Shown: positions 1 to 47,987 of the stretch, in pieces
Layout: the number at the start of each line of letters is the position of its first letter
Position numbering within the stretch: the first letter of the stretch is position 1
Assembly (NCBI GenBank): GCA_031282065.1
Contig: JAITEL010000086.1
Location: forward strand, 1-47,987
DNA length: 47,987 nucleotides
Direction: 5' to 3'
Source of the DNA: Treponema sp.
Lineage (GTDB): Bacteria; Spirochaetota; Spirochaetia; Treponematales; Breznakiellaceae
Notes under the pieces: model-generated
Seen by the model: only the letters and a program-made list of their open reading frames with translations
Database searches by the model: none
Told to the model about the DNA's origin: nothing
Position numbers and translations under genes: made by a program

Positions 1-411
1 CGTTTCGGTGAACTGGCCGAACACCTGGTCTTACCCAATATCATCGAGAAGTTCAATGCCTTGAACTACCATTTTGAGGATATAGCCAAAGAACGCAAGT
101 TCTATAACCCCGAAACCGGCCGCATAGAAGCGGAGTTTGACATCCTCCTGGAAAATGCGACATACACGGTTGGGGTGGAAGTGAAAAGCAAACCCACTGA
201 ACAAGATGTGAGCGAACACATAAACCGCCTTGAGTTTTTGAGAAGATATAAAGACAAGAAGGGAGACAGACGGGAGATCCGTGGAGCCCTGGCGGGGGCG
301 ATACTGCCTGAAGGGGTGAGGCGTGCGGCCTTAGGAGCGGGCTTGTATGTGATAGAGCAATCGGGGGATACGGTGAGGATAGAGGAACCACCCCGGCTAC
401 GCTGCTGGTGA
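1..411 (+). CDS. PD-(D/E)XK nuclease-like protein (DUF3782-like), 3' part
   Basis: The frame is open to the left edge, so the 5' end is missing; about 137 residues remain. They begin with RFGELAEHLV, a stretch I associate with DUF3782-type proteins common in spirochaetes and cyanobacteria. The acidic EAEFDILL strand followed by VGVEVKSK gives a D...ExK arrangement typical of the PD-(D/E)XK nuclease fold, at about residues 66-83 of the visible part. The C-terminus is short and rich in R and P. The family has no firmly established role; nuclease or restriction-like activity is inferred from the fold only. A TTG at 61 could serve as a start, but the continuous upstream homology argues against it. 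Confidence 0.75.
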   Translation, partial: RFGELAEHLVLPNIIEKFNALNYHFEDIAKERKFYNPETGRIEAEFDILLENATYTVGVEVKSKPTEQDVSEHINRLEFLRRYKDKKGDRREIRGALAGAILPEGVRRAALGAGLYVIEQSGDTVRIEEPPRLRCW

Positions 412-482
412 AGGACATCCCTTTGGGACGATAAAGAGGGTGCTCATTGTTCCTGTTTTTCGCCTTTATGTCCCACCGGCTC

Positions 483-1919
483 CTAGGGGTTCCGTTGTAT
501 CTCGGCGATGCGCCAAGCCCCTTGGTACCGGGTAAGCCGGATACGATCCATTCGGGAAAGGGGCTCTAGGCTTTCCGCTTCCCCGGCCTCCCGGAAGGCT
601 CCGGGAAGCCACAGCCGGTAGGAAGCCGCAAAACTTAGCTCCCCATCGCTTTCGTCCAGGTCTATGCCCTCAAGGATCAGATCCGAAACCCCAAAAACCG
701 CCGCCGCTGTAGGTGGAGACCCGGCAGCTATCCATTCCTGGGCAGGGAGCACCCCAGGGAGCTCCCTTTCATAGGCTTGGCGAACCCGGCTTATGACAAA
801 GAAATTGGTAACCATAGCAATATCATCCTTTCCGGCCTTTCCCAGGACACAGGCGTCCATAAGCGGATGATCCAGGGTTCCCATAGCCGCATAATAGGCC
901 GCTACCACGGCTTGCGGTTCCATCCCTTGGGTGCTGGGCCCCTTGCCCCGGTCAACCATCACGCTCCGTATCACCAACACAACCGTGAGCACCCCCATGA
1001 CTATACCGGCTAAAAGCCCCCGGTTCCGGTGGATACCCCGTCTGATCCGTACCCGGAGGCTATGCTGCTTAATAAACCGCGCTCGTTCCCGGCTGAGCCG
1101 CTCCTGCTCCTGGGGGGCCAGCTCATGCAGGTAGGAAGCGAGCGGGGCAGAACCAGGAGGGCCCAGGGCCTCTGCTAACGCGCTCAGTCCCAAAGGGGCT
1201 TGGGCCGCTTGCTTGTCCCTCACGGGCATGAGGGCCTGGCTTATGAGCGCTGCCAGCTTGTCATCCATGCCCGGAAGGGCCAGATACGGGGGGAGAAAAA
1301 CCCCTTCCCGTATGTCCTTGTGGAGTAGCTCCAGGTTGGTATTGGGAAAGGGAGGCACACCGCAGCATATCCGGTAGAGCATGGCCCCGGCAGTAAAAGC
1401 CACACCCCCCAGCCCGGGGAGATCCGGATGCACATAGGCCTCCACCCCTCTCAGCCATGCGTCCTCTGCCTTGAGGCTGTACCTGAGGAGTTCCGCTGGA
1501 GGGAAAAGGATAGCTCCCGAAGGAGCAAGCAGGGCTCCTGCAGGGCCTAGGACCGCCGCGGGAAGATCCTCCTGGGTTTCCAAAAAGCGCAGGGCCCGTA
1601 TCCAAAGGCGCAGGCCATCCAAGGCCTGGTCCTTACGGCGTTCATCGGTAATGAGCATATCCAGCCGTTCTCCGGTAAACCCAGGGCCCCGGATACGCAT
1701 GGTTCCCTGCTGCTCCCGAACTCCTAGGGGTTTCCAGCGTGTCCATGAACCTGAGGGGCTCACCACATAGCCTGCAGTGGTAATAAGATGGGCCAGCTTG
1801 AGCTGGGCAAAGGCTTGAGTATCCAGCCCTGTGTCAAACTCCAGGACCGGCATAGCCCTTGCCTCATCCTGAACGAGCCGGGGGCTCGCGGCTTTCCCCT
1901 TTTCCTCTACCCGGTCCAT
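483..1919 (-). CDS. Membrane-anchored pseudokinase-like protein
   Basis: A 478-residue protein. Residues 160-240 resemble the C-lobe of a Ser/Thr protein kinase (GVAFTAGAMLYRICCGVPPF is like the helix-F segment of kinases), but I see no glycine-rich loop, no HRD and no DFG motif, so it is probably catalytically dead. One membrane segment lies at about residues 300-322 (LLAGIVMGVLTVVLVI), preceded by a basic linker. The C-terminal 150 residues form an extracytoplasmic domain of unknown type. The start abuts the stop of the uridine kinase gene at 1920 with no gap, implying cotranscription. A regulatory or scaffolding role is inferred. Identification as a kinase relative rests on weak sequence resemblance. 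Confidence 0.7.
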   Translation of the reverse strand: MDRVEEKGKAASPRLVQDEARAMPVLEFDTGLDTQAFAQLKLAHLITTAGYVVSPSGSWTRWKPLGVREQQGTMRIRGPGFTGERLDMLITDERRKDQALDGLRLWIRALRFLETQEDLPAAVLGPAGALLAPSGAILFPPAELLRYSLKAEDAWLRGVEAYVHPDLPGLGGVAFTAGAMLYRICCGVPPFPNTNLELLHKDIREGVFLPPYLALPGMDDKLAALISQALMPVRDKQAAQAPLGLSALAEALGPPGSAPLASYLHELAPQEQERLSRERARFIKQHSLRVRIRRGIHRNRGLLAGIVMGVLTVVLVIRSVMVDRGKGPSTQGMEPQAVVAAYYAAMGTLDHPLMDACVLGKAGKDDIAMVTNFFVISRVRQAYERELPGVLPAQEWIAAGSPPTAAAVFGVSDLILEGIDLDESDGELSFAASYRLWLPGAFREAGEAESLEPLSRMDRIRLTRYQGAWRIAEIQRNP

Positions 1920-3575
1920 TTAGTATTTAAACTCACTCTCTCCAATAAACTCACGCAGTATACTCTGTCCGGGCACGTATTGAGGAGGAATGGGCGCGAA
2001 GTTTTTGAGGAAGGACAGGAGCCGGGAGGCTTCGGCATATTCAGGGTTACTGGGTTTCACCGAATGGAGCAGGGGTTCGGCGTAGAATTTCAACACCGAC
2101 AGCTCATAACTCAAGGCAGAATTAAAGGCAGCATCTGCCTCGTTCTGGAAGGGAAAGATATACTGCCGTTCTCCCCGCTGTACACTGGGCCACATCTTAA
2201 TGGTATTGACCGCATTGGTTCCCCGGAACTGATAATCCCGGACCATGCGCCTCAGGAGCCTATGATCACTGGTGGGGATCCGGTTGTGATCATCCAAGGT
2301 AAGTTGGGTCAAGGCAGACACATACAGCTTGAATTGGATATCCCTGTCTATTTGAGGGGTGAGGGCATCGTTGAGGCTGTGGATGCCCTCGATAATCAGT
2401 ACGGTTCGCCGTCCCAGGCGGATAGTCCTCCCTCCTGATTCCCGGCGGCGCCCGGTTTTGAAATCATACAGGGGCAGGGTTACCTCCTCCCCGTTAAAGA
2501 GGTCCAGCAGTTGTTGATTGAAATAGGGGATGTCCAAGGCTTCCAGGCATTCGTAGTCTGGTTCACCTTTCGCATCCCGAGGGGTTTTATCGGTGTTCAC
2601 ATAGTAATCATCCAATCCAATGGCAATAGGCTCAATGCCCATGACCTTAAGCTCTATGGAAAGCCGTTTTGCCGTGGTGGTTTTCCCGGAACTGGAAGGA
2701 CCGGCAATAAGCACCATTTTGACGGTTTCTTTTCCGGCATAGATGGCATCCGCAATTTCAGCGAGCTTTTTTGCCTGGAAGGCTTCGGCTATCCTGATGT
2801 AGTCTTTGATGGTCCGTTCCCGGACTATCCGGTTAAGATGGCCCACTGCATGAAGGCCCACGATGCGTCCCCATTTCTTGTATTCATTATACACCGAAAA
2901 AATGATAGGGCTGTCTTCAAAGGCCGTAAGGCTACTGCCCTGTCCGATTCCAGGAAAACACAGGAGAAAGCCCCCTTGATAGAGGATAAGATCAAAGACC
3001 CTAAGCAGACCGGTACTGGGTACCAGGGCTTCGATATACAAGTCGCTAAACTCGTTACATTCATTGATCCGTACTTTGGAATCGCTCCGTTCCTCAAGGA
3101 GCAGGGCCGTATCGGTTTGCCCGTTTTTTTCAAAAAGGCGTAAGGCTTCGGTATAGGCCATAAGCTGTACGCTTATCGGGAGGTCTGCCTCAACCAAAGC
3201 CTGCATTTCCCGTTTCAGGGATTCAACATCCTTTTTAGCGGGGACTCCCACCAGAAAGGTGTAGTAATAACTGTTACCCAGAGAATGGCCTACATAGAGT
3301 TTTCGCGTAGGAAACAATCTTTGTGCTGCCATAGCCAACAGAAAAGCCAGAGAACGACGGTATATCATCATGCCTTCAGGGCTTTCTAAAGATACCGCTT
3401 CTACCTGGGCATTCACCTCAAGGGGTGCAGAAAGGGGCAGGATTTCGTTGTTGACTTTAACGGCCGCTAATGCCTCCTGGGCTATTCCAAGATGTTCGAT
3501 TAAGGTTTCTGCCGGGGTTCCGAAAGGACAGGTAAGGGAACGGCCATCAGCAAAGGTAACCCGTATTTCATGCAT
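1920..3575 (-). CDS. udk: Uridine kinase-like nucleoside kinase with TGS and ThrRS-like N-terminal domains
   Basis: A 551-residue protein of the long uridine kinase class found in spirochaetes and some Firmicutes. An N-terminal TGS domain (about 1-65) and a threonyl-tRNA-synthetase second-domain-like region (about 70-230; YVGHSLGNSYYY) precede the kinase. The Walker A loop GPSSSGKTTT is at about 292-301 and LDDYY follows at about 322. The C-terminal part carries a phosphoribulokinase/uridine kinase core (IIEGIHSLND). It is expected to phosphorylate uridine or cytidine in pyrimidine salvage; the role of the fused RNA-synthetase-like domains is unknown. AAGGAG lies 8 nt before the ATG. The pseudokinase gene follows directly. 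Confidence 0.9.
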   Translation of the reverse strand: MHEIRVTFADGRSLTCPFGTPAETLIEHLGIAQEALAAVKVNNEILPLSAPLEVNAQVEAVSLESPEGMMIYRRSLAFLLAMAAQRLFPTRKLYVGHSLGNSYYYTFLVGVPAKKDVESLKREMQALVEADLPISVQLMAYTEALRLFEKNGQTDTALLLEERSDSKVRINECNEFSDLYIEALVPSTGLLRVFDLILYQGGFLLCFPGIGQGSSLTAFEDSPIIFSVYNEYKKWGRIVGLHAVGHLNRIVRERTIKDYIRIAEAFQAKKLAEIADAIYAGKETVKMVLIAGPSSSGKTTTAKRLSIELKVMGIEPIAIGLDDYYVNTDKTPRDAKGEPDYECLEALDIPYFNQQLLDLFNGEEVTLPLYDFKTGRRRESGGRTIRLGRRTVLIIEGIHSLNDALTPQIDRDIQFKLYVSALTQLTLDDHNRIPTSDHRLLRRMVRDYQFRGTNAVNTIKMWPSVQRGERQYIFPFQNEADAAFNSALSYELSVLKFYAEPLLHSVKPSNPEYAEASRLLSFLKNFAPIPPQYVPGQSILREFIGESEFKY

Positions 3576-3676
3576 GGTAACTTCTCCTTATGGGTCTAGT
3601 ATAGCCTAGCCTTCAGATTAAGGGTAGGGTCATAGCTGGATAAACCCGGCAAACGCTTCCCCAAGAACCAGGCTCC

Positions 3677-4645
3677 TTAAAAAACCGGGAAGGACTCAAA
3701 ACCTTTTTCTTGCAAGCTGGTCATGGTCTTCTGTATATCCGGCCCGGAAATAACCGTTACCGCCCAATAGGACTTGCCTTTTACCAGTCGTGGGGCAACC
3801 GCGGCTTCAAAACCCGCGGCCTTAAGCTGTGCCGCCATAGCCTGGGCATTGGCTTCCCTGCTGAAAAGGCCGGTTTGTAGGAGCGGGGCTGCTTTATCTG
3901 CGGTCGGAATCGAGGGGTTTCTCGGTGCATCCGGTACCGGGGCTGCCAAGTTTACCTGCTCACGACCGGGAAACAACAGCCAGAGCGCCAAGGGCAGGGG
4001 GCTTACCGGGTCGCTGCTGGAAGCCCCTGCAATCCGGGCTTCCGGGCTTTGGGGATAGGCGGAGAGGAGCTTGGTTTTGTACTGTTCTGTATCGGATAGT
4101 TGCCACAGGGTATAGTATATGCCGGGAATATAGCGCTCATAGTCGGAATCATCCAGGAGGGCTTGCAGGGGCTCAAGCTCGCCTGAGCCAAAGGCTTGGA
4201 TCTGGGCATTCAAATAGCGGGCCTTAAGCCGGGTACCGGGATGCGGGTTTTGCAGGAGGGGTTTCACCTGGGCTTGTGCCTGGTCTAGTTCTCCCAGGGC
4301 CACCAAACAGAAAGCTCCTTCCAAGAGGGCGACGTCATGACGGTTTTGGGGATCCGCTTCAGATGCCTCCTTCCATGCCGTGGCTGCTCCCTCAAAGTTC
4401 CCGGTCAGTTGGAGGATCTGGGCCAACCGTATGAAGGCTTCCTGTTTTTCCCCAGAGGGAAGCTTGGAGATGCTTACGGTTTCTTCAAGGCGTCGTATCT
4501 CTTCTCCCAAGAGGACCCTATCGGCACTTTGGGCATACAGTCCGAATCCCAGGCTTCCCAGTATTCCCAGCAGCAGTCCCCACCGGAAAAGCCTCCTCTC
4601 TCTCCCGTTTCTTGATAGAGTGGCGATCCTATAGGACACCTGCAT
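3677..4645 (-). CDS. SPOR-domain protein with TPR-like region
   Basis: I start at the ATG at 4645 (322 aa), because it has GAAGAGG about 5 nt upstream and is followed by a basic stretch and a hydrophobic segment (LLLGILGSLGFGLYA), a signal peptide or anchor; a longer frame reaches 4750 but lacks such signals. Residues 60-210 look like short TPR-type helices (NFEGAATAWKEASEADPQN). The C-terminal 75 residues form a SPOR domain (LQTGLFSREANAQAMAAQL, then SYWAVTVISGPD). SPOR domains bind denuded peptidoglycan, so this is likely an envelope protein acting at division sites. It sits in a minus-strand run between the uridine kinase and LapA-like genes. Confidence 0.85.
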   Translation of the reverse strand: MQVSYRIATLSRNGRERRLFRWGLLLGILGSLGFGLYAQSADRVLLGEEIRRLEETVSISKLPSGEKQEAFIRLAQILQLTGNFEGAATAWKEASEADPQNRHDVALLEGAFCLVALGELDQAQAQVKPLLQNPHPGTRLKARYLNAQIQAFGSGELEPLQALLDDSDYERYIPGIYYTLWQLSDTEQYKTKLLSAYPQSPEARIAGASSSDPVSPLPLALWLLFPGREQVNLAAPVPDAPRNPSIPTADKAAPLLQTGLFSREANAQAMAAQLKAAGFEAAVAPRLVKGKSYWAVTVISGPDIQKTMTSLQEKGFESFPVF

Positions 4646-4673
4646 ACAAACCTCTTCTCTATACGAAAGACCC

Positions 4674-4997
4674 CTAGGACGCTCCAGGAGTACCCAGCTC
4701 CTCCTCTGAGTTGCGGGACTTCTTCCCCTTTTTTTTGCCCTCCATGGCATGGGAACCTAAAGGGTTGCCTGCCTTGTCCCGTTTCTTTTTTCGCAGCTGC
4801 ATTAAAAACATAACCGGGAACGCACAGAGCATCCCTGCGGCAAAAGCCGCAAAAACCGTTAAATACACCGGCACATTCCGGAAAACCGCATCATCGGTGA
4901 CCCAAAACTTGAAATCACAGCGGTTTTCTAAATTGAGCAAGGTGAAAAACATAAATACAACCAGGCTTATAATGAATCCGAGTAGCCGCAAGTACAT
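4674..4997 (-). CDS. LapA-like small membrane protein (DUF1049 type)
   Basis: A 107-residue protein with two membrane segments (LGFIISLVVFMFFTLL at 5-20 and VYLTVFAAFAAGMLCAFPVMFLM at about 44-66) and a strongly basic cytoplasmic tail (LRKKKRDK, KGKKS). This layout matches the LapA/YciS domain family, of which the enterobacterial member takes part in regulating lipopolysaccharide synthesis; here the function is unknown. AAAGGAG lies 8 nt before the ATG. The gene start lies 31 nt inside the miaB 3' end, so the two are probably cotranscribed. Confidence 0.75.
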   Translation of the reverse strand: MYLRLLGFIISLVVFMFFTLLNLENRCDFKFWVTDDAVFRNVPVYLTVFAAFAAGMLCAFPVMFLMQLRKKKRDKAGNPLGSHAMEGKKKGKKSRNSEEELGTPGAS

Positions 4998-6352
4998 AAA
5001 GATAACTCCTTTGCACGGAAAGTATTACCCTGCAGGGAACTGATATGCAGGTTCGCAAAAGAGCCTATCAGCGCGGGGCTGCCGGGAACCACCACCATTT
5101 CATCCCGTTCCGTGCGGGCTAATAACTCATTGGCATTTTTCCGGGAAATCCCTTCAATCAAGACTTTTACCCGTAAGCCAATACGTGATTGTAATAATTC
5201 TAGTGTATGTCCCTTTTGCAATGCAATGACGCGGGCAAGACGCTGGCGTTTCGTGGCTTCACTGATGCGGCCCGGGAGCGTAAAGGCAGCAGTACCCTCC
5301 CGTGGGTTGTAATGGTACATATAGGCATAGAGGAATTTCACCGCTTCCATTAAGGAGAGGGTCTGTTCCAGATCCCCTTGGGTTTCCCCAGGGAAACCGA
5401 TGAGCATATCCGTGGAGAGGCTTATATCCGGCATGGCTTCCCGGATTTCCGCTACCAGTTCCAAGTAGGCTTCCCGGGTATAGCCCCGGTTCATAGCAGC
5501 CAAGATGGCATTGGAACCATGCTGGACGCACAGATGCAGATGCCGGCAAAACACCCGGTGGGCCGCCATGACTCGGATAGCCTCAGCAGAGAGATCCTTA
5601 GGATGGCTGGATAAAAACCTGACCCAGGGTATGCCGTTTTGTTCCGCTTCATGGGCCACTACTGCCAAGAGCCCGGGAAAATCAAGGGATTCCCCGGGAT
5701 TGCTCGATTTCCATTGATAGGAATTGACATTCTGCCCTAAGAGGGTGATCTCCCGAACCCCCCGCCGGGCAGCCGTCCGAATCTCTTCCCTGATGGAGAG
5801 GGGATCCCGGGATACTTCCCGGCCCCGCACATAGGGCACAATACAGTAGGAGCAGAAGTTGTTGCACCCGTGCATGATGGGGATAAAACTGCGGAACTGC
5901 CCTTGCTCCCCGTGGAAGGCGGCAAAGGAAAATACCGGCTTTTCTTCGGGGGATGCCTGTTCCGGGTTTAGGGCTTGCAGGGGAAGGCCCTGTTCCAGGG
6001 ATTCCAGGATACGGGGAAACCGGGAAGTCTCGCTGGTTCCGAGCACCTGGTCCACTGCGGGGGCCTCCTGTTTAAGGGTCTCGCCCAAACGGGAAGCCAT
6101 GCAGCCGGCTACCAGCAGGGTAAAAGGCCGCTGCAGGGCCCTGCGTTTTTTCTTGAGGGCTGCATACTGGGCCAGTCTCCCCCAGACCCGGGTTTCCGCA
6201 CCGATTCTCACCGAACAGGTATTGAGGACCACCAGGTCTGCCTCTGTTCCGTCTTGGGCCTCAGACCACCCCCGTTCCCGTAAGACCCCCTTGAAGGCCG
6301 CAGACTGGGCGCTATTCATCTGACAGCCGTAGGTTTCAAAAAAGTATTTCAC
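4967..6352 (-). CDS. miaB: tRNA-2-methylthio-N6-dimethylallyladenosine synthase MiaB
   Basis: A 461-residue methylthiotransferase. The N-terminal domain has the auxiliary cluster cysteines C10, C46 and C84 (YGCQMN, LNTCSVR, AGCMASR). The radical-SAM motif CNNFCSYC supplies C163, C167 and C170, followed by the MiaB-type VPYVRGREVSR. A TRAM domain ends the protein. It methylthiolates i6A37 in tRNAs reading UNN codons. The start is GTG at 6352, sharing bases with the TGA of the upstream gene (GTGA), so translation is likely coupled. The 3' end overlaps the LapA-like gene by 31 nt, and the last 20 or so residues (LSLCTCGYSDSL) look like an extension. Confidence 0.95.
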   Translation of the reverse strand: MKYFFETYGCQMNSAQSAAFKGVLRERGWSEAQDGTEADLVVLNTCSVRIGAETRVWGRLAQYAALKKKRRALQRPFTLLVAGCMASRLGETLKQEAPAVDQVLGTSETSRFPRILESLEQGLPLQALNPEQASPEEKPVFSFAAFHGEQGQFRSFIPIMHGCNNFCSYCIVPYVRGREVSRDPLSIREEIRTAARRGVREITLLGQNVNSYQWKSSNPGESLDFPGLLAVVAHEAEQNGIPWVRFLSSHPKDLSAEAIRVMAAHRVFCRHLHLCVQHGSNAILAAMNRGYTREAYLELVAEIREAMPDISLSTDMLIGFPGETQGDLEQTLSLMEAVKFLYAYMYHYNPREGTAAFTLPGRISEATKRQRLARVIALQKGHTLELLQSRIGLRVKVLIEGISRKNANELLARTERDEMVVVPGSPALIGSFANLHISSLQGNTFRAKELSLCTCGYSDSL

Positions 6353-6729
6353 CCTCTGCGCTTAAGCCCCTTAAAGAATTGGATGCCGTTCCAGATACCC
6401 ATCGCAAAGAAACCCAAGGCTCCCAATCCCAGAAAGGCTCCGGCTAAGGGTTTAATCACCGGAATGCCGATCCGCGATAGGATGGCCAAGCCCCCTGCTA
6501 CGGTAATGATGGCGCCGGGTTTCTTCTCCTGGGGGTCTTTGGAAAGAAGCGCTCCTATACCGGCAATCCCCGCAACAGCCCCCAGGAGTATGCCTGCTAT
6601 GGGGGGAAGTGCCCCCATGAGCAAGAGGCCGGCCCCGCCGACTATACCCCCCACCGCAGCAAGCCCTTGTTTTGCTAATACTTTGGGCGAAGTGTAGCTA
6701 GAGGCATTATACGATTCTTTGTCATACAT
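6349..6729 (-). CDS. Small Gly/Ala-rich membrane protein
   Basis: 126 residues with three to four hydrophobic segments (GIVGGAGLLLMGALPPIAGILLGAVAG and AFLGLGALGFFAMGIW are clear). A short hydrophilic N-terminus with a Tyr/Ser-rich stretch precedes them. AAGGAG lies 7 nt upstream of the ATG. The stop overlaps the GTG of miaB. I do not recognise the family; it may be a treponeme-specific inner-membrane protein. No enzymatic motif is visible. Confidence 0.7.
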   Translation of the reverse strand: MYDKESYNASSYTSPKVLAKQGLAAVGGIVGGAGLLLMGALPPIAGILLGAVAGIAGIGALLSKDPQEKKPGAIITVAGGLAILSRIGIPVIKPLAGAFLGLGALGFFAMGIWNGIQFFKGLKRRG

Positions 6730-6758
6730 GATGGTGCTCCTTATTGCATATATGCAGT

Positions 6759-8108
6759 CTACTGAACCTTTTGCAGTAAGGTTATCAGTTTGTCCTTATC
6801 CATGAGTTCCACGGATCGGGCCTTTGCGTAGTCTATGGCATCTTTGGCAAAGCCGGAATTGGTTATGATGATACCCTGGTGTATATTTTGCCGTTTTAGG
6901 TCTGCCAGCATGGTGTAGACGAGCTGCTCGTGCACCAGTTCCTGTATACGGTAAAAGCGAATGAGCCGGTAGGCATCCCGGTTGCTTTCATGCTTAAGGG
7001 CATTCCCTTCTATTACGAGGAGTTCACTGCCATTGGGAATGGCCCTCGTATCCTGAACCGTGAAACCCATGCCCTTGCTTACCATATCCTTACACAGGGC
7101 CAGGAAGTCCTTTTCCCCATAGTTCAAGTAGTCCTTGAGGATATCATAGCGGTAATCCGCGTATTGAACAAGTTTGTTCCCCACATCATGAAAATGCTGC
7201 TTTATCGCATAGATCTTATCCCATTGGGCAATGGCCTTATCGATTTGATTGAACCGTTCATAACAGGCACCCAGAAAATACCGGGCATAGAGGCTATCCG
7301 GGTGGGTTTCATCGCCGAGGGTCTTGATGACCAATTCCAGTTCAAAAACCGCCTTATCCATAGCGTCCAGGGCTATATAACAGATCCCCCGTTCTATGAG
7401 GGCCTTTATCCTATACTCTTTGCTCTGCAGGGCCTGTTCAAAGGTTTGCAGCGCAGTGGCATAATCTTGCGCATCCTTGAGGAGCTTACCCAGATAAAAA
7501 TAGGCCTGGCCATTGTGCTGGGAAGTCTGTATGGCCCGTTCCAACTCAATTTTCGCTTCCTGGGTCTGGTGTTCTTGGTATAAGAGAGAGCCCAGCTCGC
7601 AGTGGAACCGGCTGTCATGGGGATCCAGTTCTACGGCTTTATAGAGATACTGCTTGGCAGTATCGAGGCGATTCCGTTCTATAAAGAGTTTCCCTGCTTG
7701 GTAATAGAATTCGGCTCTTTCAGGGGCTAAACGTATCAATAAAAGGTACTCTTTAATGGCTTCTTCCGGTTGATTACAGCGCATGAACAGTTGAGCCATA
7801 GTCTGTCTGAAGTCTATCTCAGGAATAGCTCTTCCCATGACCCCCATTTGGGATACGAATTTAAGCTCAATGAGGGCGGTGGAGTATCTCTTTTCTGCCA
7901 GATACGCCATACCCAGGTAATAATGGGCCTCTACGCTCGTAGGTTGTCGTGCAATGATCGCCAGAGCCGATTTGATCACCCCCTGGAGGTTACCCTCGGC
8001 TAAAAGTTTCGGCAATATTTCGATCCGTTTGGGGACTACCATATATTTCACCATAAAAAAGATTAACAAGGTATTACCCATAATTAATACGATGATTAGT
8101 TCATGCAT
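6759..8108 (-). CDS. Membrane-anchored TPR protein with C-terminal Mrr-like (restriction endonuclease) domain
   Basis: 449 residues. An N-terminal membrane anchor (LIIVLIMGNTLLIFFMVKYMV) is followed by at least seven TPR units from about 38 to 320 (for example AHYYLGMAYLAEKRYSTALIE). The last 110 residues resemble the Mrr/REase_4-like fold: ELLVIEGNALKHE, then GIIITNSGFAKDAIDYAKAR and a terminal LMDKDKLITLL. In the Mrr family the usual catalytic set is D...QxK; here the middle motif reads VIEGN, so the catalytic lysine appears absent and the domain may be a binding module. Such TPR-Mrr fusions facing the cytoplasm suggest an assembly or nucleic-acid-tethering role (inference). The gene follows the 8165-8818 lipoprotein gene in the same direction. 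Confidence 0.75.
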   Translation of the reverse strand: MHELIIVLIMGNTLLIFFMVKYMVVPKRIEILPKLLAEGNLQGVIKSALAIIARQPTSVEAHYYLGMAYLAEKRYSTALIELKFVSQMGVMGRAIPEIDFRQTMAQLFMRCNQPEEAIKEYLLLIRLAPERAEFYYQAGKLFIERNRLDTAKQYLYKAVELDPHDSRFHCELGSLLYQEHQTQEAKIELERAIQTSQHNGQAYFYLGKLLKDAQDYATALQTFEQALQSKEYRIKALIERGICYIALDAMDKAVFELELVIKTLGDETHPDSLYARYFLGACYERFNQIDKAIAQWDKIYAIKQHFHDVGNKLVQYADYRYDILKDYLNYGEKDFLALCKDMVSKGMGFTVQDTRAIPNGSELLVIEGNALKHESNRDAYRLIRFYRIQELVHEQLVYTMLADLKRQNIHQGIIITNSGFAKDAIDYAKARSVELMDKDKLITLLQKVQ

Positions 8109-8164
8109 ACCTGCCTGCCTATACGCGCTCTACAACGGTTCACCACAAGGGCCCGTCCTCTTCT

Positions 8165-8818
8165 CTACCACCCCAGTTCCATATACAAGCCCTGGTTATG
8201 GGTCAGCACCGCTCCCAGAGGAGCCATAAAGGAAACCCCTTTCCCCTGGGGAAGCACCCTGATTCCCGGCAAGGTATCCCAGGAACTTCCTTCCCGGTCA
8301 TACACCCGCAAGGAACCCTCTGCGGGGAAAGACACCTTCACCTGGAGCTCATAGCCCTCAGACACCGCGCTCAGCAGGGCCAGCATATCCTGATCCGCCT
8401 TTACCCTGCCTTCGGTAAAGGTGAGGATGAGACGGTATCTTCCCTGTTCCTGCACCAGGGAAGCGCGCTGTCCTGTGGCATCGAGAAAACGCACCAGGAC
8501 GCCAGGATCGGAGAATTCCAGCTTGACCTGATGATACTGGTCAAGGTCATCCTCTTTTGAAGCAAAAGACAGCAGCCTCAGCCCGGGTATTCGCTCCTGG
8601 GTACGCTCAAAATCCGCCTTGCCCAGGGGAACCGGGAGCCACCGTTCATTACCGTCGAGTTTTCCCAGGGCCTCCAGCATACGGGACAGCCGGTACTCAA
8701 GGGCCAGGGTTCCCGATCCATCCGGGCGCAGGGAAATATCCGCTCGTACCCCGATACAGGAACTCAACAGGAGCATAGCGGCCATGAGGAGGGTAAATCC
8801 CCCTTTAATCTGTTTCAT
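8165..8818 (-). CDS. Hypothetical lipoprotein
   Basis: 217 residues with a lipoprotein signal: KGGFTLLMAAMLLLSSC, lipobox LSSC at 18-21. The mature part is predominantly beta-like (ADISLRPDGSGTLALEYRLS), a pattern seen in DUF-type spirochaetal lipoproteins that resemble LppM-like modules. No catalytic motif is visible. GAAGGA lies upstream of the ATG. It is in a same-strand cluster with the TPR-Mrr and DUF503 genes. Function unknown. Confidence 0.75.
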   Translation of the reverse strand: MKQIKGGFTLLMAAMLLLSSCIGVRADISLRPDGSGTLALEYRLSRMLEALGKLDGNERWLPVPLGKADFERTQERIPGLRLLSFASKEDDLDQYHQVKLEFSDPGVLVRFLDATGQRASLVQEQGRYRLILTFTEGRVKADQDMLALLSAVSEGYELQVKVSFPAEGSLRVYDREGSSWDTLPGIRVLPQGKGVSFMAPLGAVLTHNQGLYMELGW

Positions 8819-8840
8819 GTATAGTCCTTCTCTCTATAAA

Positions 8841-9128
8841 CTAAAATTCTTCCGAATGAATACGCACATCCTGAATACGGACCGGTACTTCCTGTTCTAT
8901 CATGGCCAGGGCCTTATGCAAGACCTGCTCGCCAAAGTCTCTGGAATTGGATACCAGGGCGCCTCCGATAAGGGCAAAGGACAGGGAATTCTGCAAGTCC
9001 ACTTCTGCAGCGCTCAAGTGAAAGCGGCGCTGGAGCTTCTCCTTGACCGACCGGAGTATGCGTCGTTTCTCCTTAATCGAATCCACTTCAGGAACCTCAA
9101 ACAGTATCTGTATCATCGAAACAATCAT
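8841..9128 (-). CDS. DUF503 family protein (YlxP-like)
   Basis: 95 residues matching the compact DUF503 fold: an N-terminal beta strand (MIQILFEVPEVDSIKEKRRIL), a helix with basic residues (LRSVKEKLQRRFHLSAAEVD), and the family signature FALIGGALVSNS. In Firmicutes YlxP is encoded near infB and rbfA and may assist ribosome maturation; that link is not visible here. The Shine-Dalgarno is weak, and an ATG at residue 5 is an alternative start. Confidence 0.85.
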   Translation of the reverse strand: MIVSMIQILFEVPEVDSIKEKRRILRSVKEKLQRRFHLSAAEVDLQNSLSFALIGGALVSNSRDFGEQVLHKALAMIEQEVPVRIQDVRIHSEEF

Positions 9129-9228
9129 GCTTGTATCTCACTTCTTATGCGGCTTACCGGGTAAGGCCGGCGTTTTATTGTTTGCTGCGCGTACTTAAGG
9201 AACGGCTGCTTGGATTGAACGGGAAACC

Positions 9229-10224
9229 CTATTCCTCTGCGGGAAGTTCCTCTGAAAGGAACGCATCTTCAGTATCCTCAGTATCGGCTTCCGCGTCCTT
9301 GGGCGGCCCTTCATCAATGAGCCGGCGGATTGCCGTTTTATGGGCCTCGGAAATCCCCTCTTCTTCCATAAGCGCCTCTAGAGCATCCTGGTCGTTAAAG
9401 CCCTCCGTGAGGGCCGCAGTCAGCTCGGCAAGGCCTTCTTCGTTTTCAGGATCCGCTATCAAGAGGAGCCGGGCCAAGGTAAAGCGGACACGCTCAGGGG
9501 AGAGCTCTTGACCAGGGGAGCTTTCTTTAGGAAGTTCCGTAAGGAGGAGGCGGTATTCCTCCAGCGCCCGGGCGTAGAAGCCGCCCTCTTCCAGGACCGC
9601 GGCATATTCAGAACGGACCAGGGGATCCCCCTTTTCTCCCTGAAGCTCAAGCCAGCGGGCATAGCTGTCCGCGGCTTCGGGTTTGTGCTGGGCCTTTTGA
9701 GCCCGGGCAAAGAGGAGGAGGACATCCTTGTTTTCCTGCAAGGCAAAGGGATGGCCGGCTAAGACCTGTTCGCTTTGCTCGTACTTTTCCATGGCGTAGA
9801 GCACCAGGGCGTAGTTGTATCCGTCATCTGCGCTTTGCGGGGCCAGAGCCAATACCCGCTGGTAGAGGGCCTCGGCTTCGGGGATATTCCCCAGCTTAAT
9901 GTGGGTATAGGCTGCGGCCTTGAGGACCATAAGGTTCACCGGGTCCTTTTTAAGGAGGCGCTCAAAATACTTCAGGGCTTCGCCGTACTGTTTGGTTTCA
10001 AAGGCGATTCTGCCCAGGTTGTATTCGGAAGCCACCTTGGTCTTATCCAGGGCTCGTGCCCGGTTAAGCCATTGTTCTGCTTCGGTATATTTTCCCAGGT
10101 CCAGGTAGGCCATGCCTATGGCATAGTACTCCTCTGCGGAGGCCCTATAGCCAAAACCCGCGCAGGCAGTAAAAACAGAAAAAACCATGCAATACCCCGC
10201 AAGGCAAAGGCCCCTTATGCGCAA
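9229..10224 (-). CDS. TPR lipoprotein
   Basis: 331 residues. The start is TTG at 10224, supported by AAGGAGG 6 nt upstream. An N-terminal signal ends in a lipobox-like FTAC at about residues 18-21. At least five TPR units follow (EYYAIGMAYLDLGKYTEAEQWL, SEYNLGRIAFETKQYGEALKYF, and so on). The C-terminal 40 residues are very acidic. It is probably a periplasmic or outer-membrane-attached scaffold for protein complexes (inference). No partner is identifiable from the neighbours. Confidence 0.8.
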   Translation of the reverse strand: MRIRGLCLAGYCMVFSVFTACAGFGYRASAEEYYAIGMAYLDLGKYTEAEQWLNRARALDKTKVASEYNLGRIAFETKQYGEALKYFERLLKKDPVNLMVLKAAAYTHIKLGNIPEAEALYQRVLALAPQSADDGYNYALVLYAMEKYEQSEQVLAGHPFALQENKDVLLLFARAQKAQHKPEAADSYARWLELQGEKGDPLVRSEYAAVLEEGGFYARALEEYRLLLTELPKESSPGQELSPERVRFTLARLLLIADPENEEGLAELTAALTEGFNDQDALEALMEEEGISEAHKTAIRRLIDEGPPKDAEADTEDTEDAFLSEELPAEE

Positions 10225-10252
10225 GGCTATCCTCCTTAATAGCTATGACAGG

Positions 10253-10285
10253 CTGGAAAAAAAACACCTCCGGCTTCCCGGAGGT
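10253..10285 (-). terminator. Rho-independent terminator of the 10318-10815 gene
   Basis: On the minus strand ACCTCCGG, loop GAAG, CCGGAGGT forms a perfect 8-bp stem (10266-10285), followed by GTTTTTTTT. It lies 33 nt after the stop of the beta-barrel gene and before the TPR lipoprotein gene, separating the two units. Confidence 0.85.
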
Positions 10286-10317
10286 ATCTTAACTTCACCG
10301 GTACTCCACGCTCCTTC

Positions 10318-10815
10318 TTAGAACCAGTACCGGACCCCTATTTCACCCCCTACGCCCCAGTCTGGGAAGTAGAAAGGTACAATCCCGAAACCTAAGCTCG
10401 CGTAGATGTTCCCGAACAATTCAAAGTGCTCAAGGAATTCCCAGGAAAGCCCGATAGGGACCCGGGCGCCCACGGCTAAGGCAAAACCATCATCATGTCC
10501 TGATCCGCCGTTCCAACTACCCAAGGAGAGATAGCCCCCCACGCCGAAATACCAATCCAGGTTGATGTCGGGAACCAGGGCCTTGTCGATGATGTAATAA
10601 TCACCGCTTACTCCCGCGCCGAAATAGCCGGGCCAGATTGCCAGGTTGATGCCCCAATAAACCGGCAGGGCAGGAGCCTTGAGGGATAGGGCCGGTCCAA
10701 AGCCGCCAAATCCGCCGCGGCCGAGAATACCCAGACCCCAACTACTTGGGTGCTCGGCAAATGCCCCTGCAGTCAGGGACAAGGCAATAATACATACAGC
10801 TAATAACTTCTTCAT
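10318..10815 (-). CDS. Small outer-membrane beta-barrel-like protein
   Basis: 165 residues from the ATG at 10815, which has GGAGG 8 nt upstream; an in-frame TTG at 10830 is less likely. A clear Sec signal peptide (KKLLAVCIIALSLTAGAFA) is followed by a Gly- and aromatic-rich protein with alternating strands, ending in aromatic residues (GGEIGVRYWF), as outer-membrane barrels do. The length suits an 8-strand barrel. Spirochaete-specific family, function unknown. It is a single-gene unit with its own promoter candidate and terminator. Confidence 0.75.
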   Translation of the reverse strand: MKKLLAVCIIALSLTAGAFAEHPSSWGLGILGRGGFGGFGPALSLKAPALPVYWGINLAIWPGYFGAGVSGDYYIIDKALVPDINLDWYFGVGGYLSLGSWNGGSGHDDGFALAVGARVPIGLSWEFLEHFELFGNIYASLGFGIVPFYFPDWGVGGEIGVRYWF

Positions 10816-10859
10816 ACTAAAAGCCTCCAAAAATTCTTGATGAAGTTGACAATGCTTAG

Positions 10860-10887
10860 GCTATCTTTTTTATCATTCTTTAGTCAA
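10860..10887 (-). promoter_or_regulatory. Candidate promoter of the beta-barrel gene
   Basis: On the minus strand TTGACT (10882-10887) is followed after 16 nt by GATAGC (10860-10865), a good -35 and a weak -10. It lies about 45 nt upstream of the ATG at 10815. Confidence 0.4.
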
Positions 10888-11282
10888 GATAGAGTAAGCG
10901 CTTTTTTAAGAGTCCCTGGAGATGGCTGGTATGCCTTTTGAGGCAGAACAAAAGACCCCGGCGAAACAGTACCGTGAAAAAGGTATGGGATGGGGGATGC
11001 GCCGGCTGGTTAGAGGTGTACTAACCGGCTGGTTAGAGGTGCACTAACCGGTTGGTTAGAGGTGCGCTAACCGGTTGGTTAGAGGTGCGCTAACCGCTAC
11101 CCGTCACGCCGTACCGAAACGCAAGACCTCCTGCTCTCCATGCAGATTGCTTTACTCTGCCGGCCCTGCAAGTCCGGTTACGGTTATCCTGTGCCCGTCT
11201 TTTCATTTGTAGCAAAATACAATATAGTCAGGTATGAAAAAAAGAAAGCAAGAGCGAAAGAGAGGGAAGGGGGTATTTTTCA
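10888..11282. other. Intergenic region with tandem repeat, no gene seen
   Basis: Between the divergent beta-barrel and Rrf2 genes there is no supported ORF. It contains the 23-bp tandem repeat described separately, then about 130 bp with an AT-rich stretch (ACAATATAGT near 11220) that may hold the Rrf2 promoter, and a purine-rich Shine-Dalgarno (GGAAGGGGG) before 11283. Confidence 0.6.
11002..11093. repeat. Four tandem copies of a 23-bp repeat
   Basis: Four head-to-tail copies start at 11002, 11025, 11048 and 11071. Each reads CCGG(C/T)TGGTTAGAGGTG followed by (T/C)(A/G)CTAA; copies 3 and 4 are identical. Within each unit GGTTAG and the CTAACC at the junction with the next unit are complementary, so each copy can form a 6-bp hairpin with a 7-nt loop. 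The block lies between divergent genes, 190 bp upstream of the Rrf2 start. Confidence 0.95.
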
Positions 11283-11801
11283 ATGCGGATTACCACACGG
11301 GGCCGCTATGCACTGCGGGCATCCTTGGCACTAGCAACCATGGGAAAAGACGGCGCCCCGGTTTCCATCAATCACTTATCGGAACAGGAGCATATTTCAT
11401 CGGTGTTTCTGGAGCAGATCTTTTTTAAGCTCCGTAAAGCGGGGATTGTTGCCTCGGTCCGGGGGCCGGGGGGGGGCTTTTATTTTGCCCAACCCCTGGA
11501 TAAGCTTACGATCAAGGCGATCTTGGACGCTGCAGGAGAAGACTTGGAGAGTATCTCCTGCGATAAACACCAGGAGCGTTGCGACCGGATAGGGGCCTGC
11601 CTCAGTCATGAGGTATGGACCGATGTAACCGCGCTGGTGAACGATTTTTTTAAGAACGTTACCTTGGCATCGCTCCTCGAAAAAAACAACTTTTTACAGG
11701 AACATCCGCCAGGAGACTTTGAAACGCCTGAAGCGGGCTTTGAAAAGTCCGCTGCTGACTATACCGGCCCGGGACTATCGGGAAGTCCAGAGCCCTTGTA
11801 A
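11283..11801 (+). CDS. Rrf2 family regulator, IscR-like with Fe-S ligands
   Basis: 172 residues. The N-terminal winged helix starts MRITTRGRYALRA and has the wing RGPGGGF, typical of Rrf2. Cluster ligands are present as C93, C100, C106 and H109 (C-x6-C-x5-C-x2-H, close to IscR C-x5-C-x5-C-x2-H), so it should sense iron-sulfur status or redox conditions. The last 40 residues (PPGDFETPEAGFEKSA) are a non-conserved tail. GGAAGGGGG precedes the start. The next gene begins 37 nt after the stop and is probably cotranscribed. The target is unknown; the upstream 23-bp repeat is a candidate control region (inference). Confidence 0.9.
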   Translation: MRITTRGRYALRASLALATMGKDGAPVSINHLSEQEHISSVFLEQIFFKLRKAGIVASVRGPGGGFYFAQPLDKLTIKAILDAAGEDLESISCDKHQERCDRIGACLSHEVWTDVTALVNDFFKNVTLASLLEKNNFLQEHPPGDFETPEAGFEKSAADYTGPGLSGSPEPL

Positions 11802-11838
11802 CAAGGGTATGCAGCTTGAGGAAAGAGGAGTGCTATCT

Positions 11839-13359
11839 ATGGGATATACAGGCAAAAAGGGGTTCTCTTTTGCGATAAAAGATAAGGCCGCGTATCGAAA
11901 GATCACCGATGCCTTCAAAAAACAGCGGAAAGGCGCCACCGTAGCGGATATCGCGGCTCAAACCGCCTTACCATTGAACACGATCCGGGAGCTGGTCCCC
12001 CTTGTAGCAGACGAGTATGCAGGACGCCTGGAAGTAACCGAATCTGGGGAAATCCTCTATTCCTTTCCCCAGGGGTTTACCAGTAAATACCGGGGCTTCC
12101 GGGCGCTCTTGAGGAGATTCACCGATACGGTTCTGGAGGGGATGAAAATTGCCGGAAGCGCACTGTTTAAGGTCTGGATCATGGTGATGCTCGTCGGGTA
12201 CTTCGTCCTTTTTATGCTTATTGCCGTGGCTGCCTTGGCGGTTTCCGTGGCTTCCAGTTCCTCCAGTTCGGATAACCGTTCAGAAGGCCGGGGCGGGGGA
12301 GGCGGTTTGTTCCTTGCAGGAAGTATCTTTGACCTCATCATCCGTATCTGGTTTTACTCGGAATTAACCAAAGCAGTGGACCGTTCCTTTAACGGCCGGT
12401 ACTACACCGAAAGGAATGCCCGGCCTAAAGGCAAACCCCTGTACAAGGCTATCTTCTCGTTTGTTTTCGGCGACGGCGATCCCAATGGGGATTGGACCGC
12501 CAAAGAAAAGCAGGGCATCATCGCCTATATCCAGGCTAACCAGGGGGTCATCTCCCTGCCGGAATACATGGTCCTCACCGGATGCACGCCCCCGGAAGCA
12601 GAGCAAGCTCTCAGCGCCTGTTGCGTGGAATTCGGCGGACTCCCCGAAGTTACCCCGGAAGGAACCTTGGTATACCGCTTTGACGAGCTGCTCCTTCGGG
12701 CGGATAAACGGGATCGTTCTTTCGGCGGTTCTTCCCGCTTAAAGCGGCTCAAGCAGTTCTCCTCTAACCCTGCGAAGATGAACCTGTGGTTCAGCCTCAT
12801 CAACGGGGTGAACCTGGTTTTCGGCGGGTATTTCCTGTTCAACGCCCTTAATACCGGCGCCATCACGAGCCAGGCGCAATTTAGTACCGCGTCCTATCTG
12901 TACAAAGTTACCTATGCCTTATCAGAGATGCTCCTGGCTCACCCCCTGCCCTTCATGGTGGTGGGCTTAGGGCTGGTTCCCCTGATCTTTTCCGCCCTGT
13001 TTTGGCTCATTCCCAGCGTACGCTACTTCTTGACGAAACAAGAGAACGAAGCCATCAAACAGGAAAACCTGAGAAAGATAGGGTATGGGGCTATGTGGTC
13101 GAGGCCCCAGGGGCTTAGCTCCGATGAGATCCAGGCGGATAGGCCTGAGTGCAGGCCCAAGGACCTCAGCGCTGCCCAGAACCAGATGATCAAGGAAATG
13201 GGTGTGTATTCTATTCCTGAGGTAGCCCTGGATACCGGAGGAAAGGCGGTCTATACCTTCCCCGAACTGGAACGGGAAAAGCAAGCCCTGATCGCGTACC
13301 GGGCTTCTATAAATCCCGATGCCTCTTCCCTGGGAGACATCATCTTCGACACCCGCTAG
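11839..13359 (+). CDS. Membrane protein with repeated winged-helix-like segments
   Basis: 506 residues from the ATG at 11839, preceded by GAGGAG at 8 nt; an upstream in-frame ATG at 11719 lies inside the Rrf2 gene. Three related segments of a winged-helix look occur at about 15-80 (ATVADIAAQTALPLNTI), 235-300 (ISLPEYMVLTGCTPPEAEQAL) and the C-terminus. Each ends with a (V/L)xYxFP or VYRFDEL strand. Between them are hydrophobic pairs (VWIMVMLVGYFVLFMLIAVA at about 110-130; FMVVGLGLVPLIFSALFWLIP late) and a Ser/Gly-rich linker. Function unknown. Pairing with an Fe-S Rrf2 regulator suggests redox- or iron-responsive expression. Confidence 0.75.
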   Translation: MGYTGKKGFSFAIKDKAAYRKITDAFKKQRKGATVADIAAQTALPLNTIRELVPLVADEYAGRLEVTESGEILYSFPQGFTSKYRGFRALLRRFTDTVLEGMKIAGSALFKVWIMVMLVGYFVLFMLIAVAALAVSVASSSSSSDNRSEGRGGGGGLFLAGSIFDLIIRIWFYSELTKAVDRSFNGRYYTERNARPKGKPLYKAIFSFVFGDGDPNGDWTAKEKQGIIAYIQANQGVISLPEYMVLTGCTPPEAEQALSACCVEFGGLPEVTPEGTLVYRFDELLLRADKRDRSFGGSSRLKRLKQFSSNPAKMNLWFSLINGVNLVFGGYFLFNALNTGAITSQAQFSTASYLYKVTYALSEMLLAHPLPFMVVGLGLVPLIFSALFWLIPSVRYFLTKQENEAIKQENLRKIGYGAMWSRPQGLSSDEIQADRPECRPKDLSAAQNQMIKEMGVYSIPEVALDTGGKAVYTFPELEREKQALIAYRASINPDASSLGDIIFDTR

Positions 13360-13362
13360 CGG

Positions 13363-13528
13363 CTTTAAAGCCCCTGACGGGCAGTGGTGATTCTGGATAG
13401 CTTCTGGGCTTTGCCCCCCGCAATGACGAAAGCCCCGTCATTGCGAGCAAAGCGAAGCAATCCACTCCCGCAGCCCCGGAGGGTCAGAACGGGCACTTCC
13501 CTGACGGAATCGAAGCGCCCCTTGCCTC
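13363..13528. repeat. Dispersed 3'-end repeat, copy 1
   Basis: TTTAAAGCCC, then GGCAGTGGTGAT (13380-13391) and CGAAGCGCCCCTTGCCTC (13511-13528), recur at 45722-45774. In this copy about 119 bp lie between the last two blocks, including the CGTCATTGCGAGC element; in the other copy only 7 bp do. Both copies begin at or just after the stop codon of a gene. Confidence 0.85.
13419..13463. repeat. CGTCATTGCGAGC-type dispersed repeat with hairpin
   Basis: CGCAATGACG (13419-13428) and CGTCATTGCG (13436-13445) form a perfect 10-bp hairpin with a 7-nt loop. The second arm continues AGCAAAGCGAAGCAATCC to 13463. This is the widespread bacterial repeat type of the form GTCATTGCGAGGAGCGAAGC; a near-identical copy is at 47743-47770. 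Confidence 0.9.
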
Positions 13529-13916
13529 TAGTTGAGTGATGAGCAGGACACAATTCCGGGAGCATGGGAGGCCAGACCGTGTCAAAACCTCATAGTATCT
13601 TGAGCAGAGAGGCAGGAAAAGGAGGGCTCGTACTCCCGATTTCTTATGATCATATCCCCCTCCATTCTTTCATCAGCCAATGGCTTTCAGCAGGTTTCCC
13701 GCCCCCGGTACAGTGATTATCCGTTTCATCTTGTAGGCCGAAATACAAGCGCAAACGCTCTGCTATTCTCACCTGCTTCACCAATAGCCCCTGCTCATTA
13801 TTTGACGTGCTGAACGCGGTTTCGGCCCTGGGTACCTTATGCCGTCGCCCAGGGCTTTCCTTCGTGCACCGGCACGCGCAGTCTCCAACATTGACTGTTC
13901 CGACAGTCTCGTTAGG

Positions 13917-15515
13917 CTATCGCCGGTACAAAAAGTACTTAAAATCCGCTACAGCTTCGTAACGGGCGGTGTCCACGCAGAACATTCCCACAAAGGCGCC
14001 GGTAAATCCCAGGGTATCAAATTCATCGGAAAGAACCCGGCTGTCCAGGGCTTTGCCAACATCGGGGAAATGTGCACCGTCCGTTGAATACCGGAAGACG
14101 CCGCTCAGATCCCGCACCGAAAGTCCCAGCCATACCGGACCATCCTCTGGCAGAACGGGACCTTCCTCGCGGGAAAAGCGTCCGGCGATCATGGATAGTA
14201 CCGTAAGCGTCCGTCCACGGGTTTCATCGTGGGTCACGGCAAGCAGGTACTGGTTGCGTTCATCATAACGCCAGCAAAGACCCGCCAGTTCCTGAAAACT
14301 ATGCGGAGTAAAGTCCACGCAGGTTTCGGCTTCAAAGGAAAAGTCCGTCTGCCGCCGGGCAAGCAAGGTCTGTCCATAGGGGGAAACCGGGGACTGCCCG
14401 CCGTGCAGCCTGAGACAACCGGGGCGCTCGCTTAAGGAATACCGCTCAGGATCGGCGGGAATCCGCAGCGTCTTAAAATCCCCATGAATGGCAGGGCCGT
14501 CAAAGGCATACCGCTGCTCCATTGCGGGCGCAGGGGAAGCTGTTCCGGCGTTTTGCAGGGGCGCTTCAAAACTGTCCGCTGGATAATGTTGCCGCCCTCC
14601 GTCTTCGCCCTTTACATAGGGCCAGCCCTCATACCAAATCAACTCAGCGATTGCGGTTTCCCTGCCAAGAACACAGTTTTTCGTGCCTGCCAGCGGCCGC
14701 CCGCAAAGATACGCCATGTAGGTGCGGCCATCCGCAGTTTCACACCAACTGGCGTGTCCTGCCTTTTGCAGCCGTAGTTCCGGCCTGTCCCTGGAACTGA
14801 TAAGGGGGTTGTGAGGATGTATGACGTAGGGTCCTTCAATGGAAGGGGAGCGGGCCACCGTGGCAGCGTGCTGGTACACCGTGCCGCCCTCGGCGGTAAG
14901 AAGGTAATACCATCGGTTACGCTTGTAAAGATGAGGACCTTCTACACAGCCTATCGGGGAACCCGTAAAAATCTTCCGTACAGGACCGGAAAGTTTTTGT
15001 GCCACCGCATTGTATTCCTGCAGCAGAATGCCCGTGAATTGGGGGCCTTCGGGATCCGCGCTCTGCCGGTAGTCCCACTCCATGTTCACCAGCCACTTTT
15101 TACCGTCGTCATCATGGAACAGGGAAGGATCAAAGCCGGAGCAATTGAGAAACACCGGGTCCGACCACGGCCCCTCAATGGACGGAGCCGTGGTGAGATA
15201 GTTGGAACAGTCTTTCCAAGGACCCGCGTTCCAAGTGCGCACGTTGCTGTACACGAGCCAGAAAAGGCCGTCGCCATAGCTTAAACAGGGAGCCCAGACG
15301 CCGCAAGAAGAGCGCTCCCCTTCCATATCAAGCAGCCGCCTTTCCCGTAATGGTGAAGGCAGGGCTTCCCAGTGAGCCAGGTCTTTGGAACGGTGCAGTT
15401 CCACACCGGGGTACCACTCAAAGGTGGAATTGGCGATGTAAAAATACTCCCCTACCCTTAGCAGCGCCGGATCCGCATGGAACCCGGTAAGCACAGGATT
15501 GACAATTCGGGACAT
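13917..15515 (-). CDS. xynB: Glycoside hydrolase family 43 beta-xylosidase/arabinofuranosidase
   Basis: 532 residues, the normal length for GH43 enzymes of the XynB3 type. No signal peptide, so it is cytoplasmic and acts on imported xylo-oligosaccharides. The five-bladed propeller residues are visible: general base D15 (GFHADPALL), pKa modulator D129 (SGFDPSLF) and general acid E192 (CVEGPHLYK). The C-terminal 200 residues are a beta-sandwich (YSLSERPGCLRLHGG...FSFEAETCVDF, DUF1349-like). AAGGAG lies 9 nt before the ATG. An imperfect dyad lies just upstream. No transporter or other glycosidase accompanies it in this window. It suggests plant-polysaccharide use. Confidence 0.92.
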   Translation of the reverse strand: MSRIVNPVLTGFHADPALLRVGEYFYIANSTFEWYPGVELHRSKDLAHWEALPSPLRERRLLDMEGERSSCGVWAPCLSYGDGLFWLVYSNVRTWNAGPWKDCSNYLTTAPSIEGPWSDPVFLNCSGFDPSLFHDDDGKKWLVNMEWDYRQSADPEGPQFTGILLQEYNAVAQKLSGPVRKIFTGSPIGCVEGPHLYKRNRWYYLLTAEGGTVYQHAATVARSPSIEGPYVIHPHNPLISSRDRPELRLQKAGHASWCETADGRTYMAYLCGRPLAGTKNCVLGRETAIAELIWYEGWPYVKGEDGGRQHYPADSFEAPLQNAGTASPAPAMEQRYAFDGPAIHGDFKTLRIPADPERYSLSERPGCLRLHGGQSPVSPYGQTLLARRQTDFSFEAETCVDFTPHSFQELAGLCWRYDERNQYLLAVTHDETRGRTLTVLSMIAGRFSREEGPVLPEDGPVWLGLSVRDLSGVFRYSTDGAHFPDVGKALDSRVLSDEFDTLGFTGAFVGMFCVDTARYEAVADFKYFLYRR

Positions 15516-15539
15516 AGTTCATTGCTCCTTATTACCTGC

Positions 15540-15572
15540 ACTGAAGGGACAGGTACCCCCTGTGCCCTCAGT
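15540..15572 (-). promoter_or_regulatory. Imperfect dyad upstream of the xylosidase gene
   Basis: ACTGAAGGGACAGG and CCTGTGCCCTCAGT are complementary apart from small bulges and enclose a 5-nt loop. It lies 25-57 nt upstream of the GH43 start and 33 nt downstream of the Rrf2 stop. It may be an operator, or a weak terminator without a U tract. Confidence 0.4.
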
Positions 15573-15604
15573 ACGCTACTCCCTGCTCCGGTCTCCGCAG
15601 GTGT

Positions 15605-16039
15605 TTAGATGAAATACATATAGGCTTCGTCCGGATCAATAGTGCCCACCAGTGAGGCTAAGGTCTTCCGATCTATCACCCCGGCAATCCGTTCATTGAG
15701 CCTATCAAAGACCGTAAGCCTGATACACCGCTGTATCTTGGTTTCTTGTACCTTGGGAAGAGGCGGATCTACCACCAGCATATCCCCTTCCAACTCCCGT
15801 AGGACCTCCCCAATAAAGATATCCTGGGGAGACCGGGCCAAGGTATAGCCTCCGGAAGCCCCTTTAACCGAGCGGATAAACCCGGCCCGGCGCAGGATCA
15901 CCGCAACCTGTTCCAAATAGCGGATAGAGACGCTCTGCCGTTCCGCTACACTCGCCAGAGACACATGGGATTCCTGGGTATGTTCCGCCAGATCAATGAG
16001 GAGCCGTATACCGTAACGGCCTCGGGTTGAAATTCTCAT
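15605..16039 (-). CDS. Rrf2 family regulator without Fe-S ligands (CymR-like)
   Basis: 144 residues with the Rrf2 winged helix (MRISTRGRYGIRLLIDLAEH, recognition segment SVSIRYLEQ, wing VKGASGGYTLAR). Only one cysteine (C105) remains where IscR has three, so no cluster is expected. In this it resembles CymR, the cysteine-metabolism repressor of Firmicutes. Its ATG overlaps the TGA of the preceding Rrf2 gene (ATGA). With the transsulfuration enzyme it forms a three-gene coupled unit; control of sulfur amino-acid genes is the natural inference. Confidence 0.9.
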   Translation of the reverse strand: MRISTRGRYGIRLLIDLAEHTQESHVSLASVAERQSVSIRYLEQVAVILRRAGFIRSVKGASGGYTLARSPQDIFIGEVLRELEGDMLVVDPPLPKVQETKIQRCIRLTVFDRLNERIAGVIDRKTLASLVGTIDPDEAYMYFI

Positions 16040-16467
16040 ATCACATACTCCAAGGTATCCAGGGCATGATAGGCCTCCACCAGGTCATACAAGGTAATGG
16101 CATCCACGCACTCGTTTATTTCTTGGTAGAGTTCATTCCAGGTAAGCCGGGAAATGCAGCTATCCTGGATAGGACAGAGCTTGGAACGCACACAATCCAC
16201 CAATTCCAAGGAGCCTTCCACTGCCCGGAGCACATCCCCCACGGTGATCGTCGTTACCGGCTTACCGATGAGGTACCCCCCTTGAGGACCCCGGATACCC
16301 TGGACTATACCGGCTCTTCGCAGGGGGATAAAGAGCTGTTCTAAGTATCCATCCGAAAGACCGGTGTTTTCCGCAATGATCCGGGTACTGGCATATTCCC
16401 CTTCAGGAAGCAGGGCCATATACAGCAAGGCTTCCAGGGAATACCGGCCCTTAGTAGAGATTCTCAT
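16036..16467 (-). CDS. Rrf2 family regulator with IscR-type cysteines
   Basis: 143 residues from the ATG at 16467 (AAGGAG 8 nt upstream); a longer start at 16488 would include the Shine-Dalgarno itself. The winged helix reads MRISTKGRYSLEALLYMA with wing IRGPQGGYLIG. Cysteines C92, C98 and C104 match the spacing and even the numbering of E. coli IscR, but the fourth ligand position (H107 in IscR) is R here. A cluster may still bind with an altered fourth ligand. ATGA overlaps join it to the gamma-synthase upstream and the second Rrf2 gene downstream. Confidence 0.9.
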   Translation of the reverse strand: MRISTKGRYSLEALLYMALLPEGEYASTRIIAENTGLSDGYLEQLFIPLRRAGIVQGIRGPQGGYLIGKPVTTITVGDVLRAVEGSLELVDCVRSKLCPIQDSCISRLTWNELYQEINECVDAITLYDLVEAYHALDTLEYVI

Positions 16468-17678
16468 GCGGTGCGCTCCTTCGTGCATTGACTGAAGGCA
16501 GCAGCCAGATCCCCGATGAGGTCCTCTGCATCCTCAATACCCACGGATAAGCGCAAAAGCCGGTCGTTGATTCCTGCGGCCTTACGCATGTCATCGGGGA
16601 TGGCATTGTGGGTCTGTACCAAGGGATAGGTTATGAGGGACTCCACTCCCCCCAGGCTTTCTGCAAAGAGGATGAGGGACACCTTTTGCAGCAGGATGGG
16701 CACGTCCTTGGGGTCTTTCACATAAAAGGAAATCATCCCCCCGAAACCCCGGGTCTGGGAACAGGATAAGGCATACTGGGGATGATCCTCGAAACCGGTG
16801 AAGAAGACCTGGTCCACCCGGGGATGCTCCCGCAGCCACAAGGCAATGCGCTGGGCGTTTTGCTCGCACTTTTTCATTCTCAGGGCCAGGGTCTTGATAC
16901 CCCGTAAGGTAAGCCAGGCATCAAAGGGGGAAAGGCTCGCTCCTTCGCTTTTCTGAATCTCCCGTAAGGGCTGCTCAAGCCGGGCATTGGAATGTACGAT
17001 GAAGCCCGACAGGGTATCGTTGTGGCCGCTTAAGTATTTGGTTCCGCTATGGACGACCAGGTCTGCGCCGAGGTTCAGGGGATTTTGGAAGTAGGGAGAG
17101 AGCAAGGTATTATCCACGATAAGCTGTCCGCCCTGGCGGTGTATGAATTCTGCACAGCGGCCTATGTCGGTAACTTTCATCATGGGGTTCGAGGGGGTCT
17201 CAATGAAGATCGCCTGGGTTTGCGGTCGCAAGGCTGCTTGGAGGAGGGCGAAATTGCTGGTATCCACCCACGAAAAGGAAAAGCCGTAGCGGCCATAGTA
17301 CTCGTTGAACAGCCTATAGGTACCGCCGTAAAGGTCCTCCGATACGATCAGATGATCCCCCGGCCGGTAGAGCTTGATGAGTCCGGAAATCGCCCCCATG
17401 CCGCTGGAAAAGGCCAGGCCATAGCGTCCCTGTTCCAGTAAGGCCAGGGTATGTTCAAGCTCGGTTCTGGTGGGATTGATCCCCCGGGAATAATCAAAGC
17501 CCGTGGATTCAAAGAGTCCCGGATGCCTGAAGGTGGAACTCTGATAGATAGGGGTGCTGATAGCCCCGGTACGAGGCTCAAAAAGACTCGCTCCTCGTAC
17601 CGCGACGGTATCTAAGGAACGATCCGGGACACAGCCCTTGCTTTTCGTAGGGCTATGGTTACAGTGGGCTTCTTCCAT
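16464..17678 (-). CDS. Cystathionine gamma-synthase-like PLP enzyme (Cys/Met metabolism family)
   Basis: 404 residues from the ATG at 17678 (AGGAG 6 nt upstream). The fold-type I PLP signature is complete: SSTFRHP, the FDYSRGINPTRTELE loop, a DLYGGTYRLF segment and the PLP lysine in HSGTKYLSGHND. The N-terminal 25 residues are Cys/His-rich (EEAHCNHSPTKSKGC) and not typical of the family. It acts in cystathionine or homocysteine chemistry; synthase versus lyase cannot be settled from sequence alone. Its stop overlaps the Rrf2 start (ATGA). The family member at 17853-18986 is about 170 bp upstream. Confidence 0.85.
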   Translation of the reverse strand: MEEAHCNHSPTKSKGCVPDRSLDTVAVRGASLFEPRTGAISTPIYQSSTFRHPGLFESTGFDYSRGINPTRTELEHTLALLEQGRYGLAFSSGMGAISGLIKLYRPGDHLIVSEDLYGGTYRLFNEYYGRYGFSFSWVDTSNFALLQAALRPQTQAIFIETPSNPMMKVTDIGRCAEFIHRQGGQLIVDNTLLSPYFQNPLNLGADLVVHSGTKYLSGHNDTLSGFIVHSNARLEQPLREIQKSEGASLSPFDAWLTLRGIKTLALRMKKCEQNAQRIALWLREHPRVDQVFFTGFEDHPQYALSCSQTRGFGGMISFYVKDPKDVPILLQKVSLILFAESLGGVESLITYPLVQTHNAIPDDMRKAAGINDRLLRLSVGIEDAEDLIGDLAAAFSQCTKERTA

Positions 17679-17709
17679 GCATATCTCCTGTGATGGTAAG
17701 GTATTGGAC

Positions 17710-17735
17710 GGTTTGCAGGCGAGAACCGGCAAACC
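17710..17735 (-). promoter_or_regulatory. Leader hairpin before the gamma-synthase gene
   Basis: GGTTTGC (17710-17716) and GCAAACC (17729-17735) form a perfect 7-bp stem with a 12-nt loop, 31 nt upstream of the start at 17678. There is no U tract after it, so it is not a classical terminator; a leader or operator role is possible. Confidence 0.4.
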
Positions 17736-17852
17736 CTTTGAGGAGCACTGGGCTCTTGTATGTTTTACTCTTTTTTTGCTACTACCTAGCACCTATACTC
17801 ATTCCCGTTATCGGTGTTCTTTACCAGACCCTTAAAGCGGGCGCTCGGCCTA

Positions 17853-18986
17853 TTACGCCAAAGCCTGAGCAAAATCCGCGATGAGATCCTCCGCATCCTC
17901 AAGACCCACGGATATCCGTATCAAGGTATCGCTAATGCCCAGCCGTTCCCGTTCCGCCGGGGGTAGGGAGGCGTGGCTCATCATAACCGGGTAGGAGGCA
18001 ATGGTCTCCACCCCGCCAAGGCTCACCGCAGTGGCGGCCAGGGTGACCCGATTCAAGAAAGCCAGAGCCTGTTCCCGGGTACTGGTCTTGAAGGAGAGCA
18101 CCGCCCCTGCCCCGGCGGCTTGGGCCTCGTGGAGATGCCGGCCCGGATGGTCGGGAAGGCCCGGGTAATACACCGCGCACACCTTTTCATGGGCCTTGAG
18201 CCAGGCGGCGATGAGCCGGGCGCTGGCTTCCTGGGCATCCATGCGGACCTTGAGGGTTTTGAGCCCCCGGATCACCAACCACACATCCCAGGGACCGGGG
18301 ACCGCCCCAAAGCTGTTTTGCACCGCGTATACCTGTTTACCCAGGGCTTCGGTCTTCGTTACCGCTAAACCGGATATGACATCGCTGTGTCCGCCCAGAA
18401 ACTTCGTTGCCGAATGAACCACGATATCGGCTCCCAGTTCCAGGGGCCGCTGAAGGTAGGGAGTCATAAAGGTATTATCCACAATGGAAATAAGCCCTGC
18501 TTCTTGGGCTATCCCCAGGCATACCGGGAGATTGGTGATCTTGAGCAGGGGATTTGAGGGGGTTTCAAGGAAAAGCGCCTTGGTAGCGGGCTTTATGGCC
18601 CGCCGTATCTCATCCGGATCCGTGGCATCCACCGCGGTCATTTCCAGGCCCCAGCGTTTATAAAAGGTATTGAGGATGCGCCAGCTTCCCCCATAGATAT
18701 CCTCTGCCGCAATGAGGTGATCTCCTGCGGAAAATATCCCCAGCACCGATGCAATCGCGGCAATGCCGCTTCCAAAGGCATAGCCCTTGGCCCCTTTTTC
18801 CAGACCTGCGATGATCTCCTCCAGGGCTTTGCGGGTAGGATTGCCTGAGCGGGCGTAATCGTATTCGTGGTGGCCGGACAGATCCCCCTGGTCAAAGGTT
18901 GAGGTCTGTATAATAGGCACGCCTAAGGCCCCGCTTAAAGGCTCTGTTTCGTGTCCGTTGTGGATGAGTAAGGTTCCTCGGTTCAT
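17853..18986 (-). CDS. Cystathionine gamma-lyase/beta-lyase-like PLP enzyme
   Basis: 377 residues with the family motifs QTSTFDQ, YDYARSGNPTRKALE, EDIYGGSWRI and the PLP lysine in VHSATKFLGGHSD. The C-terminal SLGGVETIASYPVMMSH helix is typical of MccB/MetC-type lyases. It likely converts cystathionine to cysteine or homocysteine. GGGAG precedes the ATG. A 21-bp dyad lies 22 nt upstream of the start. With the gamma-synthase-like gene downstream it completes a transsulfuration pair under likely Rrf2 control. Confidence 0.88.
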   Translation of the reverse strand: MNRGTLLIHNGHETEPLSGALGVPIIQTSTFDQGDLSGHHEYDYARSGNPTRKALEEIIAGLEKGAKGYAFGSGIAAIASVLGIFSAGDHLIAAEDIYGGSWRILNTFYKRWGLEMTAVDATDPDEIRRAIKPATKALFLETPSNPLLKITNLPVCLGIAQEAGLISIVDNTFMTPYLQRPLELGADIVVHSATKFLGGHSDVISGLAVTKTEALGKQVYAVQNSFGAVPGPWDVWLVIRGLKTLKVRMDAQEASARLIAAWLKAHEKVCAVYYPGLPDHPGRHLHEAQAAGAGAVLSFKTSTREQALAFLNRVTLAATAVSLGGVETIASYPVMMSHASLPPAERERLGISDTLIRISVGLEDAEDLIADFAQALA

Positions 18987-19471
18987 AGGCTCGCTCCCGT
19001 AGTATTTATCCTACTCAAATTGTAGGATATGCTGGACCCTTCATCAAGAGGGAAGCAGGGGCATCCTGTTCGGCAGGGTAGCCTTCCAAAGGAAGTATGG
19101 CGCTAAGGTTCGTTCCACCGAAGCGCAGGGCTGCCGGGGCTAGGGTACTCCTGTCAGGCCGCGGCGTCTTGTATGGGGATGGCCGGTTTCCAGCGCAAAG
19201 ACAGCCGCTTCTCATGCTTCTTTTTTCCCTTCAGGCAGGCTGTTTTGTACCGCCCATAGCATTTTTTTAGGCCCCGGGCTGTTTCCGTCGAACACAGGTT
19301 TGGCAGGCTTACCGGGCGGTATCCGCTTGTGTAGGTACGGACTTCCTCTCAGAGCCGCTTTGTGACTATATTTAGGGTACCTAGGCTGAGCAGGATACCC
19401 ATAGAGCAGCCTGCATACGCGGCCTTTCCTATCCTGAGGACTATCCTGCTCACTATATAAGGAGTACGCCT
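18987..19471. other. Long divergent intergenic region between the lyase gene and adk
   Basis: About 485 bp with no supported gene. Besides the 19008-19028 dyad, it holds GCGGCGTCTT (19161-19170) paired with AAGACAGCCGC (19198-19208), followed by a pyrimidine-rich tail with T6 at 19221. TGAGCAGGATA (19387-19397) pairs with TATCCTGCTCA (19442-19452), ending 6 nt before the adk Shine-Dalgarno. Several hairpins and a segment with CATCAAGAGGG...GGCGCTAAGG give an RNA-like look, but I could not match a known riboswitch core. Confidence 0.5.
19008..19028. promoter_or_regulatory. 7-7-7 dyad in the leader of the lyase gene
   Basis: ATCCTAC (19008-19014) and GTAGGAT (19022-19028) are perfect inverted repeats with a 7-bp AT-rich centre. 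The size and symmetry suit a dimeric winged-helix operator (Rrf2 type) or a leader hairpin. It lies 22 bp upstream of the ATG at 18986. Confidence 0.5.
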
Positions 19472-20104
19472 ATGAAACTAATCTTCCTAGGTCCCCCCGG
19501 AGCGGGTAAAGGGACCTTAGCTGCCCAAGGGGTAGTTATCTGTAAAGTGCCCCACATCAGTACCGGAGCCCTGTTTCGATCCGCCATAGCTGCCATGAGC
19601 CCCGTGGGTTGCAAGGTTAAGCCCATCATTGAAGGGGGTGGATTGGTGGATGATGAAACCACCATACTGCTGGTCAAAGAACGGCTTGCCCAGCAGGACA
19701 CCCAAAGGGGGTATATTCTGGATGGCTTCCCGCGGACCATATTCCAAGCTGAAGCGCTGGCGACATTTTCTGCCATAGATAAGGTGATTAATGTTGATAT
19801 TCCCGATGCTACGGTGCTGGAACGGCTTTTAGGCCGTCGGGTTTGCCGGAACTGCGGGGCTAACTTTCATATCACCTTCCATAAGCCCAAACAGGAGCAC
19901 CACTGCGATGTCTGCGGAGGCGAACTGTTTATCCGGAAAGACGACCAGGAAGGGGCAATCCGAAAGCGCCTTGAGGTCTACCGGGAACAGACCCTTCCCC
20001 TCATCGCGTATTACCGCAAACAAGGACTGTTACTCGACATAGATGCCCGGGGGCCGGTTGACACGGTCGTGGCCAATTTCAAGAAAGCCCTGGGGATAAG
20101 CTGA
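19472..20104 (+). CDS. adk: Adenylate kinase with zinc-type LID
   Basis: 210 residues. P-loop GPPGAGKGT at 7-15; GYILDGFPRT at 80-89. The LID is the long zinc-binding form with C125, C128, C145 and C148 (CRNC, CDVC). The usual AMP-site STGD reads STGA (30-33), and the helix after the P-loop is LAAQGVVICKVPHIS; I take these as lineage features, not damage. It interconverts ATP+AMP and 2 ADP. AAGGAG lies 7 nt upstream. The 3' end overlaps the convergent dus gene by 26 bp. Confidence 0.93.
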   Translation: MKLIFLGPPGAGKGTLAAQGVVICKVPHISTGALFRSAIAAMSPVGCKVKPIIEGGGLVDDETTILLVKERLAQQDTQRGYILDGFPRTIFQAEALATFSAIDKVINVDIPDATVLERLLGRRVCRNCGANFHITFHKPKQEHHCDVCGGELFIRKDDQEGAIRKRLEVYREQTLPLIAYYRKQGLLLDIDARGPVDTVVANFKKALGIS

Positions 20105-21071
20105 GACAGCGAGTCCGTTCCTCAGGATGGTCCCGGCAATAGGCCGACAAGAGGGCAGCCATAGCGGAAAGCTCGGTTTCCCGGGCTAAACGGGTTTTAA
20201 GGTAGCTAGCCCAGGTAAAATTATCACAAAAATAGCTAAAAAACCGGCGTGCCCTGCTTTTGTGGAATTCCTGGGGCTGATACCGGGCCAAGAGTTCGAG
20301 GAATCGAAGCCCCACTGCTTCCAGATCGATGCGTTCTGGAAGCCGGGGCAGCGGCTCTCCCTCGGGGTTTTCCAGATGCCGTGCCTGGGCAAAAACCCAG
20401 GGTGCGCGCAGGGCAAGCCGGCCTACCATGACCGCATCGCAGCCCTGGGCTGCCCGGCGGACCAGTTCCCGGGCATCGGCAATATCCCCATTTCCTGCCA
20501 CCGGGATATGTAAGGCAGCGCGGAGCAGGCCCACGTATTCCCAGCGAGGACGGCGTTTGAACTTTTCCCGGGCGGTTCGAGGGTGGAGGGTGATCCGTTC
20601 CACCCCTTCAGATTCGAGCCTCTTACAGAAGGCCACCAGGTAGTCAAAATCATCCTCCATACCTATCCGTAATTTGACGCTGAGCCGCCGTTTGGTTCGT
20701 TTACGCACGAGCTTCATCAAGGCGCCGGCACGATCCGGGGAGGCCATCCAGCGGACCCCTGCGCCGGTCCTCATGATGGCAGGGGCAGAACAGCCCATGT
20801 TAAGGTCAATACCGGCACACTCATGGGTATCCAGGAGGCTCACCGCAGCGGCTAGGTGTTCCGGATCAGAGCCCACCAGTTGATATACCAGCCGCTTCGG
20901 GCAGGGCCCTGGATCCGTATACCAGGCTTCAAAGGGACCGCCACTGATGAGGGCACCGGCGCTTATCATTTCGGTAAAATATTCATCACAAGCGCCGAAC
21001 ATTTCGATTAGTTCTCGAAGGGCCCTATGGCTTAATGCAGCCATAGGAGCTAGTAAAAAAGATACGGTCAT
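20079..21071 (-). CDS. dus: tRNA-dihydrouridine synthase
   Basis: 330 residues from the ATG at 21071; a longer frame to 21293 would cross the promoter and start of the divergent cheY-like gene. The flavin TIM barrel begins VSFLLAPMAALSHRALR. The catalytic cysteine is C94 in LNMGCSAP (usually GCP). KLRIG, HPRTA and GNGDI motifs follow. It reduces uridines in tRNA with FMN and NADPH. The Shine-Dalgarno is weak (TATTACTATACC). The subfamily is uncertain. Confidence 0.88.
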   Translation of the reverse strand: MTVSFLLAPMAALSHRALRELIEMFGACDEYFTEMISAGALISGGPFEAWYTDPGPCPKRLVYQLVGSDPEHLAAAVSLLDTHECAGIDLNMGCSAPAIMRTGAGVRWMASPDRAGALMKLVRKRTKRRLSVKLRIGMEDDFDYLVAFCKRLESEGVERITLHPRTAREKFKRRPRWEYVGLLRAALHIPVAGNGDIADARELVRRAAQGCDAVMVGRLALRAPWVFAQARHLENPEGEPLPRLPERIDLEAVGLRFLELLARYQPQEFHKSRARRFFSYFCDNFTWASYLKTRLARETELSAMAALLSAYCRDHPEERTRCLSLSPGLS

Positions 21072-21136
21072 GGTATAGTAATAATCAATTTTAGAATGAA
21101 AGAAAAAGGATGTTTCTGCTTCGTGGAGCAGGGATC

Positions 21137-21165
21137 TTGACTTGTAAAGTTCTAGAATATACACT
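21137..21165 (+). promoter_or_regulatory. Candidate promoter of the receiver gene
   Basis: TTGACT (21137-21142), 17 nt, then TACACT (21160-21165); TATACA at 21158 is an alternative -10. The predicted start is about 15-20 nt before the ATG at 21190. Confidence 0.5.
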
Positions 21166-21189
21166 GTATAGAGTAGAGGAGTATGCCGT

Positions 21190-21630
21190 ATGATAGCAAA
21201 GCCTAATATGCCCACAAGTAGCAGCGATAAAATTCCCGCGGGAGTACGGCCTGATGGTAGTGCATACCGGGTTCTTGTGGTTGATGATTCCATGTTTATC
21301 GCAAAGCAGCTAAGTCAAATCTTTACCTCTGAAGGGTTTGAAGTGGTCGGTACCGCTGCGGATGGTGCCCAGGGACTGGAAAGGTACAAAGAAATGTTTC
21401 CCAAGATTGATTTGGTTACCATGGATATCACCATGCCGGTCATGGATGGGGTTACTGCTTTGGAAAAGATAATGGAATTTGACAAGAATGCGGTGGTGAT
21501 CATGGTCAGTGCCTTGGGTAAAGAGGATGTGGTTAAAAAGTCCTTGATGACTGGTGCCAAGAGTTATATTATCAAGCCCTTGGATAGAAATAAAGTTTTA
21601 GACCGGGTAGTTACCTTCTTAAAACGATAA
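21190..21630 (+). CDS. CheY-like single-domain response regulator
   Basis: 146 residues: a 25-residue Ser/Pro-rich lead then a receiver domain only. Phospho-acceptor D79 (LVTMDITMPVMDG), acidic pair D32-D33 (VVDDSMF), switch serine in VSALGKED and lysine in YIIKPL are all present. No output domain, so it acts by protein contact, as CheY does. In spirochaetes this could be motility or another phosphorelay. AGAGGAG lies 8 nt before the ATG. The flavodiiron gene follows after 108 nt with a hairpin between. Confidence 0.9.
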   Translation: MIAKPNMPTSSSDKIPAGVRPDGSAYRVLVVDDSMFIAKQLSQIFTSEGFEVVGTAADGAQGLERYKEMFPKIDLVTMDITMPVMDGVTALEKIMEFDKNAVVIMVSALGKEDVVKKSLMTGAKSYIIKPLDRNKVLDRVVTFLKR

Positions 21631-21698
21631 TCTTGCTTTGGTGACTTAATTCCCGGGGTTTAGCCGTGCTCCAAGGGAATGATAGGTGTTTTTTCAGG

Positions 21699-21727
21699 AA
21701 CCCTCATGGTTGAGGGTTGTTGTTTTG
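21699..21727 (+). terminator. Hairpin between the receiver and flavodiiron genes
   Basis: AACCCTCA (21699-21706), loop TGGT, TGAGGGTT (21711-21718) is a perfect 8-bp stem followed by GTTGTTTT. It is likely a terminator or attenuator 12 nt upstream of the flavodiiron start. Confidence 0.55.
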
Positions 21728-21738
21728 GTGAGTATGTA

Positions 21739-22956
21739 ATGAACGTGCACGTTATTGCTGATGCTGTGTTTTATATCCACGCGGATATTCAAACTACCGA
21801 GCTTTTTGAAGGTATCTGGCCCATCCCTCAGGGGGTTTCTCTTAATACCTACATAGTAAAGGGCGATAAGATCGCCCTTATTGATCTTATCAGGGACTGG
21901 AGTGATGCTCCACAACAATTTGAACAGGCATTTGCCTCTATAGGTATGAGGTTTGACGCAGTGGATTACCTGATCTTGAATCATCTAGAACCGGATCATA
22001 CTGGATGGCTGCGGGAATTCCGGGAACGAAACCCTCATGTTGAGATCATCTCCACTGCCAAGGGTATTAATCTGGTTAAATCTTTCTTTAAAATCGATAC
22101 AGGATTGCGGGCAGTCAAAGATGGAGATACCCTGGATTTGGGAAAGGGAAAGGTGCTCACTTTCTTTGAGACCCCCAATATCCATTGGCCTGAAACCATG
22201 GTTACCTGGGAAGCTGCATCGGGGACCCTTTTCTCCTGTGATGCGTTTGGTTCTTTCGGTGTTTTAGGACGCAAAGGGTTTGATGATGAGTTTAGCGAAG
22301 AGGAGCATGCCTTCTTTGAAAAAGAGAGTCTGCGATATTATGCCAATATCATTTCTTCTTTTTCGGTATTTGTAGAGAGAGGGATCAAGAAACTCGCGGG
22401 TCTTGCCATTAAGTGCGTTGCCCCAAGTCATGGTATGGTTTGGCGTAAGGAACCGCAGAAAATAATCGACCGGTATCTGCGGTATGCCTCCTATGCCAAA
22501 GGCCCTGGGGAAAAGGAGATCGCCCTGATTTGGGGATCCATGTACGGTAATACCAAGCAAGGGCTTGATGCGGTCATACAGGGCATTGAACAGGAAGGGG
22601 TTCCTTATTCCCTACACCGGGTCCCTGATGAAGATGTTTCATATATTCTGCAGGATGCCTATAAAAGCAGCGGTCTGGTCCTCGCTATGCCCACCTATGA
22701 ATATGCCATGTTTCCACCTATGGCCTGGGTGATCGATATATTCCGTCGTAAGCATATAACGGGGAAAACCGTACTCCGTATTGGTTCCTGGGGCTGGGCT
22801 GGGGGTGCTAAAAAAGACTACGAACAAGCCATCGAAGGACTTAAGTGGAACAACCTAGAATCCCTGGAATGGCCTGGGGTTCCTTCCAGGGAAGATCTGG
22901 TTGCCCTGGAAGCTCGGGGCAGGTACCTGGCTCGGATTATCAAGGAACAAGCCTAA
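21739..22956 (+). CDS. fprA: Flavodiiron protein (FprA-like oxygen/NO reductase)
   Basis: 405 residues from the ATG at 21739, which matches the family start; a frame opens at 21679 but would run through the hairpin. The metallo-beta-lactamase domain has di-iron ligands H82, E84, D86 and H87 (NHLEPDH), a later H (NIHWPE), D (FSCDAFG) and H (PSHGM). The flavodoxin domain starts near 250 (SMYGNTKQ, then SWGWAGGA). It reduces O2 to water or NO to N2O, protecting an anaerobe. The Shine-Dalgarno is weak. The mini desulforedoxin-like gene at 36740 may belong to the same stress response. Confidence 0.93.
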   Translation: MNVHVIADAVFYIHADIQTTELFEGIWPIPQGVSLNTYIVKGDKIALIDLIRDWSDAPQQFEQAFASIGMRFDAVDYLILNHLEPDHTGWLREFRERNPHVEIISTAKGINLVKSFFKIDTGLRAVKDGDTLDLGKGKVLTFFETPNIHWPETMVTWEAASGTLFSCDAFGSFGVLGRKGFDDEFSEEEHAFFEKESLRYYANIISSFSVFVERGIKKLAGLAIKCVAPSHGMVWRKEPQKIIDRYLRYASYAKGPGEKEIALIWGSMYGNTKQGLDAVIQGIEQEGVPYSLHRVPDEDVSYILQDAYKSSGLVLAMPTYEYAMFPPMAWVIDIFRRKHITGKTVLRIGSWGWAGGAKKDYEQAIEGLKWNNLESLEWPGVPSREDLVALEARGRYLARIIKEQA

Positions 22957-23565
22957 ATGAAAGCACGTTAAAGAAGAAGAGGGTAAGAGGAAACTGCGGG
23001 AGAGAGCTTGGAAGGCATTGAGGTTTGAGCCCTACGGGGAGCATCTGTTGTCGGATAGCGTCCTGATACGCCTCTTGGCGGTTATGGGGCGGACGAATGA
23101 GTGGCATGAGATAGCTGAGTCAAACATTCTTGGACAGTTCCCAAAACAGCCGAAACCGCTGCTCCCGTTCCAGCCCCCGATCTTCCATGGCTTCAAATCA
23201 TGGATATCTTCAAAGTGAATGCTGTTGCGCTGGAAATATATAAACATCCATTGACTGAGCTGTTATTTTATATATAGTTTAGACCAGTTATTGAAAAAAT
23301 AACGTTAACATAAGCCTCCGTAATTAAGGTTAAAATTACAAAGGAGGAATGATAAAAAGTAAACAAGAAAGGTAATTCAGGGTACTCTCTGACAGGAAGA
23401 ACAAGTCGGGGGAAGGCAGCAGAACAGCTCGGCATTTTTAGTGGTTTTGAGACCGGAAAGGAGAAGAAAGAGCCGCAACCGTAACATTCTATGGTGAGCG
23501 ACAGCGAATAGGAGAATGGATCCAAATACCGTTCATATCCCTGAAAGTTCTGTAAGAGGGAAACG
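22957..23565. other. Gene-poor decayed stretch
   Basis: No intact gene. A plus-strand open stretch (about 22990-23217; KALRFEPYGEHLLSDSVLIR) has no recognisable family. AT-rich segments, a small hairpin at 23287-23303 and several stop-broken frames suggest remnants of inserted DNA next to the IS110 relic. Confidence 0.5.
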
Positions 23566-23736
23566 ATGGGAGTGAATATCGGGGTAGAGTTGCATAAGCG
23601 TCAGTTTAGGGTATAGGTGAACGGGCGGATTGGGGAATATTTCGCAACATATTTTGACGAGGCAGGGTATAAAGAATTTCTTGAGCGAGTGAAAGTGTGG
23701 CCGAGAGCGGGAAGGAGCGGGATGCTTCGTTGCTAG
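23566..23736 (+). pseudogene. IS110-family transposase remnant
   Basis: Starting at the ATG at 23566, the translation MGVNIGVELHKRQFRV carries the IS110/Piv-type N-terminal signature (GVDLHK, here GVELHK). A TAG stop follows at codon 17, after which the frame continues with GEYFATYFDEAGYKEFLERV, again typical of the family, ending at 23736. The catalytic remainder and the C-terminal transposase_20 domain are missing. The aspartate of the motif is E here. Clearly dead. Confidence 0.75.
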
Positions 23737-23760
23737 ATTAATAGGTTATTTTGGAATTCC

Positions 23761-23783
23761 GGTCAATTTTTTGTTGACCTTTT
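23761..23783 (+). promoter_or_regulatory. Hairpin with T tract before the OB-fold gene
   Basis: GGTCAA (23761-23766) and TTGACC (23774-23779) with a T-rich loop are followed by TTTT and directly by the Shine-Dalgarno AGAGGAG. It could be a terminator for the IS relic or an attenuator for the next gene. Confidence 0.45.
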
Positions 23784-23794
23784 AGAGGAGATAT

Positions 23795-24163
23795 ATGAAA
23801 AAGAAGAGTGCATTTTTGGGTCTCACGGCAATGCTTGTTTTTGCCGGTACCCTTTGGGCAGACGGATGGAAGGGAGGAGGATATACCGGTCCTTCATCAG
23901 TCCAGGTAAGCAAGGTAAGTGCGGTAAAAAACATGCCGCATGATACCGATGTAGTGTTGGAAGGAAAAATTGAGTCCTACCTGGGAAATGAGAAATACCT
24001 GTTTAACGATGGGTCAGACACGATAATCCTTGAAATTGATAATGACGAATGGAACGGCTTGGAGATAGGAGTTGATGATATAGTTATCATCTATGGGGAG
24101 ATAGATAAAAAAAAGCAACGGATAGAAATAGAAGTTGAAAGGATAGAAAAGAAAAACGGTTAA
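23795..24163 (+). CDS. YgiW/YdeI-type periplasmic OB-fold protein
   Basis: 122 residues. A Sec signal peptide (KKKSAFLGLTAMLVFAGTLWA) is followed by a BOF (bacterial OB-fold) domain: YTGPSSVQVSKVSAVKNMPHDTD, VVLEGKIESYLGNEKYLFNDG, and a Trp-containing IEIDNDEW strand. Family members in enterobacteria are linked to peroxide and acid stress tolerance and bind small ligands. AGAGGAG lies 4 nt upstream. It stands alone between decayed sequences, as a cargo gene might. Confidence 0.88.
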   Translation: MKKKSAFLGLTAMLVFAGTLWADGWKGGGYTGPSSVQVSKVSAVKNMPHDTDVVLEGKIESYLGNEKYLFNDGSDTIILEIDNDEWNGLEIGVDDIVIIYGEIDKKKQRIEIEVERIEKKNG

Positions 24164-25287
24164 AAGGCTGCAAAGCAAGAAATTACTGCCCAAACTTTTC
24201 TATGCCTAGGTGTACATTGAGGCGTTGTCGGTTTTTATGTATCGCCGCCAACGCCCTAAACAACGGGAAGCTTATGCCTGAACCCGTACACAGAATCAGC
24301 GAATTAAAGCAAAAACAGGATAAGCCATCGGGTCGAAAATAAAAAGGCGGATTTTTCTTCCGCAAGCGGGCCGGTTCCTCCTCCGGGAGAAGAGGGCAAG
24401 CCCGTCCCTCCCATTCCCCGGTCCTGCGGTATCCACCGGTACAACCGCTTTTCGTGCTTCTGTGCCCGTGCTCCTGCTTCGGTTTTGCAATCCCTCCGGG
24501 TATACCCGCCGCTCTTTTCAGTAATGCGCAGATGAGCACAGTGGTCTCTGGAGTCTTGAAGCCATGAAAGGAGCTATCGTAACGATAGACGCCCTGGGAT
24601 CAAAGAGCCGCGTGGTCAGATGAATAGCTTGAGCGCTTGCTCTTTCATGCCTCCTGCGAAATGCTGCAAAAGCCCGCTGGTATGTGGGGAATGGAGCGAC
24701 CGGTTTCTTGTATAAAGGTTCTGCGGGCGCCTGAGAAAGTTTTATAGACGCCTGAGAAAGTTCTATAGACACCTGGGAAAGTTCTATAACCATCTGAGAA
24801 AGTTCTATAGACACCTGAAAAAGTTCTATAGACACCTGAGAAAGTTCTATAGATACCTTAGAAAGTTTTATAGCCATCTGAGAAAGTTCTATAGACACCT
24901 GAGAAAGTTATACAGATTCCTGAGAAAGTTCTGTAGCCACCTGAAAAGATTCCATAGTCCACGGTAAAGGAGCGGGGGAAGCGGATGTAGTGCGGGGAAG
25001 CCTGTATCCACCCAGGGCTGCCGCGGCCTGAGAGGAGTGCCTTGAGCCCTGGGAGGACGCTTTTCTCTCCGGTGGAAAGGAAGGCCAAACGCGATGCGGC
25101 CAAGGCGGCACGCGCCCTTGGCGGAGCGACGCCGCAACAGGTCCTTGCAGCCGCAGCTTCCCCTCCCCTCAGAGGCTTGTTGCACAGTATGGGGCAATCA
25201 AGTATTATCTGTACTATCAAAATGCATCATCATGGGACCCATACCTGATGACCGCGCTTACCATAAGGACACAATGAAGGCAATGCT
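24164..25287. other. 1.1-kb region without a convincing gene, with a minisatellite
   Basis: No gene with recognisable homology. Open frames on the minus strand (24183-24539; 24518-24898; 24858-25220) have no family resemblance, and the last two exist because the 21-bp repeat is stop-free in several frames. About 24960-25190 is GC-rich with Ala/Arg-rich translations. The valS start follows at 25288 with a GAAGG Shine-Dalgarno. Confidence 0.5.
24731..24957. repeat. Minisatellite: ten tandem 21-bp units plus a partial unit
   Basis: Units begin CTGAGAAAGTTCTATAG and end (A/C)(C/T)(A/G)(C/T) variants, repeating every 21 bp from 24731 to 24940, then a degenerate partial copy to 24957. Because 21 is a multiple of three, each frame encodes a heptad: on the minus strand VSIELSQ repeats, on the plus strand LRKFYRH. 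Copies differ at one to five positions. The expression status is unknown. Confidence 0.95.
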
Positions 25288-28023
25288 ATGAAAGGACCTA
25301 CACTGCACAAGATTGAACTGGAAAAATCCTTTAATCCCCGGTCTTTTGAAGACCGGATCTACGCTCAGTGGCAAGAACAGGGGGCCTTCAGCCCCCGGGA
25401 AGGGAGCGAAGGGCCCCCCTTTGTGATGGTTATTCCTCCTCCTAATGTAACGGGGATGCTGCATCTCGGGCACGGGCTTAACATAAGCCTCCAGGACATC
25501 CTCATCCGGTTTCATCGTATGCGGGGCGTGCCGGTATTGTGGGTTCCCGGTACGGATCATGCGGGGATTGCCACTCAAAACGTGGTGGAGAAGCAGCTCA
25601 AGGCCCAGGGACAGAGCCGCCGCGATCTGGGCCGGGACCGCTTTGTACAGAAAACCTGGGAGGTGAAAGAAGCCTACCACCGGATTATTTCCCGGCAGAT
25701 AGCCCGTATGGGGGCCAGCGTGGACTGGTCCCGGGAACGGTTTACCCTGGATGCGGGCCTCTCCAAGGCCGTGCGGGAGGTCTTTGTGTCCCTCTATGAA
25801 CGCAAGCTCTTGTACAAGGGAAACTACCTGGTTAACTGGTGCAGTTCCTGCGGGACCGCCCTCTCTGATGATGAGGTGGAGCATGAGGACCTGCCGGGGA
25901 AGCTGTACCATATCCGCTACCCTGAAGCACGCCCCGAAGACCCTGCCCAGGGCGGCCTGGTGGTGGCCACCACCAGGCCGGAAACCCTGTTTGGAGACAG
26001 CGCCGTAGCGGTTCACCCGGAGGATCCCCGCTACCAGCGGTTCATCGGAAGCTCCCTGCGCCTTCCCCTCACGGATCGGCTTATCCCGGTGGTGGCTGAT
26101 ACCTATGTGGACCGCTCCTTTGGTACGGGGGTGCTGAAGATAACCCCTGCCCATGATCCCCATGACTGGGAAGTGGGGAAGCGCCACCGGCTTCCGGCGA
26201 TCTCCATCCTTACCCCTGACGGCAGGCTTAACGATACGGTTCCTGCGCCTTACCGGGGAATGACCGTGAAGGCCGCCCGGGACGCGGTCCTGGCTGAACT
26301 CAAGGCAGGGGGATTACTGGTACAAGAGACGGACATCATCCACGGGGTGGGCCACTGTTACCGCTGCCATACGGTGATTGAACCCTTTCTTTCAGAGCAG
26401 TGGTTTGTACGGATGCAGCCCCTGGCGGAAAAGGCCCTGGCTGCCTGGCGGCGGGGAGAACTGGTCTTTTACCCCAGGAAATGGGAAAACACCTACCAGC
26501 ATTGGCTTGAAAACATACGGGACTGGTGCGTGAGCCGGCAGCTTTGGTGGGGGCATAGGATACCCGCATGGTACTGCCCTTCCTGCGGCAACACCATCGT
26601 GGCCCGCCAGGATCCCGATGCCTGTCCCCGCTGCGGGCAGGCAAACCTCGCCCAGGATCCGGATGTGCTGGACACCTGGTTTTCAAGCTGGCTGTGGCCC
26701 TTCAGTACCCTGGGCTGGCCTTTGGCGGTACACCCCGAAGCCGGGCAAAACGATTTTCAGCGGTTTTACCCAAGCTCAGCCCTGGTAACCGCCTATGACA
26801 TCATTTTCTTCTGGGTCTCCCGGATGATCATGGCAGGGCTTGAGTTTACCGGAAGGGTTCCTTTCCGGGACATCTTTATCCACGGCCTCTTGCGGGATAA
26901 GCAGGGCCGCAAGATGAGCAAGACCCTGGGAAACGGCCTGGATCCCCTGGAATTGGTAGACCAGTTCGGCGCAGATGCCCTGAAGTTCACCTTGGCTTTC
27001 TTATGCGCCCAGGGCCAGGACCTCCTGGTGGACAAAGGATCCTTTAAACTCGGCTCAAAATTTGCCAATAAGATATGGAATGCCGGCCGCTACATCCTGA
27101 TGAACCTGGAACACCGGAGCCTTGTGGAGCAGCCCCGGCTCAATCCGGTGGACCGCTGGATTTACAGCCGGCTTAATCAGGTGGCCAAGACTATGACCGA
27201 AGCCTTTTTCTCATACCGCTTCAATGATGCGGCAACAGCAGCGTATGACTATTTCTGGAGCGACTTCTGCGACTGGTATGTAGAGGCAACGAAAGTATCC
27301 CTGCATGGCGGGGATGATGCTGAAAAAGATAGGGCCACGACGGTGCTCCTGGAGGTTCTCGCCGAATCCCTGAGGCTCCTGCACCCCTTGCTCCCCTTTA
27401 TAACCGAAGCCATTTACCAGCAGATCCCCCATACCCAAGGGCTGCTTATGACCAGCCCCTACCCGGTGTATACGGAAGAGCGACATGATCCGGAGGCGGA
27501 ACAAAACCTTGCCCTGCTGCAAGAACTGGTTCGTATGGTCAGGACCTTGCGGAGCGAATGTACGATTCCCCCGGAAAAGAAAATCTCGGTCCTGCTTCGC
27601 CTCAGTTCCCGCAGCGCTTGTGGGCTTTTCCTTAAAGAGCAGCACGCATTGCTGCAACTATTGGCAGGTATAGGGCAGCTCAGCTTTGAAGAGCCTGGCC
27701 CTGCCCAAAGGAGGCCCCCTGCTTCCATTGGCCTTGTGGGTTCCGGGTTTGAAGTCTTCGTGTATGTTGCGGAGGCAGTGGATATGGAGGTCTTGAAGCG
27801 TAAATTTACCAAAGACCTGGCAAAGGACCGTAGCTTTATCGCCGCGCTTCAGGCGAAACTGGCCGATAGCCGCTTCTTGCAGAACGCCCCGCCGGAGCTG
27901 GTGCAGGGGGAGCAGGCGAAACTGGCGGATGCCTTGGAGCGGACCGGCAAACTGGGCGTTTATATGCGGGATCTGTTTCAGGATATGCCCCAGGCCACGC
28001 CGCTTAAGGAGTCCTTACCATGA
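25288..28023 (+). CDS. valS: Valyl-tRNA synthetase
   Basis: 911 residues, close to the family norm. HIGH motif HLGH at 59-62 (PPPNVTGMLHLGHGLNI), KMSKT at 542-546, the CP1 editing domain at about 150-350 (TTRPETLFGDSAVAV), two zinc-knuckle-like CxxC sets (CSSC; CPSCG...CPRCG), and the C-terminal coiled-coil arm (MEVLKRKFTKDLAKDRS). It charges tRNA-Val. The stop TGA shares bases with the next start (ATGA). Confidence 0.97.
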   Translation: MKGPTLHKIELEKSFNPRSFEDRIYAQWQEQGAFSPREGSEGPPFVMVIPPPNVTGMLHLGHGLNISLQDILIRFHRMRGVPVLWVPGTDHAGIATQNVVEKQLKAQGQSRRDLGRDRFVQKTWEVKEAYHRIISRQIARMGASVDWSRERFTLDAGLSKAVREVFVSLYERKLLYKGNYLVNWCSSCGTALSDDEVEHEDLPGKLYHIRYPEARPEDPAQGGLVVATTRPETLFGDSAVAVHPEDPRYQRFIGSSLRLPLTDRLIPVVADTYVDRSFGTGVLKITPAHDPHDWEVGKRHRLPAISILTPDGRLNDTVPAPYRGMTVKAARDAVLAELKAGGLLVQETDIIHGVGHCYRCHTVIEPFLSEQWFVRMQPLAEKALAAWRRGELVFYPRKWENTYQHWLENIRDWCVSRQLWWGHRIPAWYCPSCGNTIVARQDPDACPRCGQANLAQDPDVLDTWFSSWLWPFSTLGWPLAVHPEAGQNDFQRFYPSSALVTAYDIIFFWVSRMIMAGLEFTGRVPFRDIFIHGLLRDKQGRKMSKTLGNGLDPLELVDQFGADALKFTLAFLCAQGQDLLVDKGSFKLGSKFANKIWNAGRYILMNLEHRSLVEQPRLNPVDRWIYSRLNQVAKTMTEAFFSYRFNDAATAAYDYFWSDFCDWYVEATKVSLHGGDDAEKDRATTVLLEVLAESLRLLHPLLPFITEAIYQQIPHTQGLLMTSPYPVYTEERHDPEAEQNLALLQELVRMVRTLRSECTIPPEKKISVLLRLSSRSACGLFLKEQHALLQLLAGIGQLSFEEPGPAQRRPPASIGLVGSGFEVFVYVAEAVDMEVLKRKFTKDLAKDRSFIAALQAKLADSRFLQNAPPELVQGEQAKLADALERTGKLGVYMRDLFQDMPQATPLKESLP

Positions 28024-28577
28024 CCACCGAGGAGATGCTGCGGCTTAATGGAACCCACCTTGCCCCGTATATGCAGCTTGCCACAGCGCTGATAGGTAAG
28101 GTACGGGAAGGAGGGGGGAATATGTTCAGGCACCAACTGGATACTATGGCCACCCTCATTGACTATGGGTATGTGGACTCAGTGCTCCTCAAGGCCTCGA
28201 TAGTCCATGATCTCATTGAGGATGTACCGGATTTCAACCATAATCTCCTTTTATCCGTGGATTATGAGAGCCCCGTGGTGTATGACCTGGTTCTCGAAGT
28301 TACCCGTTTCCCCGGTGAAACCAAGCCTGAGTTTCTCACCCGGATCCTGGAAAGCGGCTCCCGCTACGCCAAGACCCTCAAGGTAGCGGATAGGATCTCC
28401 AATATGATAGCCCTGGGCTTTGTGGTGAATACCGAATTTATCGACCGCTATACCGAAGAGACGGTCAAGTACATATTCCCTATCGCTGAAGAAGTGGACA
28501 AGTCCATGTTAGCAGAACTCCAATCCCTGGTCGCATCCCGTAGAAAGTACGTATTGGCCCTTTCAAAAGGGGCTTGA
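28020..28577 (+). CDS. HD-domain protein, small alarmone hydrolase-like
   Basis: 185 residues with the SpoT/Mesh1-type HD pattern: H38 (MFRHQLD), HD at 63-64 with ED at 67-68 (IVHDLIEDV) and D124 (KVADRISNM). There is no synthetase domain, so hydrolysis of (p)ppGpp or a related nucleotide is the likely reaction. AAGGAG lies 8 nt before an ATG that overlaps the valS stop (ATGA). Coupling to a tRNA synthetase places it where charging and alarmone level could be matched (inference). Confidence 0.85.
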   Translation: MTTEEMLRLNGTHLAPYMQLATALIGKVREGGGNMFRHQLDTMATLIDYGYVDSVLLKASIVHDLIEDVPDFNHNLLLSVDYESPVVYDLVLEVTRFPGETKPEFLTRILESGSRYAKTLKVADRISNMIALGFVVNTEFIDRYTEETVKYIFPIAEEVDKSMLAELQSLVASRRKYVLALSKGA

Positions 28578-28590
28578 ATCCTTTCATGCC

Positions 28591-29727
28591 CTATTCAGCC
28601 CTAAAATACTCCTGGGCCACGGGGTCCTGGGGGTCTAGCTCAAGAACGGTGCGGAAAAACCCTTCCGCCTCTTGGAGATTTCCGGTTTTAAGGGCCAGTA
28701 CCCCCAGGTTAGAAACGATCTTGATGTTTTCAGGCTCTTCCCAAAGGGCTGCTTCCAGCTCTTTGCGGGCTCCTGCCCAATCGCCGCTTTCCATCAAACA
28801 GAGTGCCAGTTCGTTCCTGGTATCGCCGGTATCCCCTCCCAAGTCGAGGGCCTTTCTAAAAGCCCCAATCCCATCATGCCAGCGGCCCAGCTTCCTCAAG
28901 GCCCAGCCAAGGAGAAACCAGCCGTGCCAGACCTGGGGATGCTGTTCAAGAAACTTCCCGATCTGCACAAGCCCCTGGGCCGGCTTATCTTCCCGAATAT
29001 ATGTGTAGGCTTCTTGAAACAGGGCATCGTCCAGGCTCTGACTCTGCATTGCTTCCAGCATACGGACCGCCTGTTCTTGTTTTTCAGGCTCATCTCCCAC
29101 CTGTAGGTAGAGCTGAAAACAGCGGTGGGCCGCTTCAAAGTTCCGGCGCTTCATAAAGAAAAAAGCCGCATGAAATATCCCCGGCGGGAACGGAGGGTGG
29201 AGATCCAGCACTGCTTGGTAGGCTTTATACGCTTCATCTTCTGCCGTGGTAAGCTCTCCCCGGGCCTGGGCCTGTTCTTCCAAAATCAGCGCCCGGTTAA
29301 GGAGCAGGGCCGGTAAGCCGGGAAAGATCCCTTCCAAAAGACCGATGATTTCCAGAGCCAGATCATAATCCCCGTTGTGAGCCTTGAGAAAAGCCGCCGT
29401 GGTAAATTCGGTCAAAATATCCGGCTTAACAGCCAGGACAAAACCTCGGTAGTAGCGGGCGTGCGTTCCCTGAGGATCCTCTGCAAGCACTCGTATCATG
29501 CCTGCCAGGATCATCTCCCAGGAAAGGTCTTCCAGGTTCAATGCCTCTGCTCCCAGCGCCAATTCTACGGGAAGGGGAATGGCAGGATCAATGGTGAACG
29601 CCTCTCCCGCAGGGTCCAGGGAGAGGTGTTCCACGGGCCCCCGTAGGGACTCAGGAACCGATAAGAACACCAGTTTTTCTTTACGCAGGGGAGCAGGTCC
29701 GAGGTTCAGGGATTCTTCTCTGTTCAT
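28591..29727 (-). CDS. Cytoplasmic TPR protein
   Basis: 378 residues from the ATG at 29727 (AGGG about 10 nt upstream; a TTG at 29733 is possible). There is no signal peptide. The N-terminal 80 residues are unrelated to TPR (EKLVFLSVPESLRGPVEHLSL). TPR-like helices run from about 90 to the end, with canonical units near the C-terminus (WHGWFLLGWALRKLGRWHDGIGAF, IVSNLGVLALKTGNLQEAEGFF). It ends 13 bp from the convergent HD gene. Function unknown; a protein-interaction scaffold is likely. Confidence 0.8.
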   Translation of the reverse strand: MNREESLNLGPAPLRKEKLVFLSVPESLRGPVEHLSLDPAGEAFTIDPAIPLPVELALGAEALNLEDLSWEMILAGMIRVLAEDPQGTHARYYRGFVLAVKPDILTEFTTAAFLKAHNGDYDLALEIIGLLEGIFPGLPALLLNRALILEEQAQARGELTTAEDEAYKAYQAVLDLHPPFPPGIFHAAFFFMKRRNFEAAHRCFQLYLQVGDEPEKQEQAVRMLEAMQSQSLDDALFQEAYTYIREDKPAQGLVQIGKFLEQHPQVWHGWFLLGWALRKLGRWHDGIGAFRKALDLGGDTGDTRNELALCLMESGDWAGARKELEAALWEEPENIKIVSNLGVLALKTGNLQEAEGFFRTVLELDPQDPVAQEYFRAE

Positions 29728-29790
29728 ATACAATCAACCCTACAAAAGGCAGGTACTTGTGGTGAAGGCCAAGCGCTGCTGCAATACGCG

Positions 29791-30711
29791 TTACGCCATA
29801 CCAGGTCTCTGGGTCTCGGTAATTGCATGTTCCGCCGGCACATCCTGAACTTGGACAGAGGCATCGGAAGTATCTTGCACCATGGCAGGATCCGTACGAT
29901 TGATAGCCCTGACTTGGGTGATATACGTGTTGATGCGTATCTTATATTTCATAGGGATAAGATCATTATAAAAACCCATACCCATAGCCACCAGGTCCTT
30001 TCGGCCTTCCACGCTTTCTGAATGGAGAAATTTTCCTTTTAAGAAATAACTTTCCCGGGGTTCCTCAAAGTCTATACGGAGCACCGCTTCCTTGTCATTC
30101 AGAAAATTGGCCAAGCCCATGATGACGATTTTAGCCCCATAGAATGAAATATCCCGTAAGATACACTGCCGGGGTACCCCTTGAACAGACACAGATGTCT
30201 CCTTGGACACCAGGCTGAGGGTTCGCTGGGTTTCAGAGGTGATAAGGATCCGCTCGCCCCGCCGCTTGGACGTACTCTGGGAGTTTTCAGTAGTATCCAG
30301 AATCCGTCCCAGGGTTCCGATTAAATAATCCGGGGCTTGCTGGGCAAATTGCAGGGTAACCATAGCGGTGTCTTGGGAACCGCCATAAGGGGTATAACCG
30401 GTGGATCGGACAGCCACAAAGAAGATCACCGGATCCGCTCCGCCATTTCCTTTAAAACAGAACCTAATATTCGCCGCATGGTTAGCTTCTTGAAGGCTTT
30501 GCATTAACCCTGATTTGGTACTCACCAAGACCTTCACCATCTCCAGCGAAGCAGCATAAATAATGCAAGGCCATAACTTTCCCATACATTTCAAGCATAC
30601 TTGCTTGGCCAAGAGTCCTGTAACTTCAAGGATTTCTTTATTAAAGATTACTTCGTTGGTTTTATAACGTTCATAATAGGTTGTTATCTGTTGCCTACTC
30701 AAAGCATTCAT
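29791..30711 (-). CDS. PilZ-domain c-di-GMP receptor
   Basis: 306 residues. The PilZ domain has RxxxR as R150-R154 (KRRGERI) and D187-x-S189-x2-G192 (LRDISFYGAK), the c-di-GMP contacts. It is preceded by an N-terminal domain of about 140 residues that is typical of treponemal PilZ proteins (YERYKTNEVIFNKEILE). The C-terminal 40 residues look disordered. In treponemes PilZ proteins affect motility and biofilm. There is no clear Shine-Dalgarno. It stands alone; the neighbours do not define its pathway. Confidence 0.9.
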   Translation of the reverse strand: MNALSRQQITTYYERYKTNEVIFNKEILEVTGLLAKQVCLKCMGKLWPCIIYAASLEMVKVLVSTKSGLMQSLQEANHAANIRFCFKGNGGADPVIFFVAVRSTGYTPYGGSQDTAMVTLQFAQQAPDYLIGTLGRILDTTENSQSTSKRRGERILITSETQRTLSLVSKETSVSVQGVPRQCILRDISFYGAKIVIMGLANFLNDKEAVLRIDFEEPRESYFLKGKFLHSESVEGRKDLVAMGMGFYNDLIPMKYKIRINTYITQVRAINRTDPAMVQDTSDASVQVQDVPAEHAITETQRPGMA

Positions 30712-30779
30712 TATAAAAACTATAAAACGCCTGTTAAGGTACTGTCAATTGCATACTGGCCATTTAGCCCATTTTTTTC

Positions 30780-32090
30780 CTAAAAGGCATTTTGGGGGCT
30801 GTGGGAGAAATTATTGATTCGATACCATTCATTGACCCGCCTTTCCAGCGAGCGAGGTGCTGCTTCCCCGGTTTGCCGGATCCGGTCCCGCAGATACGGC
30901 AGGATAACCTGTTCCTTGAGGGTGTTCCAATGCTGGGGCAGGATGTGAGGGGGAGAGAGGAAACCATCAGGCGGGGTGTGTCCCAAGAGGCTGGGATAAA
31001 ACTGGGGAAAGATCTGTTCGGTAACGGTTCGCAGGGCGGAAAAACCGCTGCTGATACCAAAAAGGCTCTCCTGGAGCCCTTGGTTTCTGCTGATTTCCAA
31101 GAGCACGCGCTGGGTTTCAGCCTGAAAAAACCATTCCGTAAAAGCCGCGGCGGCCTTTTTTGCCTTTCCCTTCTTATAGATTCCGTAATACACGGTCTTT
31201 TCAAAGAGGGGAATGGTATCCTCTTCTGCAAGCCAGCGGAAGTCCAGATTGGCCCGGCTCTCCTGGGGCAGGGTGAAAAACTCCATACTGTTCATGTAGG
31301 TACAGAGGATACGCCCGGAAGCCGCGAGTTTGGCAGGAGGATCATAGCAGTATTTAAAGACAAAGTCATCTTCTGCCTGGATGCTGGTATTGGACTCCTG
31401 GGTCCAGGTACGCAGGTAGGCAATGGCCGCTTCCAAGGCTTGGGAATCCCAGGCTAGGGGGTCTGCTTCTCTAAAGGAGGCATTAAAAAGGGTGGCTGCC
31501 ACAAAAAGGAACTCATCGCTCCATGCAGGAGAAAAGCCCATCCGGGAATATATACCGTTCTGTTCTCTATTATACCCGGTTCCCAGGGCTTTTAGTTCTT
31601 CAAAGCTAAGCGTAAAGGGGTTGGAGAGTAAGGAGCTGTTAGCCCGGGCAAATACGATGGCAGGGATGTTGAAGGCTACCGGAAACAGGTACTGTTTATT
31701 TTCAATGTTACCCAAGTCCAGGAGGCGGGGATAAAAAGCGGTTTTTGATACCCTGTCCTGGGAAAAAAAGCGGTTGAGGGGTGTAAACAAATTGCGGGTG
31801 GCCATGCTCTTCAACCAGTTTCCCACCACAATATCCGGGGCTTCCGCGGTTTCGGTCAATCGCTGCGCGGGGGATGCATAGTACCGGGTTTCCAGCTTAT
31901 AGCGTGTTTGGCTGGAATTAAAATACTCCCCATAGAGGGCGAACTCAGGCCTATCGGTCCAGAGTATCGCCGTAGTCGGTTCAGAGAACGCACAGGCAAG
32001 GATGCTGAGCCCTGACCAAGACAGTACCAGCAGAAGCCTAAACCCGGGGAGACGAACCCTAAGCTCCCGTCTCTGAGGGTAAGGGTGCAT
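30780..32090 (-). CDS. Extracellular solute-binding-like lipoprotein
   Basis: 436 residues from the ATG at 32090, which shares one base with the stop of the upstream nucleotidyltransferase gene (TGATG). The longer frame to 32270 runs antisense to nothing and lies inside that gene. The signal ends in SILAC (lipobox). The mature part resembles the family of ABC sugar-binding proteins (type 1): ILWTDRPEFALYGEYFN, APDIVVGNW, and the KKGKAKKAAAAFTEWFF helix. No permease genes are present nearby, so the binding role is inferred. Confidence 0.8.
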   Translation of the reverse strand: MHPYPQRRELRVRLPGFRLLLVLSWSGLSILACAFSEPTTAILWTDRPEFALYGEYFNSSQTRYKLETRYYASPAQRLTETAEAPDIVVGNWLKSMATRNLFTPLNRFFSQDRVSKTAFYPRLLDLGNIENKQYLFPVAFNIPAIVFARANSSLLSNPFTLSFEELKALGTGYNREQNGIYSRMGFSPAWSDEFLFVAATLFNASFREADPLAWDSQALEAAIAYLRTWTQESNTSIQAEDDFVFKYCYDPPAKLAASGRILCTYMNSMEFFTLPQESRANLDFRWLAEEDTIPLFEKTVYYGIYKKGKAKKAAAAFTEWFFQAETQRVLLEISRNQGLQESLFGISSGFSALRTVTEQIFPQFYPSLLGHTPPDGFLSPPHILPQHWNTLKEQVILPYLRDRIRQTGEAAPRSLERRVNEWYRINNFSHSPQNAF

Positions 32091-33001
32091 CAGGAAGTCC
32101 ACAGCGAGGGAGAGTATAGGCCCTGGGCAGTCAATTCGGCAATACGCTTCACCGCGGCGATCCGGTCTTCCTGGTAGGTAACCCCGAACCAGGGGGAATC
32201 CGCGGGGAGGACCCGGATCTTGAGCAGCTTGTGTTTGATGAACCAATCTGCGGCCATAGGAAGGTAACACTCAGGCTTTGGCTGGCCTGCAAAGGCCTCA
32301 AGAAAGGCATCAAAGTAACGGCGCAGGTCCGGGAATATACCTGCCGGGAAGCCCCAGAAGTTCATGGATACCGGAGTATCCGGGGCAAGTTCCTCTTGTA
32401 CCCCTGCTCCGCTGGTATTCACAATACGGCTGCCCACTTGGGCAATCGCGGTCAGCTCTTGTACCGATTCGAGATAGCCTTCCCGTACCACACAGACCCC
32501 ACGGGTAACCGTCCCTTGGGGGCTGAGGGTTTTGTCCAAGCGGTAGGGTACGAGGGCTCCTTCGGTCAACTGGGGGGAGGCCAGGTAGCTGCCCATTACC
32601 TGGAAAGCCGGGCTGCCGTAGAAATCATCCGCATTGATCACCGCGAAGGGGGCGTCAATAAGCGGGGCCGCGCAGAGCAGGGCATGGCTGGTACCCCAAG
32701 GCTTGCTTCTCCCTGCTTTGGCCGCCTGCGTATAGATCTCCGCGGGAATGAGGCTGTCCAGTTCTTGAAAACACAGCTCATAGGGAATGGATCTCATGCG
32801 GGAGAGGACCAGGTCCTTAAAATCCTGTTCAATAGCATGGCGGATGATGAATACGACCTTTTTAAATCCCGCTCTGAGAGCGTCAAAGACCGAATAGTCC
32901 AGCAGCGCCTCTCCTCCTGCTCCGATCCGGTCAAGCTGCTTGAGGCCGCCGTAGCGGCTCCCCATACCGGCGGCTAAAACCACTAATACCGGTCCTTTCA
33001 T
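32090..33001 (-). CDS. Nucleotidyltransferase (sugar-1-phosphate type)
   Basis: 303 residues. The N-terminal NTP-binding loop LAAGMGSRYGGLKQLDRIG (9-27) and the metal aspartates in INADDFYG are those of the glucose-1-phosphate uridylyl/thymidylyltransferase family. The substrate cannot be told. AGAGG lies 7 nt before the ATG. It is translationally coupled to the solute-binding-like lipoprotein gene, an unusual pairing. Confidence 0.88.
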   Translation of the reverse strand: MKGPVLVVLAAGMGSRYGGLKQLDRIGAGGEALLDYSVFDALRAGFKKVVFIIRHAIEQDFKDLVLSRMRSIPYELCFQELDSLIPAEIYTQAAKAGRSKPWGTSHALLCAAPLIDAPFAVINADDFYGSPAFQVMGSYLASPQLTEGALVPYRLDKTLSPQGTVTRGVCVVREGYLESVQELTAIAQVGSRIVNTSGAGVQEELAPDTPVSMNFWGFPAGIFPDLRRYFDAFLEAFAGQPKPECYLPMAADWFIKHKLLKIRVLPADSPWFGVTYQEDRIAAVKRIAELTAQGLYSPSLWTS

Positions 33002-33202
33002 GGGTTTACCTCTCTTAAAAAAATGATGTTATCCTTGAGTATACCTGCAATACCCCGCATGGTAAAGGGCTTAGGTGCCGCAGGAACACGCGGGAAAGGC
33101 CGCCTTTGGCAGGGGACCCCTCGGGCTTGGGGCAGGGTATGCAAAATCATTGCGGGGTCTCCTGCATCACAGGGCCCCGCTTTCTCTATTGATGCGTCTT
33201 TG

Positions 33203-33463
33203 TTACCCTGAAGCGGCGATTTGCTCCTGTATCATTTCGTTGATGATCTCCGCTGGGGTTTTATGGGTGGCCGTCGCTTTGGTTACCAGGTAATCCGTTG
33301 TAAAGGAATCAACCGTTATAGAACGGGAACGGGCAGCGGCTTTACGCCGGATAAAAAAACCGGTTTCATTGGGGCCAGGATAGGGCGGGTTTTTCGTCCA
33401 TTTCTCATCAAGGGCCGCTTCTTCGGTCAAATCGGGCATTTTTCTCATTATTCTCCTACTCAT
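33203..33463 (-). CDS. Antitoxin-like protein
   Basis: 86 residues, basic N-terminus then a small domain ending in a helix (TPAEIINEMIQEQIAASG), the form of BrnA/CopG-class antitoxins (PDLTEEAALDEKWTKNPP). It begins 1 nt after the stop of the broken toxin gene. It is intact, so it may persist as an orphan antitoxin or anti-addiction module. Confidence 0.7.
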   Translation of the reverse strand: MSRRIMRKMPDLTEEAALDEKWTKNPPYPGPNETGFFIRRKAAARSRSITVDSFTTDYLVTKATATHKTPAEIINEMIQEQIAASG

Positions 33464-33464
33464 T

Positions 33465-33674
33465 TTAGAGTAGATGCTTATAAATATTCCGGCATTTCAT
33501 CGCATGAAACTCCCGAACCGTATCAGGATCAAGGATGTTATAATAGATTTCAAGAGGGTTGGCATTCCGGTCAAAACCGATAAGCAGACGTTTGTTTTCA
33601 GCATCTTCGTCGTCTTCGAGAAAACCATCGTATTGAGAGGTATCAATAGCCCATCGAAACCGGTAACGGAAACT
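33465..33674 (-). pseudogene. Truncated toxin gene of a TA pair
   Basis: A 70-codon open stretch after an in-frame TGA at 33675-33677, encoding WAIDTSQYDGFLEDDED, then KRLLIGFDRNANPLEIYYN and VREFHAMKCRNIYKHLL, ending TAA 1 nt before the antitoxin ATG. I recognise the C-terminal half of a small toxin family (GFDRNANxLEI...FHAMKCR). The N-terminal half and any start codon are absent. The gene order toxin then antitoxin matches brnTA-type loci. Confidence 0.65.
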
Positions 33675-33776
33675 TCAAGAGGAAGAACGGAAACCTCCCG
33701 TCCGTATCAAAACGCCGGAGTTCGGCAAAGGTACCCGCATGGTAGGCCGCCTTTGCTCGGCCTGCCGCAGGGGCGC

Positions 33777-35516
33777 TCAGCCCAGGGGCTGCTCGTAGCT
33801 TTTATACAGGAAACGCCGGATCTTTTGCTGGGCGTTCTTTTCAAAAGCCTCCTGCCGCAGGGTAAAGTCACTTATCTTCTTATACCCTGCCAACCCGCGA
33901 TTTACCCGTTCAATCTCTTTCTTCACCACTTCATGCAGGAAGCGCTCATCCAGTTCCTGTCCGGGATAGTCGCTTTCCAGGGCTTCCCTATGGGGGACCA
34001 CCACCGCAAATATCTGCTCTCCCCCGAAATCCTGTTCCTTCCTCCCCAGGATGAGGATCTCCCCTATAACCCGGGAACCTTCAAAATGAGCCTCGATCTC
34101 TTCAGGGTAGACGTTCTTTCCGCCGGAGCTGACGATGAGGTTCTTCTTCCTGCCGTTGATATAGATGAAACCCTGCTCATCCCGGTACCCCAGGTCTCCG
34201 GTCTTGAGATAGCCATCCTGGGTGAATACCTCCGCCGTGGCCTGGGGGTTTTCATAGTAGCCGAGCATGAGAGAGGGGGATTTTACCGCAATCTCGCCGA
34301 TACCTTCCTCGTTTTTATCGATAATTTTCACGTCCGTGTATTTAACCGGCAGCCCCACGGACACGTTGTTCTTATGCCAGGGAGTGCTGACGCTGATAAG
34401 GGGGCTGTTCTCGCTCATCCCGTAGCCGTGCACCATGTTAAAGCCCAGAGAATCAAAGAAGTCCGCGGTCCTTGGACTCAAGGGGCCGCCTCCGGCAACC
34501 ATGATCCGGATCGAGGCAAGGCCCGCCTTCTTACGGATGAACCGAAAGACCCCTTGGCCGAATTGGTAATTGCCCTTCTTCGCCTGGTCCAGGGCGATTT
34601 TCCGTAAACCATCGAGGGGGAAACGCAGAAGAGCGGGGAGTTTCCGGTAGCCCTGATCAATGGCAGCCATCACCTTGTCGTAAAGCAGGGGCACGGCGAT
34701 GAGGAAGGTCCCCCTCGCGTCCCGGATATCATCCACTACCACCTTGCCTACCAGCTTCTCCACGATAATGGTGGCTGCCCCCACTGAAAGTGGGGAGATG
34801 AACGAGCAGGTGGTAGGATAGGTATGGTGCAGGGGTAAGACATTAATGAACACATCCGTCTCATAGGCGCGTAAGGACTGTATGGCTGCGCTGGAATTGG
34901 CAATGATCCCCTTGTGGTGCAGGGTTACCCCTTTGGCAAAGCCGGTGGTCCCAGAGGTAAAGACTATGGATACGGGATCCTGTTCCGCGATATCCTCCAC
35001 CCGGGGCAGGGCCTGGCGGTCTGCATTACGCCCGAATTGCTCATAGGAATGGGACCCCTCACTGCTGAAACAAACCTGGGTATCCAGGGAAATCCCCTGG
35101 GAAAGGAGGGCCTTGGCAAAGGCTTGTTTTCGGGCGGAATAAAAAAAAGCCCTGGCCTTTGTTATGTTCAGGATATTCTTACATTCTGCTTCGGATATGA
35201 GGAAATCAATGGGGACCACCGTAAGGCCGGCAATAGCAGCGCCCAGCCAGACCGCCATCCATTCAGGCCGGTTTTCCGCCCACAGGGCCACCCGGTCGCC
35301 CTTACTCAGGCCCGCGGCAAGGAGGCCCCGGCCTATGCGCCGGCACTCTGCCGCCAGTTTCTTGAAAGACCATGTGGTAAATTCCTGCTGCTTCCCGGAA
35401 CGATAGAAAATGGCGGTCTTATCTTGCCAGCGATCTTCGAGGGCATGCAGCCACCCAATAAAATTCGGATAGGGCATGTCCGGCCAATCCGCAATATATG
35501 CACTGTAATCCAGCAT
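33777..35516 (-). CDS. Acyl-CoA synthetase (AMP-forming, long-chain type)
   Basis: 579 residues of the ANL family. P-loop SIVFTSGTTGFAKG at about 183-196, HGYGMSENSP, TGDLGYRD and GRKKNLIVSSGGKNVYPEEIE are present. The C-terminal catalytic lysine is in NAQQKIRR, where TSSGKIxR is more usual. It activates a fatty or other carboxylic acid as acyl-CoA, probably for lipid synthesis. No Shine-Dalgarno is obvious. It is divergent from the barrel gene at 35618. Confidence 0.9.
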   Translation of the reverse strand: MLDYSAYIADWPDMPYPNFIGWLHALEDRWQDKTAIFYRSGKQQEFTTWSFKKLAAECRRIGRGLLAAGLSKGDRVALWAENRPEWMAVWLGAAIAGLTVVPIDFLISEAECKNILNITKARAFFYSARKQAFAKALLSQGISLDTQVCFSSEGSHSYEQFGRNADRQALPRVEDIAEQDPVSIVFTSGTTGFAKGVTLHHKGIIANSSAAIQSLRAYETDVFINVLPLHHTYPTTCSFISPLSVGAATIIVEKLVGKVVVDDIRDARGTFLIAVPLLYDKVMAAIDQGYRKLPALLRFPLDGLRKIALDQAKKGNYQFGQGVFRFIRKKAGLASIRIMVAGGGPLSPRTADFFDSLGFNMVHGYGMSENSPLISVSTPWHKNNVSVGLPVKYTDVKIIDKNEEGIGEIAVKSPSLMLGYYENPQATAEVFTQDGYLKTGDLGYRDEQGFIYINGRKKNLIVSSGGKNVYPEEIEAHFEGSRVIGEILILGRKEQDFGGEQIFAVVVPHREALESDYPGQELDERFLHEVVKKEIERVNRGLAGYKKISDFTLRQEAFEKNAQQKIRRFLYKSYEQPLG

Positions 35517-35617
35517 AGATACAGTCTAAACACATTCAGATTTTTTGTCGAGCAGGTGTTCCCGGGACTTCAGCTTACTTTACAGGCAATGGGTTATCGT
35601 ATAGACTTCTACCCACG

Positions 35618-36394
35618 ATGATGAGGAAATGGATTTGTCTTTTTTTTACCTTCTCTTTGTGCAGTACTGCTATGGCAGATAAGATCGGGCTTAACCTGGG
35701 CCTCTATGGAGACGGCTTTTATCTGTGGGGTACGGATACGCAGGATTATTTTCTGAGCCCCAGGGTTTCCTATGATCATTCCTTTGGGCTCGTGGATCTG
35801 TATGTCAGAGGGGAGTATACCTTCTGCCTTACCAAGCCCTTTCCCCAGTTTTTCTTTTCAGAAGAAAGAATCGCTGCCCGGCTCCCGGTGACTTCTCTTG
35901 GAGCGCTTCTCTTCACCGTCCAAAACGAAAACGATATCCTCATTAACCCTGAAGAGGATACTGGCGCAGGCAGCGGCACGCTCAAGCCGGAACTCGGTTA
36001 TGGTATGGTTCTCCCGCTGGGGGAGGTTTCCCTGACTGCGGGTTTTCCCTGGACCTATAGTATGTGGGGAGCCGGGGATGTACTTTTCGGCCTTGATGCA
36101 ACAGCGGCCTATACTACCCCGTTCTGGTTAGGCTTCAAGGCTACCGTCAATTTCATCCTCATCCCGGATGCTGCTTGTGACGGTATGGAAGTGGCCATCA
36201 ACTTTTTGCAGGATCAATTTTACGCAGAACTCGCCTTCAAAGCAAAAGAAGCCTTCGGCTATTTTAGCCTGATCCCGGAATTTGATTACTCCTTTAATTT
36301 CTTCACCTTCTGGGTCAGTGTGGAATTCGGAAATCTCGGTTATGGCAAAACCTTGTCTATTGCTCCTACGCTGGGGATAAGCTATCGTTTTTGA
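35618..36394 (+). CDS. Outer-membrane beta-barrel-like protein
   Basis: 258 residues. A signal peptide (RKWICLFFTFSLCSTAMA) is followed by a predominantly beta protein with alternating aromatic strands (GLYGDGFYLWGTDTQDYF) and a terminal aromatic F (LGISYRF), as barrels have. About ten to twelve strands are possible. The start is at tandem ATGs (35618, 35621); no good Shine-Dalgarno. Function unknown. Confidence 0.75.
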   Translation: MMRKWICLFFTFSLCSTAMADKIGLNLGLYGDGFYLWGTDTQDYFLSPRVSYDHSFGLVDLYVRGEYTFCLTKPFPQFFFSEERIAARLPVTSLGALLFTVQNENDILINPEEDTGAGSGTLKPELGYGMVLPLGEVSLTAGFPWTYSMWGAGDVLFGLDATAAYTTPFWLGFKATVNFILIPDAACDGMEVAINFLQDQFYAELAFKAKEAFGYFSLIPEFDYSFNFFTFWVSVEFGNLGYGKTLSIAPTLGISYRF

Positions 36395-36739
36395 CGGCAT
36401 CAGTCCCTAGATGAGCGGTCCCTGGTGATACTGAACGTGAAGGCATCCGGGGTATCCTCACGGGTGAGAGCGCACTTCCTGAATCCCTATCATTGTGGAA
36501 ATCCGACGGGAGCTTTCAGTATTTGACATACTGAGAACGTAACTTTACATTTAAGAAACCAAAGGATTCAATTCCTTTGGTTCGGGAGTCAGTTTCATCC
36601 CAGAGGTCCGTATGAACCGAATTTGAAACTGCCTCAATCGTTTAAAAATTTTCAGTGGAGAGAGATAAAACGCTGAACAATAGGCATCTTGAAACTCCGG
36701 CCTTGGATTTATAAAGATGCCTTCGTACATGGAGAGTTT
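36395..36739. other. Intergenic region with two strong dyads
   Basis: No gene. AACCAAAGGA (36557-36566) and TCCTTTGGTT (36573-36582) form a perfect 10-bp stem with a 6-nt loop. CAGTTTCA (36590-36597) and TGAAACTG (36624-36631) form an 8-bp stem 26 nt apart. Neither has a U tract. They lie upstream of the mini desulforedoxin-like gene. Confidence 0.7.
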
Positions 36740-36883
36740 ATGGAAAAAAATTCGAACTACAAACCGGTATATGCCGAGGAAGACTGCGACGTTTATTGCG
36801 GTATATGCAACAAGACGGTTCGTATCAAAAAGGGAGAGGAGATTCCCCTTTGTTGCGGTAAATTAATGGAAGTTCTTGATTAA
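36740..36883 (+). CDS. Mini desulforedoxin-like metal-binding protein
   Basis: 47 residues from the ATG at 36740 (GGAGAG upstream); a frame opens at 36689 without signals. It has CGIC and LCCGKLM motifs, the desulforedoxin pattern of an N-terminal CxxC and a C-terminal CC that bind one iron or zinc. In desulfoferrodoxin such a domain precedes the superoxide reductase site; here it stands alone. A role in electron transfer or metal handling in an anaerobe is likely. A strong hairpin follows the stop. Confidence 0.8.
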   Translation: MEKNSNYKPVYAEEDCDVYCGICNKTVRIKKGEEIPLCCGKLMEVLD

Positions 36884-36896
36884 GGGCTAAGCCGTG

Positions 36897-36945
36897 CCGG
36901 AGACAAGAGTTGAACTCGTCTCCGGTAAAATGCTCTTTTCTTTAT
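36897..36945 (+). terminator. Terminator after the mini desulforedoxin-like gene
   Basis: CCGGAGAC (36897-36904) pairs with GTCTCCGG (36918-36925); an inner GAGT/ACTC pair extends the stem. Downstream is TAAAATGCTCTTTTCTTT. Confidence 0.7.
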
Positions 36946-37230
36946 AAAGGCCAATCCTTTGGGGTTAATACCCTACACTTTGCTGCGGAAAACCGGGGGC
37001 GTAGGGACAACCCGACAAACCCCTCCTCTGGTGTCTCAGATAAAATAAGACATAATAATATCACATACTAACCAATGAGTTAAGGGAATTGATATCCCTA
37101 TGATACTCCATAAATCAAATATAAACAAATAAAAATGAGTTATACTTGATAAAAACGAATTATTTCTGTTGACATGTCGCGTGTAAGATGATAGAGTAAT
37201 AAAGCTTGTATATCATTCAAGGAGGCTATT
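36946..37230. other. AT-rich intergenic region upstream of the uptake operon
   Basis: No gene seen. The sequence becomes distinctly AT-rich from about 37030 to 37200, unlike its surroundings, and ends with the promoter and Shine-Dalgarno of the next operon. Confidence 0.6.
37169..37197 (+). promoter_or_regulatory. Sigma-70-like promoter of the lipoprotein-TonB receptor operon
   Basis: TTGACA (37169-37174), a 17-nt spacer and TAGAGT (37192-37197). The predicted transcript start, about 37204, lies 27 nt before the ATG at 37231, with AAGGAGG just upstream of that start. Confidence 0.7.
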
Positions 37231-38092
37231 ATGATGATTACAAAGAAAGCTGGAATTTTGTCGTTTTTACCATCCATGCACTTGGATTCTTTTCACCTTC
37301 CCCTATGGGGGGGTATCCTTAATTAGGAACCCCGTTCATTCGGGAGGGGCCTTGCTGGTTACGGCGCTCATGTTTGTGGCGCTGGTATTTACGGGGTGTC
37401 CCACGAATACGGACCCGGAGCCGGATCCCTGGGAAAAAATCGCCGATTGGAGTGAGGAAGGCGACTTTGAGCTGGGAACTGCCACCGCGGATATTGACGG
37501 AACCAACGGACGATATAAGGAAACGCCCCTGGGTAATTTGATTGCCGACGGCATAGCCGAATACGCCCGGTATACATCGGGAGAGCAAGTCGATTTTGCT
37601 TTACATAATGGTCAAGATCTTAAAGTTAATGGGCTTTCAGCAGGCAAACTTACCAACACTGATATTTCCGCTACAATCGGTAACGATACCCTGTATCTGG
37701 TAACCTATACCGGTGGGGAAATAAAAACTCTCATCAATATATTTGTAAGTAGTACTTCAAGCGGAACGTGGAAGGCCAATTGTGTTGTCCTGGTCTCCAA
37801 AGAGGTTAGTTATAGTGTTACCCCTAATAACGATGGACCACCCAGTGCAACAAGTATCAAGGTGAATAACAAGGAACTTGATCCGGCAAAAACGTACTGG
37901 GTTGCGGTTGGTAATTTTATCGGGGCTGCTACTGCGGAGCAGAACCGTTTTCCCGTGGGAACAGATAAAACCGATTTAGGCCCCACCAAACTATCCGAAG
38001 CTGTTGCCCAGTATATCTATGTACAAGGCACCATCAGTCCCCCGGAGGTAAACCGCATTTCAGGAACAGTACCAGAACTATCGACCAATTGA
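37231..38092 (+). CDS. Lipoprotein with 5'-nucleotidase C-terminal-like domain; frame broken at a G7 tract
   Basis: The best initiation site is the ATG at 37231 (AAGGAGG 5 nt upstream), but this frame stops at TAG 37324 after the run of seven G at 37307-37313. With six G it would read without interruption into LLVTALMFVALVFTGC (lipobox FTGC) and the rest of the protein to 38092; a TTG at 37352 with GGAGGGG upstream could give the 246-residue form alone. The mature part matches the 5'-nucleotidase C-terminal domain: ETPLGNLIADGIAEYAR, FALHNGQDLKVNGLSAGK, LVTYTGGEIKTLIN, KTYWVAVGNFI. The metallophosphatase domain is absent, so substrate binding rather than hydrolysis is expected. It is the first gene of the TonB-receptor operon. 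Confidence 0.75.
37307..37313 (+). repeat. Homopolymeric G7 tract in coding sequence
   Basis: Seven G at codons 26-28 of the first lipoprotein gene. Loss of one G or gain of two restores the frame. Such tracts switch surface proteins in pathogenic treponemes and other bacteria. Confidence 0.75.
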
Positions 38093-38180
38093 TACCCCGA
38101 GTACACTAGTAAGGAGGCTGATCAGACAGCCTCCGCTTATACCTGTTTCAAATAAAAACCAGGATATAGAGGAGTAAGGT

Positions 38181-40056
38181 ATGTATACATCATTCTTTGG
38201 AAAACGCCCTGGGTGGCTTAAGGGTATATGTTTCGGCGTTGCATTGCTGACCGCCCTGGCCTTTTCCGCCTGCGAGACCGGCAGCGACCCGGACAACACC
38301 CTGCCTCTGGCCGGGCCCCGTTCCATCCAGATAACGGCAAGGGACAGTACCCTTGTCTTGCAGTGGACCAAGGTCGCCCCCGCCCAGGGGGTGATTCCCT
38401 CCTATGAGGTATACTTTGGGACCATATCCTCTCCAGGAAGCGCGGAAAAATGGGGGGAAGTCCAGTCAAATACCTCCCAGTTGGTAACGGCGACCATTAC
38501 TGGGCTTGAGAATCACCGTACCTACTTACTATGTCTGGGTAAAAGCTATATATGCGGGTTTGGGACAATCGGACTTTAGCCCTACCGAGTATAGTATACC
38601 CATCCCGCCCCCGGCAACTCCCGGGACTTTAACCGTTACTTCTGGGGAGGAGATGCTTGAAGTAACGTGGGCAGCAGTAGAGGACGCCTTTACCTACGAG
38701 GTGTATTACAAAGCAGCCGGTTCCGGTGCGACTCCTCCGCCGGATACAGCGGAAAGTATGCTGACCGTATCCGAACCGGGCGCGGTGATCCTCGGCCTAG
38801 CCAATGATACGGCTTATACGATCTGGGTCAGGGCGCGTAATACCGCCGGGGAGTCCGCCTATTCGCGGAATACCGGCACGCCGCAGGCATCCGCACAAGC
38901 GCCCGCAAAAACCCCTGACAAACCGGCAGTTGTGGCCGGAGACGGCAAACTCACCCTTACCTGGAACCAGGTCCCCGGCGTCCCAGAGTACAAACTCTAC
39001 TACGGAACGAGTGATAATTTTTCCGCGGCAACAGCAGTTGATCGCACAATTCCCGCCAGCGCCCCCACGGTAAGCGCGGAAATCACCGGGCTTACCAATG
39101 GCGTCAAATATTATGTGTGGGTTAAATCGTCAAATTCACCGGGAGAATCATCTTCCCCCAGCCCAAGTGCCGAGGGAACACCCCAGGCAAAGGACCCCAT
39201 CAATTTCAGCAATCTCCAGTTTAGGCTTGGAGAGGCAGCCGCGGAGTACATCTTTGCCCAGGACCTTCCCCCCAGCGTCTTCTTCCCCGAAGGCAGGCCC
39301 AACACCGACCGCCTGACCAGAGTACAGGAAACAGCTTTGGGCAATTTGTTCACCGACGGCGCCGCATGGTATATCAGGAAGACCTACCCCGACGAAAATA
39401 TCGACTTTGTGTTTCTCAACGGCGGCTACATAGACAACGTTCTTCCAAAGGGAACCATTATGGTGGGCAGCATTTCGGGCATAACCCAGCCGGACAGCCG
39501 GAGAGATAAATTCATGCTCCTTACCCTGACCGGCGCGGACTTGAAAAAGTTCTTCAATGACGCCGAAGGCAAAAAGACAGAGATAGAACCCGGTGATGTA
39601 TCCGGGGTCGTGCATACCGGAAGGGGCGGCCCTCACAATACCGGTTTCTTCGGCGTGGTATCAAAAGAGGTGCGGTATACCCTTAGGTACTACAAACCGC
39701 CCGAGCTTCCCGATCCTCCGGAGGAAATAAGTTATGAGGACTCCGAACCTTACTACCATGGCTTTATCGACACGGAGAACGGCCTTACGATCAACGGCGA
39801 GCCCATTGATGACAGCAAAAACTACCGTATCTGTACCACCGATTACCTTGCCACCGGGGAGTATTTTACCCTGTTATACGAGAAAGGGCAAAATAAAAAA
39901 CTTATCGACACCCCCTTCTGGCACGGCGTAGCGGAGTACATCTACGATCAGGGCAGCATCACCCCGAAACTGGACGGCCGTATCAAGGTAGAAGGCGGGG
40001 TTCCGCTTCCTGCTCCCTGGGTTCCCGGTGATTTGACGTACAATCCCACACCCTGA
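38181..40056 (+). CDS. Lipoprotein with FnIII repeats and 5'-nucleotidase C-terminal-like domain; frameshifted
   Basis: Start ATG 38181 with AGAGGAG 6 nt upstream. A lipoprotein signal ends in LAFSAC. Three fibronectin type III-like repeats follow (ending YYVWVKAIYAG, YTIWVRARNTAGES, YYVWVKSSNSPGES), then a 5'-nucleotidase C-terminal-like domain (ETALGNLFTDGAAWYIR, FVFLNGGYIDN, KFMLLTLTGADLKKF, TTDYLATGEYF). No phosphatase domain. The first frame ends at 38579; the continuation is read in another frame from about 38527. The junction ACCTACTTACTATG should be ACCTACTATG, a 4-nt near-duplication at 38524-38531. Without it the protein has about 623 residues. It is followed 7 nt later by the TonB-dependent receptor gene. 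Confidence 0.75.
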
Positions 40057-40063
40057 TGGAAAG

Positions 40064-42163
40064 ATGATGAAATACCGTACCATTCTGGGATTCCTTTTTC
40101 TGGTTGTTCTGGCCGCGGCTGTGGGTGAAGAGGCGGAACCTAAGACCACTGCCGCGGAAGTCCCGGGAGAGGACGACATCTACGTCCTGCCTGAGGCGGA
40201 AGTGAACGCGGAACAAGACACCCCGGAACGTATCACCCGGGAAGAAATGGACCGGGATGGTGCCACGGATCTCTGGGAGGCGGTACAGTACACGCCGGGG
40301 GTGATCCGCTCTGGCGGAGGCAGGCGCAACGATTCCAACTTTTCGGTCCGAGGCTATGGTACCGACAGTGTACCGGTTTACGTTGATGGAATCCTTATGG
40401 CCAATCCCTACCGCGGGGAAGGGGACAGCGCCCGGTTCCTTACCGGGGATATGGAAAGCATTGAGATAGCAAAAGGCTACAGTTCGGAACTCCTGGGGGC
40501 CAATACCCTGGGAGGGGCGATCCTGCTTCGAACCGCCAAACCAAAGGAGCCCCTGGAGCTCTCGCTAAAAACCGGTTTGGGCCTGGACAGTGTTTTCAAT
40601 TACGCCGATTCCACCCATGTTCTTGCGGCGGGAACCAAACAGCCTTTTTTCTATGGAAAGGGGGTGTTTCAGTACCGGGATGTGGATCACTATCGGCTTC
40701 CCGATAGTTTCGAGCCTTCAGCTCAGAATCCCCAGGAAAAGGGAAACCGGCTTTGGTCAGATTCCAAAGACCTTAAGCTCACCTTGACCGGGGGACTCAC
40801 CCCGGCCGCTGATCTGGACATCTGGCTTACCTATGTGTATCAGAACGCGGACAAGGGGCTTTCCCCGCCAGATGTAGGTATCAAAGAGTACGCTATCTGG
40901 GACTGGCCGCTGTGGAACCGCCACAGCCTCTCCTTGAACGGTTCTTGGGGCATTGGCCCGTTTTCCATGAACAGTCTTTTTTATTTTGACAAATACCATA
41001 ACCGACTGGACGAGTATTACAATTATAGGGCCTTTGCAATGGGGATCCACGCTCCCCATTCGGATTATGATGAATATGCCTTGGGCGGCCGCCTCATGGG
41101 GAGTTGGGAAATAAACCCTAGGAATACCCTACAGGCCGCGCTGACCTACAAAAAAGAAGATCACCAGGGACTGAGGGGCAGCATCATTAATGAAGATGAA
41201 CTCACCGAAGAAATGCACGTACACGAAGACACCTGGTCCCTTGGTGCCGAATACACGGTAACTCCCTGGACTCCTCTCACCCTAAAAGCCGGTCTTGGCT
41301 TTGACGCCCTGGTCCCACAAGCATACTGGAACGATGAAAACGAATACAACAAACTCCTGGGTGCGGACTACTTTATTGTGCAGAGCCGGAATATGTTCCT
41401 CTATACCTGGCAGCTCGGCGTCTTTTACCGGATTCCTTGGGGAAACCCGGAAAACCTGAACCATGAACTCCGCTTGACCTATGCCCGGAAGAATCACTTT
41501 CCCACTATGGCCCAGCGTTATTCAACCCGTTTCGGTTCAACCTTGCCCAATCCTCATCTGGGACCTGAGATAGCAAACCATTTTGAATGGGGATACCGAG
41601 GGTACTTAGGTGGGACGGAAGGGCTTTTTGGTCTCACCCTGAACGCCGCCCTCTACTATAGCGTTATGACCGGCAAAATAGTAAGCGTTGAACTGCCCAA
41701 CCCCCACTATCCCAGTGCATCTGTCGAGTATTCCCGGAATCTGGATAGCCTTAGTTTTTGGGGCTTTGAATTGGCCCCAGATGTTACGCTCAGGGATTGG
41801 CTCACGATGGGTTTTGCCTTTTCCCTGAACCATTACCATATTGATCATAGTCAGGATGGTATGAGGGTCCTCAGTTACTATCCCCAGCTTACCCTTAACG
41901 GGTATGCAGTAATAAAGCCCCTTGCTTTTCTTTCGATTATCCCTCGCCTTGAGTATGTGGGTTCCCGGTACGCCGATACCGAAGGAACCGAGTTACTGGA
42001 GGCTTATGTTCTGGCCAGTCTCAAAATCACGAGCTCATGGAGGAACTATGTCTCGATCTCTGCGGCACTTGACAATATCTTTGATACATACTATGAAATA
42101 AGACGCTCTTCCCCCCAAGGAGGCCGGAGTATTACCGTGATGCTGACCGTGCACTATAGATGA
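40064..42163 (+). CDS. TonB-dependent outer-membrane receptor
   Basis: 699 residues. Signal peptide (MKYRTILGFLFLVVLAAAVG), then a TonB-box-like segment (DDIYVLPEAEVNA) and a plug domain at about 50-165 (LWEAVQYTPGVIRSGGGRRND, NFSVRGYGTDSVPVYVDG, IEIAKGYSSELLGANTLGGAI). The 22-strand barrel fills the remainder, ending in aromatic VMLTVHYR. It imports a ligand too large or rare for porins; the ligand is not evident, but the preceding nucleotidase-like lipoproteins make a nucleotide, nucleoside or phosphate compound a guess. ATG 40064 or 40067; GGAAAG precedes. The stop overlaps the tonB start (ATGA). Confidence 0.9.
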   Translation: MMKYRTILGFLFLVVLAAAVGEEAEPKTTAAEVPGEDDIYVLPEAEVNAEQDTPERITREEMDRDGATDLWEAVQYTPGVIRSGGGRRNDSNFSVRGYGTDSVPVYVDGILMANPYRGEGDSARFLTGDMESIEIAKGYSSELLGANTLGGAILLRTAKPKEPLELSLKTGLGLDSVFNYADSTHVLAAGTKQPFFYGKGVFQYRDVDHYRLPDSFEPSAQNPQEKGNRLWSDSKDLKLTLTGGLTPAADLDIWLTYVYQNADKGLSPPDVGIKEYAIWDWPLWNRHSLSLNGSWGIGPFSMNSLFYFDKYHNRLDEYYNYRAFAMGIHAPHSDYDEYALGGRLMGSWEINPRNTLQAALTYKKEDHQGLRGSIINEDELTEEMHVHEDTWSLGAEYTVTPWTPLTLKAGLGFDALVPQAYWNDENEYNKLLGADYFIVQSRNMFLYTWQLGVFYRIPWGNPENLNHELRLTYARKNHFPTMAQRYSTRFGSTLPNPHLGPEIANHFEWGYRGYLGGTEGLFGLTLNAALYYSVMTGKIVSVELPNPHYPSASVEYSRNLDSLSFWGFELAPDVTLRDWLTMGFAFSLNHYHIDHSQDGMRVLSYYPQLTLNGYAVIKPLAFLSIIPRLEYVGSRYADTEGTELLEAYVLASLKITSSWRNYVSISAALDNIFDTYYEIRRSSPQGGRSITVMLTVHYR

Positions 42164-42849
42164 ACAAGCATGCTCTGTTTCCCCTGATGATAGGCGCTTC
42201 GGTATGTTTTCACGGGGGTCTCTTCTTCCTTTCGGTAAACACCGCTGGCCCTCTGGCGCTCCCGGCCGGGAAAGAGCAGGAGGAAACCTTCTCCCTGGTC
42301 AACATTACCCTCATAGAACCCGCAGTCCCGCTTCCTCCTCCCGCTTCCCCGAAACCGCCTCCCCCCCGGTCTCAGGAACCGCTCCCGGTTCCTGAGACCG
42401 GGCCCGCGGAACAGTACCTTGACCAGGCAGAGGAACACGTCGAAGAACCGGGTGAACGAGAGGACAAGGCAGACCTGGCCCTGGGACCCGTGGAAGGTAC
42501 CGGTCATACCGGGACCGGGGAAAGGGCAGCGGAGATGCGGGGAAGAACCACTGCAAACACGGCTCAGAGTGCCGAATACATCAAGCGCAACTACCGCTAC
42601 CTGCAACGGCGGATACGGGATAAACTGGTCTATCCATCTCAAGCCCGGAAAGCAGGCTTGCAGGGAGTAAGCGAGGTGTCCTTTACCATCCACGAAGATG
42701 GCCGGGTCAGTGCCGTAAGCCTGGTGAAAAGCAGCGGCCACTCCATCCTGGACGAAGCCGCTCTGGAGACCATCTATGCCGCAGCCCCCTTCCCACGCCC
42801 TCCAGCCCCGGCCAGGATAGCCATACCCATAGCATTCAGGCTGAGATAG
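42160..42849 (+). CDS. tonB: TonB-family energy transducer
   Basis: 229 residues. An N-terminal signal-anchor (FPLMIGASVCFHGGLFFLSV), a periplasmic Pro/Glu-rich spacer (about 60-125) and the TonB C-terminal domain (YLQRRIRDKLVYPSQARKAGLQGVSEVSFTIHEDGRVSAVSLVKSSGHSILDEAALETI, 145-205; written only as the YPSQARKAGLQG signature). It couples the proton gradient to the receptor encoded directly upstream. ExbB/ExbD are not in the window. The stop is 11 bp from the convergent glmS stop. Confidence 0.92.
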   Translation: MNKHALFPLMIGASVCFHGGLFFLSVNTAGPLALPAGKEQEETFSLVNITLIEPAVPLPPPASPKPPPPRSQEPLPVPETGPAEQYLDQAEEHVEEPGEREDKADLALGPVEGTGHTGTGERAAEMRGRTTANTAQSAEYIKRNYRYLQRRIRDKLVYPSQARKAGLQGVSEVSFTIHEDGRVSAVSLVKSSGHSILDEAALETIYAAAPFPRPPAPARIAIPIAFRLR

Positions 42850-42860
42850 GGCTTCCCCCC

Positions 42861-44717
42861 TTACTCTACGGTAACGCTCTTGGCAAGGTTACGCGGTTTA
42901 TCAGGATCCGTGCCCCGTTGGACCGCACAGTAATAGGCAAAGAGCTGCGCCGGGATTACCGACAAGAGGGGCGAAAGGCTATCTTCGGTGGGAGGAAGGG
43001 TAAACACCTCATCTGCCACTGCATTAAACCGCGCTTCCCCTTCCCAGGTGATGACCAGGGAGGCCGCCCCACGGGAGCTCACTTCTCGGATATTGGATAC
43101 CATCTTATCAAAGAGTTCCTGTTGGGTTGCCAGGGCAACCACCAGGGTGTTGGTATCCACCAGGGCAATGGGACCGTGCTTTAATTCGCCTGCGGCAAAG
43201 GCTTCCGAATGGGTGTAGCTGATTTCCTTGAGTTTCAGCGCACATTCAAGGCTCACCGCATAATCAAACTGCCTGCCTATGAAAAATACCTTGTCCTTGT
43301 TAAATTGCCGGGACGCAAAACGCTGGATCACCTCTTTCTGGTTCAGAATACGCTCAGCCTTATCCGCAAGCCCGCTGAGGGCCGTAAGATAGGGGTTTGC
43401 ATCAGCCAAGCAGCCCCGAAGGAGCCCCAGCTTCAGGGCAAGCAAATAGAGGCACAGTAACTGGGTGGTAAAGGCTTTGGTGGATGCCACGGCTATTTCA
43501 GGCCCTGCCCAGGTGTACAAGACCAGATCCGCTTCACGGGAAAGGGTTGAGCCCACCGCATTGGTAATAGCCAGAATACGGGCGCCCCCTTTCTTGGCAA
43601 GCCGCATGGCCGCAAGGGTATCTGCGGTTTCCCCGGATTGGCTTACCACGATAAAGATATCCTGGGGATTAAACACCGGCTTCCGGTACCGGTATTCAGA
43701 GGCAATATCCACCTCCACAGGGATCCGGGCAAAGTGCTCAAACGCATATTTCCCCACCATAGCCGCATGCCAGGCGGTTCCGCAGGCGGTAATCACGATC
43801 CGGGGAGCCTTAGCCCAAGCCGCATCAAGCTGGATTTCCTCAAAATTGATGTCCCAGCCTTGGGCTTGCAGGCTAAGCCGGGAGCGGAGGGTATCGGTAA
43901 AGGCCTTGGGCTGATCGTGGATTTCCTTAAGCATGAAATGGGCATAGCCCCCCTTTTCTGCCGAGGCCAGGTCCCAGTCCACATGGGAAGGCGTGCGGAT
44001 GATCTTCTCCCCTTGTCCGGTAAACAGATCCACATGGTCCCGGTACAGCACCGCCACTTCCCCTTCTTCAAGGAAATACACCTCCCGGGTATAGGCGAGC
44101 AGGGCAGGAACATCCGAGGCAATGAACTGCTCTCCTGTTCCCAGTCCCACAATAAGGGGGCTGTCTTTCCGGGCTGCAATGAGCCGGTCGGGAAAATCAC
44201 CGGCAATCACCCCCAGGGCGTAGGAACCGGCAAGCCGGGTCAGAGCTTGCTGCACCGCCTGTAAGAGGATGTCCCCAGGGCCGGAAGCGGCTTTTTGGCC
44301 GCTCTGATAATAATAATTGATAAGATGGGCCACCACTTCCGTGTCGGTATCGCTCTTGAAGACCCCGCCCCGGGCCTGGAGCCAGGCCTTGAGCTGAGCG
44401 TAGTTTTCGATAATACCGTTATGGACTATGGCGATGCGCCCGGAAACATCCGTATGAGGGTGGGAATTGATATCCGAGGGCTCCCCGTGGGTTGCCCAGC
44501 GGGTATGGCCAATTCCCAGGGAGCCTGCTATGCTCTCGGCAGCCAGCCGTTCTTCCAGGACCTTGAGGTGCCCTTTCATCTTCCGTACCACTAAGGCGTC
44601 CTCATGGAGCACCGCAATACCCGCAGAATCATAGCCCCGGTATTCCAGCTTTTTGAGGGCCTCCAAGAGCACCGGCCGAGCCTGCCGGTAGCCAATGTAT
44701 CCAGTAATTCCACACAT
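42861..44717 (-). CDS. glmS: Glutamine-fructose-6-phosphate aminotransferase
   Basis: 618 residues. The mature enzyme begins CGITGYIG (nucleophile C2). GIGHTRWATHGEP, HNGIIENY and the CGTAWHAAMVG phosphosugar site are present, with two SIS domains (VVSQSGETADTLAA; FFIGRQFDYAVSLECALKLKE) and terminal LAKSVTVE. It makes glucosamine-6-phosphate for peptidoglycan and lipopolysaccharide. It is monocistronic and convergent with the tonB gene. Confidence 0.96.
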   Translation of the reverse strand: MCGITGYIGYRQARPVLLEALKKLEYRGYDSAGIAVLHEDALVVRKMKGHLKVLEERLAAESIAGSLGIGHTRWATHGEPSDINSHPHTDVSGRIAIVHNGIIENYAQLKAWLQARGGVFKSDTDTEVVAHLINYYYQSGQKAASGPGDILLQAVQQALTRLAGSYALGVIAGDFPDRLIAARKDSPLIVGLGTGEQFIASDVPALLAYTREVYFLEEGEVAVLYRDHVDLFTGQGEKIIRTPSHVDWDLASAEKGGYAHFMLKEIHDQPKAFTDTLRSRLSLQAQGWDINFEEIQLDAAWAKAPRIVITACGTAWHAAMVGKYAFEHFARIPVEVDIASEYRYRKPVFNPQDIFIVVSQSGETADTLAAMRLAKKGGARILAITNAVGSTLSREADLVLYTWAGPEIAVASTKAFTTQLLCLYLLALKLGLLRGCLADANPYLTALSGLADKAERILNQKEVIQRFASRQFNKDKVFFIGRQFDYAVSLECALKLKEISYTHSEAFAAGELKHGPIALVDTNTLVVALATQQELFDKMVSNIREVSSRGAASLVITWEGEARFNAVADEVFTLPPTEDSLSPLLSVIPAQLFAYYCAVQRGTDPDKPRNLAKSVTVE

Positions 44718-44841
44718 ACTTTACCCTATACCGCAGAACCCCCGGTGTCTAGTAATGCGGCGAAGGGAAGGTGCCGGGGTTTTCAGGAAGGGGCTACTGG
44801 CGATCAAGGAAGAGACCTTGGATGGGGATAGCCCTTTCGGT

Positions 44842-45726
44842 ATGATGGAGGGCATGAAATACATCCGCACCGGAAGTCCCCAGACCTTTGGGCAGGGGGC
44901 TATTTTTCTCTGTGCTATACTCTGGAGCACTTCAGGGCTCTGCATCAAACTGGTACCCTGGCATCCGGTACTCATTGCAGGGGCCCGCAGTGGTATCGCC
45001 GCCCTGTTCTTGTGGGGCATGAGACTCCTTTTTATGCGGAGAAAGGGCAGGGCCAGCAAGCCCCTGCCGGTTTTCGCCGCGGGGCTGGCCTATGCCGCTA
45101 CCATGATCACCTTTGTGGTTGCCAATAAACTCACGACCTCGGCTAACGCGATTCTCTTACAGTACAGCGCCCCCTTATGGGCGGCGATCCTGGGCTGGGT
45201 ACTCATCAAGGAGAAGCTCTCTTGGAAACACTGGGGCGGCCTGGGCCTGGTCATTGTAGGGCTTGTCGTGTTTTTTAAGGACAGCTTAGGAGGCGGGACC
45301 TTAAGCGGGGACTGCCTGGCGCTTCTGTCGGGGGTGTTCTTCGGGACCACTTCCGTATGTATGAGGATGCAGAAAGAAGGAAACCCCGCGGATGCCATGC
45401 TCCTGTCCCACATCCTCTGTGCGGGCTTTGCCGTACCTTTTGCGTTCCTCTATCCCCCGGTCCTGAGCCGCGGGAGCATGGGGGCTATGCTTTTTATGGG
45501 AACCCTTCAAATAGGCTGTGCTTCCCTGCTGTATGCCTATGGCATCAAACGGGTCAGCGCCATACAGGCCATGCTTACGGCGGTGATTGAACCGGTACTT
45601 AATCCGCTTTGGGTGCTGCTGGTAACGGGGGAGCAGCCTTCTTCTGCGGCGCTGTTCGGGGGCGGCTTAATTCTCGGCGGTGTCCTGATCTCCTCCCTCT
45701 CCCCGCCAGCCCGCCAGCGGGTTTAA
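44842..45726 (+). CDS. EamA-family drug/metabolite transporter
   Basis: About 294 residues from the ATG at 44842; the ATGs at 44845 and 44854 (GGAGG just upstream of the latter) are alternatives, and a longer frame to 44695 overlaps the glmS start. Ten membrane segments in two EamA halves: QGAIFLCAILWSTSGLCIKL opens the first, with SANAILLQYSAPLWAAIL; the second ends IEPVLNPLWVLLVTGEQPS. Probable exporter of an amino acid or metabolite; substrate unknown. The 3' end runs into a dispersed repeat that supplies the stop. Confidence 0.85.
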   Translation: MMEGMKYIRTGSPQTFGQGAIFLCAILWSTSGLCIKLVPWHPVLIAGARSGIAALFLWGMRLLFMRRKGRASKPLPVFAAGLAYAATMITFVVANKLTTSANAILLQYSAPLWAAILGWVLIKEKLSWKHWGGLGLVIVGLVVFFKDSLGGGTLSGDCLALLSGVFFGTTSVCMRMQKEGNPADAMLLSHILCAGFAVPFAFLYPPVLSRGSMGAMLFMGTLQIGCASLLYAYGIKRVSAIQAMLTAVIEPVLNPLWVLLVTGEQPSSAALFGGGLILGGVLISSLSPPARQRV

Positions 45727-45774
45727 AGCCCATAACTGGCAGTGGTGATAAGGAAGCGAAGCGCCCCTTGCCTC
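45722..45774. repeat. Dispersed 3'-end repeat, copy 2
   Basis: TTTAAAGCCC, GGCAGTGGTGAT (45738-45749) and CGAAGCGCCCCTTGCCTC (45757-45774) match copy 1 at 13363-13528. The repeat provides the transporter stop codon. Here the interior of copy 1 is missing. Confidence 0.85.
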
Positions 45775-45894
45775 CAGGGTGCGCCGGTCACGATGCACTT
45801 CCGGGGGGCTTGGGGGGCCTTTCGGCCCCCCTTATACAAAAAACGCCTTGCCCTTAGTATAGAGGACTATCACCATACACAAAAGGAGACAAGT

Positions 45895-47655
45895 ATGAGA
45901 ACAAACCATGTAAGCCCCTGGGCAGCGGCCCTCTTCCTCTTGCTGCTGCCCTGCTTCCTGGCTGCCCAAGAGAAGTACGCCCTGGTTATCGGCAATGCGG
46001 CCTATACCTCACAGGCCCCCCTGCGGAACACGCCGAACGATGCCGCAGACATGAAGGCGGCCCTGGAGGGCCTGGGCTTCCGGGTGGAGCTGGTACTGAA
46101 CGGGAGCCTGCGGCAGATGCGGGACGGCGTGAGAAACCTCGCCCGGCAACTGGGGCAGCACAGCGGCAGTTACGGCTTCTTCTACTATTCCGGGCACGGC
46201 CTGCAGTACCGGGGGGATAACTACCTGGTGCCGGTGAATGCGGATTTGAAGAGCGAGGCGGACCTGCCCTATGAGGCGCTGCACGCCCAGCAGGTGCTGG
46301 ATCAGCTGGAGGAGGCGGGGAACGAGCTGAACATCGTGGTCTTGGATGCCTGCCGGAACACGCCCTACGGGTGGAGCAAGAGCGCGGACAAAGGGCTTGC
46401 GGTGGTGGGGAGGCAGCCGGTGGGGAGCATCGTCATGTACGCCACGGGAGCCGGGAAGACGGCCTCAGACGGGAACGGGCGGAACGGGACCTTTACGGCG
46501 GAGTTGCTGAAGCAGTTGAAGAGTCCCGGTCTGGAGGTAAGCGAGGTGTTCAAGCGGACCGGAGCGGAGGTGAGCCGGGTGAGCGGGAGGGAACAGGTAC
46601 CGGCGGTGTACCTGCAATACTTCGGCACGGCCTACCTGGGGAGGGGCCCCGGTGCGCCGCAAGCCGCGGCAGGTCCGCAGTTCGGGCAGATACGGGCTGC
46701 GCCAGGGGACCTGGAGATAGCCGTGGCCGCGGCGGGGACGCTGAACATCCAGGGCGGGGGCCTTAACCGGGACGTGGCCTTTAGCGGAGCGGGAACCCTG
46801 CCGGTGAGCGGACTTGAAGCGGGGAACTACCGGCTGAGGATGCGCTACGGGGACGGGAAGACCGAAGAGCGGAGTGTGGCGGTGGAGGGCGGACAGAAGG
46901 CCCGGGTGAGCTTCAGCTACCGCGCAGCGCCGCCTGCGGCAAGGCCGGAGCGCCCCCTCCCGGAGGGCTTCGTGCGTATCCCTGCCGGGACCTTTACGAT
47001 GGGGAGCCCTGCCGGGGGAGGGTGGCCCGGCTCAGGGCCGCAGCATCCGGTAACGGTGAGCAGCTTCTCCATGAGCAGGTATGAGCTAAGCCAGAGGGAA
47101 TGGAAGGCGGTGATGGGGAGCAACCCGAGCGAGTTTAAGGGGGAAAACCTGCCGGTGGAAAGCGTAAGCTGGTACGATGCCATAGCGTACTGCAACAAGC
47201 GCAGCGAGAAAGAAGGCCTAAGCCCGGCGTACACGGTGAACGGGGACAGGGTAAGCTGGAACCGGAGCGCCAACGGGTACCGGCTGCCCACCGAGGCGGA
47301 GTGGGAGTATGCGTGCCGGGCGGGGACCACCACGCCCTTCAGCACGGGGAACACCATCACCGCGAGCCAGGCGAAGTATGACGGGAAGAATACCTGGAAT
47401 GTGGGCAGCGGAGCGGCGAATGCCTGGGGCTTGTACGATATGCACGGGAACGTGAAGGAGTGGTGCTGGGATTGGGGAGGGACCTATAGCAGCGCCTCTC
47501 AGAAGGACCCCGTCGGCCCGGTTTCAGGCACCCTGCGGGTCCTGCGTGGCGGCAGCTGGTCCGATTCCGAGGGTACGCTGCTTTCAGCCGTCCGGGACGG
47601 TATTGGGCCAAGGTCTTCGAGCCAGCGCACCGGCTTTCGCCTTGTCCTGCCCTAA
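45895..47655 (+). CDS. Secreted caspase-FGE-sulfatase-fold fusion protein
   Basis: 586 residues from the ATG at 45895 (AAAAGGAG 6 nt upstream). After a signal peptide, a caspase-like peptidase domain (27-280) has the His of YYSGHGLQ (H101) and the Cys of LDACRNTP (C153). A linker domain (300-345) leads to a FGE-sulfatase domain (355-586): FVRIPAGTFTMGS, YRLPTEAEWEYACRAG, LYDMHGNVKEW, VLRGGSW...GFRLV. The cysteine pair of true formylglycine-generating enzymes is absent (SWSDSEGTLLSAVR), so it is a binding version. Such fusions are common in treponemes. Codon style changes in the last 150 nt. Function unknown; signalling, defence or surface recognition are possible. Confidence 0.88.
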   Translation: MRTNHVSPWAAALFLLLLPCFLAAQEKYALVIGNAAYTSQAPLRNTPNDAADMKAALEGLGFRVELVLNGSLRQMRDGVRNLARQLGQHSGSYGFFYYSGHGLQYRGDNYLVPVNADLKSEADLPYEALHAQQVLDQLEEAGNELNIVVLDACRNTPYGWSKSADKGLAVVGRQPVGSIVMYATGAGKTASDGNGRNGTFTAELLKQLKSPGLEVSEVFKRTGAEVSRVSGREQVPAVYLQYFGTAYLGRGPGAPQAAAGPQFGQIRAAPGDLEIAVAAAGTLNIQGGGLNRDVAFSGAGTLPVSGLEAGNYRLRMRYGDGKTEERSVAVEGGQKARVSFSYRAAPPAARPERPLPEGFVRIPAGTFTMGSPAGGGWPGSGPQHPVTVSSFSMSRYELSQREWKAVMGSNPSEFKGENLPVESVSWYDAIAYCNKRSEKEGLSPAYTVNGDRVSWNRSANGYRLPTEAEWEYACRAGTTTPFSTGNTITASQAKYDGKNTWNVGSGAANAWGLYDMHGNVKEWCWDWGGTYSSASQKDPVGPVSGTLRVLRGGSWSDSEGTLLSAVRDGIGPRSSSQRTGFRLVLP

Positions 47656-47742
47656 GGCTTAAGCTAGGACAAGCCCCTTGGCTTAGCTAAGGTGAGTTCG
47701 ACACGTAAGAAAAAGTCCGTAAATGATACGAATGAACAATAC

Positions 47743-47858
47743 CGTCATTGCGAGCGAAGCGAAGCAATCCAGAGCCGACCTTATGCCACGAAGACGGGAA
47801 ATACGTCGGAAAATATGACGTAAGCACTGGATTGCCACGTCACTTCGTTCCTCGCAAT
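47743..47858. repeat. Pair of inverted CGTCATTGCGAG-type dispersed repeats
   Basis: CGTCATTGCGAGCGAAGCGA begins at 47743 (copy to 47770), and the opposite orientation, GGATTGCCACGTCACTTCGT, runs from 47829 to 47858, where it breaks off at CGCAAT beside the hairpin cluster. The first copy is near-identical to 13436-13463. Confidence 0.88.
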
Positions 47859-47987
47859 CATGACCACCACTTCAAGTGGTGGTTTGTTATTGGCCCTAGC
47901 AAGGGCCACAATACCGGCGCGCCTGAAAGGCGGGCGTTGCAAGCCACCGTTACCGACTGCCTCTACAAAGAGGCTCCGCTTTTATCC
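47859..47987 (-). mobile_element. Probable end of an IS200/IS605 (TnpB-type) element
   Basis: Four hairpins in about 110 bp: ACCACCACTT/AAGTGGTGGT (47863-47883), TGGCCCT/AGGGCCA (47891-47908), CGCCT/AGGCG (47920-47932) and GCCTCT/AGAGGC (47959-47974). The outermost hairpin next to CATGA and the AAC(A)AACCACCAC context are like the ends of IS605/IS1341-class elements, whose 3' ends encode a structured guide RNA beside tnpB. The element body would lie to the right of the window, with tnpB on the minus strand. It interrupts a dispersed repeat. Confidence 0.45.

Follow-up and report, generated by a model that had tools for sequence, protein, structure and literature searches.

Uptake through TonB-dependent receptors with the assistance of lipoproteins has been worked out in Bacteroides, in which the proteins that catch the ligand are SusD folds or propellers. 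Spirochaetes are the dominant bacteria of the termite hindgut, and some of them rely on metal-rich enzymes to fix nitrogen or produce acetate. Among the closest described systems of Bacteroides, BtuBG employs a surface lipoprotein in vitamin B12 uptake (PMC10404256) and XusAB employs one in xenosiderophore uptake (PMC13142918). As in these systems, the Treponema locus described here has a lipoprotein gene that lies beside a receptor gene and is conserved with it.

Like BtuB-BtuG (PMC10404256), the locus joins a receptor to a predicted lipid-anchored catcher of small molecules encoded by an adjacent gene, and relatives of the window have an inner-membrane importer of the BtuFCD type; however, the catcher of BtuB-BtuG is a propeller, whereas here it would be a 5'-nucleotidase C domain carried on FnIII repeats, with no riboswitch and in a spirochaete. 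XusA-XusB (PMC13142918) combines a receptor with a surface lipoprotein for a metal complex, as we propose below, but the lipoprotein XusB is a propeller of the DUF4374 family, a carboxypeptidase-like domain stands at the N terminus of XusA, and XusC is a PepSY protein rather than FecBCD. The first-pass annotation of this DNA had drawn an analogy with SusC-SusD glycan uptake. The adjacency of lipoprotein and receptor genes bears this out, but a close relationship does not hold, with no Pfam match to a SusD or carboxypeptidase-regulatory domain in the lipoproteins or receptor; here, moreover, the lipoprotein gene lies upstream of the receptor gene, and the context is of a metal type. Literature searches joining PF02872 or "5-nucleotidase C-terminal" with TonB, or Treponema primitia with TonB, found no paper, subscription papers being outside their scope.

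Layout and domain content of the cluster

The cluster is located in the window, i.e., the whole stretch of 47,987 nucleotides analysed here, with the following features:

37169..37197, + strand: sigma-70-type promoter TTGACA-17-TAGAGT, with TG before the second hexamer (consensus match only)
37231..37260, + strand: original lip1 5' end, reading ATGATGATTACAAAG... and preceded by AAGGAGG; lines up with the lip1 start of relative G038
37261..37351, + strand: insertion of about 91-94 nt in the lip1 signal peptide, forming a GC-rich hairpin that includes a G7 run; shifts the start out of frame
37352..38092, + strand: lip1 ORF, with lipobox ...LVFTGC and PF02872 (37475-37924), without catalytic domain (profile search, fold model)
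38181..38579, + strand: 5' part of lip2, lipoprotein signal (..LAFSAC) and first FnIII repeat
38523..38530, + strand: TACTTACT, a 4-bp tandem duplication breaking the lip2 frame; absent from five relatives
38506..40056, + strand: 3' part of lip2, FnIII repeats and PF02872 (39307-39861) (profile search; a relative's lip2 modelled)
40064..42163, + strand: TonB-dependent receptor, 699 aa, Plug and barrel (profile search)
42160..42849, + strand: TonB, 229 aa, ATGA overlap with the receptor (profile search)

The tight order of four genes described in the first-pass annotation is real, as judged from ORF coordinates and domain matches, with gaps of 88 nt between lip1 and lip2 and 7 nt between lip2 and the receptor gene, and with ATGA at 42160-42163 formed by the receptor stop overlapping the TonB start. 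The promoter it had placed ahead of the cluster is likewise found as a candidate at 37169, with a counterpart, TTGACA-17-TTTAAT, upstream of lip1 in G038. No Rfam RNA or riboswitch was detected upstream of lip1 at E ≤ 1.

Profile searches matched PF02872 in lip1 (4.6e-18) and lip2 (2.2e-16) and fn3 in lip2, the lipoprotein to which FnIII repeats had been ascribed, while the Pfam search gave no match to the PF00149 metallophosphoesterase domain in either protein. Of 24 full-length enzymes scanned among the relatives, 23 carry the GNH[ED] motif; it occurs in no lip1 or lip2. The structure model of lip1 matches 5'-nucleotidase C domains, and that of lip2, built with a relative's protein, comprises three FnIII repeats and a 5'-nucleotidase C domain. 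The earlier description of a C-terminal 5'-nucleotidase domain without the metallophosphatase is thus upheld by profiles, motif and model folds. UshA and CD73 share the fold of this domain, but they have a catalytic domain that is absent from lip1 and lip2. Altogether, the sequences support a derivation of both lipoproteins from the ligand-side C-terminal domain of 5'-nucleotidases, with loss of the catalytic domain. We also considered a split nucleotidase with a separate metallophosphatase partner; none occurs among the scanned neighbour genes, and the sole candidate gap beside the lipoproteins (in G135) encodes an FGE-sulfatase-domain lipoprotein, not a metallophosphatase.

The predicted TonB-dependent receptor has a Plug domain (3.3e-21), beta-barrel family matches and a TonB partner gene, whose product carries TonB_C. 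Its sequence resembles heme, siderophore, B12 and metallophore receptors alike and so does not single out a ligand; all NCBIfam matches are below cut-off. A search for exbBD elsewhere in the genome, proposed earlier, found ExbB and two ExbD; a second MotA_ExbB match adjoins a MotB-like gene. The cluster had been called unusual for spirochaetes, which stands for the lipoproteins and less so for the receptor, because this genome has five Plug-domain receptors.

Conservation and genomic context of the lipoprotein-receptor pair

A search of relatives for the same gene order identified lip2 as the conserved upstream partner of the receptor: a lip2 homologue was found directly upstream at all 17 receptor loci with at least 50% identity and room on the contig (17/17), an order far beyond chance. 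No lip2 homologue accompanies the more distant receptors or the four other receptors of this genome. The lip2-receptor system is found mainly in termite-gut Treponema relatives, and because close relatives of the cluster occur on two closed genomes, the ideas developed below may be testable in culture.

In relatives, the lip2-receptor-TonB genes continue into an ABC importer of the FecBCD/BtuFCD type and lie opposite a block of heavy-metal-linked DUF364, methyltransferase and CobW; a gene for a BNR-like lipoprotein is frequently found upstream. The fullest order given here, in G141, is BNR-like lipoprotein, lip2, receptor, TonB, Peripla_BP_2, FecCD and ABC_tran, with an opposite-facing block of DUF364/DUF4213, methyltransferase, CobW, ABC and SBP_bac_6; partial layouts of this type occur in G111, G143, G124, G132 and G133. 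Two receptors at 38-39% identity (L117 and L118) lack lip2 yet adjoin DUF364 and TonB, and the L118 receptor also adjoins FecBCD. The operon of the window has no neighbouring gene for an ABC importer, DUF364 or a BNR-like protein; such genes are found on other contigs. The genome of the window does carry a DUF364-methyltransferase-CobW block of its own, and its FecC shares 75% identity with the G141 protein. Within the family, 22 of the 28 genomes with a receptor have DUF364, as against 15 of the 172 genomes without one, counts that ignore shared ancestry. A structure paper ties DUF364 neighbourhoods to the transport of iron, tungstate, vanadium and molybdate (PMC2954201). A paralogous pair in G037 precedes an ABC importer of the sugar type, and paralogues may therefore have different ligands.

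Ligand and proposed mechanism

From the direct results, i.e., domain content, loss of the catalytic domain and of nucleotide contacts, conserved pairing and gene context, we lean toward the view that the cluster encodes the outer-membrane half of a lipoprotein-assisted, TonB-dependent uptake system for a metal complex; surface exposure, physical complex and ligand class are what we infer. The imported ligand would be a complex with a siderophore-like or other metallophore, the metal perhaps being iron, molybdenum/tungsten, vanadium or nickel. The lipid-anchored lip2, its C-terminal domain held on three FnIII repeats, would catch this complex on the cell surface and pass it to the receptor beneath, in the manner of the BtuG or XusB lids; lip1, a single-domain version, would serve this genus as an additional capture protein. 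The receptor would be powered by TonB together with ExbB/ExbD, and passage of the complex across the inner membrane would fall to an ABC importer of the FecBCD type.

The first-pass annotation had suggested a nucleotide as a possible ligand. We compared the contact positions R379, R410, F429, N431, F498 and D504 (UshA numbering), using 23 catalytic relatives as the reference. Nucleotide or nucleoside scavenging, in which the lipoproteins would still bind nucleotides and hand them to the receptor, would suit the ancestry of the domain and the fact that lip2, like most lip1, retains R379 and an aromatic equivalent to F498. However, R410, F429 and N431, invariant or nearly so in the 23 enzymes, are replaced in the lipoproteins (R410 by D in 12 of 19 lip2; an aromatic at F429 is lacking in most), and D504, likewise a residue that the enzymes keep, is lost from most lip1. 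Because the contacts are mostly lost and the context in relatives, FecBCD/DUF364/CobW, is one of metal-complex import rather than nucleoside transport, a nucleotide ligand is not supported; the ligand is probably not a nucleotide, and scavenging of this kind appears unlikely. We regard as slightly less probable still that lip2 is a BtuG/BtuH-like corrinoid catcher, possibly recognising an adenine lower ligand, although the FecCD partner is most like BtuC, the BNR-like lipoprotein and receptor are laid out like BtuG-BtuB, and CobW is in the vicinity. Vitamin B12 is an unlikely ligand because cobalamin riboswitches accompany two of the other receptors of this genome and a cob biosynthesis operon contains a third; moreover, neither the operon of the window nor the loci of ten relatives yielded such a riboswitch. 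The BNR-like lipoprotein is an extra gene beside lip2 in many relatives.

Pursuing metal-complex uptake further, we tentatively suggest that the nucleotidase C domain, freed from its enzyme, may have been re-tooled as a third kind of capture module for TonB transporters, catching a metal complex on the cell surface of spirochaetes from the termite gut, with several co-inherited copies (lip1, lip2 and paralogues) matched to particular receptors. If so, spirochaetes arrived at the same solution using an enzyme-derived domain, a substrate-binding domain was recycled into a transport receptor, and there would be a first handle on the supply of scarce metals to termite hindgut bacteria.

Frame lesions in the lipoprotein genes

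Both lipoprotein genes, read earlier as intact, are frame-broken in this assembly. The lip1 ATG at 37231, behind its ribosome site, is out of frame with the ORF at 37352-38092 because of the insertion in the signal peptide (approximately 91-94 nt), which is missing from G035 and G038 and whose 3' part is found in G041 too. Examined as a possible repeated mobile element, the insert gave one full copy in the genome and two chance-level partial matches. The lip2 gene is split between two frames because of the TACT tandem duplication at 38523-38530. Relatives keep open copies of both genes.

Because both genes appear broken, the capture step may be off in the window's genome; alternatively, the lesions may be assembly errors. 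It is possible, though we incline against it, that the operon is decaying, with lip1 and lip2 pseudogenes in this species and the receptor working alone or also being lost. Two independent lesions, one per lipoprotein gene, the receptors without lip2 in distant relatives, and frame breaks in G038 lip2 and some receptor paralogues are consistent with decay, but the receptor and TonB frames are open (89% and 76% identical to their G041 counterparts), both lipoprotein genes stay open in relatives, and a MAG of 179 contigs can contain local errors. That the lesions are slippage-type on/off states of switchable surface lipoproteins is very improbable: they do sit in a homopolymer-bearing insert (lip1) and a tandem tetranucleotide (lip2), but seven G and two TACT units are short for phase variation, and the poly-C with which a G041 contig ends could reflect an artefact of sequencing. 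Decay of the operon in this species is compatible with metal-complex uptake as applied to its relatives.

Operon anatomy and broken reading frames

Four genes oriented in the same direction occupy positions 37169-42849 of the window, which is contig C117 in a 2.65-Mb genome (98% complete, 179 contigs). A promoter with a good consensus match is present at 37169, and identical -35/-10 spacing was found 5' of lip1 in one related genome (G038).

37352-38092: lip1, lipoprotein with PF02872 (Pfam), the C-terminal domain of 5'-nucleotidases
38181-40056: lip2, lipoprotein with FnIII repeats and PF02872 (Pfam)
third gene: TonB-dependent receptor, 699 aa, with a Plug domain
fourth gene: TonB, in ATGA overlap with the receptor gene

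Pfam domains, the ATGA overlap and the promoter at 37169 bear out in outline the first-pass annotation, which had described these genes as a TonB uptake operon; as it had also proposed, profile searches detected PF02872 in both lipoproteins and a metallophosphatase domain (PF00149 type) in neither. The reading frames of lip1 and lip2 did not hold, as alignments with relatives revealed that both are broken in the window. The ribosome site and ATG (37231) of lip1 are not in frame with the remainder of the gene, and alignment with G038 and G035 placed an insertion of ~90 nt (37261-37351) in its signal peptide, after ...GGAATTTTG. This insertion includes a hairpin of high GC content along with a G7 run, its folding beats most shuffles (z -2.6), and no second full copy was found in this genome. 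Its 3' part also occurs in G041, where a usable ATG opens a normal signal peptide and where the contig compared terminates in a poly-C run. A tandem duplication, TACTTACT (38523-38530), absent in five relatives, splits the lip2 gene over two frames. Intact copies of both genes exist in relatives. Since MAGs can contain local errors, these breaks may reflect either real disruption or assembly error. The lip2 gene of G038 is also frame-broken, by one base, and some receptor paralogues of relatives are fragmented. Upstream of the operon, an ORF of ~46 aa with multiple cysteines (36740-36883; MEKNSNYKPVYAEEDCDVYCGICNKTVRIKKGEEIPLCCGKLMEVLD) possibly encodes a small metal-binding protein, as judged from its sequence.

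A search for exbBD elsewhere in this genome located ExbB on contig C71 and two ExbD on C146; the other MotA_ExbB match (C78) adjoins a MotB-like gene and was taken as a flagellar stator protein.

Conservation of the lipoprotein-receptor pairing

When the receptor was searched across 200 genomes of the family, matches were obtained in 28, and a lip2-type protein was encoded immediately 5' of the receptor in 17/17 loci with at least 50% identity and contig room. For the more distant receptors (loci L025-L035), and likewise for the four remaining ones of this genome, no lip2-type protein was detected in the flanking 1.5 kb. The lip1 gene precedes lip2 in G041, G035, G038, G135 and G207, the last a spirochaete from a different family with a four-gene order (locus L133) identical to that in the window; in G146, the tandem receptors follow a short lip1-like protein of weak similarity, and several lip1-like single-domain lipoproteins precede one receptor at both L078 and L080. 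At L078, an FGE-sulfatase-domain lipoprotein (4578-5597; Pfam match) adjoins these lip1-like genes, as does, at L080, a protein resembling it by appearance (2808-3593).

Among 393 genomes drawn from across the phylum, this genome, G141, G143 and G207 were the only ones with the complete FnIII plus PF02872 architecture. Most named genome records with this architecture are termite-gut Treponema-like MAGs; one is a Deferribacteraceae MAG carrying a sample code, Pcl387, that some of the Treponema bins also bear. We take the sample codes of these MAG series to denote termite guts. The lip2 homologues (36-41%) on Deferribacteraceae-binned contigs of sample Pcl387 (L134 and L137) may reflect gene transfer or a bin mix-up. 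This genome also carries an orphan FnIII plus PF02872 lipoprotein gene with no adjoining receptor (contig C169, 138-1844; L002, L113).

Fold and nucleotide site

The predicted structure of lip1 (pLDDT 73, low confidence in the signal peptide) best matched 5'-nucleotidases, and that of the G141 lip2 protein (pLDDT 81) comprised three FnIII domains followed by a lip1-like 5'-nucleotidase C-terminal fold, the two models being built from only 7 and 17 sequences. In UshA, the purine is sandwiched between Phe429 and Phe498 (PMC7922932). Contact positions, in UshA numbering, were referenced to 23 full-length nucleotidases keeping the catalytic GNH[ED] motif. In their alignment, F429 is nearly invariant and R379, R410, N431 and D504, which we take to be nucleotide contacts (position alone confirmed, in the 1USH sequence), are invariant. 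Of these positions, lip2 proteins retain R379 and still have an aromatic residue at 498; R410 is replaced by D in 12/19, N431 is mostly D, and F429 is mostly lost, with no conserved aromatic near this position in the main lip2 group, the alignment there carrying an uncertainty of a few residues. The lip1 proteins have lost R410, F429 and mostly D504, and the C169 paralogue still has a tyrosine at the F429 position. With contact residues mostly replaced, the nucleotide site is therefore largely dismantled, with retention of the fold; this loss of contacts argues against the nucleotide ligand suggested earlier.

Gene neighborhoods and candidate cargo

The operon of G141 runs BNR-like lipoprotein, lip2, receptor, TonB, Peripla_BP_2, FecCD and ABC ATPase, divergent from DUF364/DUF4213, methyltransferase, CobW, ABC ATPase, SBP_bac_6 and a helix-turn-helix/PBP_like regulator; overlapping parts of this layout recur in G111, G143, G124, G132 and G133. 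The label "propeller" for the upstream lipoproteins reflects weak BNR/DUF6242 matches, and the G141 BNR-like lipoprotein, which has no Pfam match, is tied to the others by sequence similarity. In the window's own genome, the DUF364-methyltransferase-CobW block is on C90, and a FecC on C28 shares 75% identity with that of G141. DUF364 was present in 22/28 receptor-positive versus 15/172 receptor-negative genomes (Fisher p ~2e-14, ignoring relatedness). Distant receptors without lip2 (L117 and L118) still lie beside DUF364 and TonB, and L118 also beside FecBCD, which suggests that the importer and DUF364 form a more ancient core to which lip2 was added later for capture.

The paper on the DUF364 structure tied neighborhoods of this domain to iron, tungstate, vanadium and molybdate transport (PMC2954201), and the gene neighborhoods here point to metals as the probable class of cargo. 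B12 is an unlikely ligand, because cobalamin riboswitches lie 5' of two other receptors of this genome, on C140 (L090, 201-401) and C14 (L091, 410-621), and the C89 receptor appears to belong to a cob operon, while no such riboswitch was found in the window operon or in the loci of ten relatives. Ligands may differ in other copies, given that a sugar-type ABC importer lies downstream of a paralogous pair in G037.

For uptake of a metal complex, lip2, plus lip1 where intact, would capture the complex outside the cell; the receptor would take it up with energy from TonB-ExbBD, and Peripla_BP_2 with FecCD/ATPase would carry it inward. Processing of the metal or chelator may fall to DUF364, the methyltransferase and CobW, as judged from PMC2954201 and family names. 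Working analogues of this proposed mechanism are BtuB-BtuG, in which BtuG forms lids on BtuB (PMC10404256), and XusA-XusB, with XusB on XusA (PMC13142918); the system is a member of neither, nor of SusC/SusD, to which it had been likened. In G141, an HTH_17-PBP_like regulator gene adjoining SBP_bac_6 (L173, 7698-8606) possibly encodes a ligand-sensing regulator of the DUF364 block, and convergent with this block are two nitrogenase-component-1-like genes together with genes for a corrinoid protein, URO-D methyltransferases and a RACo protein (L173, 557-7643).
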